Shown in pieces: positions 1-63,242 of a stretch of DNA of 63,242 nt; the stretch's first letter is position 1, and every line of letters begins with the position of its first letter. The stretch comes from Gammaproteobacteria bacterium (GTDB lineage: Bacteria > Pseudomonadota > Gammaproteobacteria > JACCYU01). The notes below the pieces were generated by a model, which saw only the letters and a list, made by a program, of their open reading frames with translations, was not told where the DNA came from and did no database searches. The stretch lies in contig JACCZW010000053.1 in assembly GCA_013695765.1 (NCBI GenBank), positions 1 to 63,242 on the forward strand, in the 5' to 3' direction. A program made the position numbers and the translations under genes.

Positions 1-916
1 GCGCCTGTTGCTGATACGTCCAGATCGGCCATTTCTCGTCATAAAGATTCAGCTCCGGCAATACGCCGATCAGCTCGAGATTCGCCTCCCAGAAGGCATC
101 CACTGTACCCACGTCGCGCCAATAGGCTTGCCTGCCGGTCTCCAGGTCGCGAAACGGATACGCGAACACGCGGAACTCGCGGATCATGGATGGAATGATG
201 TTGTGGCCGAAATCATGCTGAGAGCTTTCATCTTTCGAGTCGCGGGTCAGTTGCTCGATGAGAAATTCCGTATTGGCGACATAAATGCCCATGGACGCGA
301 GCGCTAAGTGTTCCTGTCCCGGCATCGATTCCGGATTCGGCGGTTTTTCGCTGAATTGCAGCACGAGCCCATCGGTATCGATGTGCATGACGCCGAACTC
401 GCGCGCCATCGCCAGGGGCACCGGGATGCAACCGACCGTGAGATTCGCGCCGCTCTCCACGTGCGCGGCGATCATGGGACCGTAGTCCATTTTGTAAACA
501 TGATCGCCGGCGAGCACCAGCGTATACGCTGGCCGGTGCGCCCGAATGATGTCCAGATTCTGATAGACCGCGTCCGCAGTGCCGGCATACCATGACGTAT
601 CGATACGCTGCTGCGCCGGCAAAATCTCTACGAACTCACCGAATTCGCCGCGCAGAAAATTCCAGCCGCGCTGAATGTGCAGTATCAGGGAATGCGCCTT
701 GTACTGCGTGAGTACGCCGATACGGCGAATGCCGGAATTGATACAGTTGGACAGCGGAAAATCGATGATGCGAAACTTGCCGCCGAACGGCACTGCAGGC
801 TTTGCGCGCCACATAGTGAGCTGGTTCAATCGCGAGCCGCGACCGCCAGCCAGGATGAGCGCCAGGGTGTCGCGGGTGAGCCGGCTGACGTAGCGGGGCG
901 AGCGCGGTGATTTCAT
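1..916 (-). CDS. glgC: Glucose-1-phosphate adenylyltransferase (3' end cut by window edge)
   Basis: ADP-glucose pyrophosphorylase makes ADP-glucose from glucose-1-phosphate and ATP, the committed step of bacterial glycogen synthesis. Translating the minus strand from the ATG at 916 gives [20 protein letters not shown], followed at once by the nucleotide-binding LAGGRGSRL motif, then [15 protein letters not shown] (regulatory and substrate region), LSNCINSGI, and the [11 protein letters not shown] active-site segment. About 305 of the usual ~420 codons are present; the beta-helix C-terminus lies outside the window. A GGAG-type ribosome site precedes the start. The gene is divergent from glgA, which uses its product, and the 194 bp between them must hold both promoters. 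Identity is certain from motifs; only the C-terminus is unseen. Confidence 0.95.
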
Positions 917-1110
917 GAGACTCAAGGCTCCTTTAAGGAAGGCCGGCGCCATGCGCGGACCGCCACGCAGGGTGCTATAAAAACATCGAACCAAAGCATG
1001 TACGTGGATAGCACAGGTGAATCGCCAATCAAAATAGCCGAAACCACCGCCAGCGATCAAGGGACCAAAAATGGCGACGAACGCGGCCGGTGGGAGAGTA
1101 TTCCCCGGGC

Positions 1111-2559
1111 ATGAACGTATTGTTTGCTACCAGCGAACTATACCCGCTGATCAAGACCGGTGGCCTGGCGGATGTGAGCGCGAGCCTGGCGGCCACGCTC
1201 GATGCGCTGGGACATGATGTCAGGATCATGCTGCCGGCGTATGGCGAGGTACTGGCAAAGGTCGAGCGCACGGAGCGAATCGCGAGCCTGTCAGTCATGA
1301 ACCACGCCGTCGCACTCGAACGCTGCTGGGTGACCGATTCGAAGATCGAGGTCTGGCTGGTACGCGCGCCGCTGTTCGACCGCCCGGGCAATCCCTACCT
1401 CGCCGCCGACGGCGCGCCGTGGTCGGATAACGCGGCGCGCTTCGCGCTGTTCTGTCGCGCGGTGGCCGCGGTCGCGATGGCGCGCGCGGGTGTTGAATGG
1501 CAGCCGGACGTGCTGCATTGCCACGACTGGCAGAGCGGTCTGGCGCCGGCCCTGCTGGCGTGCGAAAAGCGACATCCGGCGGTGGTCTATACCATTCACA
1601 ACCTCTCATATCAGGGCCTGTTCCCGCGCGCGACTTTCACCAGACTGCATCTGCCGGAAACACTGTGGTCACCGGCGGCGCTGGAATTTCATGGGCAGTT
1701 GTCGTTCATGAAAGGGGGACTGATCTTCAGCGATCGCATCACCGCGGTGAGCCCCGGTTACGCGCGCGAAATCCAGACACCGGAATTCGGCTGCGGGCTG
1801 GAAGGCCTGCTGCGCAGTCGCGGCGATGTGCTCACCGGCATCGTGAATGGCATCGACACCGAGGCATGGCACCCCGCGCGCGATCCTTATCTGGTTAAGA
1901 ATTACAATATCGACACGCTGGCTGACAAGCGCGCGAATCAGGAGGCGCTGGAGCACGCGTTCGGCTTGCCACCGCGCCCGGATGCCATGCTAATCGGCAT
2001 GATCGGGCGGCTGGTGGAACAGAAAGGTATCGACCTGCTGCTGGGCGCGCTGCCGGAACTCGTGACCTGGCCCCTGCGCGTGGTGCTGCTGGGCACCGGT
2101 CAGCCGGAATACGAACAAGCGCTAAGCGACTGGCAGCAGCGTCATCCGGAAACGCTCAGTGTAAAGATCGGTTACGACGAGCGGCTTGCGCATCGCATTG
2201 AGGCGGGCGCCGATGTGTTTCTCATGCCATCGCGCTTCGAACCCTGTGGTCTCAACCAGATGTACAGCCAGCGCTACGGCGCCGTGCCCATCGTACGCCG
2301 CACCGGCGGATTGCAGGATACGGTTACGGATACGACGCCCGAGACAGTGGAGGCGGGTACCGCGACTGGGTTTATCTTCGACGAGCCGACCTCGCTTGCT
2401 CTGCTTCACACAATCGATCGGGCGCTTGCGCTGTACGCGAAGCCGGATCGATGGCGCGCCCTCGCCCGCAACGGCATGCGCCAGGATTTTACCTGGCGTC
2501 GCAGCGCTGATGACTATGTGTCGGTTTACGAGCAGGTGCTCGGCGCCCGCCGAGCTTAA
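1111..2559 (+). CDS. glgA: Glycogen synthase (ADP-glucose type)
   Basis: GT5-family glycogen synthase transfers glucose from ADP-glucose to the end of an alpha-1,4-glucan. The N-terminus carries the family hallmark KTGGLADV close to the start, and the C-terminal Rossmann half contains the [18 protein letters not shown] loop that binds the nucleotide sugar. At 482 residues the length is normal. A GTG 21 bases upstream (1090) is in frame, but GGGAGAG at 1092-1098 is well placed as ribosome site for the ATG at 1111, so I chose 1111. Its divergent neighbour glgC supplies the substrate. Branching enzyme and phosphorylase genes are not in the window. Confidence 0.95.
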
Positions 2560-2577
2560 CGCCTTAGAGCCGGGCGG

Positions 2578-2598
2578 TTACAATCGATTGTAATTTTT
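2578..2598 (+). terminator. Possible intrinsic terminator after glgA
   Basis: A perfect 16-base palindrome (TTACAATCGATTGTAA) is followed directly by TTTTT. It sits 19 bases after the glgA stop, in the gap between convergent glgA and the small membrane-protein gene. The stem is AT-rich, so it may be weak. A second GC-rich hairpin (2599-2616) follows but has no T tract on either strand. Confidence 0.45.
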
Positions 2599-2637
2599 AC
2601 AGGCGCACGCGCCTGTCGTGCGCGGCACTACCGAATA

Positions 2638-2796
2638 CTATTTTTTCGCGATAATCCAGATCGCATGGATAATACCGGGAATGTAGCCCAGGAGCGTCAG
2701 CAGGATGTTGAGCCAGAATTGCAGGCCTAGACCGACCTGCAAAAACACGCCTACCGGTGGCAACAGGATCGCGAAAATAATGCGGACAATGTCCAT
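2638..2796 (-). CDS. Pmp3/YqaE family small membrane protein
   Basis: A 52-residue protein read on the minus strand from the ATG at 2796 to a TAG at 2638. It begins MDIVRIIFAILLPPVGVFLQ and ends IIHAIWIIAKK: two hydrophobic helices separated by a short polar turn, with the PPVGVF and GYIPGIIHA motifs typical of the Pmp3 / YqaE (UPF0057) proteolipid family. These proteins sit in the inner membrane and are often linked to salt or stress response; the molecular role is poorly defined. It stands alone, convergent to glgA. Family assignment rests on the whole short sequence matching the pattern; function is not inferred beyond that. Confidence 0.88.
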   Translation of the reverse strand: MDIVRIIFAILLPPVGVFLQVGLGLQFWLNILLTLLGYIPGIIHAIWIIAKK

Positions 2797-3008
2797 GGTG
2801 TCAGGATCTCCAAGGTGCGAAAAGATGCAAATTACTTTGCGATAGGCGCCGGTCTTTACAAAGTATTTATCAGCAGGATGCCGGCATTATAAGTTGCGAT
2901 TAGCAGTCATCGTGCCATCGTGAAAGCAGGTGCTCAGCCCAGGCGCGTGAGTATTGATCGGATTTTGAATCGGGTTCATACTTCGCGCGTCAATCGTCCT
3001 GCCGATAG

Positions 3009-3777
3009 TTAATAGGTACGCGAGAACGCCGTTTTCGCGACGTGGCCGAGCGATAACAGCGCTTTATCGACCACGCGCGCGCATTGATTTTGCAGGACGG
3101 CCTGCTCAGCCTGCAAATGGCGCGGGTGGCCGAGGCTTGCGATTACACCACCGACACGCTTTATCAGCACTTCGATTCCAAGGAAGACCTGCTGGTCGCC
3201 CTGGCCTGCGACAAGGCCGCGATCCGTGGCGAGCTGTTTGAGCGCGCGGCGCGCGGGCACGCGCCCTCGCGCGAGCGCATCTTCGCGATCACGGTGGGCG
3301 ACATGATTTTCGCGCACCCCTACCCAGACTATTTCCGGCTGGCACAGTACATTTTCACCGAGGTGGTCTGGCACGCGGGCTCGGCCAGGCGTAGCGGCCA
3401 GCAAGCTCATCAGCGCCGCGATATTCAGCATTTTTCAGGATGCGATGGCCTCGGGTGCTCTGCCGCCTCGCGGACTCACCATTGCCGAATTGATGGTGTG
3501 GACGCTTTGTCTGAGCATGCACACTTTGGTGCACGCCGAGGGCATGTTGCAACAATACGCGGTGCGCGATCCTTATCGGCTTATGATGCGCAACGTGCAT
3601 CATCTGTTGAACGGCTACGGCTGGCGCCCGCTGTTCGATCCGGACGACGAGGCGACCCTGGATGCGTTCATCGCCCGTATCTGCGCGGAAGCGTTTCACG
3701 ATAGTTGTGTGTTGCGCGACGACGCGCCACGAATTAATCAATCACAAGTTCTTTCGTCTCGCGTAGTGTCGTTATGA
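3009..3777 (+). pseudogene. TetR-type transcriptional regulator, broken by a stop and a frameshift
   Basis: The recognition-helix region is clear: VAEACDYTTDTLYQHFDSKE followed by DLLVAL, as in TetR repressors. Upstream in the same frame RERRFRDVAER looks like the start of the helix-turn-helix domain, but a TAA at 3054-3056 interrupts it and no start codon lies between that reading and a TAG at 3006. Downstream the frame holds to about 3385 (VVWHAGSA), then coding sense continues one frame over as SKLISAAIFSIFQDAMASG through to the TGA at 3775-3777. That implies a single-base indel near 3385-3395. Its end overlaps the ATG of the efflux adaptor (ATGA), so it was probably the local repressor of that pump. 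A shorter protein starting at TTG 3084 is possible but would lack part of the DNA-binding domain and still hit the frameshift. Sequencing error has not been excluded. Confidence 0.65.
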
Positions 3778-4961
3778 CTTATCGTTCCATTGTTCTGCCG
3801 GTCGGCGCGCTGCTGGTGTTCGGCGGTCTGATGTTCGCCAAATGGTTTGGCGACAAGCAGATGAACGCCTTCTTCGACAACATGCCGGAGCCCCCGGTGA
3901 CCATTTCGTCCGCGCAGGTTAACCAGGGGCGCTGGCCGCGGGAGATCGAGACGGTGGGCACCTTCGCCGCGGTCAATGGCGCCGAGCTCGCCACCGAAGC
4001 CAGTGGCATCGTCGATGAGATCACGTTCAAAAATGGGTCCGAGGTCAAGGCCGGCGAGATTATTCTGCGCCTGAATACCGACGTCGACGTGGCGGAACTC
4101 AATGCGCTGGAGGCCGCCGCCCGTTTGGCCGAGATCGAACTGGAACGGGTTAGCAGCCTTTATGAATCGAACAATGTGTCAAAGTCGGAGGTCGACATTC
4201 GCCAGACACAGGCCGACCAGGCGCGCGCCAATCTCGATGCGCAGCGCGCACGGGTCGAGCAAAAGACCATAGCGGCGCCATTCTCCGGTGTGCTGGGTAT
4301 CCGGCAGGTCAATCTCGGACAGTACGTCGAGGCCGGCAGCGCGATCGTCACGTTGCAATCGCTTGATCCAATTTTTCTCAACTTTAAGCTGCCGGAGCAG
4401 CGACTGGCCGACATCTCTGCCGCTCAGCGCGTGAGCGCGCATGTAAGTGCATTCGCGGGCAAGCCTTTCAGCGGCGTCGTCACCGCTATCGAACCGCAGG
4501 TCGAGCAGACCACGCGCAATTTCATGATTCAGGCCAGCGTCGACAACCCCGGCGAGCAGTTGCGGCCAGGCATGTTCGCGCGCGTGGAACTTGCATTCGG
4601 AGCGCCGCGGGAAGTGCTGACCGTGCCGCAAACGGCCATCAGCTTTAACCCTTACGGCAATTCCGTCTACGTCATTCGGCAAGCACAGGCACCCGCGAAA
4701 CCGCAACCGTCGGGCGATGGAGGACCTTCTCCCGATGGCGACGCGCAGGCAAGTGAGCAACCATCGCAGTTGACCGTGGTGCAGCGCTTCGTGCGTACCG
4801 GCGCGCGGCGTGGTGATCTGATATCCGTAACGGATGGTCTGCAAGCCGGTGAGCGCGTGGCGACCAGTGGGCTTTTAAAGCTTCGCAACGAGGCAGTCGT
4901 AAATATCAACAACAAGATCAGGCCCGAAGCGGATGTCTCGCCTACTCCGCCGAATAGCTGA
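3774..4961 (+). CDS. RND efflux periplasmic adaptor (HlyD/MFP family)
   Basis: Membrane fusion protein that bridges an inner-membrane RND pump to an outer-membrane channel. An N-terminal hydrophobic anchor (residues ~5-22) is followed by the split lipoyl-type domain (GIVDEITFKNGSEVKAGEII and later TIAAPFSGVLGIRQVNLGQY), an alpha-helical hairpin between them, then beta-barrel and membrane-proximal domains. A low-complexity Pro/Gly/Ser-rich stretch (around residues 305-325) interrupts the C-terminal domain. At 395 residues the length is usual. The start codon overlaps the stop of the regulator remnant by ATGA, and the pump follows after 93 bases, so this is one operon. No outer-membrane factor gene is adjacent; a TolC-like partner elsewhere is inferred. 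Confidence 0.93.
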   Translation: MTYRSIVLPVGALLVFGGLMFAKWFGDKQMNAFFDNMPEPPVTISSAQVNQGRWPREIETVGTFAAVNGAELATEASGIVDEITFKNGSEVKAGEIILRLNTDVDVAELNALEAAARLAEIELERVSSLYESNNVSKSEVDIRQTQADQARANLDAQRARVEQKTIAAPFSGVLGIRQVNLGQYVEAGSAIVTLQSLDPIFLNFKLPEQRLADISAAQRVSAHVSAFAGKPFSGVVTAIEPQVEQTTRNFMIQASVDNPGEQLRPGMFARVELAFGAPREVLTVPQTAISFNPYGNSVYVIRQAQAPAKPQPSGDGGPSPDGDAQASEQPSQLTVVQRFVRTGARRGDLISVTDGLQAGERVATSGLLKLRNEAVVNINNKIRPEADVSPTPPNS

Positions 4962-5054
4962 CGCTGCAGTGCGAACGTGTCATAAACGCCGCACGCGCGT
5001 AATGACCGGACGCGAGCGGGAAATTTCGGCCCCGCGGGGCAGCTGATATCGATC

Positions 5055-8000
5055 ATGTCATTTACCGACATCTTCATCCGCAGACCCGTGCTCGCGATGG
5101 TGCTGAGCCTGTTCATCTTTCTGCTGGGCCTGCGTTCCGCGCAGGAACTCAACGTCCGTCAATACCCCGAACTGCAGAACGCGGTGATCACCGTCAATAC
5201 CACTTACGTTGGCGCGGACGCCGATCTGGTGCAGGGCTTCATCACGACGCCCATGGAGCGTGAAGTCGCGTCGGCCGACGGCATCGATTACATCGTATCC
5301 ACCAGCCTGCCCAGCGTCAGTTCCATTCAGGCTTATGTACGCCTGGGCGCCGATCCCAACGAGGTGCTGACGCAGATCGTCGCCAAGGTGCAGGTCGTGC
5401 GCCGCGATCTGCCGGAAGAATCCGAAGACCCGGTGGTCGATCTGGCCGTCGGTGATACCACCGCGGCCATGTACCTGTCCTTTTTCAGTGAGGTGCTGGA
5501 CAACAACCAGATCACGGATTATCTGGTGCGGGTGGTCGAGCCGAAGCTGGCGACCATACCCGGCGTGCAGCGCGCTCGAATCTTAGGCGATCGCACGTTC
5601 GCCATGCGCATCTGGCTCAAGCCCGACCGCATGACCGCGATGAACATCACGGCCAGCGACGTGTACGCCGCGCTGCGCGCCAACAACGTGCTGTCGGCGG
5701 TGGGCTCCACCAAAGGCTCGATGGTGGTGGTTGACCTGACCGCGCGCACAGATCTGCGCACGCCCGAAGAGTTCCGCAAGCTGGCGGTGCGCACCGAGGA
5801 CGGCGCCATCGTGCGTCTCTCGGATGTCGCCAAAGTCGACTTAGGCTCGGAAACCTATCAGACCAGCGTCAGCTTCAATGGCGAATCGGCCACCTTCATG
5901 GGTATCGAGGTGGCGCCCGACGCGAATTCGCTGGATGTGATTCAGGCCGTGCGCAAGATATGGGACAGCGAAATCGTGCCGCAACTGCCGCAGGGGCTGC
6001 GGGCATCGATTCCGTATGACAGCACGGAATATATTCAGGACGCCATCGACGAGGTTACCAAGACGCTGGCGGAGGCAGTATTGATCGTGGTGGTGGTTAT
6101 TTTTCTGTTTCTGGGGTCGCTGCGCAGTGTGATCATCCCGGCCGTGACCGTGCCGCTGTCCATGGTCGGCGCGCTGTTCCTGATGCTACTGATGGGTTTC
6201 ACCATCAATCTGCTGACCCTGCTGGCGATGGTGCTGGCAATCGGCATCGTGGTGGACGACGCGATCATAGTGCTGGAGAATATCCACCGGCATATCGAAG
6301 AGGGCATGAGCGCGACCGATGCCGCGCTGACAGGCGCACGCGAACTGGCCTGGCCGGTGGTGGCGATGACCACCACCCTGATCGCGGTGTATCTGCCGAT
6401 CGGATTTATCGGCGGCTTGACCGGCACCCTCTTCGTAGAATTCGCGTTTACTCTGGCCGGCGCTGTGCTGCTCTCCGGTGTGATCGCACTGACTTTGTCG
6501 CCGATGATGTGCGCCAGACTCCTTAAACCGCACGCCCGGGATCAGGCGGCGACGGGGAGCGACAAACTGGCAGGATGGCTGGACCGTCAATTCGAAAAAC
6601 TGCGCCTGGCGTACCAGCGCAGCCTGCACCGCTCGATGGGCGATCGCTGGGGCATCCTCGTGTTCGGCGCGATCGTGTTCGTGTCGTGCTACTTCCTGTT
6701 CGTGTCTACGCAAACGGAACTGGCACCTGAGGAAGATCAAGGCTTTATACTCACTTTCTCGGAGAGCGATCCGTATTCGACAATCGAATATCTGGAAAGC
6801 TATACGCGCGAACTGGACACCATCGCCGAAGATCTGCCAGAAATGGAAAACCTTTTTCTGCTCAACGGGGTGGGCGGCGGCGGCTCTGCGGTATCGTCCA
6901 ACACTGCGATTGCCGGCTTCGTGCTCAAGCCCTGGACCGAGCGAAAACGGACCAGCCAGGAAGTGCTTAACGAAGTGATCAATCCGCGCATCGGCAAGAT
7001 CGCCGGCCTTCAGGTTGCCGCGTTCATTCCCCCCGCGCTACCTACGGGTGGCGGCGGTGGTTTTCCGGTGGAGTTCGTCATCGGTGGCACCGCGCCGGTG
7101 GAGAGCCTGAACGAGGTTGCCGGTGCGGTTATGGGTGCCGCGCAGAACAGCAAGAAATTTATCTTTCTCAACAGCGATCTCAAGATCAACAAGCCGCGCA
7201 CCGAAGTCTTGATCGACCGTGACAAGGCGGCGCTGCTCGGCATCGACATGCAAGACTTAAGCGCCGACATGGCCGCCATGCTTTCCGGTGGATTCGCCAA
7301 CCGTTTCTCGCTGGAAAACCGCTCGTACGAGGTCATCCCTCAGGTGCAACGCGTGGATCGCCTCAATGCGGGGCAGCTCGAACAATATTACACACGCACC
7401 GGCAGCGGCGAGCTGGTGCCGTTATCGACGCTGGTATCGCTCAAGGATTCGGTGGAACCGCAGCAGCTCAAGCGTTTTCAGCAGTTGAACAGCGTGACGC
7501 TCTCGGGAATTCCGCGGCCAGGTGTGTCGCTGGGCGAGGCCTTGGGCGTGCTGGAACAGGCGGCTGCGGATAACCTGCCGCCCGGTTTCTCGGTGGATTA
7601 TGCGGGTCAGTCGCGACAGTTCAAGACCGAGGGCGCGGCGCTGATGCTGACGTTTTTCTTCGCGCTGATCGTGATCTACCTGGTGCTGGCGGCGCAGTTT
7701 GAGTCGTTCCGCGATCCGCTCATCATGCTGGTCACGGTACCCATGTCCATCAGCGGCGCGCTGCTGGCGCTGAACGTAGTCGGTATTCTGAATGGCATGC
7801 AGATCACCAGCTTTCCCGGCGTGAGCCTGAACATTTACACGCAGGTGGGCCTGGTCACCCTGATCGGCGTGATCTCCAAACACGGGATACTGATCGTCGA
7901 ATTCGCCAATCGATTGCAGCGCGAGGGTCGGTCTAAACAGGCGGCGATCGAAGAGGCGTCATCCATACGTCTGCGGCCGGTATTGATGACCACCGCGGCT

Positions 8001-8204
8001 CTGGTGCTGGCCATGGCGCCGCTGTTGATCGCCTCAGGTCCGGGTGCGGCTTCGCGCTTTTCGATGGGTTTCGTTATCGCCAGCGGCATGACCATCGGCA
8101 CCTTGTTCACACTGTACGTGGTGCCGGCGGTTTATATAACGCTCGCCAAAGATCATGCTCGCGAAAAGGCTGCGAGCGTCGATGCACCTGTCCCGAGCAA
8201 TTGA
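5055..8204 (+). CDS. RND multidrug efflux pump, inner-membrane permease
   Basis: Proton-driven AcrB-type transporter of the resistance-nodulation-division superfamily, 1049 residues, the family's normal size. It opens with MSFTDIFIRRPVLAMVLSLF (cytoplasmic start plus TM1) and shows the internal duplication: two large periplasmic loops and two TM bundles. TM4 carries the proton-relay Asp pair in AIGIVVDDAIIVLENIHRHI (about residue 400); the second bundle has VTLIGVISKHGILIVEFANR. The sequence most resembles the MexK/MexW/VexF-like branch by eye; substrate cannot be told. It follows its adaptor in one operon. With the adjacent regulator broken, expression may be constitutive. Confidence 0.94.
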   Translation: MSFTDIFIRRPVLAMVLSLFIFLLGLRSAQELNVRQYPELQNAVITVNTTYVGADADLVQGFITTPMEREVASADGIDYIVSTSLPSVSSIQAYVRLGADPNEVLTQIVAKVQVVRRDLPEESEDPVVDLAVGDTTAAMYLSFFSEVLDNNQITDYLVRVVEPKLATIPGVQRARILGDRTFAMRIWLKPDRMTAMNITASDVYAALRANNVLSAVGSTKGSMVVVDLTARTDLRTPEEFRKLAVRTEDGAIVRLSDVAKVDLGSETYQTSVSFNGESATFMGIEVAPDANSLDVIQAVRKIWDSEIVPQLPQGLRASIPYDSTEYIQDAIDEVTKTLAEAVLIVVVVIFLFLGSLRSVIIPAVTVPLSMVGALFLMLLMGFTINLLTLLAMVLAIGIVVDDAIIVLENIHRHIEEGMSATDAALTGARELAWPVVAMTTTLIAVYLPIGFIGGLTGTLFVEFAFTLAGAVLLSGVIALTLSPMMCARLLKPHARDQAATGSDKLAGWLDRQFEKLRLAYQRSLHRSMGDRWGILVFGAIVFVSCYFLFVSTQTELAPEEDQGFILTFSESDPYSTIEYLESYTRELDTIAEDLPEMENLFLLNGVGGGGSAVSSNTAIAGFVLKPWTERKRTSQEVLNEVINPRIGKIAGLQVAAFIPPALPTGGGGGFPVEFVIGGTAPVESLNEVAGAVMGAAQNSKKFIFLNSDLKINKPRTEVLIDRDKAALLGIDMQDLSADMAAMLSGGFANRFSLENRSYEVIPQVQRVDRLNAGQLEQYYTRTGSGELVPLSTLVSLKDSVEPQQLKRFQQLNSVTLSGIPRPGVSLGEALGVLEQAAADNLPPGFSVDYAGQSRQFKTEGAALMLTFFFALIVIYLVLAAQFESFRDPLIMLVTVPMSISGALLALNVVGILNGMQITSFPGVSLNIYTQVGLVTLIGVISKHGILIVEFANRLQREGRSKQAAIEEASSIRLRPVLMTTAALVLAMAPLLIASGPGAASRFSMGFVIASGMTIGTLFTLYVVPAVYITLAKDHAREKAASVDAPVPSN

Positions 8205-8297
8205 ATAGTCTCAAAAAAGCAACCGGGCTGGCTGGCGAAAACGTATAACGTTCGCGGCGCTGGCTGGGTAGCAAGGAGGAGTTACTTTGGATTTGCA

Positions 8298-8486
8298 CTA
8301 CTTCGTCAAAATCAGCTTCCCGTTGCGGGTGATCCGTAAAATATAGTCTTCGCCCGCATGGCTGATCGTCACGCGGCCATGATTTCCAACCAGTTCCTGC
8401 ACATCGACTTTTCCGCACGATGTTCCGTCGGAGCCGGCACGGTTCTGCGGTTTGAGTCTGGACGGCGCCTTGCTTACATTTTGCAT
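8298..8486 (-). CDS. hemP: Hemin uptake protein HemP family
   Basis: A 62-residue protein whose C-terminal half, HGRVTISHAGEDYILRITRN followed by GKLILTK, is the HemP/HmuP signature. The N-terminal half is variable and Ser/Lys-rich as in the family. HemP proteins are iron-responsive small proteins; in some bacteria they activate TonB-dependent haem receptor genes. Here no receptor is adjacent: neighbours are the RND pump (convergent) and bioA (downstream-facing, same strand). A Fur-box-like element lies just upstream (8511-8540), consistent with iron repression. Confidence 0.85.
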   Translation of the reverse strand: MQNVSKAPSRLKPQNRAGSDGTSCGKVDVQELVGNHGRVTISHAGEDYILRITRNGKLILTK

Positions 8487-8510
8487 CGATTCATCTCCCG
8501 CTCGGTTAAT

Positions 8511-8540
8511 ATGAATGATAATAGTTGTTATTAGTAATGC
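8511..8540. promoter_or_regulatory. Putative Fur box upstream of hemP
   Basis: AT-rich segment 25-55 bases upstream of the hemP start containing TGATAAT (8516-8522), a perfect half of the 7-1-7 Fur consensus, and a TAATA-n5-TATTA inverted repeat (8519-8533). Surrounding DNA is GC-rich, so the stretch stands out. HemP genes are classic Fur targets. Binding is inferred, not shown. Confidence 0.55.
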
Positions 8541-8582
8541 AAGCGATCCGGCGCAATAAATTATGGTTGGTTGAAAGAAGAT

Positions 8583-9941
8583 TCAGCGCGTAGCCAGGCT
8601 GATACCCGCCGTAGCAGTGGTCGCCATCGCACGAATTTCTTCTGACGCGATGACGTATGGCGGCATAAAGTACACCACATTGCCCAGCGGCCTCAGCAGA
8701 AAGCCGTGGTTCAGCGCGTAGCGATAGACCTCGAGCCCGCGTCTTTCCTGCCACGGGTAGCTCAGTCTGCTCCGTTTGTCTTTCACCATGTCCACGGCAG
8801 CGATCATGCCGGTCTGCCGCACCTCGCACACATGCGGATGATCGCGCAGTGGTTCGATCGCGTTCGCAAGCGTACTGATCAGTGCCTGATTGCGGGCAAT
8901 GATATCGTCATCGCTGAAAATCCTTAGCGTCGCGAGCGCCGCGGCGCAGGCCAGCGGATTGCCGGTGTACGAGTGCGAGTGCAGAAAGGCGCGCAGGCTC
9001 GCATACTCGTCGTAAAACGCGTCATACACGACATCGGTGGTCAACACTGTCGATAACGGCAGATAGCCGCCGGTCAGACCCTTGGATAAACATAGAAAAT
9101 CGGGACTGGTACCGGCCTGCTCGCACGCGAACATCGTACCCGTACGCGCAAAGCCGACCGCAATTTCGTCGGCGATCAGGTGCACCTGGTGGCGGTCGCA
9201 AGCATCGCGCAGCAAGCTCAGATAAACCGGATCGTACATGCGCATCCCGCCCGCGCACTGCACCAGCGGCTCGACGATAACCGCGCAGACCTCGTGCGCG
9301 TGCCGCTCCAGCGCGGCTTCCATGTGCGCGAACATGCCCCGCGTGTACGCCGCGCAATCTTCGCCCGGTTCGCGCTGCGAGCAATCCGGGCTGGACACGG
9401 TGATAACGTCCAGCAGCAGCAGCGCGTACGTCTCCTTGTAAAGCGCCACGTCGCTGACCGATAACGCGCCCAGGGTCTCGCCGTGGTAGCTGCCGGAGAG
9501 ATTGATAAAGCGCGTTTTCTCAGCGCGACCGCAGTTGCGCCAGTAGTGAAAACTCATCTTCAGGGCGATCTCGACCGCGGCCGATCCGCTGTCGGCGTAA
9601 AAGCAACGAGTGAGACCCGGCGGCGTAATCTCGATCAGACGTTCGGACAGCTCGATCACCGGCTCGTGCGTGAAGCCCGCGAGAATAACGTGTTCCAGCG
9701 CATCGGCCTGCTCCCGGATGGCCGCGTTGATGCGCGGATTGGCGTGGCCGAACAGATTCACCCACCACGAGCTTATCGCGTCCAGATAGCGGTTGCCGTC
9801 GAAATCCTCCAGCCACACCCCCTGCCCGCGCCGGATCGGAATCATTGGCAGTTGCTCATGGTCCTTCATCTGCGTGCAGGGGTGCCACACCGCGCGCAGA
9901 TCGCGCTCGCTCAAGGTCGCATTGGTTTTTTCGCGTGTCAT
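8583..9941 (-). CDS. bioA: Adenosylmethionine-8-amino-7-oxononanoate aminotransferase (biotin synthesis)
   Basis: PLP enzyme that converts 8-amino-7-oxononanoate (KAPA) to 7,8-diaminononanoate using S-adenosylmethionine as amino donor. Motifs: AVWHPCTQMKDHE at the N-terminus (substrate binding), SSWWVNLFGHANPRI, YADSGSAAVEIALKM, the metal/PLP-site LIADEIAVGFARTG, and the PLP lysine in LCLSKGLTGGYLPLS. Start: the open frame extends to 10028, but MTREKTNATLSERD at 9941 fits the family length (452 residues) and leaves a gap from the divergent gene at 10023; an ATG at 9953 is also possible. No other bio genes are adjacent. Confidence 0.92.
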   Translation of the reverse strand: MTREKTNATLSERDLRAVWHPCTQMKDHEQLPMIPIRRGQGVWLEDFDGNRYLDAISSWWVNLFGHANPRINAAIREQADALEHVILAGFTHEPVIELSERLIEITPPGLTRCFYADSGSAAVEIALKMSFHYWRNCGRAEKTRFINLSGSYHGETLGALSVSDVALYKETYALLLLDVITVSSPDCSQREPGEDCAAYTRGMFAHMEAALERHAHEVCAVIVEPLVQCAGGMRMYDPVYLSLLRDACDRHQVHLIADEIAVGFARTGTMFACEQAGTSPDFLCLSKGLTGGYLPLSTVLTTDVVYDAFYDEYASLRAFLHSHSYTGNPLACAAALATLRIFSDDDIIARNQALISTLANAIEPLRDHPHVCEVRQTGMIAAVDMVKDKRSRLSYPWQERRGLEVYRYALNHGFLLRPLGNVVYFMPPYVIASEEIRAMATTATAGISLATR

Positions 9942-10022
9942 ACGGCACATCATATCGAATCGCCGTGGATAATGACCCCTCACGTAGGCTAAGGTAATGA
10001 CCCAAGCATCAAGGGCAAACTC

Positions 10023-11156
10023 ATGCATCCAGAATTCCCGTTAGCCGATGACATCGTGCATTTGAATCACGCGGGCGTGGGGCCGTGGCCGCGGCGCACC
10101 ATCGACGCCATTGCCCGCTTCGCCGATGAGAACATGCGGCTTGGCAGCAGGCATTACCTTCGCTGGCTGGAGGTCGAGCGCGACTTGCGCGAGCAATTGC
10201 GCTGGCTGATCAACGCTGCGTCGGCGGATGACATCGCGCTTCTTAAAAACACGTCGGAAGCGTTATCGATGGTCGCGTACGGCATTGACTGGCGGTCTGG
10301 AGATAACGTGGTTGCCAGCCATCAGGAGTTCCCTTCGAACCGTATCGTCTGGGAGTCGCTGGGGCCACGCTTCGGGGTCGAAGTACGGCTGGCGGATCTT
10401 GACCGAGGCGCGACACCAGAAGACGCGCTGCTCGCTCACGTCGATAAAAATACTCGCCTGTTATCGGTAAGCTCAGTGCAGTACGCCAGCGGTATGCGGA
10501 TGGATCTGGACAGGCTCGGCGAGGCGTGCCGCAGACTAAACGTGCTCTTTTGTGTCGATGCGATTCAGACCCTGGGCGCGCTGCCGTTCGACGTTCAGAC
10601 CTGTGGCGCGGATTTCGTCATGGCCGACGGCCACAAGTGGATGCTGGCGCCGGAGGGCGTGGCGCTGTTTTACTGCAAACCGGAATGTCGCGAACAAATT
10701 CACTTGACCCAGTTTGGCTGGCATATGGTCGAAGATCATAACGATTACGACCGCATGGACTGGCAGCCCGCGGTCAACGCGCGCCGCTTCGAAGCAGGCA
10801 GCGCGAACAATATGGGCATTCATGCATTGAACGCCAGTCTGAGCCTGTTACGGGAAGAGGGTTTGTCGTCGATTCACGAAATTATTTCAAGAAACATCTT
10901 GTGTCTCTATGATTCATTGCAAGACGCAGGGTGTGAAGTGATCACGCCCCGAGCGGCGGAACGACGCGCCGGTATCATTACCTTCCGGCACCCCCACAAG
11001 GACAATCGCGCGATCTACGAGCACCTGCAATCCGCAGGCGTCCTGTGCGCGCGCCGTGCGGGTGGGATTCGATTCTCACCGCATTTCTATACCCCGACCG
11101 AACGCCTGGATCGCGCGCTCAATACGTTGCAGCAAGCCGTCGATGCATGTGGCTAG
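10023..11156 (+). CDS. Class V aminotransferase (SufS/NifS-like fold, function unassigned)
   Basis: PLP-dependent enzyme of aminotransferase class V, 377 residues. The pattern DIVHLNHAGVGPWPRRTIDA at the N-terminus, KNTSEALSMVAYGIDW (PLP phosphate-binding), FCVDAIQTLGALPFDV (Asp/Gln contacting the ring) and the PLP lysine in DFVMADGHKWMLAPEGVA are clear. It resembles the isopenicillin-N-epimerase/cysteine-desulfurase-like branch; no Cys in a mobile active-site loop was recognised, so a true cysteine desulfurase role is not claimed. Divergent from bioA and followed by the YiiX-like gene after 103 bases. Substrate unknown. Confidence 0.85.
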   Translation: MHPEFPLADDIVHLNHAGVGPWPRRTIDAIARFADENMRLGSRHYLRWLEVERDLREQLRWLINAASADDIALLKNTSEALSMVAYGIDWRSGDNVVASHQEFPSNRIVWESLGPRFGVEVRLADLDRGATPEDALLAHVDKNTRLLSVSSVQYASGMRMDLDRLGEACRRLNVLFCVDAIQTLGALPFDVQTCGADFVMADGHKWMLAPEGVALFYCKPECREQIHLTQFGWHMVEDHNDYDRMDWQPAVNARRFEAGSANNMGIHALNASLSLLREEGLSSIHEIISRNILCLYDSLQDAGCEVITPRAAERRAGIITFRHPHKDNRAIYEHLQSAGVLCARRAGGIRFSPHFYTPTERLDRALNTLQQAVDACG

Positions 11157-11259
11157 AGAAAATGCGGCCCCAAGATTGCTTGCAAATTGTGTAACGTGAC
11201 GGGCAAGGCGGGTACACACCCAGGCGCTACAATGCCCGTATTGGCTTACGGAGAAGCGG

Positions 11260-12165
11260 GTGTTAAAGCGACTACAAACCCGGATGTGGAATACGGTAAC
11301 CGACTGGCTCAACGCCGAGTCGGGGGACGGAGAGCCGCACCTGTCGAATTACGAGCGCATGCGCGTGGAAATCAGGCCCGCGGACGTGGTGCTGGTAGAG
11401 GGGCGCACCCGTATCAGCAACAGCATCAAGAATATTACGCTCAGCTCGTGGACACACGCGGCGCTCTACATCGGACGACTAGGCGATATCGAGGATTACG
11501 ATCTGCGGGAATATCTCGCCTACCACTACGCCGGCGATGCCGCGGAGCCGCTGGTCATCGAAGCCCTGTTGGGCGAAGGCACGGTCGTCACGCCACTGCG
11601 CTATTATCAAAATTATCATTTGCGTATCTGTCGGCCCAAGGGCTTGTCACGTACCGACGCCGAGCGGGTTATTCGTCATTGCATTGGTTGCATCGGTCTG
11701 GACTACGACGTGCGCCAGTTGCTGGATCTGGCACGTTTCCTTTTTCCGTATGGGCTGTTGCCGCGTCGCTGGCGTTCGAGTCTGTTCGCGCATAACACCG
11801 GCATGCCCACTCGTACCGTCTGTTCAACCATGATCGGGGAAGCGTTCCAGTCAGTCAGATTTCCCATTCTGCCGCTCGCGCGTGAGCCGGCCGGCAAACG
11901 CGGCAGCCTGCGGGAGCGCAATGCCAAACTTTTTACTCCCCGGGATTTCGATTACTCTCCTTATTTCGAAATTATCAAGTATCCGATGTTCGACTTCGAC
12001 GAGTTGGCGGTATATCGCCAGCTTCCCTGGGCGCTGGAAGAATTGATCGAGCGAGGTCCTGACGACTTGAGCGGAGCGATAGACCCATCCGCCGGAGTTC
12101 CGGATGATCGCGACCGCACCGGCGGGCTGATGGCCAAGACCGGGGCAAGCCGCACTACAGGATAA
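11260..12165 (+). CDS. YiiX/YebB-like permuted papain-fold (NlpC/P60 superfamily) hydrolase
   Basis: A 301-residue protein with the circularly permuted NlpC/P60 arrangement: the His comes first (H66 in SSWTHAALYIG), then an acidic residue (E101 in VIEALLGEG), and the catalytic Cys late (C188 in RTVCSTMIGEAF). In this family Cys-His enzymes act on peptide or lipid-amide bonds; no substrate can be assigned. No signal peptide is visible and the C-terminal ~35 residues look disordered. Start is GTG at 11260 with GGAGAA at 11250-11255 as ribosome site. Standing between a class V aminotransferase and a beta-oxidation operon, its context gives no clear role. Confidence 0.75.
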   Translation: MLKRLQTRMWNTVTDWLNAESGDGEPHLSNYERMRVEIRPADVVLVEGRTRISNSIKNITLSSWTHAALYIGRLGDIEDYDLREYLAYHYAGDAAEPLVIEALLGEGTVVTPLRYYQNYHLRICRPKGLSRTDAERVIRHCIGCIGLDYDVRQLLDLARFLFPYGLLPRRWRSSLFAHNTGMPTRTVCSTMIGEAFQSVRFPILPLAREPAGKRGSLRERNAKLFTPRDFDYSPYFEIIKYPMFDFDELAVYRQLPWALEELIERGPDDLSGAIDPSAGVPDDRDRTGGLMAKTGASRTTG

Positions 12166-12254
12166 GTTTGATTTTAAAGCTGCCACTCGGCATCGAATTG
12201 GCTTGTCCCGGCTCATTCGTACATGCAACATTGCTCTTGAATGCCGGCTGAATC

Positions 12255-13571
12255 TTGGTATCGACCGCTCATCCCCAACTCGAGCGTCCGGTCTTTATCG
12301 TTGACGGCAGCCGCTCGCCCTTTCTCAAATTCCGCATTCGGCCTGGCCCGTTCAAGGCAATTGAACTCGCCGTGCAAACCGCGCGCCCCTTGTTGCTCCG
12401 TCAACCGTTCGAAGCCGGCGTACTCGATGAAGTGATACTGGGCTGCGTCGCACCCGGCGCGGAAGAAATGAACATTGCTCGCGTGGCCGCGCTGAGGATG
12501 GAATGCGGAAATGACGTACCCGCCTGGACCGTCCAGCGCAATTGCGGCTCCGGTCTGCAGGCCATCGACTCCGCATTCCGTAATATCGCGAGCGGTCGGG
12601 CTGACCTGGTTCTGGCCGGTGGCGTGGAGGCCATGAGTCATGCGCCCTTGTTGCTGCAAGATAAAATGGTTGCATGGCTTGCGGCATGGCGCGCCGCAGG
12701 TACGCGGCAGCGTTTGAGGCTCATCGCGACTTTGCGACCATCGGACCTCGCGCCGGTTTCGGGGCTGCTCAAAGGCCTGACCGATCCGGTCACAGGTTTA
12801 TCGATGGGCCAGACCGCCGAGAACCTGGCGTATCGATTCGGAATCAGCCGCGAAGACATGGATGCTTACGCCTGCGAGAGTCACCGGCGGCTGCACCGCG
12901 TCCAGGAAACGCCCGGCTCGCTTAGAGAAATTGAAGTTATCTACGATCGCGACGGCAACGCCTATGATCGCGATGACGGTGTGCGCCCGGATACGACTAT
13001 CGACAAACTCGCGGCGCTCAAACCCACATTCGACAAACCGTTCGGGAAAGTCACGGCCGGTAACAGCGCCCAGGTTTCCGATGGCGCCGCGTGGCTCATC
13101 CTCGCCAGCGAGGCGGCGGTGAATCGCCATCGGTTGAACCCGTCGGCCCGCATCGTGGACTGTGAATGGACGGGCCTGGACCCTGCGCAAATGGGACTGG
13201 GCCCCGTGTATGCGATGGCGCCGCTGTTGGCGCGTAACGCGCTGGAGACGACGCACATCGACTACTGGGAAATCAACGAGGCGTTCGCCGCGCAGGTGCT
13301 CGCCTGTCTGGCAGCGGCGGCTGACGCCGAATATTGCCGGCAAGAACTCGGTCTGGATAGCGCGCCAGGTGAGATTCCGCACGAACGCCTGAATGTCGAC
13401 GGTGGTGCCATCGGTCTGGGGCATCCGGTGGGCGCGAGCGGCGCGCGAGTGGTGCTGCACCTCATGCATGTTCTTGAGCGTGAACGGGCGTTGCGCGGCG
13501 TCGCGGCGCTGTGTATTGGTGGCGGTCAGGGTGGCGCCATGCTGATTGAAAATTTGCATGTTCGGGCATGA
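12255..13571 (+). CDS. Acetyl-CoA C-acyltransferase (3-ketoacyl-CoA thiolase, FadI-like)
   Basis: Thiolase cleaving 3-ketoacyl-CoA with CoA in the last step of beta-oxidation. Active-site residues are all visible: acyl-accepting Cys in WTVQRNCGSGLQAIDSA, EINEAFAAQVLA, the catalytic His in DGGAIGLGHPVGASG, and the proton-donor Cys in LCIGGGQGGAML. 438 residues, close to FadI (436). The TTG at 12255 is the earliest start; it has no obvious ribosome site, so the true start is uncertain. Its TGA overlaps the ATG of the next gene, so the two are translationally coupled, as in fadI-fadJ. Confidence 0.9.
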   Translation: MVSTAHPQLERPVFIVDGSRSPFLKFRIRPGPFKAIELAVQTARPLLLRQPFEAGVLDEVILGCVAPGAEEMNIARVAALRMECGNDVPAWTVQRNCGSGLQAIDSAFRNIASGRADLVLAGGVEAMSHAPLLLQDKMVAWLAAWRAAGTRQRLRLIATLRPSDLAPVSGLLKGLTDPVTGLSMGQTAENLAYRFGISREDMDAYACESHRRLHRVQETPGSLREIEVIYDRDGNAYDRDDGVRPDTTIDKLAALKPTFDKPFGKVTAGNSAQVSDGAAWLILASEAAVNRHRLNPSARIVDCEWTGLDPAQMGLGPVYAMAPLLARNALETTHIDYWEINEAFAAQVLACLAAAADAEYCRQELGLDSAPGEIPHERLNVDGGAIGLGHPVGASGARVVLHLMHVLERERALRGVAALCIGGGQGGAMLIENLHVRA

Positions 13572-15574
13572 CTGAGCACTGGCGTCACGATACGGATCCC
13601 GTCGGCATCGTGTGGCTTCATCTGGATGTCGCCCTTGCTGCCGCCAATGTGCTGAACGCCGCGGTTTTCGACGAGCTGGATCAAATCCTCACCGCGCTGT
13701 CGGCGGCGCCGCACGGCGTGGCGTTCTGTTCCGGCAAGCCCGGCGGATTTATTGCTGGCGCCGACGTCAAGGAATTTCAAACTACCCGCGGACGCGACGA
13801 CGCTTCTGCCATCGTGCGCCGCGGTCAGGGCATTATGAATCGCATCGAGGCACTGCCCTGCTCCACCGTCGCCGTCATTAACGGTTTCTGTCTGGGCGGC
13901 GGGCTGGAACTCGCGCTCGCCTGCGATTACCGGGTCGCGGTAGACGACCCGGCCACTCGTCTGGGGCTGCCCGAAATCAAGCTTGGTATCCATCCGGGCT
14001 TTGGCGGCACCTTGCGGTCGATCCGTCTGCTGGGACCGGTGGCCGCGCTGGACATGATGCTCACTGGCAAAACGCTGGACGCGCGCCGCGCGAAAAAGAT
14101 CGGCTTGATCGACCATGCCGTGCCCTTGCGATGTTTGCACGATGCTGCGCAGCACCTGCTGATGGCAAGACCAACCAGGCACCGTCCAGGTCGGCTCGCG
14201 CGGCTGGCCAGCCTCAAACCGGCGCGGATAATCCTCGGCAAACAGATGCGCCAACGCGTCGCAGCTAAAGCCCGGCTGGATCACTATCCGGCGCCCTACG
14301 CGCTGCTCGATCTGTGGCAAAAGCATGGCGGCAATGCGAACACCTGGCTTGCTCATGAAGCCGAGTCGGTCGCCACGCTGAGCACCACGGACACGGCACG
14401 CAATCTGCTGCGCGTGTTCGGGCTGCAAAACAGACTGAAATCCCAAGGTGACAAGTCGGTGTTCCGCCCCCGCCATGTACATGTGGTCGGTGGCGGAACC
14501 ATGGGCGGAGACATCGCCGCATGGATCGCATCGCACGGCTTTGCCGTCACCGTGCAGGACACCAGCACCGGGCGTCTGGCCGCGATGACGGCACGCGCCT
14601 GCGGACTGCTTTCGAAACAGTTTCACTCGCAGCGGCAGGTTTCCGCCGTGCTCGATCGATTGATACCCGACGACAAAGGTCTGGGGCTGACGCGCGCCGA
14701 CATTATCATCGAAGCGATAGTCGAGGATCAGGCGGCCAAGCAGGCGCTCTACCGCGAAATCGAACCTCGGATGAAACCCGATGCTCTGCTCGCCACCAAC
14801 ACCTCCAGCCTGAGCATCGACTCCCTGGCGCAGGCGCTATCCCATCCGGGCCGGCTGATTGGCATGCATTTTTTCAGCCCGGTCGCGCGCATGCCGCTGG
14901 TCGAGGTCGTTCGTGGCGCAGCGACTTCTCCGGACACGCAAGCAAAAGCAGCCGCTTTCGTGCGACTTATCGACAAACTGCCGTTACTGATCGGCGACCA
15001 TCCCGGTTTTCTGGTCAATCGCGTGCTGACGCCTTACCTGCTGGAGGCGCTGCTCATGGTCGATGAAGGCGTACCTGTGGCGGTGATAGATCAGGCGGCG
15101 GTACATTTCGGCATGCCGATGGGGCCGATTGAACTCGCGGACACCGTCGGTCTGGATGTCGTGCTCGCGGCGGCCGGGCGCATGTCGCGCGAATTCAGTT
15201 TCGACGTGCCAGCCACATTGCGGGAGAAAGTAACGGCGGGACAGTTGGGCCGCAAGACTGGCCGGGGTTTTTACGTGTACAAGGCGGGCAAACGTCTGCA
15301 CCCACGCCACGCGCGGTACGCAGGCGACCGCCAGCGACTGGAAAAGCGCTTGATCCTGCGCCTTATCAATGAGACGGTTGCCTGTCTGCGCGAAGCGGTG
15401 GTCGAGGATGCCGAGCTGCTCGATGCCGGCATCGTATTTGGAACAGGTTTCGCCCCGTTTCGCGGCGGGCCGCTGCACTACCGCGACGCCTATGGCCGTA
15501 AGGCGATGCGTGACGAACTGCGGGCGCTGGAGGATTCTTACGGCCACCGATTCGCCGCCGACCCCGGCTGGTAA
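13568..15574 (+). CDS. Multifunctional enoyl-CoA hydratase / 3-hydroxyacyl-CoA dehydrogenase (FadJ-like)
   Basis: Bifunctional beta-oxidation alpha subunit, 668 residues. N-terminal crotonase domain: oxyanion-hole GGFIAGADVKEF, catalytic Glu residues in NGFCLGGGLELALACDYR and GLPEIKLGIHPGFGGT. A linker (~residues 190-290) leads to the NAD-binding HVVGGGTMGGDIAAWIA, then NTSSLSIDSLAQAL, the catalytic His in GMHFFSPVARMPLVEVV, and a C-terminal all-helical dehydrogenase domain with GRGFYVYKAG. It forms a complex with the thiolase upstream, with which it overlaps by 4 bases. Somewhat shorter than E. coli FadJ (~714). Confidence 0.9.
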   Translation: MTEHWRHDTDPVGIVWLHLDVALAAANVLNAAVFDELDQILTALSAAPHGVAFCSGKPGGFIAGADVKEFQTTRGRDDASAIVRRGQGIMNRIEALPCSTVAVINGFCLGGGLELALACDYRVAVDDPATRLGLPEIKLGIHPGFGGTLRSIRLLGPVAALDMMLTGKTLDARRAKKIGLIDHAVPLRCLHDAAQHLLMARPTRHRPGRLARLASLKPARIILGKQMRQRVAAKARLDHYPAPYALLDLWQKHGGNANTWLAHEAESVATLSTTDTARNLLRVFGLQNRLKSQGDKSVFRPRHVHVVGGGTMGGDIAAWIASHGFAVTVQDTSTGRLAAMTARACGLLSKQFHSQRQVSAVLDRLIPDDKGLGLTRADIIIEAIVEDQAAKQALYREIEPRMKPDALLATNTSSLSIDSLAQALSHPGRLIGMHFFSPVARMPLVEVVRGAATSPDTQAKAAAFVRLIDKLPLLIGDHPGFLVNRVLTPYLLEALLMVDEGVPVAVIDQAAVHFGMPMGPIELADTVGLDVVLAAAGRMSREFSFDVPATLREKVTAGQLGRKTGRGFYVYKAGKRLHPRHARYAGDRQRLEKRLILRLINETVACLREAVVEDAELLDAGIVFGTGFAPFRGGPLHYRDAYGRKAMRDELRALEDSYGHRFAADPGW

Positions 15575-15654
15575 CGCGGCGCATAATTATACTGAACGAC
15601 GGAACAGCGACGCAGCCGCAATTGGGTTCCCGTCGAGTAACTACGCGTATACCT

Positions 15655-16557
15655 ATGGAAAGACGACCAAATTTTGTATGTATCGGAGCGCAAAGGGCCG
15701 GGTCGACGTGGTTATACGAGAATCTGAAGGCGCACGCGGGCATCTGGCTGCCGCCGATCAAGGAACTGCATTACTTCGACGAGTTGCGTGTGCAGCCCTT
15801 CTGGTGCAAGCGCTACAAGAGCCACCTGGGAGGACGCATTCGTAATGCGAGGGCCTCCTTGCGACACGGCGGCTGGTCGATGGCCGGTTTCATGTGGGAC
15901 GCGAAGTTCTTGTGCCTGCCCAGGTCTGACCGCTGGTATGCGTCCCTGTTCTCCCCGGCGGACAAGCTTGCGGCGGGCGAAATCACGCCCGCCTATTCGA
16001 CGCTCTCCGCGGATACGGTCGCAGCGATCAAACGTATCAATCCGGATATGAAGATCATCTTTGTGATGCGCGACCCGATCGAACGCTCGTGGTCGCAGGC
16101 GCGCAAGGATCTTCCACGCGTATACGGCAAGCCACTGGATGAGATACCGGCGCAGGATGTGATCGGGTGGTTTAACTCGCACTGGTGCCTCACGCGTTCC
16201 GATTATCTCGCTACCTTAAAGAACTGGCTGGCACATTTCCCGCGCGATCAGCTTTTTGTCGGGTTTCACGAGGAGATCATCGCGCACCCCAAAGATCTGT
16301 TGTTGCGGCTATTCGAGTTTCTTGGCGTGGAGAAGTCGGAAAAACACATTTCAGCCAATCTGAAGCAGGCGGTTAATGCGGCGACAGAAGTGGGCCTGGC
16401 GCCGATCTACGAGTACGAACTCCCGAAAATATACGAGCCCAGGCTCGCTAGACTTGAGGGGATGTTTGCACCGTATCCAGAGCGGTGGCACCAGCGTTGC
16501 GTCAAAATCCTGCATCAACAGCGCGGCAGTGGGGGCTTAGCATCCGTCAACAATTGA
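15655..16557 (+). CDS. Sulfotransferase family protein
   Basis: PAPS-dependent sulfotransferase fold, about 300 residues. The 5'-phosphosulfate loop appears at the N-terminus as FVCIGAQRAGSTWLYENL and the 3'-phosphate-binding segment as IIFVMRDPIERSWSQARKDL; KELHYFDE between them is also typical. The acceptor is unknown; relatives modify sugars, lipids or polyketides. I chose ATG 15655, which puts the P-loop about 10 residues in; an in-frame TTG at 15622 is possible. It follows the beta-oxidation pair by about 80 bases on the same strand and faces lpdA convergently. Confidence 0.82.
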   Translation: MERRPNFVCIGAQRAGSTWLYENLKAHAGIWLPPIKELHYFDELRVQPFWCKRYKSHLGGRIRNARASLRHGGWSMAGFMWDAKFLCLPRSDRWYASLFSPADKLAAGEITPAYSTLSADTVAAIKRINPDMKIIFVMRDPIERSWSQARKDLPRVYGKPLDEIPAQDVIGWFNSHWCLTRSDYLATLKNWLAHFPRDQLFVGFHEEIIAHPKDLLLRLFEFLGVEKSEKHISANLKQAVNAATEVGLAPIYEYELPKIYEPRLARLEGMFAPYPERWHQRCVKILHQQRGSGGLASVNN

Positions 16558-16595
16558 TAAAAGAACACCCCTGGCACCGGCGGCGCAACGCGGAT

Positions 16596-18020
16596 TCAAA
16601 TATGGATTGCGCGATCGTCCACCTCAAGGGCGGCTTCATGCACGGCTTCTGACAAGGTCGGATGGGCGTGCACCGTGCGCGCCAAGTCTTCGGAACTGGC
16701 GCCGAATTCCATCGCGGTGACCACTTCGGCGATCAGTTCGGACGCTTGTGGGCCCAAGATATGCGCACCCAGGATGCGATCGGTGGTGGCGTCGGCAAGG
16801 ATTTTGACGCGGCCCCCAGTCTCGCCGATACCGCGTGCGCGGCCGTTCGCGATGAATGGAAAAGCGCCGGTACGATATTCAATGTTTTCCTGCCTGAGTT
16901 GTTGCTCGCTTTTCCCTACCCACGCGATCTCGGGCCATGTGTAGATGACCCACGGAATCGTTGCGTAATTAACGTGCCCGGCCTGACCTGCGATGCGCTC
17001 TGCCACTGCCACACCTTCCTCCGAGCCTTTATGCGCCAGCATGGGGCCTCGTACCACATCCCCGATCGCATAGACGTTTTCCAGGTTGGTGCGGCAGTTC
17101 TCGTCAACCTCGATAAATCCGCGCTCGTCGAGTTTGAGTCCTACCGTATTCGCGTTAAGCCCCTCGGTATTGGGTTTGCGTCCGATCGACACGACGAGCC
17201 TGTCCACTTCCAGCGTGTCATTCGCGTCACCGAGCGTGAAGTCGACGGACACGGATCCAGCGACCCTCGTTTCCGTGACCTTCGCGCCCATACGGATATC
17301 CAGCCCCTGCCGTTGCAGTAGCTTGAACGCTTCATCCGCGATTTCGCGGTCGACCGCGGGAAGAAACGTTTCCAGCGCCTCCAGAACGACGACTTTTGAA
17401 CCAAGCCGGTTCCACACGCTGCCCAACTCCAGCCCGATGACACCCGCGCCAATGACGCCCAGCCGCGCGGGTACTTGCTCGAACGAGAGCGCGCCGCTGG
17501 AGTCGACCACCTGTTGCTGATCGATCACGGCTGCCGGCAGCGTGGCGGGCACTGAGCCGGTCGCGATAATCACCGAGCCGGCTTCGAGCTGCAAGTCATC
17601 ATCGCCATCACTCACCGGAGTAACCGTCAACTGCCGATTGCTGTTTAAAACACCACGGCCGGTAAAACGCTTCACGCGGTTTTTCTTGAAGAGACTGTCG
17701 ATGCCGCCGGTCAACCCGCGCACGATCTTTTGTTTGCGCTTTTGCATGGCAGCCACGTCGATGCGCGTATCGTCGGCGATTATCCCGTGCTCCTGCGCCT
17801 GGTGCTTGAGGAGATGATAGTAATGGCTGGAATCGAGCAACGCCTTGGAGGGAATACAGCCGACATTAAGGCAGGTGCCGCCCAGCGAGGCGCGGCCCGT
17901 GGATTCGCGCCACTGATCCACGCACGCGGTATTGAGGCCGAGTTGGGCGCAGCGGATGGCTGCGACATAACCGGCCGGTCCCGCGCCGATGACGACCACG
18001 TCGTAACGATTGTTTGCCAT
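16596..18020 (-). CDS. lpdA: Dihydrolipoyl dehydrogenase (E3 of 2-oxoglutarate dehydrogenase)
   Basis: FAD enzyme that reoxidises the dihydrolipoyl group of SucB and passes electrons to NAD+. Motifs: FAD-binding [20 protein letters not shown], redox-active disulfide in [16 protein letters not shown] (C50 and C55), NAD-binding [35 protein letters not shown], and the active-site [13 protein letters not shown] near the C-terminus (H453, E458). 474 residues, normal. Third gene of the sucA-sucB-lpdA operon, 62 bases after sucB. Because the gene lies with sucAB, it most likely serves this complex, though E3 is often shared. Confidence 0.95.
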
Positions 18021-18082
18021 TGACGATAAAGGACGATTGTAGGATTAGCCCGATCGAAACATGCCCGATTCGCGCGCGGGAT

Positions 18083-19447
18083 TTATATCTGCAGCAGCAG
18101 GCGGCTCGGGTCTTCCAGCTGCTCCTTGATCGTGACCAGGAACTGCACGGCTTCACGGCCATCGATGATACGGTGATCATAAGACAGCGCGAGATACATC
18201 ATCGGCCGGATGGCAACCTTTCCATCCATCGCAATGGGCCGCTCCTCGATCTTGTGCATGCCGAGAATCGCGCTCTGCGGCGGGTTAAGGATCGGTGTCG
18301 ATAACATCGATCCGAACACGCCACCATTGGTGATGGTGAAGGTTCCGCCGGTCAATTCCTCGAGCGTAAGTGAATTGTCATTTGCCTTGCGTCCGAAGTC
18401 CGCCACCGCCTTTTCGATCGCCGCCATGCTGAGCCGATCGGCATCGCGCAGAATCGGCACCACCAGTCCGCGCGCCGAACCGACGGCGATGCCGATATCG
18501 AAAAACCCGTGGTAGATAAGATCGCTCTGGTCAATCGAGGCGTTGACCACGGGGAAGCGCCTGAGCGCCTCGATCGAAGCCAATACGAAAAACGCCGTAA
18601 ACCCTAAACGTACGCCATGCGTTTTCTCGAATTTGTCGCGGTAGCGTTCCCGCAACTTGAGGATTGGCTGCATGTCGACTTCGTTGAAGGTGGTCAGAAT
18701 TGCGTTGTCGCGCTGGGCCTGGAGCAGTCGCTCCGCCACCCTTTTTCGCAACCGCGTCATCGGCACGCGCTGCTGCGTACGCAACGCGGCACCTTGAACG
18801 CCTTCCTCTACGTCCGTCGATTGAACAGCGGTTGACGCTTGCGAAGCGCCGTCGTCGCTACTCCTCGACTGCACGCGCGCCAGTACATCCGCCTTGGTGA
18901 CGCGCCCGTCCTTGCCGGTGGCTGTTATCTCATTTGGACGCAGACTGTTTTCATTTAACAGCTTGCGCACCGCCGGCCCCAGGCGCGCAATTTTGTCATC
19001 GTCATCTCCAGGCTGACCGGCCGCGCGCGTGGCGCCGTTACCTGGCGCGCCATTCACGGTATCTTTGCGGGTCGCCGCGGCGGACGTTGACGACTGAGCG
19101 CTCAGTGAGACCGATGGAGCGGTCTGCGCCCGTTGCTTGCTGGCTGGCTGTAATTCCGCCGCTGGCGGCGGGTTTTTCGCGGAGGCATCATTGGCCGCAC
19201 CCCCGGCCGATGCTTCGGTGTCGATGATGGCAATCACTTCGTTGCTGGAGACATCGCCGCCATTTTTGCGAATTTCTTTCAATACGCCGCTGTCGGCCGC
19301 GGTGATTTCCAGCACCACTTTGTCGGTTTCGATATCGATCAGGTTGTCGCCACGCGCGACGCGCTCACCCTGCTGTTTCTGCCAGTCGAGCAAGGTGGCT
19401 TCCGTGACCGACTCGGCGAGTTGCGGCACTTTAACTTCGACTAACAC
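18083..19447 (-). CDS. sucB: Dihydrolipoyllysine-residue succinyltransferase (E2 of 2-oxoglutarate dehydrogenase)
   Basis: Core E2 subunit that transfers the succinyl group from the lipoyl arm to CoA. One N-terminal lipoyl domain with the modified lysine in [15 protein letters not shown] (K43), an Ala/Pro/Ser-rich flexible linker (residues ~80-150), a peripheral-subunit-binding domain ([16 protein letters not shown] ... [12 protein letters not shown]), and a C-terminal catalytic domain with [17 protein letters not shown] (H425, D429). 454 residues; the linker is longer than in E. coli SucB (405). Lies 184 bases after sucA and 62 before lpdA on the same strand. Confidence 0.95.
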
Positions 19448-19631
19448 CGGACATTCTCCGCGCCATACAGACTACGCGCACCAGGACCTGCGGTGGCAGC
19501 CCGCAAGAAAAAAGACCAGACCATGTGCAAAAATAACTTGGATCTTGGGGAAAAAGACGGACGCTTATCGCGACTTCGCTTGAGACTAGCGCTCAACCCG
19601 GTCTCAGTCAATCGGCCGTCGCTTGTCACTA

Positions 19632-22490
19632 TTATGCGCTGCTCACCTGCTTTTGCGCCTGTACGCGCTCCAGCTGCAAGGCATCCGCAACGAGCCGTTT
19701 CTGCTGGGCAAGATGCACTTGCAGATAACCGACCGCGGGCGAGGCCGAGTAAGGCCGGCCCGCGTATTCCAGGCTGTGGCGGGAGGAGAGGCAGGCCTTC
19801 AAATGCCGGCGTGACTGCATGTAGTTCCAGGCGCCCTGATTACGCGGTTCCTCTTGAACCCACACGACGTTGCGCGCGTTGGGATAACGCTCGAACACCT
19901 GGGCGACCTCGTCCAGCGGAAACGGATACTGTTGTTCGATGCGAACGATGGCGGTATCGCGCAGGTCGTGTTCGCGGCGGGCTTCCAGCAGGTCGAAATA
20001 CACCTTGCCGCTACAAAGCAGCAGGCGCCTGACCCGGCGAGGATCGATCTCGTCGATCTCGTCGATCTCGTCGATCACATTGTGCCAGCCCGCCTCCGAA
20101 ATAGCGGCTAGCGACGAACTCGAAAGCTTGTGACGCAACAGACTCTTAGGACTCATCACGATCAGCGGTTTGCGATACGGACGCAGGATCTGACGCCTGA
20201 GCATGTGGAACATCTGCGCGGGCGTACTTGGCACGCACACCTGGATGTTATCCTCCGCGCACAATTGCAGATAACGCTCCAGGCGGGCGGAGGAATGATC
20301 CGGGCCCTGACCGTCGTAGCCGTGGGGCAGGAACAGAACGATGCCGCTCAGTCGTCGCCACTTCGATTCCGATGAACTGATGAACTGATCGATGATGACC
20401 TGCGCACCGTTGGCGAAGTCGCCGTATTGCGCTTCCCAGATCACCAGCGCGTCGGGTTCCGCGGTGCTGTAGCCCATCTCGAAACCCAGCACGGCAGCTT
20501 CGGATAGCAGCGAGTTGATCGGCAAAAACAGGGGCTGATGTTTATAAAGGTGCTGCAGAGGAACATGCGTCCGGCGGCTATTCTGATCGTGGATGACAGC
20601 GTGCCGATGAAAAAAGGTGCCGCGGGCGCTGTCCTGTCCCGATAACCGCACTTGAAAGCCTTCCTCCAGCAATGACGCGTAGGCGAGGGTCTCCGCGAAT
20701 CCCCAGTCCATAGGCTGCTGGCCCGCGCCCATCTTGCGACGCGCATTCATTATCTTCGTCAAGGCCCGATGCAACTTGAAGTCATCGGGCACGATGATCA
20801 TTTTCGCCGTCAACGTTCGGATGCGCTGCTGGCTGATCGCGGTATCAGCGGCGGCCGTCCAGTGTGTGTCGAAAAAATTCCGGAAGTCGACCAGAAAGGC
20901 GCTGTCCACCTTGGCCGCGTGCGGCCCGGAGACGATCTGGTTGGCGTCCAGTTTTTCGTGATAATGGCGCCGCATCTCGTCGGCTTCATCGACGCCGATA
21001 ACCTCATCCTGCTCCAGCAGTTTGGCGTAGATGTCCGTGACGCGCGGGTGACCATGGATGCGCTGATACATAATCGGCTGCGTCGCCGACGGTTCGTCCG
21101 CTTCGCTATGGCCATAGCGACGGTAGCAAACCATGTCGATCACCACATCCTTGTTGAATTTCATGCGGAAATCCAGCGCCAGTTCGGTAACGTAGACGAC
21201 CGCTTCCGGATCATCCGCGTTCACGTGAAAGATGGGCGCCTGCACCATCTTGGCGACATCCGTGCAATACAGCGTGGAGCGGGAGTCCAGCGGATCGCTG
21301 GTGGTGAATCCAATCTGGTTGTTGATGACGATATGTACGGTGCCGCCGGTCGAGTATCCGCGCGTCTCCGAGAGATTGAGCGTTTCCATCACCACGCCCT
21401 GCCCCGCGAACGCGGCGTCGCCATGGATTAATACAGGCAGCACTTCGTTACGTTCGTAATCGCCGCGACGCTCCTGACGGGCGCGCGCCGACCCCTCGAC
21501 CACCGGATTGATAATCTCGAGATGCGACGGGTTAAATGCCAGGACAAGATGGACCGGCCCGCCCTGCGTGCTCAGATCCGCCGAGAAGCCCTTATGATAT
21601 TTAACGTCGCCCGAACCATTGCCAGGATCGACCTTGCCTTCGAATTCCTCGAAAAGATCCCGAGGTTTGATGCCCAACGTATTGACCTGTACGTTTAAGC
21701 GGCCGCGATGCGCCATGCCGACGATGACTTCCTTGACCTTGTGTTCACAACCGCTGCGGTTGATTATCGCGTCGAGCAGCGGGATCAGGCTTTCGCCGCC
21801 TTCGAGCGAGAACCGCTTCTGGCCGACATATTTATTGTGCAGATATTCTTCCAGCCCGTTGGCCGCGATAAGGCGCTCCAGAACGGCTTTTCTTCTGCTC
21901 GCATCGAACCCCGGACCAGCGCCGGCAAGCTCCAGGCGCTGCTGAATCCACCGCTTCTCCTCGGTCTCGGTCAGATACATATATTCTGAGCCAATGGTGC
22001 CGCAGTAAGTCACGCTCAGAATATTAAGAATCTCCCGCAGGGTGGCCTGGCGGAGGCCGAACAACGATCCGGTATTGAACACGGTTTCCATATCGGCCGA
22101 CGTGAGGCCATGGAATTCCGGATTCAGGTCGGCGACCGGTGGCCGGTCATATTGATCGAGCGGATCGAGGTCGGCCTGACGGTGACCCCGGAAACGGTAG
22201 GTGTTAATTAACTGGAGTACAGCGACCTGCTTGGCGTCAAACTCCGAACGCTCGGGGGTATTTGTAGTATTTGCAACGCTCTGATGTTTTGTTGCAACTT
22301 GCCGGAAGGCTTGATTGATTGGCGCATACGGCACATCGCGAGGTGCATCCGACTCCGCACGCGCGATCTGATCGAAATATGTCTGCCATCCAGGATGCAC
22401 AGTATTTCGATCCTCGAGGTATGCCTCGTAAAGGCCCTCGATGAAGGATGCATTCCCGCTGAAGAGGTGGGAATGTCCTGTATCAGTCAT
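19632..22490 (-). CDS. sucA: 2-oxoglutarate dehydrogenase E1 component
   Basis: Thiamine-diphosphate enzyme that decarboxylates 2-oxoglutarate and succinylates the lipoyl group of SucB. 952 residues. The N-terminal segment (FIEGLYEAYLEDRNTVHPGW) is the E2-binding arm; TPP site motifs include VIVGMAHRGRLNVQVNTLG and HGDAAFAGQGVVMETLNLS with VINNQIGFTTSDP. Near the C-terminus an EID-EID-EID-EID run replaces the usual single EID-x-D before the VLLCSGKVYFDL-type segment (here LLLCSGKVYFDL). First gene of the operon; the 179 bp upstream, AT-rich, must hold the promoter, but I could not fix clear -35/-10 boxes. Confidence 0.95.
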   Translation of the reverse strand: MTDTGHSHLFSGNASFIEGLYEAYLEDRNTVHPGWQTYFDQIARAESDAPRDVPYAPINQAFRQVATKHQSVANTTNTPERSEFDAKQVAVLQLINTYRFRGHRQADLDPLDQYDRPPVADLNPEFHGLTSADMETVFNTGSLFGLRQATLREILNILSVTYCGTIGSEYMYLTETEEKRWIQQRLELAGAGPGFDASRRKAVLERLIAANGLEEYLHNKYVGQKRFSLEGGESLIPLLDAIINRSGCEHKVKEVIVGMAHRGRLNVQVNTLGIKPRDLFEEFEGKVDPGNGSGDVKYHKGFSADLSTQGGPVHLVLAFNPSHLEIINPVVEGSARARQERRGDYERNEVLPVLIHGDAAFAGQGVVMETLNLSETRGYSTGGTVHIVINNQIGFTTSDPLDSRSTLYCTDVAKMVQAPIFHVNADDPEAVVYVTELALDFRMKFNKDVVIDMVCYRRYGHSEADEPSATQPIMYQRIHGHPRVTDIYAKLLEQDEVIGVDEADEMRRHYHEKLDANQIVSGPHAAKVDSAFLVDFRNFFDTHWTAAADTAISQQRIRTLTAKMIIVPDDFKLHRALTKIMNARRKMGAGQQPMDWGFAETLAYASLLEEGFQVRLSGQDSARGTFFHRHAVIHDQNSRRTHVPLQHLYKHQPLFLPINSLLSEAAVLGFEMGYSTAEPDALVIWEAQYGDFANGAQVIIDQFISSSESKWRRLSGIVLFLPHGYDGQGPDHSSARLERYLQLCAEDNIQVCVPSTPAQMFHMLRRQILRPYRKPLIVMSPKSLLRHKLSSSSLAAISEAGWHNVIDEIDEIDEIDPRRVRRLLLCSGKVYFDLLEARREHDLRDTAIVRIEQQYPFPLDEVAQVFERYPNARNVVWVQEEPRNQGAWNYMQSRRHLKACLSSRHSLEYAGRPYSASPAVGYLQVHLAQQKRLVADALQLERVQAQKQVSSA
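20044..20076. repeat. 9-bp in-frame tandem repeat inside sucA
   Basis: TCGATCTCG is repeated about 3.6 times without a mismatch. On the coding (minus) strand each unit reads as Glu-Ile-Asp, so changes in copy number by slippage stay in frame and add or remove three acidic/hydrophobic residues between the TPP domains and the C-terminal segment. Confidence 0.8.
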
Positions 22491-22669
22491 AATTAACCTG
22501 GCAGCAAAAATGAAAAACGTCTGGATTCAAACCGATACAAATGCTAACGCATCATGTGATTTATCACAACAGATGGTTACACTCTTACAACAATGCCTTC
22601 GTATAAATATGCAACGCCAGTCTCTCTCACACATCTTGAACGGATGAATATCAAGTGCATGCATTACAA

Positions 22670-23014
22670 CTACATCGTCTGCCCGGCGCTCTCGCTTTTC
22701 GGCGTGCCCACCAGTAATCCGTCAATAAGATTGCGTGACGCACCTTGGTCTTGATCGTTGAACTGCACTCCGATGCCCTGCGCGCGATTGCCCTGCGCAC
22801 CTTGTGGCGTAATCCAGACAACCCTTCCCGCTATCGGAATGCGTTCCTTGTCATCGATCAAGGTCAGGAGCATGAAAACATCCTCGCCCAGCTTGTAAAC
22901 TTTCTTAGTGGGAACAAAAATGCCGCCGTTTTTCACAAACGGCATGTAGGCGGCCTCCAGGGATGGCTTGTCCTTGATCGACAACGAAAGTATGCCCCGA
23001 CTGTTGTCCGTCAT
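22670..23014 (-). CDS. pilZ: PilZ domain protein, type IV pilus type
   Basis: Single PilZ domain of 114 residues; in Pseudomonas-like bacteria PilZ is needed for type IV pilus assembly through PilB and FimX. Features: RGILSLSIKDKPSLEAAYMP, the core NGGIFVPTKKVYKLGEDVFM, and GRVVWITPQG ... GIGVQFN. The c-di-GMP-binding RxxxR motif is absent, as expected for PilZ proper. The ATG at 23014 is chosen because GAGGAG lies 7 bases before it. Directly downstream of holB, a conserved arrangement (tmk-holB-pilZ). Confidence 0.88.
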   Translation of the reverse strand: MTDNSRGILSLSIKDKPSLEAAYMPFVKNGGIFVPTKKVYKLGEDVFMLLTLIDDKERIPIAGRVVWITPQGAQGNRAQGIGVQFNDQDQGASRNLIDGLLVGTPKSESAGQTM

Positions 23015-23024
23015 GCGTATCTCC

Positions 23025-24020
23025 TCATGGCTTGGCAACGTTGAATATGCCGGTCAGCGCAATCAGCGTATCCTCCAGCACGAGCTGGGGATTGAGTGGC
23101 GCATGCTGCATCCGGCGATACCCGATCAATAGGTCGTAGAGTGCGAACGAAGCGACCAAGTCTAGGCGCCGGGCGACAGCCTGCAAGCCCTGGGCGACAT
23201 CCGGGTTATTTAAGCCGCCGAGCGTGACATTGGACTTTAATTTCACCACGTCGGCCAACCATGACAGCAGCCAGCCCACGATCATTTCGGGCGCATATTG
23301 ACGCCAGCGTTCTGCCACTTTAACCGGCGTATCGCGCGCCTCGGCCAGCCGCTGTATGTCCGAGAACAGGGCGCGCCGCGCGCTGAGCAGATCATCGCGA
23401 CTACAGGCCAGCGCGGTCAGCGGTGCGCCGCGCGCGAGCGCAAGGCAAGTCTCAGCATCGATGTCGGGCGCCTTCGTTGCCAGCCATTCGAGCGCCATGG
23501 CGCGCGCCGGACACCTGAACTCGATCCGTTGACAACGGCTCAGCAAGGTCGCGGGCAATGACGCCGCCCACGCGGTGATCAGCAGGATGACTGAAAATGG
23601 TGGCGGTTCTTCAAGCGTCTTCAGCAAACTGTTGGCAGCGTTCCGGTTGATCGTGTCGGCGTTCGAGATCAATACGACCTTATAACGCCCCGAGTCACGA
23701 CTCAGGCTGACAAAATGGCTCAATGCGCGTATCTGATCGATCTTGATCTGCCGACTGTCGCCTTCCGGTGCCGTGTGCAGAAAATCCGCATGATTGCCTA
23801 CGGAGAGCAGGTGACAGCCTCGGCAACGCCCGCAGGCAGTGATTTCTTTGGGGGCATCGCATAGCAGAAAACGCGCGAATCGGTACGCGAAATTCAGTTT
23901 GCCAAGACCGGCCGGGCCGCTCAGCAGCAGGGCATGCGGGAGCGTCGCCTCTTGTGCGCGGCGGGCATATCGCGCCCACTGCGCCGAATGCCAAGGGTAC
24001 GATTCCGGCAATGCGATCAC
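23025..24020 (-). CDS. holB: DNA polymerase III delta' subunit
   Basis: Clamp-loader subunit delta'. 331 residues with the AAA+ fold: a degenerate P-loop LLLSGPAGLGKLNFAYRFAR (no Thr/Ser after the Lys, typical of the non-ATPase delta'), four zinc-ligand cysteines (C54, C63, C66, C69 in ACGRCRGC), the ANSLLKTLEEPPPFSVILLI segment, and an all-alpha C-terminal collar domain. Overlaps tmk by 4 bases (ATGA type) and precedes pilZ by 10. Confidence 0.93.
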   Translation of the reverse strand: MIALPESYPWHSAQWARYARRAQEATLPHALLLSGPAGLGKLNFAYRFARFLLCDAPKEITACGRCRGCHLLSVGNHADFLHTAPEGDSRQIKIDQIRALSHFVSLSRDSGRYKVVLISNADTINRNAANSLLKTLEEPPPFSVILLITAWAASLPATLLSRCQRIEFRCPARAMALEWLATKAPDIDAETCLALARGAPLTALACSRDDLLSARRALFSDIQRLAEARDTPVKVAERWRQYAPEMIVGWLLSWLADVVKLKSNVTLGGLNNPDVAQGLQAVARRLDLVASFALYDLLIGYRRMQHAPLNPQLVLEDTLIALTGIFNVAKP

Positions 24021-24640
24021 GTGACTAACGTTTCGACCACGTCGGCGATCCGGCGACGAACGTCATCCAGGCCGCCATTGGCGTCGATGACATGGAATCG
24101 TCGGGGCTCGCGATTTGCGCGCTCAAGATACGCCTGCTGCACGCGGGCAAAGAAATCCGCTTTCTCGCGCTCGAAACGGTCCTCTGGCCCCCGCGACCGG
24201 ATTCTCGACAGCGCGGTTTCGATTCCGGCTTGCAGCAGCAGGGTGTAATCCGGCCTGAAATCATTCTGCACCCACTGCTCCAGGTCGGCAATTCGTTGTC
24301 CGGCAATGCCTCGGCCGGCACCCTGATAAGCGTAGGTCGCATCGGTAAAACGATCGCTCACGACCCAGCGACCCGCCGCCAGGGCGGGCAAAACGACCTG
24401 CCGCAGATGTTCCGCGCGCGCCGCGAAGATCAGCAACAGCTCGGTGTCCGGACCCATGGCCGGTATCCCGCCATCCAGCAACAAGCCGCGGATATGATCG
24501 CCCAACTCGGTACCGCCAGGCTCACGCGTGGCGACTACGTCGATACCGCGCGTTCGCAGAAGCTCACACAAGGCACTGATATGCGTCGATTTACCCACCC
24601 CTTCGATGCCTTCAACAGTGATAAACCGCGGCGTATTCAC
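24017..24640 (-). CDS. tmk: Thymidylate kinase
   Basis: Phosphorylates dTMP to dTDP. 207 residues: P-loop VEGIEGVGKSTHISALCELL, the substrate motif ATREPGGTELGDHIRGLLLD, the DR(Y/F) motif in WVVSDRFTDATYAYQGAGRG, and a LID region with RSRGPEDRFEREKADFF. The 3' end overlaps holB and its start overlaps mltG by 4 bases, so the three are translationally coupled. Confidence 0.95.
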   Translation of the reverse strand: MNTPRFITVEGIEGVGKSTHISALCELLRTRGIDVVATREPGGTELGDHIRGLLLDGGIPAMGPDTELLLIFAARAEHLRQVVLPALAAGRWVVSDRFTDATYAYQGAGRGIAGQRIADLEQWVQNDFRPDYTLLLQAGIETALSRIRSRGPEDRFEREKADFFARVQQAYLERANREPRRFHVIDANGGLDDVRRRIADVVETLVT

Positions 24641-25662
24641 TTAGCACCCGCTCCGTAGCGGCTCGCGTCGCCGCCCAGTTGATACTCGATCACCGCTGCG
24701 CGGTGTTCGTCGTAGGTCACGGAGAAATGATGGCTGCCATCGGGTTTGGCAACAAAGAACAGCGCGTCCGTCGTGGCCGGATGCAGCACTGCCGCCAGGG
24801 CGGCGCCACTGGGCATGGCGATGGGTGTGGGCGTAAGGCCCTTGTGTATATAGGTGTTATACGGCGTATCCCCGCGCAGATCGCTGGAGCGAATGTCGCC
24901 ACCATAACCATCGCCTAGCCTATAAACGATGGTCGGGTCCGTTTGCAGCCGCATATCCTGGTTAAGCCGTGCGATAAACACACCCGCGATTAACGGGCGC
25001 TCCGCTGATGCCGCGGTTTCCTTTTCCACGATGGACGCCAGAATCAACGCTTCGTAAGGCGTTTTCAGCGGCAGGCCGGGATCGCGCTTCTCCCATAATT
25101 CAGCAAGCTGCCGCTGCATGCTCTCATGACTTCTGCGCAGGAATTCGATATCCGTGGTGTCGCGCGGGAAAAAGTAGGTGTCGGGGAAAAACCAGCCCTC
25201 CGGGTGCACGCCGGGCTCCCCCAATGCGGTCATCACGTCCTCGGGATCATGCAAAGTCTTTTCGATCCGCGGGTGGCGCGCCAGTGCGTCCATCACCTGC
25301 TTGAATGTCCAGCCTTCCACGAGCGTCAGGCTGAATTGGCGCGTCGTACCGGCTACCAGTTGATCCAGCAACTTCTGTGGAGTCAGGGGGCCTTGCAGAC
25401 GATATTCACCCGCCTTGACAACCTGCGCCTTGCCCTGCAGCCGGGCCATGCCAACCCAGTACGCATAGCGTGTGAGCAGGCCGCGTCGCGCCAGTCGTTG
25501 CGCAATATAATTGAAAGAGGCGCCGACCGGTATATCGAAGATAACCGTTCTGCCCGCGGGCAGTGCCGGCCGGTTCAAGAACACAAAGGCATCGACGAAT
25601 ATGACCGCGCCACCCAGTAGTATCACACCCAGTGTTGTGGCAACGAGGGCACGACGCTTCAT
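24637..25662 (-). CDS. mltG: Endolytic murein transglycosylase MltG
   Basis: YceG-like lytic transglycosylase that cleaves nascent peptidoglycan strands inside the chain. One N-terminal membrane anchor (residues ~7-29), a LysM-like subdomain (IPVGASFNYIAQRLARRGLL), then the catalytic domain with E213 in LILASIVEKETAASAERP and the signature RLQTDPTIVYRLG ... YNTYIHKGLTPTPI. 341 residues, normal. Sits between pabC and tmk as in most gammaproteobacteria, overlapping both by 4 bases. Confidence 0.94.
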   Translation of the reverse strand: MKRRALVATTLGVILLGGAVIFVDAFVFLNRPALPAGRTVIFDIPVGASFNYIAQRLARRGLLTRYAYWVGMARLQGKAQVVKAGEYRLQGPLTPQKLLDQLVAGTTRQFSLTLVEGWTFKQVMDALARHPRIEKTLHDPEDVMTALGEPGVHPEGWFFPDTYFFPRDTTDIEFLRRSHESMQRQLAELWEKRDPGLPLKTPYEALILASIVEKETAASAERPLIAGVFIARLNQDMRLQTDPTIVYRLGDGYGGDIRSSDLRGDTPYNTYIHKGLTPTPIAMPSGAALAAVLHPATTDALFFVAKPDGSHHFSVTYDEHRAAVIEYQLGGDASRYGAGAK

Positions 25663-26462
25663 GCGGCGTCCAGCCGGCGCACGAGGTCGCGCACTAACGG
25701 ATGCGCGCGATACGATCGAGCACCGAACTGACGCACCGGCCAGATACCGATGAGGCTATTGCAGAAAAACACGGCGTCGGCGCGCTCCAAGTCGTCCACG
25801 CTCAGCTCGCCGATCGTGACCGGCGTTTGCGCAAGGTTCGCCTGTTCGATGATGCGTTCCCGCATGATGCCGGCCACACCCGCACAATCCAGCGCCGGCG
25901 TGTGCAGCGTTTCCCCGCGCACTGCGAAAACATTGCTCATGGTTCCCTCCACCACCACACCTTCGGTGTCGAGCAGCAACCCCTCCTGATATTCGTCCTG
26001 CCATTCAGCGCGCGCCAGGACTTGCTCCAGCCGATTCAGGTGTTTAATGCCCGCGAGCAAAGGATTGCGCGCCAAGCGCGTACGGCAGAGCAGTATGGCG
26101 ATGCCCTGGTTATGATAATCCGGCGAATGCTCCGGCCAAGGGATAATTATCAAAATACGCGTGGGCGGCGTTTCGACCGACGGCCGATAGCCCCGTCCGC
26201 CCTGCCCACGCGTGATGATAATTTTAAGCACCGCGCGTTCGACACCCGCGCAGAGCAACATAGCCTCGGCTTTCAGCAGTGACATTGCGGGCGGATCGAT
26301 CGCGAGGCGGTCGCAGCCGTTGCGGAGTCGCCGCAGATGTCGATCTAGCTGACGCGGCACCGCATCCCGCACCGCAATGGTCTCGAATACCCCATCGCCG
26401 TACAGCAGGCCGCGATCCTGCACGGGAACTGTGGATTGGTTAGAGCCATTGACCAGCGCCAT
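25659..26462 (-). CDS. pabC: Aminodeoxychorismate lyase
   Basis: Fold-type IV PLP enzyme that releases p-aminobenzoate and pyruvate from 4-amino-4-deoxychorismate for folate synthesis. Motifs: NGSNQSTVPVQDRGLLYGDG at the N-terminus, the PLP lysine K140 in GIKHLNRLEQVLARAEW, and LLDTEGVVVEGTMSNVFAV. Start at ATG 26462 is set by a GAGGAA ribosome site just upstream, although the frame is open further. 267 residues. Follows fabF after 139 bases and overlaps mltG by 4. Confidence 0.92.
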   Translation of the reverse strand: MALVNGSNQSTVPVQDRGLLYGDGVFETIAVRDAVPRQLDRHLRRLRNGCDRLAIDPPAMSLLKAEAMLLCAGVERAVLKIIITRGQGGRGYRPSVETPPTRILIIIPWPEHSPDYHNQGIAILLCRTRLARNPLLAGIKHLNRLEQVLARAEWQDEYQEGLLLDTEGVVVEGTMSNVFAVRGETLHTPALDCAGVAGIMRERIIEQANLAQTPVTIGELSVDDLERADAVFFCNSLIGIWPVRQFGARSYRAHPLVRDLVRRLDAA

Positions 26463-26601
26463 CCCGTATTCCTCACGGTACCGGTGCAACCCCGTCTAAG
26501 GAGTGGCGATGCCGCGGATTCAACGAGAATGACGGCGCGCACCGATGTCGCCCATCCTGATCGCTGACGCTCAACCGCGCCGATGTTTTGTGACAGGCGG
26601 G

Positions 26602-27843
26602 TTACAGCTTGCGGAATATAACCGTGCCGTTGGTGCCCCCGAATCCGAATGAATTGGACATGGTCACGGCAAGCTTGCTGTCGCGCGCCATGTTGGGAAC
26701 GTAGTCAAGATCGCAATCCGGATCGGGCGTGTCCAGATTGATGGTCGGAGGGACAACCTGATCCCTGATCGCAAGCACCGAGAAAACCGCTTCGACGCCG
26801 CCGGCGGCCCCTAGCAGATGTCCGATCATGGATTTTGTGGAGCTTAAGGCGAGTTTGTACGCGTGGTCGCCGAACGCTTTTTTTACGCCCTCGGTTTCGG
26901 CGCGATCACCCGCCGGCGTCGACGTACCGTGCGCGTTGATGTAGTCCACATCTTCCCGGTTGATGCCGGCGTCGCGCAGCGCGTTGTTCATGCACAACGC
27001 GGCGCCCGCGCCGCCCGGCGCTGGCGAGGTCATGTGGTAGGCGTCGCTGCTGAGCCCGTAACCGATCAGTTCGCAGTAAATGTTCGCGCCGCGCGCCCTC
27101 GCCTGCTCGTATTCCTCCAGCACCATCACGCCAGCGCCGTCGCCCAGGACGAAGCCGTCACGATTCAGGTCCCACGGTCGGCTGGCGCGCTCGGGATCAT
27201 TGTTATGACTGGCGCACAGCGCCTTGGCGGATGCGAACCCGCCAATGCCGAGCGGGCATGTCGCCATTTCCGCGCCGCCGGCAAGCATCGCGTCGGCGTC
27301 GTTGTGGGCGATCATGCGCGCCGCATCGCCGATATTGTGAGTACCCGTCGTGCAGGCCGACACGATCGAAATGTTCGGTCCGCGCATGCCGTACATGATC
27401 GACAGATGCCCCGAGGCCATGTTGATGATGCTGCTGGGTACGAAAAACGGCGAGATACGTCGCGGGCCGCCTTTCATGAAAGCCAGATAGTTTCTTTCGA
27501 TGCCGGGCAGGCCGCCGATGCCCGACCCTATTGCCACGCCGATCCGCGTGGCGTTCGCTTCCGTGACCTCAAGCCCGGCATCCCTGATGGCCTGCACGCC
27601 GGCGGCGATGCCGTAATGGATGAACGCATCCATTTTTTTCTGCTCTTTGGGCGGGACATAGTCGTCCACGTTAAAGTCGCAGACAGGTCCTGAGATCTGC
27701 ACTGAAAATTTGCTGGCGTCGAATACCTCGATCCTTTTAATACCACTGCGGCCGGCGACGATATTTTTCCAGGCTGACTCAGTGGTTGAACCGACCGGCG
27801 AGACGATGCCTAGCCCCGTGATGACGACACGTCGTCTGGACAT
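26602..27843 (-). CDS. fabF: 3-oxoacyl-[ACP] synthase II (KAS II)
   Basis: Condensing enzyme that elongates acyl-ACP with malonyl-ACP. Start [20 protein letters not shown] at 27843. Catalytic triad: nucleophile C164 in [17 protein letters not shown], His in [16 protein letters not shown], His in [15 protein letters not shown]. The C-terminal [15 protein letters not shown] is also typical. The nucleophile loop reads SACTTG rather than the more frequent TACTSG. 413 residues. 73 bases after acpP in the fab operon; its partner acpP carries the substrate. Confidence 0.95.
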
Positions 27844-27916
27844 GTCTATTTTAGTACCTTGCGGTGCGTGGATGGTGATAGCGGCAGGACAAACCAGGCA
27901 TTGAAACCTTGAGGGC

Positions 27917-28153
27917 TTATTCAGTGTGCGCGTTGATGTAATCGATCGCCTGCTGAACCGTGGTAATTTTCTCGGCTTCTTCGTCGGGTATTTCGCACTC
28001 GAACTCCTCCTCCAGCGCCATAACCAATTCCACCGTATCGAGCGAGTCGGCGCCAAGATCGTCGACAAAAGAGGCGCTGTCCGTAACATCTTCTTCATTG
28101 ACACCCAATTGCTCGACAACAATCTTCTTAACGCGCTCCTGGATTTTGTTCAT
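27917..28153 (-). CDS. acpP: Acyl carrier protein
   Basis: 78-residue acidic four-helix carrier protein. The phosphopantetheine serine is S37 in the [18 protein letters not shown] motif. Typical start [21 protein letters not shown] clear GGAGAGGA-rich ribosome region lies upstream (28159-28170 region on the minus strand). It lies between fabG and fabF, but 387 bases separate it from fabG, suggesting its own promoter, as is usual for this highly expressed gene. Confidence 0.97.
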
Positions 28154-28540
28154 AGTGTACTGATCCTCTCCTGCATGAGTTTATGCACGGCGCCTGGCCG
28201 CACTCGCTGATAATTGATTAGCTTGCGCGGACGCGCTCACATGGTCGGACATGATGCCGTTTCGCCCTTGTTCGGGTCGATATTTGTGTAAACACTTCAA
28301 AAAGGCTCTGCGTTTGCCTGACTCATCGGTGACCAGCAGTAACGTCTGCGCGAATTGCGACGCGCTGTATTCTAGTGAAAACCGATCGCCTAATCCACTC
28401 GCCAGCGCAAATCCCGACATGTCTTCGCGCTTGTCCACAAACCGTAATTGCACTATGGAATGCTTTTGCTATCAGGCTTTTGATGCGCAATTTTAACAAC
28501 GTCATCATGGATTTGCGCGATGTGGGCGCCTGCCATCAGC
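28154..28540 (-). other. 387-bp spacer between fabG and acpP; promoter region, possible small ORF
   Basis: Unusually long for this operon. The minus strand could encode about 90 residues (28181-28453) beginning MQLRFVDKREDMSG and containing LVTDESGKRRAFLKCLHKYR, but I recognise no family, no clear ribosome site, and the C-terminus is low-complexity Ala/Ser/Arg. The region more probably holds the acpP promoter and leader. A -10-like TAGAAT is visible on the minus strand near 28370-28375 without a convincing -35. Nothing else is supported. Confidence 0.3.
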
Positions 28541-29284
28541 TCATGGCATGTACAACCCGCCATTCACGTTGAGTGTTTCACCCGTGATGTACGCGGCCGC
28601 CGGCGAGGCCAAAAACAATACGGCTTGCGCGACGTCGTCCACATCACCCAGCCGGCCGAGCGGAATCTGCGTTTGGAGCGCATTGCGCTGCGCCTCCGGC
28701 ATCGCGCGCGTCATGTCGGTATCGATAAAACCGGGCGCGACGGTGTTAACCGTTATCCCTCTTCCGCCGGTCTCGCGGGCCAGCGACTTGGAAAAGCCCA
28801 TGATGCCTGCCTTGGCCGCCGCGTAATTGGCTTGCCCCGCGTTACCGGTGATACCAACCACCGAGGCAATGTTGACGATGCGGCCCATGCGGGCGCGCAT
28901 CATGCCACGCAGACAGGCTTTGCACAACCGATATACCGCGCTCAGATTCGTGCTCATCACGGCGTCCCAGTCCGCGTCTTTCATGCGCATCAAAAGACTG
29001 TCGCGCGTAATGCCGGCATTGTTTACCAGAATGCCCACCGCGCCGAACTGCGCGTTGATGTTCCCAATAACGGTCTCGATGTTTGCCGACTCGCGGACAT
29101 CCAGTTGCATCCCGGTGCCCTTAATATCCTGTTTCGCAAAATATTCGCTGATGGCGTCCGCGCCATCCGCCGATGTTGCGGTGCCGATCATGATCGCGCC
29201 GTGCGCGCCCAGGGTGCGCGCGATCGACTGGCCGATGCCGCGGCTGGCGCCGGTTACCAGCACAATCTGATTAGCTAGCGTCAT
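28541..29284 (-). CDS. fabG: 3-oxoacyl-[ACP] reductase
   Basis: NADPH-dependent short-chain dehydrogenase reducing 3-ketoacyl-ACP. 247 residues: cofactor motif VLVTGASRGIGQSIAR, NNAG in ILVNNAGITRDSLLMRM, catalytic Ser-Tyr-Lys triad S141, Y154, K158 (NIASVVGITGNAGQANYAAA then KAG), and PGFIDTDMT. The start MTLANQIVLVTG at 29284 gives a standard N-terminus; an in-frame ATG at 29314 would overlap fabD's end. Lies 7 bases after fabD. Confidence 0.95.
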   Translation of the reverse strand: MTLANQIVLVTGASRGIGQSIARTLGAHGAIMIGTATSADGADAISEYFAKQDIKGTGMQLDVRESANIETVIGNINAQFGAVGILVNNAGITRDSLLMRMKDADWDAVMSTNLSAVYRLCKACLRGMMRARMGRIVNIASVVGITGNAGQANYAAAKAGIMGFSKSLARETGGRGITVNTVAPGFIDTDMTRAMPEAQRNALQTQIPLGRLGDVDDVAQAVLFLASPAAAYITGETLNVNGGLYMP

Positions 29285-29291
29285 GTGCGTA

Positions 29292-30299
29292 TTAGCTTGC
29301 ACACGCGGTGCCATTTATAGTCAGCTCCAGCGCCCGTTCCAGGCTTTGCGGGTCATATATGCAGGCACATCGCAGCGACTTGTCTATGCGTTTGTTGAGG
29401 CCGGTCAGAACCTTGCCTGGGCCGAACTCCAGCACGCAGTTAACACCGAGCGCGGCGAATGACTTGATGGTTTCCGCCCAGCGTACCGGACTGTAAAGCT
29501 GCCGGGCCAGCACGACACGGATGGTGTCCGCGTCCTCGTGATGAAGCACGTCCACATTATGCAGCACGGGTATGCCAGGCGTGCGCAGTGGCACTTCGGC
29601 CAGACGCGGCGCCAGCGCCTCGGCGGCAGGCATCATCAGAGTGCAATGCGCAGGCACGCTGACCGCGAGCCGCAGCACCCTTTTGGCCCCTGCTTCAGTT
29701 GCGAGCGACATCGCGCGCAACACCGCCGCGCTGTCACCGGCAATTACGACCTGTCCGGGCGCATTGAAATTGACCGGTGCTACGATCAGATCTTTGGCCG
29801 CTTGTGCGCAGATGTCGGCGACCTGCGCATCTTCGAGGCCCAGCACGGCGGCCATGGCGCCGTCACGGTCCTTAACCGCTGCCTGCATGAGCAGCCCGCG
29901 TTCTCTGACCAGGGTCACGGCCGCACGGAAATCCAGTACGCCCGCGCACACCAGCGCGGTATATTCGCCAAAACTGTGGCCGGCCATGATGACTGGCGCC
30001 TTGCCACCCACGGCCTGCCATACCCGCCATACGGACACGCCGGCGGCGAGCATTACGGGCTGTGTGTTCTGCGTGCGATTGAGTTCACTTTCAGGACCAT
30101 CCGTAACCAGCGACCACAAATCGAACGACAGACTGTCCGACGCTTCACCAAAAGTCTCGCGCACCATCGGATAAGCCTGCGCCAAGGCGTTCAACATGCC
30201 GATCGACTGGGCGCCCTGCCCCGGGAAAACGCCGCCAAGCAGCGGCGTATCGGCAGTTCGGGTTTTGGAATCTTGCGAAGAGGTCGGTATCGAACTCAT
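29292..30299 (-). CDS. fabD: Malonyl-CoA:ACP transacylase
   Basis: Loads malonyl onto ACP. N-terminal GGVFPGQGAQSIGML, nucleophile S109 in IMAGHSFGEYTALVCAG (GHSFGEY instead of the common GHSLGEY), Arg in LVRERGLLMQ, and the catalytic His in AVSVPAHCTLMMPAAEAL. The chosen ATG (30299, MSSIPTSSQD) gives 335 residues with an ~20-residue unstructured N-terminal extension relative to E. coli. It is the first fab gene here: rpmF, plsX and fabH, which usually precede it, are absent, and infA is divergent upstream. Confidence 0.94.
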   Translation of the reverse strand: MSSIPTSSQDSKTRTADTPLLGGVFPGQGAQSIGMLNALAQAYPMVRETFGEASDSLSFDLWSLVTDGPESELNRTQNTQPVMLAAGVSVWRVWQAVGGKAPVIMAGHSFGEYTALVCAGVLDFRAAVTLVRERGLLMQAAVKDRDGAMAAVLGLEDAQVADICAQAAKDLIVAPVNFNAPGQVVIAGDSAAVLRAMSLATEAGAKRVLRLAVSVPAHCTLMMPAAEALAPRLAEVPLRTPGIPVLHNVDVLHHEDADTIRVVLARQLYSPVRWAETIKSFAALGVNCVLEFGPGKVLTGLNKRIDKSLRCACIYDPQSLERALELTINGTACAS

Positions 30300-30452
30300 A
30301 TTTGATAGTATTTGAGGATAATGACCGGGATAAATAAATCGCACGGTTTGGAAATCGCGCCGCGCCGTTCAGCGTGAAAAAGCTTGTCATGGCAGACTAA
30401 TTGCCGATAATGGCCGATCCTGATATGACCCGTTTATACGACCCGAGAATTT

Positions 30453-30674
30453 ATGCCGAAAGAAGATCACATAGAAATGGAGGGCACCGTCATTGAGACC
30501 CTGCCCAATACGATGTTCCGTGTAGAACTGGAGAATGGCCATGTCGTTATCGCGCATATCTCCGGACGCATGCGCAAGCACTATATACGCATTCTTACCG
30601 GCGATAAGGTAACCGTGCAACTAACCCCTTATGACCTGAGCAAGGGTCGCATCACGTATCGCGGACGCGGCTAG
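30453..30674 (+). CDS. infA: Translation initiation factor IF-1
   Basis: 73-residue S1/OB-fold protein that binds the ribosomal A site during initiation. The sequence is nearly the textbook IF-1: [60 protein letters not shown]. It is divergent from fabD and convergent with clpA; in many gammaproteobacteria infA lies next to clpA, often in the same direction. A strong intrinsic terminator follows immediately. Confidence 0.97.
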
Positions 30675-30695
30675 CGCGCCCGCTGCGCGTTTTTT
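30675..30695 (+). terminator. Intrinsic terminator of infA
   Basis: CGCGC-ccgct-GCGCG hairpin directly after the infA stop codon, followed by six T residues (30690-30695). A GC-only stem plus T tract is a standard rho-independent terminator. It also separates infA from convergent clpA (ends at 30719). Confidence 0.8.
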
Positions 30696-30718
30696 GTTTC
30701 CTTCAGCCGAGTCACCAC

Positions 30719-32974
30719 TCACAGCACCGCTTCCTCGGCAAACTCCAGCACCAGTTCGTCTTCGCTAACGCACACCCGCACTTCTCCGCCGCGCATCAGC
30801 CGCCCGAACAGGATGTCTTCGGCCAGCGGTTTTTTGATGTGCTCCTGGATGACACGCGCCATGGGCCGCGCACCCATCTTCGGATCGTAGCCGCGCTTCG
30901 CCAGCCAGCGCCGGGCTGATTCGTCCACGATCAGGCTGACCTTCTTCTGTTCCAGTTGAGCTTCGAGTTGGATGATGAACTTGTCAACCACGTTCGCAAT
31001 AGTGCGCTGATCCAGCGACTTGAACTGGATGATCGCGTCAAGGCGATTGCGGAATTCCGGCGTAAAACTGCGGCGCAGCACTTCCATGGCGTCTGATGAG
31101 TGATCCTGCGTGGTAAAGCCCACGCTCGGACGGCTGATCGCTTCCGCGCCGGCGTTGGTGGTCATCACCAGAATGATATTGCGAAAATCGACCCTACGGC
31201 CATTCGTGTCGGTCAGGGTGCCGTGATCCATCACCTGCAGCAGCAGGTTGAATACATCCGGGTGCGCCTTCTCGATCTCGTCGAGCAACAGCACCGCGTG
31301 CGGTGATTTAAGCACCGAATCGGTGAGTAACCCGCCCTGATCGAAACCAACATAGCCGGGCGGCGCGCCGATCAGACGCGACACCGTGTGGCGCTCCATG
31401 TACTCGGACATGTCGAAACGGATCAACTCGATTCCCATGATCATCGCCAACTGGCGCGTGACTTCGGTCTTGCCCACGCCGGTAGGCCCCGTGAATAGGA
31501 ACGAGCCTATTGGTTTCTGCGTGTCTCCCAGCCCCGAGCGCGACATCTTGATCGCCGCCGATAAAGACTCGATGGCGTGGCTCTGGCCGAACACGACCAT
31601 TTTGAGATTGCGCTCCAGGCTCTTGAGCGTCTCCACGTCGGAGGCGGACACGCTTTTGGGCGGAATCCGTGCCATCTTGGCAATGATGTTTTCCACGTCA
31701 CGCACCGACACGGTTTTCTTGCGCGCGGAGGCGGGCTTGAGGCGCAGGTGTGCGCCGGCCTCGTCTATCACGTCGATGGCCTTGTCAGGCAGATAGCGAT
31801 CGTTGATATAACGTGACGCCAAATCGGCCGCCGCTTGCAGGGCCTTGTCGGTGTAGCGAACTTCATGGTGCTCTTCGAAGCGCGTCTTCAGGCCTTTGAG
31901 TATCCGGTAGGTTTCATCCACCGACGGTTCGCTGATGTCGATCTTCTGGAAACGTCGCGCCAGCGCGCGGTCTTTCTCGAACACGCCCCGGTATTCCTGG
32001 TACGTGGTCGAACCTATACATTTCAGATCACCCGAGGCGAGCACCGGCTTGATGAGATTCGACGCGTCCATCACGCCACCGGAAGCCGAACCGGCGCCGA
32101 TGATGGTGTGAATCTCGTCGATGAACAGGATCGACCCCGGCTGGCGCTTGAGCTGCGCCAGTACCGCCTTGAGACGTTTCTCAAAGTCTCCGCGATATTT
32201 CGTGCCCGCCACGAGCGCACCCAGATCGAGTGCATAAATAGTGCTTTTCTGAAGGATTTCGGGCACTTCGCCGTCCACGATCCGCTTCGCCAGCCCCTCG
32301 GCGATGGCGGTTTTGCCAACACCCGCCTCTCCCACGAACAAGGGATTGTTCTTGCGCCGGCGGCAGAGGATCTGCACGGTGCGCTCGATTTCGAAATCCC
32401 GGCCGATAAGCGGGTCGATCTTGCCGCGACGCGCCATATCGTTGAGGTTGCTCGCGAAACTTTCCAGCGGTTTCTTGCCGGCCGCCTCGTCGCCACCCTC
32501 TTGCTCCAACCCTGAGCCGCTCTCTTCCTCCTGCTCATCGGACACCTTCGAAATCCCGTGCGAGATGTAATTGACGACGTCCAGACGCGCGACATCGTGC
32601 TGGTTCAGCAGGAAAACCGCATGGGATTCCTGTTCGCCGAAGATCGCCACCAGCACGTTGGCGCCGTTGACCTCTTTTTTGCCGGAGGACTGCACGTGAA
32701 ACACGGCGCGTTGCAATACACGGTTGAAGCCCAAGGTCGTCTGCGTGTCGCGGGTGTCATTGACCGGCAGCAGCGGCGTGTTTTTCTTGATATACTCCGC
32801 CAGCTGTTTACTCAATGTGGCCAAATTCACCCCGCACGCGCGCAGCACGCCGACGGCCGTTGGATTATCCAGCAGCGCCAGCAGCAGATGCTCGACGGTC
32901 ATAAATTCATGTCGGCGCTCGCGCGCCAGCTTGAACGCCGCGTTGAGTGTAAATTCAAGTTCTTTGTTCAGCAT
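30719..32974 (-). CDS. clpA: ATP-dependent Clp protease ATP-binding subunit ClpA
   Basis: AAA+ unfoldase feeding substrates to ClpP. 751 residues: N-domain repeats ([20 protein letters not shown]), first ATPase module with Walker [21 protein letters not shown] and [14 protein letters not shown], second module with [17 protein letters not shown] and [14 protein letters not shown]. The loop SVGFTTQD corresponds to the IGL/IGF ClpP-docking loop. A charged Glu/Gly-rich linker separates the N-domain from D1. Immediately downstream of its adaptor clpS (26 bases). Confidence 0.96.
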
Positions 32975-33000
32975 GATGCACCCGGGTTTAACATGTCAGA

Positions 33001-33324
33001 TCAAGCCTCCTCCATGGCACATAAAAGTGGATGCTGATTGGCGCGGGCGTAGTCGTTAACCTGCGCGACCTTGGTTTCCGCGATATCACGCGTAAATACC
33101 CCGCATACGCCTTTGCCGCGGGTATGAACGTGCAACATAACCCGCACCGCGGTCTCCGCATCCAGTTTGAAAAAATTTTCCAGAACATGCACGACAAATT
33201 CCATAGGCGTGTAATCGTCGTTGATCAGCACCACTTTATAGAGTGGCGGTTTTTTGGTCTTGGGTCGCGTTTCCTCGACTGCCAGACCGCCATTTTCGTG
33301 CGATTTTCTTTCGTCGTCGTTCAT
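33001..33324 (-). CDS. clpS: ClpS adaptor protein
   Basis: N-end-rule adaptor delivering substrates with bulky N-terminal residues to ClpAP. Core: [20 protein letters not shown] with the NDDYTPMEF substrate pocket, then [20 protein letters not shown] and ETKVAQVN. The N-terminal ~30 residues are the flexible tail that regulates ClpA. Start at ATG 33324 gives 107 residues; a GTG at 33348 is an alternative. Upstream of clpA in the standard order. Confidence 0.94.
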
Positions 33325-33637
33325 CGGACCTGGATCTTTACTTGCCACCTGATCTCGCCTGCCGCCTCGCTATTAGTATATACGCCCCGCATGGCGTTCG
33401 CATGACGAAGGCATGGACCATTGAGCTTGAGCAACCAGCTCCTTTTTGACCGCGGCGGGTCAGGAAGTTGTGCTTTAATCGCCGATCGTCGATGCGGAAA
33501 AATATACACAAGCGGGGTGCGCGGCCGGAAACTTTCTGACATCGCAAGATTGCGATTCGTGGGCCCCTTTTCAACCCACAAGTTCATGCCAGCAAGTTCG
33601 ACCCACAGGCCGTTTTCCAATATGTTACATTTTGACC

Positions 33638-34084
33638 ATGGACTGGGCGCCTCATGTCACCGTCGCGGCGATTATCGAACGCGAAGGCAAATTTCTGCTG
33701 GTCGACGAAGTCGTCAACAGAACCCGTGTACTGAATCAGCCGGCCGGGCACCTCGATGAGGGCGAAACGCTGATCGACGCGGTGATCCGCGAAACCCTGG
33801 AGGAAACAGCCTGGCATTTTCGACCATGCGCGCTGGTGGGCGTTTACCGCTGGCGGCAGCCGGGCGGCGGCCAAACTTTCTTGCGTGTGGCTTTCAGCGG
33901 CGAAGTCTCTTCGCATGATTCAGGGCGCGAACTGGACACCGGCATAATAAAGAGCGTGTGGATGACGCCCTCGCAGCTCGCGAGCGAGAAGCACCGTCTG
34001 CGTAGTCCCATGGTGTTGCGCTGCGTGGAAGATTACCGCTTTGGCGCGCGGTACTCGCTGTCCATTCTTTCCGACATCGTTTAG
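33638..34084 (+). CDS. nudJ: NUDIX hydrolase, NudJ-like phosphatase
   Basis: NUDIX fold, 148 residues. The Nudix box reads [20 protein letters not shown], matching G-x5-E-x7-RE-x2-EE. N-terminal [20 protein letters not shown] and VLNQPAGHL resemble NudJ (YmfB), which hydrolyses nucleoside di/triphosphates and HMP-PP. It starts at ATG 33638 (a TTG two codons earlier is possible) and is followed after 2 bases by mnmA, the same neighbour as in E. coli, which supports the NudJ assignment. Confidence 0.85.
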
Positions 34085-34086
34085 CC

Positions 34087-35229
34087 ATGACTACGCATCG
34101 CAAACCTGGGGTCATTGTCGGCATGTCCGGCGGGGTGGATTCGTCGGTGGCCGCGCTACTGCTGATACAGCAGGGTTACGCTGTCGAAGGCCTGTTCATG
34201 AAGAACTGGGAAGAGGACGATGACAGCGGACACTGCGCCGCCGCACGGGATCTCGCCGATGCGACTGCGGTCTGTGAGCGGCTCGGGATCCGGCTGCACC
34301 GGATCAATTTCTCATTCGAATACTGGGAAAGTGTGTTCAGCCGGTGTCTGGACGAGTTTCGCGCCGGGCGCACGCCGAACCCCGACGTGCTGTGCAATCG
34401 CGAAATTAAGTTCAAGGCGTTTCTGGAGCACGCGCAGATGCTCGGCGTCGAGTTGGTTGCGACGGGCCATTACGCGGGCATCGAAAACACGGCTGCCGGG
34501 TGGCATCTGGTCAAGGCGCGCGATGAAGCGAAGGATCAGTCGTATTTTCTTTATATGCTGGGGCAGCGGCAGCTCGCGAGCGCGCTGTTTCCGCTGACTA
34601 ACTACCAGAAACGGGAAGTCCGGGCGCTCGCCGAGCAGGCCGGACTCGTCACGCACGACAAGAAAGACAGCACCGGCTTGTGCTTTATCGGCGAGCGGCG
34701 TTTCAGCGATTTCCTGGCGCGCTTTCTGCCCGCGCAACCCGGCGACGTGGTGGACACCGACGGCCGCAAGCTCGGCGCGCATCGCGGACTGATGTTTTAT
34801 ACGCAGGGTCAGCGCCAGGGTTTAGGGATAGGCGGGCGGCGCGGAATGCCCGAAACACCCTGGTACGTGGTGGACAAAATTCCTGACGCCAATCGGCTGA
34901 TCGTCGCGCAAGGCCATGACCACGCGCGACTTTTCAGTAATACACTGACCGCCGGTCAACTGCACTGGGTCGCTGGCGAGGCGCCCGCGCTGCCGCAGCA
35001 ATGCACGGCGAAGATCCGCTACCGGCAGCAGGGTCAGGCGTGTGTGCTGGACGGTACCCCGACCCGCTTACAGGTAAGTTTCGAACAGCCTCAGCGCGCG
35101 GCGACACCCGGCCAGTCCGTCGTATTCTACCGCGACAACCGGTGCCTCGGCGGCGGCATCATCGAGCAGCGATCGAACACGCGCTATGCGGACGCGGTCG
35201 GTCCACGGCACAGCGGCGTCGCGGCATAG
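34087..35229 (+). CDS. mnmA: tRNA-specific 2-thiouridylase MnmA
   Basis: Adds sulfur to U34 of tRNA-Lys, Glu and Gln. 380 residues: PP-loop ATP pyrophosphatase motif [18 protein letters not shown], the catalytic cysteines C103 ([15 protein letters not shown]) and C199 ([13 protein letters not shown]), the tRNA-recognition domain, and the C-terminal beta-barrel. Lies in the nudJ-mnmA-hflD order known from enterobacteria; the next gene starts 67 bases on. Confidence 0.96.
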
Positions 35230-35296
35230 CCGACAAATCGCGAACCGGGCTACTGCCGCGCCCGACGTTCTGGTTATGGTATCGACTGAAACCACG

Positions 35297-35908
35297 ATGA
35301 CTAATTGCATTATCGCGTTGGCCGGCCTTTATCAGAGCGTGGATCTCGTCCACCAGATTGCCTGGCACGGGCGCGCCGAGCCGCAGCCGTTTGACGCCAG
35401 CATCGGCAGTCTCTTCAAGCTCGATGCCCAGAGCTATGCCGATGTTTACGGCGCACCGGAAGGCATCCGGTCCGGGCTTACAGTACTGCGCGCGCAACTC
35501 ACCGAGATTGACAAAAAACCCCAAGTGGAGCGTACCCGCTACGTGGTGAATCTGCTTTCTCTGGAAAAGAAACTCAATCGCGATGCGTCGATGATTGCCG
35601 CAGTGCGGCAGGGGTTGGAACGGGCGCGCGAGCAACTGACGCATTTCCACCCCACGCACATCAACGTCATCAGTCAGCTTGCGGACACCTATCAGCGATC
35701 GATCAGCCGGTTGCGGCCGCGTATTATTGTCAAAGGCGAGCAGTCGTATCTTTTAAATCCCGACAACGCCAGCCGAATTCGCGTGCTGTTGCTCGCCGGC
35801 ATTCGTGCGGCCGTGCTGTGGCGGCAGGCCGGCGGCAACCGCTGGCGGCTTGTGTTCGGGCGCAATGCCCTTCTTCGTGAGCTCGAGTCGGCGAGTCCGG
35901 GCGCATGA
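35297..35908 (+). CDS. hflD: High-frequency lysogenization protein HflD homolog
   Basis: About 203 residues, all-helical. It begins MTNCIIALAGLYQSVDLVHQ and contains GLTVLRAQL, VNLLSLEKKL and LRPRIIVKGE, all typical of HflD/YcfC. In E. coli HflD is a peripheral membrane protein that sequesters phage lambda CII; its normal role is unclear. The frame is open upstream into mnmA, but the family N-terminus starts at 35297. In enterobacteria purB follows; here acnA does and purB lies 6 kb away. Confidence 0.9.
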   Translation: MTNCIIALAGLYQSVDLVHQIAWHGRAEPQPFDASIGSLFKLDAQSYADVYGAPEGIRSGLTVLRAQLTEIDKKPQVERTRYVVNLLSLEKKLNRDASMIAAVRQGLERAREQLTHFHPTHINVISQLADTYQRSISRLRPRIIVKGEQSYLLNPDNASRIRVLLLAGIRAAVLWRQAGGNRWRLVFGRNALLRELESASPGA

Positions 35909-36028
35909 ATGCGTATCGGCGATCGATCAGGTGCGTTAGCTACCACAGGCGCGCGGTTTTGAGGATAATGGTGGGATATTGCGGCTTGTAATTTCCTTAA
36001 CGCAACGGGCGGACAACGACGAGAATCA

Positions 36029-38839
<2,811 letters not shown>

Positions 38840-38914
38840 GGTCATTGCAGCGGTCCGGGATTCGGACGTTCCTGAACGAACGGTGTTGCTCGATAATCGC
38901 AAAAGCGCTATTGA

Positions 38915-40564
38915 TCAGACAGGCTGTACCTCCGGCATCGATTTCACCGGATTCCAGGCCGAATCTTTCAACCTGGCATTCAGCGCCTCAATAGGCAGCG
39001 GCGGGCTCAAGAAATAGCCTTGCAGGGCGTCGCAGCCCCAAGCGGCCAGCAGCTCCAGTGTTTGGCGGTTTTCGATGCCCTCGGCAGTCACCCAGTGACC
39101 CAGATTATGGGCCAGTGCGATGGTGGAGCGGACGATGATCGCGTCGTTATGATCGCGCGCCACGTTGACGATGAACGACCGATCGATTTTGATCTCGCTC
39201 ACCGGCAGTTTGCGCAGGTAAACCAGCGACGAGTAACCGGTCCCGAAATCGTCGATCGAAAAACGTACGCCGAACTGGGAGAGCCGCTTTGCCGCCGCCA
39301 GCGCCGCGTCGGGATTCGACATGACGGCCGTTTCCGTAATCTCGAGTTTCAATCGCCGCGGCGGCAGACCGCGTTTGCGCACGCCGTCGGCAATGTGCTG
39401 AACCAGATCGGGCTCCTGCAGATTGATGGCGGAGATATTGGTGGAAATCGGCATGGCATTGCCCACGCTATGCCATGCCGCTAACTGGTCGAGCACCACC
39501 TCCAGCACCCAGCGATTCAGGCTACCTATTAAACCATTCTGTTCGGCAAGTGCTATGAACTCTTCGGGATACAGCAAGCCGAGCCGTGGATGCGGCCATC
39601 GCACCAGGGCCTCTACACCGGTCAACCTGCCAGCTTTGGCCCCGAATTGCGGCTGGTAATGAACAACCAGGCTTTGCTGCTCGATGGCCTGCCGCAGTTC
39701 GCCGAGTACGACCAGCCGCTGACGGCCAGCGCTATCCAGCGTCTGTTCGTAGACCACAACGTCGGCGCCGCGGCGTTTGGCCTCGTACATCGAGAGCTCG
39801 GCGTGCCTGATCAGTTCGCCGTGACTCGCGCCGTGCTCCGGATGATAAGCGACACCGATGCTCACACCGACGTCGGCCGGACGACCTTCGACGGCCAACG
39901 GCTTTTGCAGCACGGCAGCGACGTGCTGGCCAATTATCCGCGGATGCTCTGGATCGACAATGGGATTGATCAGGACGGCAAAGTCGTCGCCGCCAAGCCG
40001 CGCCACCAGATCCGTTATACGCAGCGATCGCTGCAGGCGTAAACCAGCCTCCTGCAGCACGGTGTCGCCGTAATGATGCCCCATGGTTTTGTTGATCAGC
40101 TTGAAGCGGTCCAGATCCATCACCAGCACCGCCAGCCGCCGCGGCGCCACGTTGTCGGCGATGGCGCGTTCGAGCTGACCCTCGAAGAACTGACGATTTG
40201 GCAGATTCGTGAGCGGATCGTGCGTGGCGCGATGCTGCTCGAGCGCTGCAAGGCGCAACATTTCCCGCATCATCCGCCGGCTGATGCGCGAGATGGCCCA
40301 CACGAAGCAGCCGGCCCCGAACAGCACAGCAGCGGCTGCCAGTTCCATCAGGCCTGTTTCCCGTCTGGCTACGGCAATGGCGAGCATCAGATAACCGAGG
40401 ATCCCGGTAACAAACGCGACGATCAGCGCCGGCAACGCCAGCCACACCCGCGAGTGGCCGCGCGCTTCGCGAACGATGTCGCGCACGGGCATCAGCGCGG
40501 CCCCCAGCATCGCGGCGCCCAGCGCCAGCAACACGAAAGCCGCGATCGCGGCCAGGTCAAACAT
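38915..40564 (-). CDS. GGDEF-EAL protein (c-di-GMP turnover) with N-terminal membrane region
   Basis: 549 residues. Three hydrophobic helices (about residues 4-25, 41-66, 73-93) anchor it; no PAS or other sensor domain is visible. The GGDEF domain (from HDPLTNLPNRQFFEG) has the signature GGDDF (191-195) with an intact inhibitory RxxD site (R182-D185). The EAL domain has EAL 318-320 in GVEALVRWPHPRLGLLYPEE, STNISAINL, KLEITETAVM, SIDDFGTGYSSLVYL, EIKIDRSF and VTAEGIE, so phosphodiesterase residues look complete. A phosphodiesterase or dual enzyme is likely. It starts 4 bases after the fumC stop on the same strand, with GGGGAA as ribosome site, so they are probably cotranscribed. Confidence 0.92.
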   Translation of the reverse strand: MFDLAAIAAFVLLALGAAMLGAALMPVRDIVREARGHSRVWLALPALIVAFVTGILGYLMLAIAVARRETGLMELAAAAVLFGAGCFVWAISRISRRMMREMLRLAALEQHRATHDPLTNLPNRQFFEGQLERAIADNVAPRRLAVLVMDLDRFKLINKTMGHHYGDTVLQEAGLRLQRSLRITDLVARLGGDDFAVLINPIVDPEHPRIIGQHVAAVLQKPLAVEGRPADVGVSIGVAYHPEHGASHGELIRHAELSMYEAKRRGADVVVYEQTLDSAGRQRLVVLGELRQAIEQQSLVVHYQPQFGAKAGRLTGVEALVRWPHPRLGLLYPEEFIALAEQNGLIGSLNRWVLEVVLDQLAAWHSVGNAMPISTNISAINLQEPDLVQHIADGVRKRGLPPRRLKLEITETAVMSNPDAALAAAKRLSQFGVRFSIDDFGTGYSSLVYLRKLPVSEIKIDRSFIVNVARDHNDAIIVRSTIALAHNLGHWVTAEGIENRQTLELLAAWGCDALQGYFLSPPLPIEALNARLKDSAWNPVKSMPEVQPV

Positions 40565-40567
40565 GGA

Positions 40568-43407
<2,840 letters not shown>

Positions 43408-43446
43408 AGCATCGCGGTCCGCCCGTGCTTCATATTTTGTGTAAGG

Positions 43447-44016
43447 CTACGTCCACAAGTCGCGGATATACAAGTGATTCAGTTGTAGCCATTGCAACGC
43501 GATGATCGGCGTGGCCGAGACGATGGCATGCGCTGCCAGCTTGTTGAACGCGGTCTGCGCACCGATGATCTCCACGCGGATGTCCTCGCCTTCGGCTCGC
43601 AACCCGTGAACGCCACCGGCCTGGTCGAGATTGGCGCGGGCCAGGTAAATCGAGACGCGCTCACCGAAACCACCCGGCGAGGAGTAGTAATCACAGATAA
43701 AATGCAGCGCGTCCAGGGTACAGCCCGCCTCCTCGCGCGCTTCCCGATGCGCGACCGCCTCCCGATTTTCGCCGGGCTCGGTCAACCAGGGGCCTTGCGG
43801 GGATTCGATTGCGCCCATGCGGAACTGCTCGATCAACAACACCCGGTCGCGCACCGGGTCGTAAGGCAGCACCGCCACTCCGTCGCTGCGCCGGAACAGC
43901 TCGCGCGTCAAGGTCGGGCTCCAGCCGCCATTGAACAAAGCGTGCCTGCTCCGGAATACGTCCAGCCGGAAAAATCCCTGATAGCCCAAAGCGCGGTCGC
44001 TAATTTCCCATTTCAT
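43447..44016 (-). CDS. NUDIX family protein, ADP-ribose pyrophosphatase-like, with shortened Nudix motif
   Basis: 189 residues matching NudF/ADP-ribose diphosphatase outside the active loop: YQGFFRLDVFRSRHALFNGG, DPVRDRVLLIEQFRMGAI, YYSSPGGFGERVSIYLA. In NudF enzymes the segment after PWL reads like LELVAGMI(E), which supplies the first Gly of the Nudix box. Here PWLTEPGENREAVAHREARE lacks about 8 residues, so the box keeps E-x7-REAREEAG but has Trp where the first Gly belongs. The reading frame is intact. Either the enzyme is altered or inactive, or the loop is rebuilt. Convergent with purB. Confidence 0.75.
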   Translation of the reverse strand: MKWEISDRALGYQGFFRLDVFRSRHALFNGGWSPTLTRELFRRSDGVAVLPYDPVRDRVLLIEQFRMGAIESPQGPWLTEPGENREAVAHREAREEAGCTLDALHFICDYYSSPGGFGERVSIYLARANLDQAGGVHGLRAEGEDIRVEIIGAQTAFNKLAAHAIVSATPIIALQWLQLNHLYIRDLWT

Positions 44017-44067
44017 GTGAGGGTCTACAACAAAGTTATTTAACGATCTGAATATCGAGACATAACG

Positions 44068-44862
44068 CTACGAAACTCGACCGGCAATAATGGCTTCCAC
44101 CGCGGCCAGCTCGGCTGGTGTATCCACGCCTGGCCCCGGCGGTTCGGCCGCGAGCGCCACGTGAATGCGATCCCCTCGCCATAGCGCCCGCAATTGCTCG
44201 AGGTGCTCGATGGCCTCATGCGCGCTGGACGGCATGTGCGCATAGGTTTTCAAATAGCCCACGCGGTAGGCATACAAGCCAACGTGACGATAACAGTGTC
44301 GCGAATGTTCCGCCCGCGCCCCGCGTTCTCGCGACCAAGGAATCGGCGCGCGGCTGAAATACAGCGCTAAATCAGTGGCATCGCGCACCACTTTAACCAC
44401 GTTTGGATCCTCAAACTCGTCCAGCCCCTGGATCGGCGTGCACAGGCTGGCGATGCTGACATCGGGATGGGCGGCGAGGTTTAACGCCACCTGCCGGATG
44501 TTGGCCGGCGGCAGCAACGGTTCGTCACCTTGCACGTTGACGACGATGGTCGAGTCAGGCCAGTCGAGTGCGCGCGCCGCTTCCGCGAGCCGTTCGCTGC
44601 CGGAGGCGCAGTCCCGAGACGTCATGCAAACGGTCGCACCCCATTCCAGCGCGCGACCCTCGATGCGCGGATCGTCGGTGGCGATAATCACTGCTTGCGC
44701 GCCGCTCCGCAAAGCTTGCTCGTATACGTGCTGTAACAGCGGCTTGCCGGCGATTTCCCGCAGCGGCTTGCCCGGCAGCCGCTGCGAATCAAAACGCGCG
44801 GGTATGGCGACGCGGAAGGCGATCCGTGAGTCGGCACTGGAGTCGGCCGTGCCCGCGTTCAT
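44068..44862 (-). CDS. kdsB: 3-deoxy-manno-octulosonate cytidylyltransferase
   Basis: Activates Kdo as CMP-Kdo for lipopolysaccharide core synthesis. 264 residues: [63 protein letters not shown]. The open frame runs back to 45021, but [12 protein letters not shown] at 44862 overlaps ycaR by 4 bases and gives the family N-terminus. Last gene of the exbB-exbD-msbA-lpxK-ycaR-kdsB operon. Confidence 0.95.
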
Positions 44863-45050
44863 GCCTTCAGCTTTTCGTATTCTTCCTCGCTGATTTTGCG
44901 CGCTTCGTCCTCCAGCATCACCGGTATCCCGTCGCGTATCGGGTACGCCAGCCGTGCGGCGCGCGAGATCAGTTCCTGGCTGGCCTTGTCGTAGATCAGC
45001 GGGCCCTTGGTTACCGGACACACCAGAATATCCAGCAGCTTTTTATCCAT
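44859..45050 (-). CDS. ycaR: Trm112-like/UPF0434 protein YcaR
   Basis: 63-residue protein: [20 protein letters not shown] followed by [20 protein letters not shown]. This is the Trm112/UPF0434 fold; relatives act as small partner or zinc-ribbon-like proteins, but only one of the usual cysteines is present. It sits between lpxK and kdsB, its conserved place in gammaproteobacteria, overlapping lpxK by 8 bases and kdsB by 4. Function unknown; a link to Kdo/lipid A synthesis is only contextual. Confidence 0.92.
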
Positions 45051-46164
45051 ATCGATTGGTCTCCAAAGGTTCTGATCGCTGCTTAGGCGACGCTGCCGCG
45101 AGCACGCGCAGGCGAGTTAAAACCGCCCGCGCGAAGTGAGCGTCGGGGAGCGCCGCAACCGGCAGATACCAGTAATGGGCCTGCGCGAACGCGCGACATT
45201 TGACCGCGTCCTTTTCCGTCATCACCAGCGCTTGTGCGTCACCGAAATCCAAATCCCGCGCCGTGAACGGATGATGATCGCGAAATACATGCGTTTGCAA
45301 CACCAGCCCGCCGGCTTTCAAGGTATCGAAAAAACGTGCCGGATTGCCAATCGCGGCGAGCGCATGCACTTGACAGCCACGCAGCGCTTCCAGCGGCTGG
45401 CGCAGATTTGCATCGGCAAGATTGACCAATTGCCCGGCCTCGAGCGTCATACGGTAGCGTGCGCTGGCGCGCACACCGGGGTTCTTTCGCGCAACTCCCG
45501 GGCGCATATCCCCAAGATGCGTATAACCGCGGCGGTCGTGCACGATCACGAGATCGACGTCGCGCAGACGCGACGGCGGCTCGCGCAACGGACCCGCCGG
45601 CAGACACCAGCGGTTGCCCAGGCCCTTGTCGCCATCGATCACGGCGATCTCCATGTCGCGCACGAGACCGTAATGCTGCAAACCGTCGTCGGCGATCAGC
45701 ACGTCGCAGTCGTATTCTTCCAGCAGCGCGCGGGCGGCCTCAAAGCGATCGGGCGCCACCGCGGTCGGGCAGTGACTGCGCGACGCGATAAGCACGGGCT
45801 CGTCACCGACCTGATGCGGGTCGCTGAGCGCGGTAACGATCCTCGGCCAATGGTCGGCGCGCCCCCCGTAGCCGAGGCTGATGATACCCGGCCTGTAGCC
45901 ATTGGCTTTCAGTAGTTCAGCAAGCCAGATGACCAGCGGGGTCTTGCCGGTGCCGCCCACGGTGATATTGCCGACGACCACGACCGGCACCGGCGGTCGC
46001 GGCAGGGTGTTTCGGCGACGCAGGTATTGCTCACGGCGCAGCCCCGCGATCATGCGAAACGTCCAGGCTAGCGGCAACAAGGAGATCGCAAGCGCATTGC
46101 GGGTCGCCCACAGGTGCTGAAGCGCGCTGACCCGGGCCTGGAAGCTACTGGATGAATCGCGCAT
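45043..46164 (-). CDS. lpxK: Tetraacyldisaccharide 4'-kinase
   Basis: Phosphorylates the lipid A precursor at the 4' position. 373 residues: N-terminal membrane-associated helix ([20 protein letters not shown]), Walker [41 protein letters not shown], and [12 protein letters not shown] ... [10 protein letters not shown], all family-specific. Coupled to msbA upstream (1-base overlap) and ycaR downstream. Confidence 0.95.
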
Positions 46165-47957
46165 TAACCCGGCGACGAGTTTGCGCTGGTCGGCGTCTGT
46201 ATCTTTCGAAACTGCGATCGGTGCAATCCGGTATAGATGCCGCCCTGCGCCAGCAACTGCGCATGCGTACCAGTTTCCGCGATGCGCCCCTCCTGCATCA
46301 CCACAATGCGATCGGCGTTCTCTACGGTGGACAGACGGTGCGCAATCACCAGGGTGGTACGGTTCTTCACCAGCGCCTCCAGCGCGGCCTGGATGTGCTG
46401 CTCCGCCTCGCTGTCCAGCGACGAGGTCGCCTCGTCCAGAATCAATACCGGCGCGTCTTTCAGCAGCGCGCGGGCGATCGCCAGCCGCTGCCGCTGCCCA
46501 CCCGACAGGAGGATGCCGTTCTCGCCGACCATGGTGTCCAAACCTTGCGGCAGACGGGTGATGAACTCCGTCGCGTGCGCGGCGATCGCCGCCTTTTCGA
46601 TCTGTACGCGGCTGGCGCCGCCCTGACGACCGTACGCGATGTTGGCCGCGATGGTGTCGTTGAACAACACCACTTCCTGGCTCACATAGGTAATCCGTTC
46701 CCGCAAATCGGCTAGCGCGTAGTCACGAATGCTTACCTCATCGAGCAACACCTGCCCGGCCTGCGGCTCGTAGAAGCGTGGCAACAGATTCACCAAGGTG
46801 GATTTGCCGCTGCCGGAACGCCCCACCAGAGCGACGGTTTCGCCGGGGTTGATTGTCAGCGAAATGTCCTTAAGCACCTGGCCCTTGGCCTGCTCGTAAC
46901 TGAAGATCACGTTGCGGTATTCGACCAGGCCACGGCGACTGGTCGGCGCTTGGGTCGGCCGGTCGTATTCTCGCTCGCTGTCGATCAGCTCGAAAATGCT
47001 TTCACCGGCGGCGATGCCCTGCTGCACGCGGGCGTTGATATTGGTGAGATTGCGCGCCGGCGTCAGCAGCAGGGTAACGGAGATAATGAACGAAACGAAA
47101 GTCCCGACCGTGATCTGCTCCAGCACCGGCGGCAACGTGGCGAGAAACACGATGGCCGTCAGCGCCAGCCCTACGACCAGTTGAATGAACGGCGTGCTGG
47201 CGGCCTCGGTGCGGGCCATCTTCATGTGCATTCTGCGGTTGTGCTCGTTCACGGCCTCGAAATGCTGCGTTTCGTAGGCATGTCCGCCAAAAATCTTGAC
47301 CACGCGATGGCCTTCGATCATCTCCTGCGCGACATGCGTCACGTCGCCCATGGAGCGTTGAATGTTGCCGCTGATCTTGCGGAACCGCTTGCTGGCGTAG
47401 ATGACCATCGCGGTGACAATCGGCGCGGCGATAAGAAAGCACAAAGTCAGCTCCACGCTCAAATAAAACATCCACAACACCAGGCCGATGATGGTCAGGG
47501 TGTCGCGTATCAGAATGGTCATACTGCGGCTTGCGGCGTCGGCCACCTGTTCGACGTTGTAAGTCAGCTTGGAGATGAGCTGGCCGGTCGAACTCGCATC
47601 GAAATACGTGACCGGCATATGCAGCAGTTGATGAAACATCTGCCCGCGCAGCACCTTGACGACGCAGCGCCCAACGTAGGACACGTAGTAGCTCGACAGA
47701 TACCCGCCGACCCCGCGCACCAGCAGGATGCCCGCCATCAGCGGCGGCAACCAGCGGATCATGTCGTGATCGCGGTCCACGAAGCTGCCATCCAGCAACG
47801 GTTTCATCAGCGCCGCGAAACCCGTGTCGGTGGCCGCGTACAAGACCATGCCCAGCACCGCGAACGCCATGCTGCGCCAGTAGGCCAGCGCATATCCCAG
47901 CAGCCGCCGGTATATGCCCACGCCGCCGCGGCCTGGTGTGACAGCGCTATCGTTCAT
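46164..47957 (-). CDS. msbA: Lipid A export ABC transporter MsbA
   Basis: Homodimeric flippase moving lipid A-core across the inner membrane. 597 residues: six-helix transmembrane domain (residues ~20-320; e.g. VELTLCFLIAAPIVTAMVIY), then the nucleotide-binding domain with Walker [21 protein letters not shown], signature ILLSGGQRQRLAIARALLKD and Walker B VLILDEATSSLDSEAEQH. Assignment as MsbA rather than another type-1 exporter rests on lpxK and kdsB next door. Overlaps exbD by 11 bases. Confidence 0.94.
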   Translation of the reverse strand: MNDSAVTPGRGGVGIYRRLLGYALAYWRSMAFAVLGMVLYAATDTGFAALMKPLLDGSFVDRDHDMIRWLPPLMAGILLVRGVGGYLSSYYVSYVGRCVVKVLRGQMFHQLLHMPVTYFDASSTGQLISKLTYNVEQVADAASRSMTILIRDTLTIIGLVLWMFYLSVELTLCFLIAAPIVTAMVIYASKRFRKISGNIQRSMGDVTHVAQEMIEGHRVVKIFGGHAYETQHFEAVNEHNRRMHMKMARTEAASTPFIQLVVGLALTAIVFLATLPPVLEQITVGTFVSFIISVTLLLTPARNLTNINARVQQGIAAGESIFELIDSEREYDRPTQAPTSRRGLVEYRNVIFSYEQAKGQVLKDISLTINPGETVALVGRSGSGKSTLVNLLPRFYEPQAGQVLLDEVSIRDYALADLRERITYVSQEVVLFNDTIAANIAYGRQGGASRVQIEKAAIAAHATEFITRLPQGLDTMVGENGILLSGGQRQRLAIARALLKDAPVLILDEATSSLDSEAEQHIQAALEALVKNRTTLVIAHRLSTVENADRIVVMQEGRIAETGTHAQLLAQGGIYTGLHRSQFRKIQTPTSANSSPG

Positions 47958-48363
47958 CGTGCGTGGTGGCGATCGACAGATGCGTCAAACCCAGTCTGGC
48001 GGCTACGTCCATGGCCGTGACGACGGCCTGATGGGGAGTGCGCCCATCGGCGTTCAAAATGATCGGGGTATCCGCACGCCCCTTCGATACGTCGTCAAGT
48101 GCCGTGCTCAGCGTTGCGGAGCGGTTATTGACGAGCGCCCGGCCATTGATGTAATAGCGCCCGGCGGAGTCGATGGCGAGTTCCAGCGGTTGCTGGCGCC
48201 GCGTCAAAGGCTCGGCGGTGGCGTTTGGCAACTCGATCTGCAATTCGGCGTGGCGTTCGAACGTCGTGGTCAGCACGAAAAAAATCAACAGCACGAATAC
48301 AACGTCGATCAGCGACGTCAGATTGAGCTCCAGCCGGTCGCCCCTACGGGCCTTGAACCTCAT
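47947..48363 (-). CDS. exbD: ExbD/TolR family biopolymer transport protein
   Basis: 138 residues: a short cytoplasmic N-terminus, one transmembrane helix carrying the conserved Asp (LNLTSLIDVVFVLLIFFVLT), then a periplasmic domain. It partners the ExbB-type protein encoded just upstream (4-base overlap) to convert the proton gradient into work at the outer membrane. A TonB gene is not in the window. The same exbB-exbD pair precedes msbA in other gammaproteobacteria. Confidence 0.93.
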   Translation of the reverse strand: MRFKARRGDRLELNLTSLIDVVFVLLIFFVLTTTFERHAELQIELPNATAEPLTRRQQPLELAIDSAGRYYINGRALVNNRSATLSTALDDVSKGRADTPIILNADGRTPHQAVVTAMDVAARLGLTHLSIATTHDER

Positions 48364-49007
48364 GCGGCGTCTCCCTGCAGGTGTGCCGGACGCGCGTTCT
48401 GCCGACGTTCGCCGCGCATGATTTCCATCAATTTAATCGTCTCGGCTTCCATGTTTATCACGAGATCATCGACCCGGCCGCGAAAATAGCGGTAAAAAAA
48501 CAAGGTGGGTATGGCAACCACGAGCCCGGCGACGGTAGTGATCAACGCCACCGAGATACCGCCCGCCATCTGCTGCGGATCGCCGATCCCCGCATCCGTG
48601 ATGGTGCCGAAGATCTGCATCATGCCGATCACGGTACCGAGCAGCCCGAGCAGCGGCGAGATCGTCGCGATCGTGCCTAACGTATTCAGGAAACGTTCCA
48701 GTTCGTGCGCCACGTGACGCCCGGTCTCCTCGACCGACTCCTTCATGATCTGCCGGTCTTCATTCGCGCTGCTCAGACCGGCCGCAAGAATACGACCCAG
48801 AGGCGAACTGTCGCGCAGTGCGGTGACGTGATTTTGAGTCAATTTACCTTGCTGGCGCAGCCGCCAGACTTGTTTGACCAGATCTTTAGGCATCACCCGC
48901 TGGCGTTGCAGACTCCAAAAACGCTCGCCAATGATCGCGAGCGCCAGGATCGAACACGCGATGCTGGGCACCATCACCCAGCCGCCGGCCTTGATGATCT
49001 CAAACAC
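48360..49007 (-). CDS. exbB: MotA/TolQ/ExbB proton channel family protein
   Basis: 215 residues with three transmembrane helices: an N-terminal helix (GGWVMVPSIACSILALAIIG), then two in the C-terminal half (TIATISPLLGLLGTVIGMMQ and GGISVALITTVAGLVVAIPT). The Pro/Gly-rich pattern of helices 2 and 3 is the ExbB/TolQ signature. Forms the stator channel with the adjacent ExbD. First of the msbA-lpxK operon genes; comEC ends 96 bases upstream. Confidence 0.93.
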   Translation of the reverse strand: MFEIIKAGGWVMVPSIACSILALAIIGERFWSLQRQRVMPKDLVKQVWRLRQQGKLTQNHVTALRDSSPLGRILAAGLSSANEDRQIMKESVEETGRHVAHELERFLNTLGTIATISPLLGLLGTVIGMMQIFGTITDAGIGDPQQMAGGISVALITTVAGLVVAIPTLFFYRYFRGRVDDLVINMEAETIKLMEIMRGERRQNARPAHLQGDAA

Positions 49008-49103
49008 GGCAAAAACCCTTGTTTAGTGGCCGTTAAAAGGGGGCAATCATACCCGATTTCCTCCGGAGGCTGTATGTTCGCCCACCGTAGCGCCGTCCAT
49101 TTT

Positions 49104-51434
49104 CTAAGGGTAGGCTGTCCAGAAATGACGCGCGGATTGGCGATAGCGTTCGCGCAGGATAACGCCGGCTATGGGATGCACCGTCACCGTCAGCGCGCCG
49201 GTGCCGGCGGTATCTTCAACAGAGATCGATCGTCTGCGATAACGGGCCAGCACCGCCTGCGCGGGAAAACCCCACTGGTTCCCGTAGGCGGTGGAGACCA
49301 GCGCCAGCTCAGGGTCGACCGCCTCGATAAATTTCGCGCTGGACGACGTTGCGCTGCCGTGGTGCGGGATCACCAGCACGTCGCTTGCCAGCGGCCCGAC
49401 GTGCGCGCGCACCAAAGCGCGTTCAGCATCCGCCTCGATATCGCCGGGCAGCAACACCGCACCGCCGGCGCTGGCAACGCGCAGTACGCAGGAACGGTTG
49501 TTGCTGGACGCCCAAGGTTGGACCGGGGATGGTTTAATCGAAGATGGATCGACTGACGGTGGATGCAGGATTTCGAATCTCACGCCATCACTGCGCCAAC
49601 GTTGACCGGCGTGACAGCGCGTGGCGCGCACTGGAGCAAATTGTCGCGGCGCGCTGGTCAGGAGCTTTGTCACCGGGAACGCCGCCAGCACCGCTGCCGT
49701 GCCGCCGCTATGATCGTTGTCGCCATGACTGATCACCAGGATGTCGATGCGCTCAATGCCGCGCCGGCGCAGGTACGGAATGACGGCCGCGTCGCCGGCG
49801 TTGAAATAGTCACTGAAACGCGGACCCGTGTCGTAAACCAGCACGTGCCGGCGGGTTTCGATCACCGCGGCGAGACCCTGACCGACATCCAGCAAAGTGA
49901 TCGTATAAGCGCCGGGCGCAGGCCGCGCCGGCACCACCATCGCCATCGGCAGCAGCAACAACAGTCCCAGCCAGCGCGCCGGCCAGCCACGCGGCGCGAG
50001 CAGCCAGATCATACCTATCGCCGCGGGCAACAAGGTCCAGCCAACGGGCGCCTGATGCCACTGCGCGAACGGCAGCGCTGCCAGCAGTTCCAACACTTCC
50101 CACAACAGGTCCACTCCGTAATCCGCAGCGTTCAGCAGAAAGCCTGCGAGTCCGGGCGCAACCGGCAACAACGAAACGGCGACCAGGACCAGTGGGCCGA
50201 TGACCAGCCCTATCCACGGCACCGCCACCAGGTTCGCAAAAAAGGATATCAGCGGCGCGCGTTGAAAGAAAAACAAGGTCAGCGGCGCAAGCCCAACGGT
50301 TAACGCGCCTTGCAGGCGCCCGCTTTGCCGCCAGTGGCTCTGTGACGGCGGCCTGCCACGCAGGCTGTAAACGATGATCCCCACCGCGGCGAACGACAGC
50401 CAGAAACCCGCCGAGAGCACGGCGGTCGAACTCCATACCAGGACTGCGATCAACGCGACTGCCAGGGTGTGACCCGGCCGGCTGGTGCGGTCGAGGATCA
50501 GCGCGCCCATGACCACGGCAAGCATGATGACCGCGCGTTGCGTGGGAATAGAAAAGCCGGCCAGCAGCGCATAACCGAAGCCCGCGATCAGGGCCACAAT
50601 CGAGGCCGCCCGCGCCGATGGCACACGCAGACAAAGCCACGCGCTCAGCCGCCAGAGATACAGCGTCAGGAAGTAAGTCATGCCGGCGACCAGACTGATG
50701 TTCATGCCCGAGATGGCAAGCAGATGACTGGTGCCGGTATCCAGCAGCAGTTGCCATCGTTCCGGGGTCATGGCGCCGCGATCGCCGATTGCAAGCGCCG
50801 TGATGACACCGGTGTTGGCGCTATCGCCAAGGCGCCGCGCGATTGCGTCGGCCACGGCCTGGCGCAGCCGTCCAACCGGGCGCTCCATAAATCCGCTATG
50901 TAGAAGCTGCGCACGCGGCTCGTCACGAACGTAACCGGTGGCGCCGATGCCCTGGCTGTATAACCAGCCCTCGTAGTCGAAACCACCCGGATTCATGAAG
51001 CCCCTGGGCCGTTTCAGGCGCACCGTGAGCGTCCAGCGCTGACCGAGCTTCAGTGCGGGGTCGTCGTCGTACCAGCTCAGCCGTGCGCGTTCCGGCACCG
51101 AACGGCCGGCGACGGTGCGTGTATGCACTTGCTCGATATCGAACAAGAAGCGCGTGGCAGGTTCGCGCGGCTCCGGGATCGAAGCAATCACACCGGTGAC
51201 CACCAGGTCATCGCCCTCAAGCGCCGGGTGCAGACCCGGATACAACGCTGCGTGCGCCTGAGAAAGCGCCCACAAAAATCCGCACGCGATAGCCAACGGA
51301 CAACGGAAGCGTTTGTAACCAACGACCAGCGGAACCAGGACGACCAGCAGCCAGACGAACGCCACCGGCGGCAGGACCGCAAGCTGATGCAACAGCATTG
51401 CGCCCGTCAGCAAGCCCAGTGCGATAATGATCAT
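49104..51434 (-). CDS. comEC: DNA internalization competence protein ComEC/Rec2
   Basis: Inner-membrane channel for single-stranded DNA during natural transformation. 776 residues: N-terminal hydrophobic helices and a DUF4131/OB-type domain, the central Competence domain with many membrane helices (LLAISGMNISLVAGMTYFLT is the family signature), and a C-terminal metallo-beta-lactamase-like domain with VISHGDNDHSGGTAAVLAAF. Full length, so competence is plausible, but no other com genes are in the window; pilZ links to type IV pili, often used in DNA uptake. Confidence 0.94.
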   Translation of the reverse strand: MIIIALGLLTGAMLLHQLAVLPPVAFVWLLVVLVPLVVGYKRFRCPLAIACGFLWALSQAHAALYPGLHPALEGDDLVVTGVIASIPEPREPATRFLFDIEQVHTRTVAGRSVPERARLSWYDDDPALKLGQRWTLTVRLKRPRGFMNPGGFDYEGWLYSQGIGATGYVRDEPRAQLLHSGFMERPVGRLRQAVADAIARRLGDSANTGVITALAIGDRGAMTPERWQLLLDTGTSHLLAISGMNISLVAGMTYFLTLYLWRLSAWLCLRVPSARAASIVALIAGFGYALLAGFSIPTQRAVIMLAVVMGALILDRTSRPGHTLAVALIAVLVWSSTAVLSAGFWLSFAAVGIIVYSLRGRPPSQSHWRQSGRLQGALTVGLAPLTLFFFQRAPLISFFANLVAVPWIGLVIGPLVLVAVSLLPVAPGLAGFLLNAADYGVDLLWEVLELLAALPFAQWHQAPVGWTLLPAAIGMIWLLAPRGWPARWLGLLLLLPMAMVVPARPAPGAYTITLLDVGQGLAAVIETRRHVLVYDTGPRFSDYFNAGDAAVIPYLRRRGIERIDILVISHGDNDHSGGTAAVLAAFPVTKLLTSAPRQFAPVRATRCHAGQRWRSDGVRFEILHPPSVDPSSIKPSPVQPWASSNNRSCVLRVASAGGAVLLPGDIEADAERALVRAHVGPLASDVLVIPHHGSATSSSAKFIEAVDPELALVSTAYGNQWGFPAQAVLARYRRRSISVEDTAGTGALTVTVHPIAGVILRERYRQSARHFWTAYP

Positions 51435-51526
51435 TTCAGGGCGCTTGTCTGCGTGCGTGTGGCCGCTATTTTTATCGTGCGATCAGAGGAATAACCGCTG
51501 TTTGTTAATGCGGACTATCGTCCCTG

Positions 51527-52231
51527 CTATGGCGGACGCAGCCCCCCATCCTCCAAGGTATAAACCGTGTCCATCCGTGCGGCCAGCGCTATGTCGTGGG
51601 TGACGATCACCAGGCTGGTGCGAAACTCGTCGTTCAGAGCGATCATCAGTCGATGAACCTGCTCGGCGTTGTCGCGATCGAGATTGCCGGTCGGTTCGTC
51701 CGCGAGCACCGCTTGGGGCTCGGTGATCAGCGCGCGGCCAATCGCCACCCGCTGGCGCTCGCCGCCGGACAGCTCGCCGGGCTTATGATGCAGGCGCGCG
51801 CTCAAACCCACTCTTTTGAGCAAATCCCCGGCGATTTTCATCGCGGCGTGTGGTCTTTGGCCGCGGATGACCAGCGGCATGGCGACATTTTCCAGCGCCG
51901 TGAATTCCGGCAACAGATGATGGAACTGGTAGATAAACCCGAGCGCGCGGTTGCGCAACCGCCCGCGGCTGGCGTCGCTTAAGCTACTCATCTTTTCGCC
52001 AGCGATTATGACCTCGCCATCACTGGGCGTATCGAGCCCGCCCAGCAGATGCAACAGCGTGCTTTTGCCACTGCCCGAGGCGCCGACGATGGCGATTTTC
52101 TCGGCCGCATTGACGCGCAGATTCACATCTTTGAGCACATCCACCCGCGTTGCGGTGTCGGCATACGACTTGGCCAGGTGCCGGCACTCGATCACCGGTC
52201 GCGCCGAGTCCGCACGCTTCATCGCCGTCAT
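51527..52231 (-). CDS. lolD: Lipoprotein-releasing system ATP-binding protein LolD
   Basis: ATPase that powers release of outer-membrane lipoproteins from the inner membrane to LolA. 234 residues: Walker [21 protein letters not shown], signature [17 protein letters not shown], Walker [13 protein letters not shown]. The LolD-type [20 protein letters not shown] supports Lol rather than MacB or FtsE. Overlaps the permease gene upstream by 4 bases. Confidence 0.95.
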
Positions 52232-53478
52232 TCGTAATGCAGGGCGGCCGCCGGTTGGGTGCGGGCGGCGCGCCAGGCGGGATAGATCGTTGCGATTACA
52301 GACAGGACAAAGGCCGCGACCGAGATGCGCAGCACATCAGGAAACTGAACGTCCGACGGCAACTCGCTGATGTAATAGACATCGGGTGCCAGAAACTGCA
52401 TATCCAGCAACTGCTCCAGCCAGCCGACCAGCGACTCCAGATTGAGCGCAAGACTGGTGCCGCCCAGCACACCCAGCCCGGTGCCGACCAGCCCGATAAT
52501 CGTCCCCTGAATGATAAAGATCGCCATAACCTGGCGCGGCGTGATGCCCAATGTTCTCAATATTGCGATATCGGCCCGCTTGTCGGTCACCAGCATCACC
52601 AGGGTCGAGACGATATTGAACGCCGCCACGGCCACGATCAGCAGCATGATGATGAACATGATGGTTTTTTCCATCTGCACGGCGCGAAAGAAATTCACGT
52701 GCTCGCGCGTCCAGTCCGAGACCCAGTAGGCGCCGCCGAGGTTCTGCGCCAATTCGCGATTGACCGCGGGCGCGCGAAACAGATCCTTGAGCTTCAACCG
52801 TAAACCGCTCACCGCACCGTCCGGTAAATCGAACAAGGTGGCCGCGTCCGCGATATGAATGAACGCAGCCGAACTATCGTATTCCTGCATACCGACTTCA
52901 AAGATGCCGGTGACGGTGAAACGCCGCAAGCGAGGCAGAATGCCGGCCGGCGTGACGGAGGCTTCCGGCGTCACCACCGTGACCTTGCCGCCTGGGTCCG
53001 CGCCGAGAATCGCGGCCAGCTCGCGGCCCAGCACGATGCCGTACTCGCCCGCCTTAAGATCCGCAAGCTCGCCGTACTTCATGTGCTCGCCTACTTCTGA
53101 AACATCGGGCTCTTCCGCGGGCAGCACCCCGCGCAGCAGCGCGCCGCTCACCTGCTGACCGTTCACCAGCATCGCCTGACCCTCGACGTACGGCGCGTCG
53201 CCTGCGACTTCCGTCTGGCCGGCCACGCGTTTCTCCAACGTGCGCCAGTCTTTCAACTGACCATTAAAGCCCGTGATGGTGGCGTGCGAGGCCATGCCGA
53301 GAATGCGGTCACGCACCTCGGTCTGAAAGCCGTTCATGACCGACAGCACGGTGATCATGACGATAATCCCCAACGCCACGCCGAGCATCGACACGAGCGA
53401 AATGAAGGAAATGAAATGATTGCGGCGTTTGGCGCGCGTGTAGCGCAGCCCGATATACAATTCCAAGGGTCGAAACAT
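52228..53478 (-). CDS. lolC: Lipoprotein-releasing system transmembrane protein (LolC/LolE family)
   Basis: 416 residues with the FtsX-like fold: four membrane helices (about 25-50, 270-295, 315-345, 375-400) and a large periplasmic domain. The N-terminus [20 protein letters not shown] and [20 protein letters not shown] is typical of LolC/E. Normally lolC-lolD-lolE occur together with two different permeases; here only one is present beside lolD. It could be LolC with LolE elsewhere, or a homodimeric LolF-type permease. Confidence 0.92.
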
Positions 53479-53632
53479 GGCGACGAATTAAAACATAGTT
53501 GCGCCGGACAGGTGCATAAATCCGATGAGCGCGGACGCGCCGCGGGTATCGCGCTGGCGAGCGGGGCCACGTTACGCTGTTTTCGGTGTAACGATTTCAA
53601 TGAACCAATCGGCACTGAACAAAATGTAGACT

Positions 53633-54733
53633 ATGCCATTGATGCAACACATCCAGCGTTTACCGGCCGAGTGGGCGCCGCAATCCGGCGTCATGCTGGC
53701 GTGGCCGCACGAGGAAACGGACTGGGCAGAGACCCTGGCCGCGGTCGAACCTACTTATGTTGAGATCGCGCGCCAGATCGCGCGGCGCGAACTCGTCATG
53801 ATCGTCTGCGCCGACGATACGCATCTGCGCCGCGTCTATAGGCGACTGGGAGCGGAAGCTGTCGATCTCGCGGCCGTGCGTTTAACCGTGGCGCCTGTCA
53901 ATGACACATGGATCCGGGATTATGGCCCGCTCACGGTCTCCAGCAACGACGCGCCGCGACTGCTGGACTTCCGCTTCAACGCCTGGGGCGGAAAATATCC
54001 GGCATCGCGGGACGACGCGCTGACCTGCGCTCTGCATGGCAAAGGCGCGTTCGGCGATATCGTGCTGGAGCGGCTTTCCCTCGTGCTGGAGGGCGGCAGC
54101 ATCGACGTCGACGGCGAAGGCTGCATGCTCACCACTCGCGCGTGCCTGCTGTCGCCGACCCGCAATCCAGACTTTAGTCAATCCGCGCTGGAGGCGCGCT
54201 TCAACGAACAGCTTGGCATCGAACAGGTCTTGTGGCTGACGCACGGTCAGCTTGCGGGAGACGATACCGACAGCCATATCGACATGCTGGCGCGTTTTTG
54301 CGATCCGGCGACTATCGCATACACCGCCTGCGACGACCCGAACGACCCGCATTACGCGCCGCTCAAGGCGATGGCGGTCGAGCTGGCAGCGTTCCGCACG
54401 TTTGAGAAACAGCCCTATCGACTCATTCCCCTGCCCTTGCCCGCGCCGATTATTAGCGCCGACGGCCAGCGGCTCCCCGCCAGCTACAGCAATTTCCTGA
54501 TTATCAATGACGCGGTGCTGCTGCCGATCTACGACGATCCCGCCGACGAGATCGCGCGGCAGCGGCTCGCTGCGGCCTTTCCGACACGCGAGATCGTTTG
54601 TATTGATTGCACCGCGCTCATCCAGCAGTATGGCAGCCTTCATTGCATGACCATGCAATTGCCGGCTAGTGTTCACTTGAGATCAGACGAGAGCGATGCG
54701 AGCGGGACTGGTACAACACGCCAACGCCCATGA
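53633..54733 (+). CDS. aguA: Agmatine deiminase
   Basis: Hydrolyses agmatine to N-carbamoylputrescine and ammonia. 366 residues, pentein fold: PAEWAPQSGVMLAWPHEETD, NDTWIRDYGPL (D96), EGGSIDVDGEGCMLTTRACL (E153), TDSHIDMLARF (H216), PASYSNFLIIND, and the nucleophile Cys C338 in YGSLHCMTMQLP, where most family members have GGGNIHC. It overlaps the next gene, which consumes its product, by 38 bases; together they form the plant-like agmatine to putrescine route. Confidence 0.92.
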   Translation: MPLMQHIQRLPAEWAPQSGVMLAWPHEETDWAETLAAVEPTYVEIARQIARRELVMIVCADDTHLRRVYRRLGAEAVDLAAVRLTVAPVNDTWIRDYGPLTVSSNDAPRLLDFRFNAWGGKYPASRDDALTCALHGKGAFGDIVLERLSLVLEGGSIDVDGEGCMLTTRACLLSPTRNPDFSQSALEARFNEQLGIEQVLWLTHGQLAGDDTDSHIDMLARFCDPATIAYTACDDPNDPHYAPLKAMAVELAAFRTFEKQPYRLIPLPLPAPIISADGQRLPASYSNFLIINDAVLLPIYDDPADEIARQRLAAAFPTREIVCIDCTALIQQYGSLHCMTMQLPASVHLRSDESDASGTGTTRQRP

Positions 54734-55574
54734 CTACGGGCAAAACCTCAACGCCACTATAAGCGGCATCGAGCAGGCGGCGCGCGAGGGCGCGCAATTA
54801 GTGCTGTTGCAGGAACTTCATACTAGCCTTTACTTCTGCAACACCGAAGACTCGGCGAAATTCGAACTGGCCGAACCCGTCCCCGGCCCCACCACCGAAA
54901 AACTGTCCACCACGGCCCGCGCGCTGGGCGTAATAATCGTAGGCTCGGTGTTCGAGCGGCGCGCCGCCGGCATTTATCACAACACGGCGGTCGTAATCGA
55001 GTCCGATGGCCACATCGCCGGCATCTACCGCAAGATGCACATCCCGGACGATCCCGGCTATTACGAGAAATACTATTTCACGCCGGGCGATCTGGGCTTC
55101 ACCCCGATCGACACCTCGCTAGCCCGCCTGGGCGTGCTGGTGTGCTGGGATCAATGGTTCCCGGAAGCGGCGCGCCTGATGGCGCTGGCCGGTGCGGAAT
55201 TGCTGCTCTACCCCAGTGCGATCGGCTGGGATTTCAACGACACCGAAGACGAGCGCGCGCGCCAGTTCGATGCCTGGCGCACCATCCAGCGCGCGCACGC
55301 GATCGCGAACGGCCTGCCGTTGTTGTGCTGCAACCGAGTCGGGCTGGAACGCGACCCGTCCGGCGCCGGTCTCGACAGCGGGTTCTGGGGCGGCAGCTTT
55401 GCCTGCGGGCCGCAGGGCGAACTGCTGGCGCAGGCGCCGCACGATGTGGAATCGGTGCTGGTGGTCGACATCGACCTGACGCGCACCACCACGGTTCGGC
55501 ACGCATGGCCTTATTTGCGGGATCGTCGCATTGATGCGTACGAGGACATTACCCGCCGTTATAGAGATCCTTGA
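54696..55574 (+). CDS. aguB: N-carbamoylputrescine amidase
   Basis: Nitrilase-superfamily enzyme releasing putrescine, CO2 and ammonia from N-carbamoylputrescine. 292 residues with the Glu-Lys-Cys triad: E40 in LVLLQELHTSLYFC, K113 in IYRKMHIPDDPGYYEKYYFT, C150 in VLVCWDQWFPEAARLMAL. The YYEKYYFTPGDLGF stretch is characteristic of this amidase rather than of other nitrilases. Translationally coupled to aguA. No arginine decarboxylase is nearby. Confidence 0.95.
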   Translation: MRAGLVQHANAHDYGQNLNATISGIEQAAREGAQLVLLQELHTSLYFCNTEDSAKFELAEPVPGPTTEKLSTTARALGVIIVGSVFERRAAGIYHNTAVVIESDGHIAGIYRKMHIPDDPGYYEKYYFTPGDLGFTPIDTSLARLGVLVCWDQWFPEAARLMALAGAELLLYPSAIGWDFNDTEDERARQFDAWRTIQRAHAIANGLPLLCCNRVGLERDPSGAGLDSGFWGGSFACGPQGELLAQAPHDVESVLVVDIDLTRTTTVRHAWPYLRDRRIDAYEDITRRYRDP

Positions 55575-55885
55575 TTCCCTGCATATCCGACTCACTGGAG
55601 GTTTATAGAGTCAAAACATCCGCGCAACAATCGGCGGATCGCGATCAGGAATCAACAGAGAAAAGCGTTAGCCAGCGGATAGCACTTCCCTCTCGCGACC
55701 TAAAAGGCCGCTACATCCAGAAGCACCAACGTCGCTTAAACCCCGACGGCTGGTCGCATCTTTAAGAAACTCCTCGCTTACACTGCGCCGCTCGACAAGA
55801 ACGCCGAACGCAAGCCGCAAAGCGGCAATCAGGCGGCAGCTCAAAAGCAATAACGCTTTTCCGATCCATTACGGGGTATACGCAC
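55575..55885. other. 311-bp gap after aguB
   Basis: Contains no recognisable gene. A GGAGG at about 55597 is not followed by a usable start codon. A 64-codon frame (55571-55765) overlapping the aguB stop ends in a basic stretch (DLKGRYIQKHQRRLNPDGWS) but matches nothing I know. The last ~100 bases should hold the promoter of the secreted-protein gene at 55886; no clear boxes seen. Confidence 0.3.
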
Positions 55886-56746
55886 ATGAAACTCGATCAC
55901 CGCTTCCGGGCGACGGTTTGTGCGCTCGCCTGCGCCAAGCTGCTCGCGTTGTGCCTTTATTCTTCGGTTGCTTCGGCGGCACCCTCGATCACTTGGCGAC
56001 CGGAGGCGATTAACCATGAAATTCCCGCGGGCGCCACTGTTACGTTGCGTACTTCGTTCGTCGCGTCCGAAGAGATCCAAGACGCTACACTGAGAGTCGT
56101 GCCTTCCCTGGCGCGCTATGTTCAGGCCGTTCAGGTTTACCCTGCGGCGGGTGCCACCATTCGGCCCTATGATCCCGCGCAGGTCATGCTGAACGTCTCC
56201 GTGCCGCAGGCCCTAGGGCCCGTCACCTTGAATGGCGTCGTCCAGCTAAAGAGCGCCGGCCAAACAAACAAGACCTACGCAAAGCCCCTTCCGGTGACTT
56301 TAGCCGTGGTGGCGCCGGTCGGAGGACTGCCGCCCGATCCGGGTGAGGCAGGCAAGGCGACGCTGCTTGGTATCGACGTCAATGAGAACGGCATCCGAGA
56401 TGATGTGGAGCGGTACATCGTGCTCGAGAATCGCGATAAGCCCAAGCTCATTCCGCCACTACTCCACTTTGCTTGGTTGACCCAGGAAGGACTTCGTCAG
56501 CACAAAGAAGGCGCGGCTTTCCCGCCAGACTATCTTGGCCAGCTCGTGAGGAATCAGCGCTGTCTATGGTACCTGGACTCAGAAGGCGGCGATCGTCTTC
56601 TTGAGATGCTCGATATCGTAAGCAACACGCCCGAGCGATGGATTACAAACCTTGAACTGGATAAGGAAGTCGCGGGAGGCAAGATGATCAAGTATCAGGA
56701 AAGCTCTGAGAAGGATTGCGAAGGCCTCCGAACTCCGCCTGGTTGA
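55886..56746 (+). CDS. Secreted protein of unknown function with an EF-hand-like DxNxNG motif
   Basis: 286 residues. A signal peptide is clear (basic start MKLDHRFRATV, hydrophobic core CALACAKLLALCLYSS, probable cleavage after VASA). Residues ~40-150 look like a beta-sandwich (alternating hydrophobic strands, VTLRTSF ... VTLNGVVQLKSAG). A Pro/Gly linker leads to LLGIDVNENGIRDDVERYIV, a calcium-loop-like DxNxNGxxDDxE motif, and a helical C-terminus with two Cys (CLWYL, DCEGL) that could pair. I recognise no named family. It lies 84 bases before the interrupted hydrolase gene on the same strand; both products are exported, so they may act together. Confidence 0.7.
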   Translation: MKLDHRFRATVCALACAKLLALCLYSSVASAAPSITWRPEAINHEIPAGATVTLRTSFVASEEIQDATLRVVPSLARYVQAVQVYPAAGATIRPYDPAQVMLNVSVPQALGPVTLNGVVQLKSAGQTNKTYAKPLPVTLAVVAPVGGLPPDPGEAGKATLLGIDVNENGIRDDVERYIVLENRDKPKLIPPLLHFAWLTQEGLRQHKEGAAFPPDYLGQLVRNQRCLWYLDSEGGDRLLEMLDIVSNTPERWITNLELDKEVAGGKMIKYQESSEKDCEGLRTPPG

Positions 56747-56830
56747 GCATGCCTCGTAGCTGTGCGGTCCCCCAGCTTGGAGAAGTGCGCTGACTTCGGC
56801 GCAACAACTTAGAACAGAAGGATTTCCCCC

Positions 56831-57982
56831 GTGCGAATATTGAAACGAACGATTGCTGCTATTGCCCTTCTAGTTTCGCTTTCCGGCGCCGCTTTAGCAG
56901 CGTGTCCGAATACAGGCTCCAATTTACACGCCGGATATATCAACGGAATGCTAACAAGCTGGACGAGCGCGAACGAGAATCTTAGCGGCGTTAGGGCCGC
57001 GCTTGATCCGGTCATGTCCGGCCAGGGGCACAATGTGGAATGGGCGCTGCACTACAACCAAGATGAGGCTAATCGTGAGGAGGTCAAAGAGATCCTATAC
57101 CAAAAGCTGGAGGACGAGGGCTTCTTCAAAGCGATGAAGATCTTCATCACACTGATCAACAGCAAAGTGGACTCCATCTCGCTTGAGAATCTTCCCTTTT
57201 TCGGCGTTGATACCAAGGCGCAGCTCGAAGCCGCGATCAAGGATTGGGTGAAGCGCCAGTATGCGGAGCTCGAGCGCTTGATCCTGGCAGCGGCCGGTAC
57301 CCCTTATGCGGGCGATGCGGATGTCGGTAGCGCGGTAGCCGCAATTCATGCGGAGATTGTGAATGACTGCCGCAAGGTTCTCTTGCTTGCGCATTCATAA
57401 GGGAACTTCTACGCCAATGCCGTCTGGGACGACCTCTATGCAAAGCTGGTCGATAAATATAGGATGGATCAGTTCAGAATCCTTGGGATCGTCGGCCTGG
57501 GTTCGCCGGCCGGTCGGGTGGGAAATGATCTGGCCTCCGGGCTCGACAGCTCGAATCTCCGCGTCCATGTCAATCACGAGCGCGATATTGTCAAGGTGAT
57601 CCTCGATCCACTCGGGCTGGGCACCTTACCGGCGACGACCAATGCCGACACATCGGATCCTATAGCCCATGCGCTGTTGGATACGTACCTCGGGGTCCCG
57701 GAGGTGCATGCGCAGGTCATGCAGAAGGTCGCGCAGGTGGCGGAAAATCTTGAACCGTGGGCGCTTGCACGGCAAGGTGTGAATTCATCCGCCATTGCCT
57801 CCGCGGGCTACAATGACTTCAACGAGCTGCTTGATATCGCGTTTACAGGCAGCGGTTCCGAGTACCGCTATGAGCACGTGCCGGTATCGGTTTACCAGTC
57901 CATGCTCTCGGCCTCTTCAGTCGGGACATACTTCAATGCGAACGTTCGCAATAATTACTCCACTCGCAAGGTCTATCCCTAG
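56831..57982 (+). pseudogene. Secreted alpha/beta-hydrolase-like gene interrupted by one in-frame TAA
   Basis: One reading frame runs from GTG 56831 (ribosome site AAGGA at 56818-56822) to the TAG at 57980-57982, 383 codons, broken only by TAA at 57398-57400. The N-terminus is a signal peptide; LAAC at residues 22-25 could be a lipobox. The break falls in VLLLAHS-stop-GNFYANAVWD: the nucleophile elbow of a lipase/esterase, where HSQG is expected, so a single C-to-T change (CAA to TAA) explains it. Downstream, HERDIVKVI and AHALLDTYLG could supply Asp and His. As it stands the first part makes a 189-residue product without the core; the second part has a possible ATG at 57464. Loss of function, suppression or base-calling error cannot be told apart here. 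Confidence 0.7.
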
Positions 57983-58221
57983 TCCGAAGGTCCATTGAAG
58001 CCGCGCCCGACGCCTGCCGGGTGCGGCTGCTGGGAGTGCTCATGTCCCGCCACCAGCGCACCGATGGCCCGATCCGTAACGGCGATAGCGTAACCTATCT
58101 TTCGCACGTTTGAGGAGGCAGTGGCCTCGATCTGGTTCATTGAGTAACGCCAATCAACTCCCTTGATCTGCTGAGGGCGGCGCCTTCCTGCGCCTCGGCC
58201 GTGTTGTCCTGAAGGTGGAAT

Positions 58222-61200
58222 ATGGGACAATGCTTCGCGAACCAACCTGCCCTTGGTGATTACTTGCAACAGAACCCCCCGGCTTCCTCAAGTCCTTTAC
58301 GCCCGCTGCTGGCAACAGCTGACCTACCGCGGGTAACCTGGGGGCGACTCTACGGCAGCAGCCGCGGGCTTGTCATCGCACAAGCGCAGGCTAAGCATCG
58401 TGGCTTGACGGTAGTGTTGGCGCCCGATGCGCATACGGCGGAGGTGCTGGAACAGGAACTGCGGTTTTTCTGCGATCACGCCGAGATTCTGCTGTTTCCC
58501 GACTGGGAAACCTTGCCCTACGACGTGTTCTCGCCGTTCGAGGACATCATCTCTCAGCGGCTGGAAACGCTTTATCGCCTGCCCTCATTTTCTGGGGGCG
58601 TGCTTATCGTGCCAGTGGCCACTTTGATGCAGCGGCTCGCGCCGCGCTCTTATCTGCAAGGGCACAGCCTGATGATGACGCGCGGCGAGCGTCTGGATCG
58701 CGAGCAGTTGCGCGCGCGCCTGCAGGCAGTAGGTTATAACTATGTCTCGCAGGTGATGACGCACGGGGAGTATACCGTGCGCGGCTCGATCATCGATCTG
58801 TATCCGATGGGCAGCCGCGTGCCTTATCGCATCGATCTGTTCGATGACGAGATCGAAACTATCCGCAGCTTCGATCCCGAGCAGCAGACATCAAAGGCCG
58901 AGGTCAATGAAATACGCCTGTTGCCGGCGCGGGAATTTCCCACGGATGAAGCCGGCATCAAGCAGTTCCGCCAGAACTTTCGCGTAGCCTTCGAGGGTGA
59001 TCCGACCGCGAGCCTGATCTACCGAGAAGTAAGTCAGGGCGCGATGCCCGCGGGCATCGAATATTATCTGCCGCTCTTTTTCGAGCATACCGAAACCCTG
59101 TTCGACTACCTGCCGGGCAATACGCTGTTCATCCAGGTCGATGATCTGCTGGCGGCGGCGCAGAGGTTCGAAGACGAAATCCATGCGCGGTACGAGCAGC
59201 GCCGTCACGACCGCGAGCGCCCGTTGCTACCGCCCGCCGAACTGTTTATTTCGCCGGCCGAAATCGAGACAAGCATCCAGGCCGGGCGCGCGGTGGTGGC
59301 GCATCGTTACGAACTCGATGCGCCGGACAACGCCGCGTCGATCAACTACCGCACGCGCTCATTACCCGATCTGAACGTACGCGCCCGCAGTGCGGAACCG
59401 GCCGGATCGTTGCACAAATTTCTAGATGAACTGACTGGCCGCACGCTGTTCGTGGCGGAATCGGCGGGCCGTCGCGAGCACCTGCTGGAGGTGTTGCACG
59501 GTTTCGAGCTGCGCCCTGCGCAGGTCGATGGCTGGCGGGCGTTTCTCGACTGCGACGCAAAGCTCGCCATAACGACGGCGCCACTTGAACAAAGTCTGCA
59601 CATTGAAGGCGCGGATTCGCAAACCCTTGTCGTCATCTCCGAGCACGAGCTGTTCGGCGAACACGTACAGCAGCGTCGACGGCGGCGCCCCGCAAGCCGC
59701 AACGCCGACGCCATAATCCGCAATCTCACCGATCTGGTGGAGGGTGCGCCGGTCGTGCACGAGGAGCACGGCGTCGGACGTTATCTTGGCCTGCAACGCC
59801 TGAACGCTGGCGGCGTGGAAGCCGAATATCTCATGCTGGCATACGCCGGCGGCGACAAGCTTTATGTGCCTGTCGCCTCACTGCATCTGGTGAGCCGCTA
59901 CGCCGGCACCAGCCCGGAGAATGCACCGCTGCATCGTCTGGGCGGCGATCAATGGCAGCGCATCAAGCGCCGCGCGGCCGACAAGGTGCGCGACGTGGCG
60001 GCCGAACTGCTCGAGATTTACGCGCGGCGCGCGGCGCGGCAAGGCCACAGCTTTATGGTGGAGGGCGACGACTACGCAGCGTTTGCAGACGCCTTCCCAT
60101 TCGAGGAAACGCCGGATCAATTGCGCGCCATCGAGGACGTACTCAAGGATATGGCGGCGACGCAACCGATGGACCGGCTGGTGTGCGGCGATGTCGGTTT
60201 CGGCAAGACCGAGGTCGCCATGCGCGCCGCGTTCGTCGCCGCGCAGAACGGCCGGCAGGTCGCCGTGCTGGTGCCGACCACCTTACTGGCGCAGCAGCAT
60301 TACCAGACGTTCACCGACCGGTTCGCGGACTGGCCGATGCGCATCGAGTCGTTATCGCGCTTTCAGGCGGGCAAGCAGGTGCAGATGATTACGGCCGGGC
60401 TGGAAAGCGGCAACGTCGATATCGTCATCGGTACACACAAGCTGCTGCAACGGGGCATCAAGTTCAAAAACTTGGGTCTGGTGGTAATCGACGAGGAACA
60501 CCGATTCGGGGTTCGCCACAAGGAACGGCTGAAGGCGCTGCGCGCGGAGGTGGATACCCTGGCGCTCACCGCCACGCCCATTCCGCGCACCTTGAATATG
60601 TCGCTGGCCAGCTTGCGCGAGCTGTCGATCATTGCCACGCCGCCCCTGCACCGGCACGCGATCAAGACCTTTGTCACGCAGTGGAGCGACGCTTTGATTC
60701 AGGAAGCCTGCCGTCGTGAACTCAAGCGCGGCGGCCAGGTGTACCTGCTGCACAACGAGGTCGAGACCATCGAGAAAGTCGCCGCCCAGGCGCGCGTGCT
60801 GCTGCCGGATGCGTCGATCAAGTTCGCGCACGGCCAGATGCGCGAGCGCGAGTTGGAGCAGGTGATGCTGGATTTTTATCACCAGCGTTTTAATGTGCTG
60901 GTGTGCACCACCATCATCGAGAGCGGCATCGACGTGCCCAGCGCCAACACGATCATCATCAATCGCGCCGACAAGCTGGGGCTCGCGCAGTTGCATCAAT
61001 TACGAGGTCGCGTGGGCCGCTCGCATCATCGTGCGTATGCGTATCTGATCGCGCCGCCCCGAACCGCCATGACGCCGGACGCGGTCAAGCGCCTGGAAGC
61101 GATCGAGTCGCTGGAAGACTTAGGTATAGGGTTCAGCCTGGCCTCGCACGATCTGGAGATTCGCGGCGCCGGCGAATTGCTGGGCGAGGATCAGAGCGGG

Positions 61201-61752
61201 CAGATTCAGGAGATTGGTTTTACGTTGTACAACGAGTTGCTGGAGCGCTCAGTGCGCGCATTGCGCGCTGGCGAACTGCCGGACGCAAGCGCGAACCCGA
61301 CGCACGGCGCGGAGGTCGATCTGGGCGTGCCCGCGCTGCTGCCGGACAGCTACGTGTCTGACGTGCACACCCGTCTTGTGCTTTACAAACGTATCGCCAG
61401 CGCGTCGGACGAAGACGAACTGCGCGAATTACAGGTGGAGATGATCGACCGTTTCGGGCTGCTGCCGGATTATGCGAAAAACCTCTTCGAGGTCACCCGG
61501 ATCAAGCTTAAGGTCGCGCCCATCGGCGTGGTAAAGCTGGAGGCCGGTCCGCAAGGCGGACGGATATTGTTCGGCAGCAAACCGAACATCGATCTGGAAA
61601 AAATGCTGAGGTTAATCCGGCGCCGTCCGCAAGTGTATTCGCTGGATAGCGCGGACCGGCTGCGATTTCGCAAGCCGATGGCCGATATCGAGCAGCGGAT
61701 CGAGACGATTTCCACATTGCTGGATGCCATGACCCTGGACAAGGCCGCCTGA
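58222..61752 (+). CDS. mfd: Transcription-repair coupling factor Mfd
   Basis: Translocase that removes stalled RNA polymerase and recruits UvrA. 1176 residues. N-terminal UvrB-homology region (LFPDWETLPYDVFSPFEDII, SQVMTHGEYTVRGSIIDLYP), RNA-polymerase-interaction domain (GAPVVHEEHGVGRYLGLQRL), RecG-like helicase with LVCGDVGFGKTEVAMRAAFV, VVIDEEHRFGVRHKERL and ATPIPRTLNMSLASLRELSI, LHQLRGRVGRSHHRAYAYLI, and the C-terminal regulatory domain. An AAGGTGG ribosome site precedes ATG 58222. csiV follows after 17 bases. Confidence 0.96.
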   Translation: MGQCFANQPALGDYLQQNPPASSSPLRPLLATADLPRVTWGRLYGSSRGLVIAQAQAKHRGLTVVLAPDAHTAEVLEQELRFFCDHAEILLFPDWETLPYDVFSPFEDIISQRLETLYRLPSFSGGVLIVPVATLMQRLAPRSYLQGHSLMMTRGERLDREQLRARLQAVGYNYVSQVMTHGEYTVRGSIIDLYPMGSRVPYRIDLFDDEIETIRSFDPEQQTSKAEVNEIRLLPAREFPTDEAGIKQFRQNFRVAFEGDPTASLIYREVSQGAMPAGIEYYLPLFFEHTETLFDYLPGNTLFIQVDDLLAAAQRFEDEIHARYEQRRHDRERPLLPPAELFISPAEIETSIQAGRAVVAHRYELDAPDNAASINYRTRSLPDLNVRARSAEPAGSLHKFLDELTGRTLFVAESAGRREHLLEVLHGFELRPAQVDGWRAFLDCDAKLAITTAPLEQSLHIEGADSQTLVVISEHELFGEHVQQRRRRRPASRNADAIIRNLTDLVEGAPVVHEEHGVGRYLGLQRLNAGGVEAEYLMLAYAGGDKLYVPVASLHLVSRYAGTSPENAPLHRLGGDQWQRIKRRAADKVRDVAAELLEIYARRAARQGHSFMVEGDDYAAFADAFPFEETPDQLRAIEDVLKDMAATQPMDRLVCGDVGFGKTEVAMRAAFVAAQNGRQVAVLVPTTLLAQQHYQTFTDRFADWPMRIESLSRFQAGKQVQMITAGLESGNVDIVIGTHKLLQRGIKFKNLGLVVIDEEHRFGVRHKERLKALRAEVDTLALTATPIPRTLNMSLASLRELSIIATPPLHRHAIKTFVTQWSDALIQEACRRELKRGGQVYLLHNEVETIEKVAAQARVLLPDASIKFAHGQMRERELEQVMLDFYHQRFNVLVCTTIIESGIDVPSANTIIINRADKLGLAQLHQLRGRVGRSHHRAYAYLIAPPRTAMTPDAVKRLEAIESLEDLGIGFSLASHDLEIRGAGELLGEDQSGQIQEIGFTLYNELLERSVRALRAGELPDASANPTHGAEVDLGVPALLPDSYVSDVHTRLVLYKRIASASDEDELRELQVEMIDRFGLLPDYAKNLFEVTRIKLKVAPIGVVKLEAGPQGGRILFGSKPNIDLEKMLRLIRRRPQVYSLDSADRLRFRKPMADIEQRIETISTLLDAMTLDKAA

Positions 61753-61769
61753 TATAGGAGATAAAACGG

Positions 61770-62546
61770 ATGCGACAAGACCGTAACGCGTGGTGTCTAC
61801 TCTATGCGCCGCTGCTGGGCATGTGGCTGTCCACCGCGAACGCCCAGACGACCGCTTACCAGGTCGAACTGCTGGTGTTCAGCCATCTGGATGCGAGCAT
61901 CGCCGGTGGCTCGCCCGCGCAGCCTTTTTCAGGCCCGTCCAGCATGCTTGAGCTTGCCGAAACACAGGCGGGGGACGATTTTCGCGCGCTTGGCTCCGAT
62001 GCGTTCACACTGTCCGCCGCGGCCTCGATCCTCGCCGGTTCAGCGGGCTACCACGTGATCGAGCATGTCGCGTGGCGGCAACCGGGCTGGAGCGAAAACG
62101 CGGCCATGTCGGTGCACATACACGGGGGCGCCACGCATCAGAGTACCCACGCGCCGACGCTGCCCCCCGAGGCGACCCCGAATGACGCACAATTCAACGT
62201 AGCCTACCCGTACGCGCAGCGGCAAACCTCGGCCAGCTTCGAAGAGCTCGATGGCACGGTTAAAGTGGCGCTGGGCCAATATCTGCACGTGTACACCGAT
62301 CTCGTGTATCGCGAGCCGGTGACCACTACTCAGGGTGCGCAGCCGGTCGAACGCTCACGACCGACCGCCAGCGCGCTCTTCGAATATCGGGTACAGAATC
62401 AACGGCGCATGCGCAGCCGGGAACTGCATTACCTCGATCACCCGCTCGTAGGCGTGCTGATTAAGATCACACCGAGCGAAGAGCAACCTGAGGCTCCGGA
62501 GTCAGATGTCGCCCCAGAACCGGAACCCGGCGGCGCAGGAACATAG
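61770..62546 (+). CDS. csiV: CsiV family periplasmic protein
   Basis: 258 residues with a signal peptide (cleavage near TANAQ). The start of the mature part, AYQVELLVFSHLDAS, and the later RRMRSRELHYLDHPLVGVLI are the CsiV/DUF-type signature. In Vibrio cholerae CsiV is a peptidoglycan-binding protein needed for polysaccharide/growth effects of D-amino acids, and its gene neighbours mfd, as here. The C-terminus is acidic and Pro-rich. It is preceded by GGAGAT 10 bases upstream. Followed by a broken glycosyltransferase gene. Confidence 0.82.
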   Translation: MRQDRNAWCLLYAPLLGMWLSTANAQTTAYQVELLVFSHLDASIAGGSPAQPFSGPSSMLELAETQAGDDFRALGSDAFTLSAAASILAGSAGYHVIEHVAWRQPGWSENAAMSVHIHGGATHQSTHAPTLPPEATPNDAQFNVAYPYAQRQTSASFEELDGTVKVALGQYLHVYTDLVYREPVTTTQGAQPVERSRPTASALFEYRVQNQRRMRSRELHYLDHPLVGVLIKITPSEEQPEAPESDVAPEPEPGGAGT

Positions 62547-62752
62547 CCTCAACGGTACGAGGTCAACGGGAAGGATTTGCACCGCTAACAGTAACCGCGG
62601 ATCGAGTATTGACACCTGTTTGCCTTGGTTTAGGTGGGCAGCCGCATGAGTCGAAAAACTTTACACGTAACGCCACTGATTCCCCGATCCATCCCTTTTG
62701 GACCCTTGAATCTCGAACAACACTTTTCATCACCATTCATGAGGGCTGCACG
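62547..62752. other. Gap between csiV and the glycosyltransferase remnant
   Basis: 206 bp without a gene. A perfect -35-like TTGACA occurs at 62609-62614, but no good -10 box lies 16-18 bases on. GAGGG at 62740-62744 can serve as ribosome site for the ATG at 62753. Confidence 0.3.
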
Positions 62753-63116
62753 ATGCGACGGATATCCAGCAGCACGACTGAGAAACGCAGGATCCCCACC
62801 CGGTGTTCTGTCTACAGCCCGCCTGCAAAACTGCCGTTTCCGCACTTTGTTATCACCGGAGTAAGGATCAATGCGGTAACCCCTAAACGATACACTCTCA
62901 ATTATCGATCAGTGGATAAAAGAAAATCACAGGAGCTATGTCGTCCTGACAGGCGCTCACGGCGTGACCGAAATGCACAGCGATGAGCGGCTTAAACGCA
63001 TCAATAATGCAGCGGGACTGGTGACTCCAGATGGCATGTCGGTCGTGTGGGTGGCAAGGTTCCGTGGCTTCAAACTAATTGAAAAGGTGTGCGCCTCCAA
63101 CATCATGCTGAGTACC
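62753..63116 (+). pseudogene. TagA/WecG/CpsF-family glycosyltransferase, frameshifted and cut by an IS element
   Basis: From ATG 62753 the frame reads to FVITGVRINAVT, then a CCCC run (62880-62883) shifts it; dropping one C gives VTLNDTLSIIDQWIKENHRS and continues SYVVLTGAHGVTEMHSDERL, AAGLVTPDGMSVVWVARFRG, FKLIEKVCASNIMLST. This is the N-terminal half of the WecG/TagA/CpsF family (GT26), which adds UDP-linked sugars to lipid carriers for surface polysaccharides; the VTPDGMSVVW segment is diagnostic. At 63117 the sequence becomes an IS3-family end. So the gene has two lesions. The rest may lie beyond the element, outside the window. Confidence 0.8.
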
Positions 63117-63242
63117 TGAACTTCCCCCGTTTCTGTAGACACCGGCTTAAGCAACTTTTGTCATTGCCTCGAACTTAGCCGGTGAACGGTAGCCAAGCGT
63201 GGAGTGACGACGTTGCCGATTGTAAAACACTTCGATCCATTC
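63117..63242 (-). mobile_element. IS3-family insertion sequence (one end; continues past window)
   Basis: Begins TGAACTTCCCCCGTTTCTGT at 63117, a typical IS3-type terminal inverted repeat starting TG and rich in C, abutting the disrupted glycosyltransferase reading frame. Immediately inside lies the 3' end of an OrfB transposase on the minus strand. The other end and target-site duplication are beyond the window. Confidence 0.85.
63147..63242 (-). CDS. IS3-family transposase OrfB, C-terminal fragment (5' part outside window)
   Basis: The last 31 codons read EWIEVFYNRQRRHSTLGYRS then PAKFEAMTKVA and stop (TTA at 63147-63149 on the plus strand). The YNRQRRHSTLGYRSPA motif is the hallmark C-terminus of the IS3-family DDE integrase OrfB. 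The DDE residues lie upstream, beyond the window edge. Confidence 0.9.
   Translation of the reverse strand, partial: EWIEVFYNRQRRHSTLGYRSPAKFEAMTKVA

Follow-up and report, generated by a model that had tools for sequence, protein, structure and literature searches.

In the 63,242-nt stretch of gammaproteobacterial DNA analysed here (the window), which is the complete contig C53 of a 3.13 Mb draft genome (164 contigs, 99.3% complete), we found a gene for a putative exported serine hydrolase whose reading frame is interrupted by a single TAA in the codon following the nucleophile serine. We consider it probable that this is a recently disabled copy of the enzyme, produced by a real nonsense mutation in an accessory gene. 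The frame (56831–57982, forward strand, 383 codons) runs from a GTG at 56831 through 189 codons to the TAA at 57398–57400, and then through 193 codons to the terminal TAG at 57980–57982; no second stop and no frameshift were seen in it. A probable ribosome-binding site, AAGGA, lies 8 nt 5′ of the GTG (56818–56822, forward strand), and the N-terminus of the product reads as a plausible signal peptide (about residues 1–24, MRILKRTIAAIALLVSLSGAALA-AC). According to the sequence and the alignments, the 5′ part of the gene (56831–57400) encodes the signal peptide and the N-terminal half of an alpha/beta hydrolase up to Ser189, while the alignments and a structure model of an orthologue place the remaining hydrolase in the 3′ part (57401–57982). 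The first-pass annotation of this DNA had described a secreted hydrolase gene in the same frame on both sides of one TAA, and this account stands; what it overlooked were an upstream partner gene, a KTSC domain and the accessory status of the locus.

A scan of GTDB genomes yielded one full-length relative, in Catenovulum agarivorans DS-2, where an intact single protein of 381 aa covers both parts of the window gene (tblastn, 3e-81). It is 38% identical to the conceptual product with nearly the whole length aligned, and in the mature part the identity is 36% before the stop and 42% after it. At the stop itself, Catenovulum has PHSQGNFYAN and the window AHS-stop-GNFYAN. Because one intact orthologue aligns along almost the entire length, the two halves belong to one gene, as had been proposed, and as in a pseudogene the in-frame stop shortens a protein that is intact in relatives. 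More distant hydrolase members, from the class and the phylum, were gathered by profile searches. Pfam returned only KTSC (PF13619; 57782–57958, forward strand; E 3.3e-18, 65.6 bits, gathering cut-off 25) for the part after the stop and nothing significant for the part before it; the Catenovulum orthologue also carries the KTSC domain (E 3.6e-17). A match of the halves to different families would speak against a single gene; one Catenovulum protein spans both, and KTSC was the only family that Pfam named. A lone stop can hide a gene of this kind from automatic annotation, its halves giving no family or only KTSC. An origin of the full gene in phages, plasmids or viruses was dropped, as the search of such collections gave no full-length match.

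These data also bear on the idea that the stop now divides the gene into two working units, one giving an exported fragment of 189 aa and the other a C-terminal KTSC protein with its own start. Although stand-alone KTSC proteins exist, we regard this as highly improbable: shortly after the stop we saw no start codon preceded at the proper distance by a ribosome-binding site, the cut separates the serine from the remaining hydrolase fold, and both parts keep hydrolase-like conservation.

Next, we studied the conservation of the catalytic residues in an alignment of 21 sequences. The alignment reads the TAA of the window as Gln, and for this reason the window is not counted as evidence at position 190. 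No variation occurs at His188, Ser189, Gly191, Asn192 or Asp252, and conservation reaches 90% or more at Asn38, Gly39, Gln91, Gln190, Pro226 and His280. All 22 relatives inspected for the motif show HS[QE]GN, 20 with Gln and 2 with Glu behind the serine, and none has a stop at this position. The initial reading of an HS-Q-G nucleophile elbow followed by Asp and His candidates is therefore well founded. Ser189, Asp252 (codon at 57584–57586) and His280 (57668–57670) are the natural candidates for the catalytic triad, and all three codons are preserved in the window. The oxyanion hole of cutinases is formed in part by the Gln that follows the nucleophile (PMC8577158); taken together with the alignment, this indicates that the stop stands in place of an expected active-site residue and cuts off the rest of the protein. 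The location of the stop in the nucleophile elbow is striking, but it is a post hoc observation in a gene that offers 119 other single-base routes to a stop.

A first structure model built from 6 sequences was poor (pLDDT 53) and was superseded by a 21-sequence model of the Catenovulum orthologue (pLDDT 69, pTM 0.63), in which the hydrolase strands and helices mostly score 82–98 and the nucleophile elbow consists of a strand (182–188) followed by a helix (191–206). When this model was compared with the PDB by Foldseek, cutinases and lipases, among them Bacillus lipase A, were matched at probabilities of up to 1.00, with E-values of only about 2e-3 and a TM-score to the query of only about 0.34; an alpha/beta-hydrolase match had been anticipated by the first-pass annotation. 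Sequence profiles found no convincing relative in the PDB. Elbow, Asp/His triad and overall fold of the alpha/beta hydrolase superfamily are thus all present, the elbow of the window gene being cut by the stop, and we infer that the product would be an exported serine hydrolase of the lipase/cutinase type, with a predicted enzyme activity. Cutinases (CE5; Fusarium solani cutinase, PDB 1cus) provide the best structural matches of the orthologue model and share the Ser-Asp-His order of the triad and the Gln right after the serine. They differ from the window-type hydrolases in sequence (about 12% identity; no match to the cutinase family PF01083 in any of the 21 members at E 0.01), as the low TM-score also conveys, and the latter have a large helical stretch before the elbow, are extended at the C-terminus and almost always come with the gene partner. 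The C-terminal domain itself varies by group, with KTSC in the window and Catenovulum and other long extensions elsewhere.

The partner gene lies upstream of the hydrolase (55886–56746, forward strand) and encodes an intact, exported protein of 286 aa with a thrombospondin-3-like motif, GIDVNENGIRDDVERYI. It is homologous to the gene that immediately precedes the hydrolase in Catenovulum (33% across 173 aa), and its signature is GxDxNxxGxRDDxE with Cys and NTxxR downstream. A partner with this motif is located upstream of the hydrolase, often abutting or overlapping it, or is fused to it, in 21 of 22 testable loci, window included; the exception is genome G030, and the copy at C25 of genome G369 sits at a contig edge. 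In genome G034 (L138:3840–6221) a natural fusion joins partner and hydrolase in one 793-aa protein. The near-fixed gene order and this fusion lead to the testable prediction that both proteins work together. In intact relatives the pair would be co-expressed and exported, and the partner may assist the enzyme's folding, keep hold of it or restrain it; the fusion agrees best with a function as chaperone or cofactor, and a role as inhibitor is possible. The pair spans class and phylum, yet it is unnamed by the Pfam and NCBIfam models used: neither the partner nor the hydrolase core gave a significant match in Pfam, NCBIfam or PADLOC, and our literature searches returned nothing on such a gene pair. 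Assignment to a defence system was dropped given the PADLOC result.

Two known arrangements resemble this one. Lipase-foldase pairs of the LipA/Lif type consist of an exported alpha/beta hydrolase encoded beside an exported partner, as in the window. Unlike the foldase, however, the window partner carries the thrombospondin-3-like motif and has no significant Pfam or NCBIfam match to the lipase-specific foldase (Lif); moreover, window-type partners are encoded upstream, and one relative fuses both proteins. Lipase effector/immunity pairs of type VI secretion systems (T6SS; PDB 9cys, which is among the weak structural matches) likewise place a lipase beside an exported protein, but the hydrolases described here have apparent Sec-type signal peptides and an upstream partner; beside the pair in the window, we saw no genes of a secretion system. 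In genomes G239 and G244, the hydrolase pair has small neighbours on its flanks, proteins of ~128 aa that seem to carry signal peptides and match no Pfam family (L137:4100–4489 and 7397–7780; L136:2718–3104).

Comparison with related genomes outlined a variable slot that contains the gene pair, between aguB (ending at 55574) and mfd (starting at 58222), that is, at 55575–58221. In G002, of the same family, the aguB and mfd matches are about 80 bp apart, whereas the congener G001 has a PLD-like gene (PF13091) after aguB instead of the pair (L134, G001:C32, reverse strand). Since a different gene fills the slot in the congener, it looks like a small insertion hotspot. The pair, absent from G001, is an accessory insertion, and loss of the enzyme would therefore be easy to tolerate.

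To estimate the age of the stop, we compared the coding signal on its two sides. The codon score is 0.159 before the stop and 0.182 after it, and the GC contents of the three codon positions are 0.59/0.40/0.63 and 0.61/0.40/0.69, respectively. Since none of the 119 other stop routes has been taken, we put the neutral divergence accumulated after the stop at less than about 0.08 substitutions per site (95%), a limit that drops to about 0.02 under an indel rate one tenth of the substitution rate. This equal coding signal, together with the similar identity on both sides and the lack of further lesions, means that the stop, if real, is recent. The earlier proposal of a very recent decay with coding sense preserved downstream holds under the same proviso.

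An otherwise perfect ORF fits equally well with an error in a live gene, and this counts against a real mutation. We therefore considered that the stop may be an artefact of base calling, of assembly or of mixed strains, with most or all cells carrying an intact gene; we judge this a less probable, though substantial, alternative. It would account for a lone lesion in a fully constrained ORF, and the draft consists of 164 contigs. As a base rate, we set 84 genes of the congener G001 against sampled portions of this assembly (about 26,000 residues). Three of the 84 genes showed small indel differences between the two, so errors or decay do exist in the draft at some level. In contrast, no lone in-frame stop in this assembly survived vetting in the 84 comparisons, from which an event of this kind in a gene this long would have a probability of at most about 4% (95% upper bound), and aguA, aguB, mfd and csiV in the neighbourhood are all intact. 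A count of broken genes made without filtering was dominated by antisense shadow frames and by normal genes lying side by side, and after filtering and inspection the other apparent lone stops proved to be shadows, indels or start-region effects. A supposed exbB/exbD frameshift in the window was likewise rejected: exbB and exbD are two normal genes here, separate and overlapping (47947–49007), and form one joined frame in the congener (L191:8076–9050), probably through an indel in the congener assembly.

We also asked whether the TAA could be decoded. An Rfam search found 44 tRNA genes, and ARAGORN run around them gave no anticodon for TAA, TAG or TGA. Release factor RF1 is present above its curated cut-off, and TAA terminates 154 of 533 scored frames in 971 kb of this genome. 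Congruently with the first-pass remark that other genes here end normally in TAA, its reassignment was rejected, and genome-wide recoding is very unlikely. Low-level readthrough, leaky or programmed, through which some full-length enzyme would still be made, was another option raised at first, and it found no positive support in our data; we deem it improbable. Constraint does go on past the stop, and constrained prokaryotic genes with in-frame stops are on record; a survey proposes that such stops are often tolerated or read through (PMC7918605). However, the relatives carry Gln or Glu and never a stop at this position, so there is no conserved readthrough programme; no suppressor tRNA was found in a genome that has RF1; and the constraint is explained without readthrough by the recent age of the stop. 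Moreover, TAA is generally the least leaky of the stop codons.

Taken together, a real and recent nonsense mutation is the favoured explanation, with an error second and readthrough a distant third. Under the favoured explanation, the protein would end at residue 189, retaining the signal peptide and the serine but missing the predicted oxyanion-hole residue of the elbow, the Asp, the His and the KTSC domain, and a product without these should be inactive. The part after the stop would not be expected to be translated, because no ribosome-binding site stands at the proper distance from the nearest in-frame start (57464), and a fragment begun there would have no export signal. The upstream partner itself is intact. 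The window gene would thus resemble other nonsense-interrupted bacterial genes, or recent pseudogenes, in having a single in-frame stop in a constrained frame of an accessory gene (PMC7918605); nothing essential distinguishes it from them, except that its stop happens to fall at the active site.

While a stop of this sort is an ordinary kind of event, the uncatalogued gene pair that surrounds it is more interesting. Our boldest reading, which we offer as speculation, is an undescribed system made up of a secreted serine hydrolase, whose C-terminal domains are exchangeable, and an exported partner on which the enzyme depends, or which restrains it, and which has a calcium-binding-like motif; in this system the hydrolase would be repeatedly switched off at its active site. 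The cases of such switching off would be the nonsense codon of the window and a frameshift in genome G378, which lies in a T run just after HSQGN.

Finally, this broken hydrolase relative of G378 (L153, G378:C24) is on the reverse strand, with the frameshift at about nt 1977–2020, for which a homopolymer error, a genuine lesion and phase variation are candidate causes.
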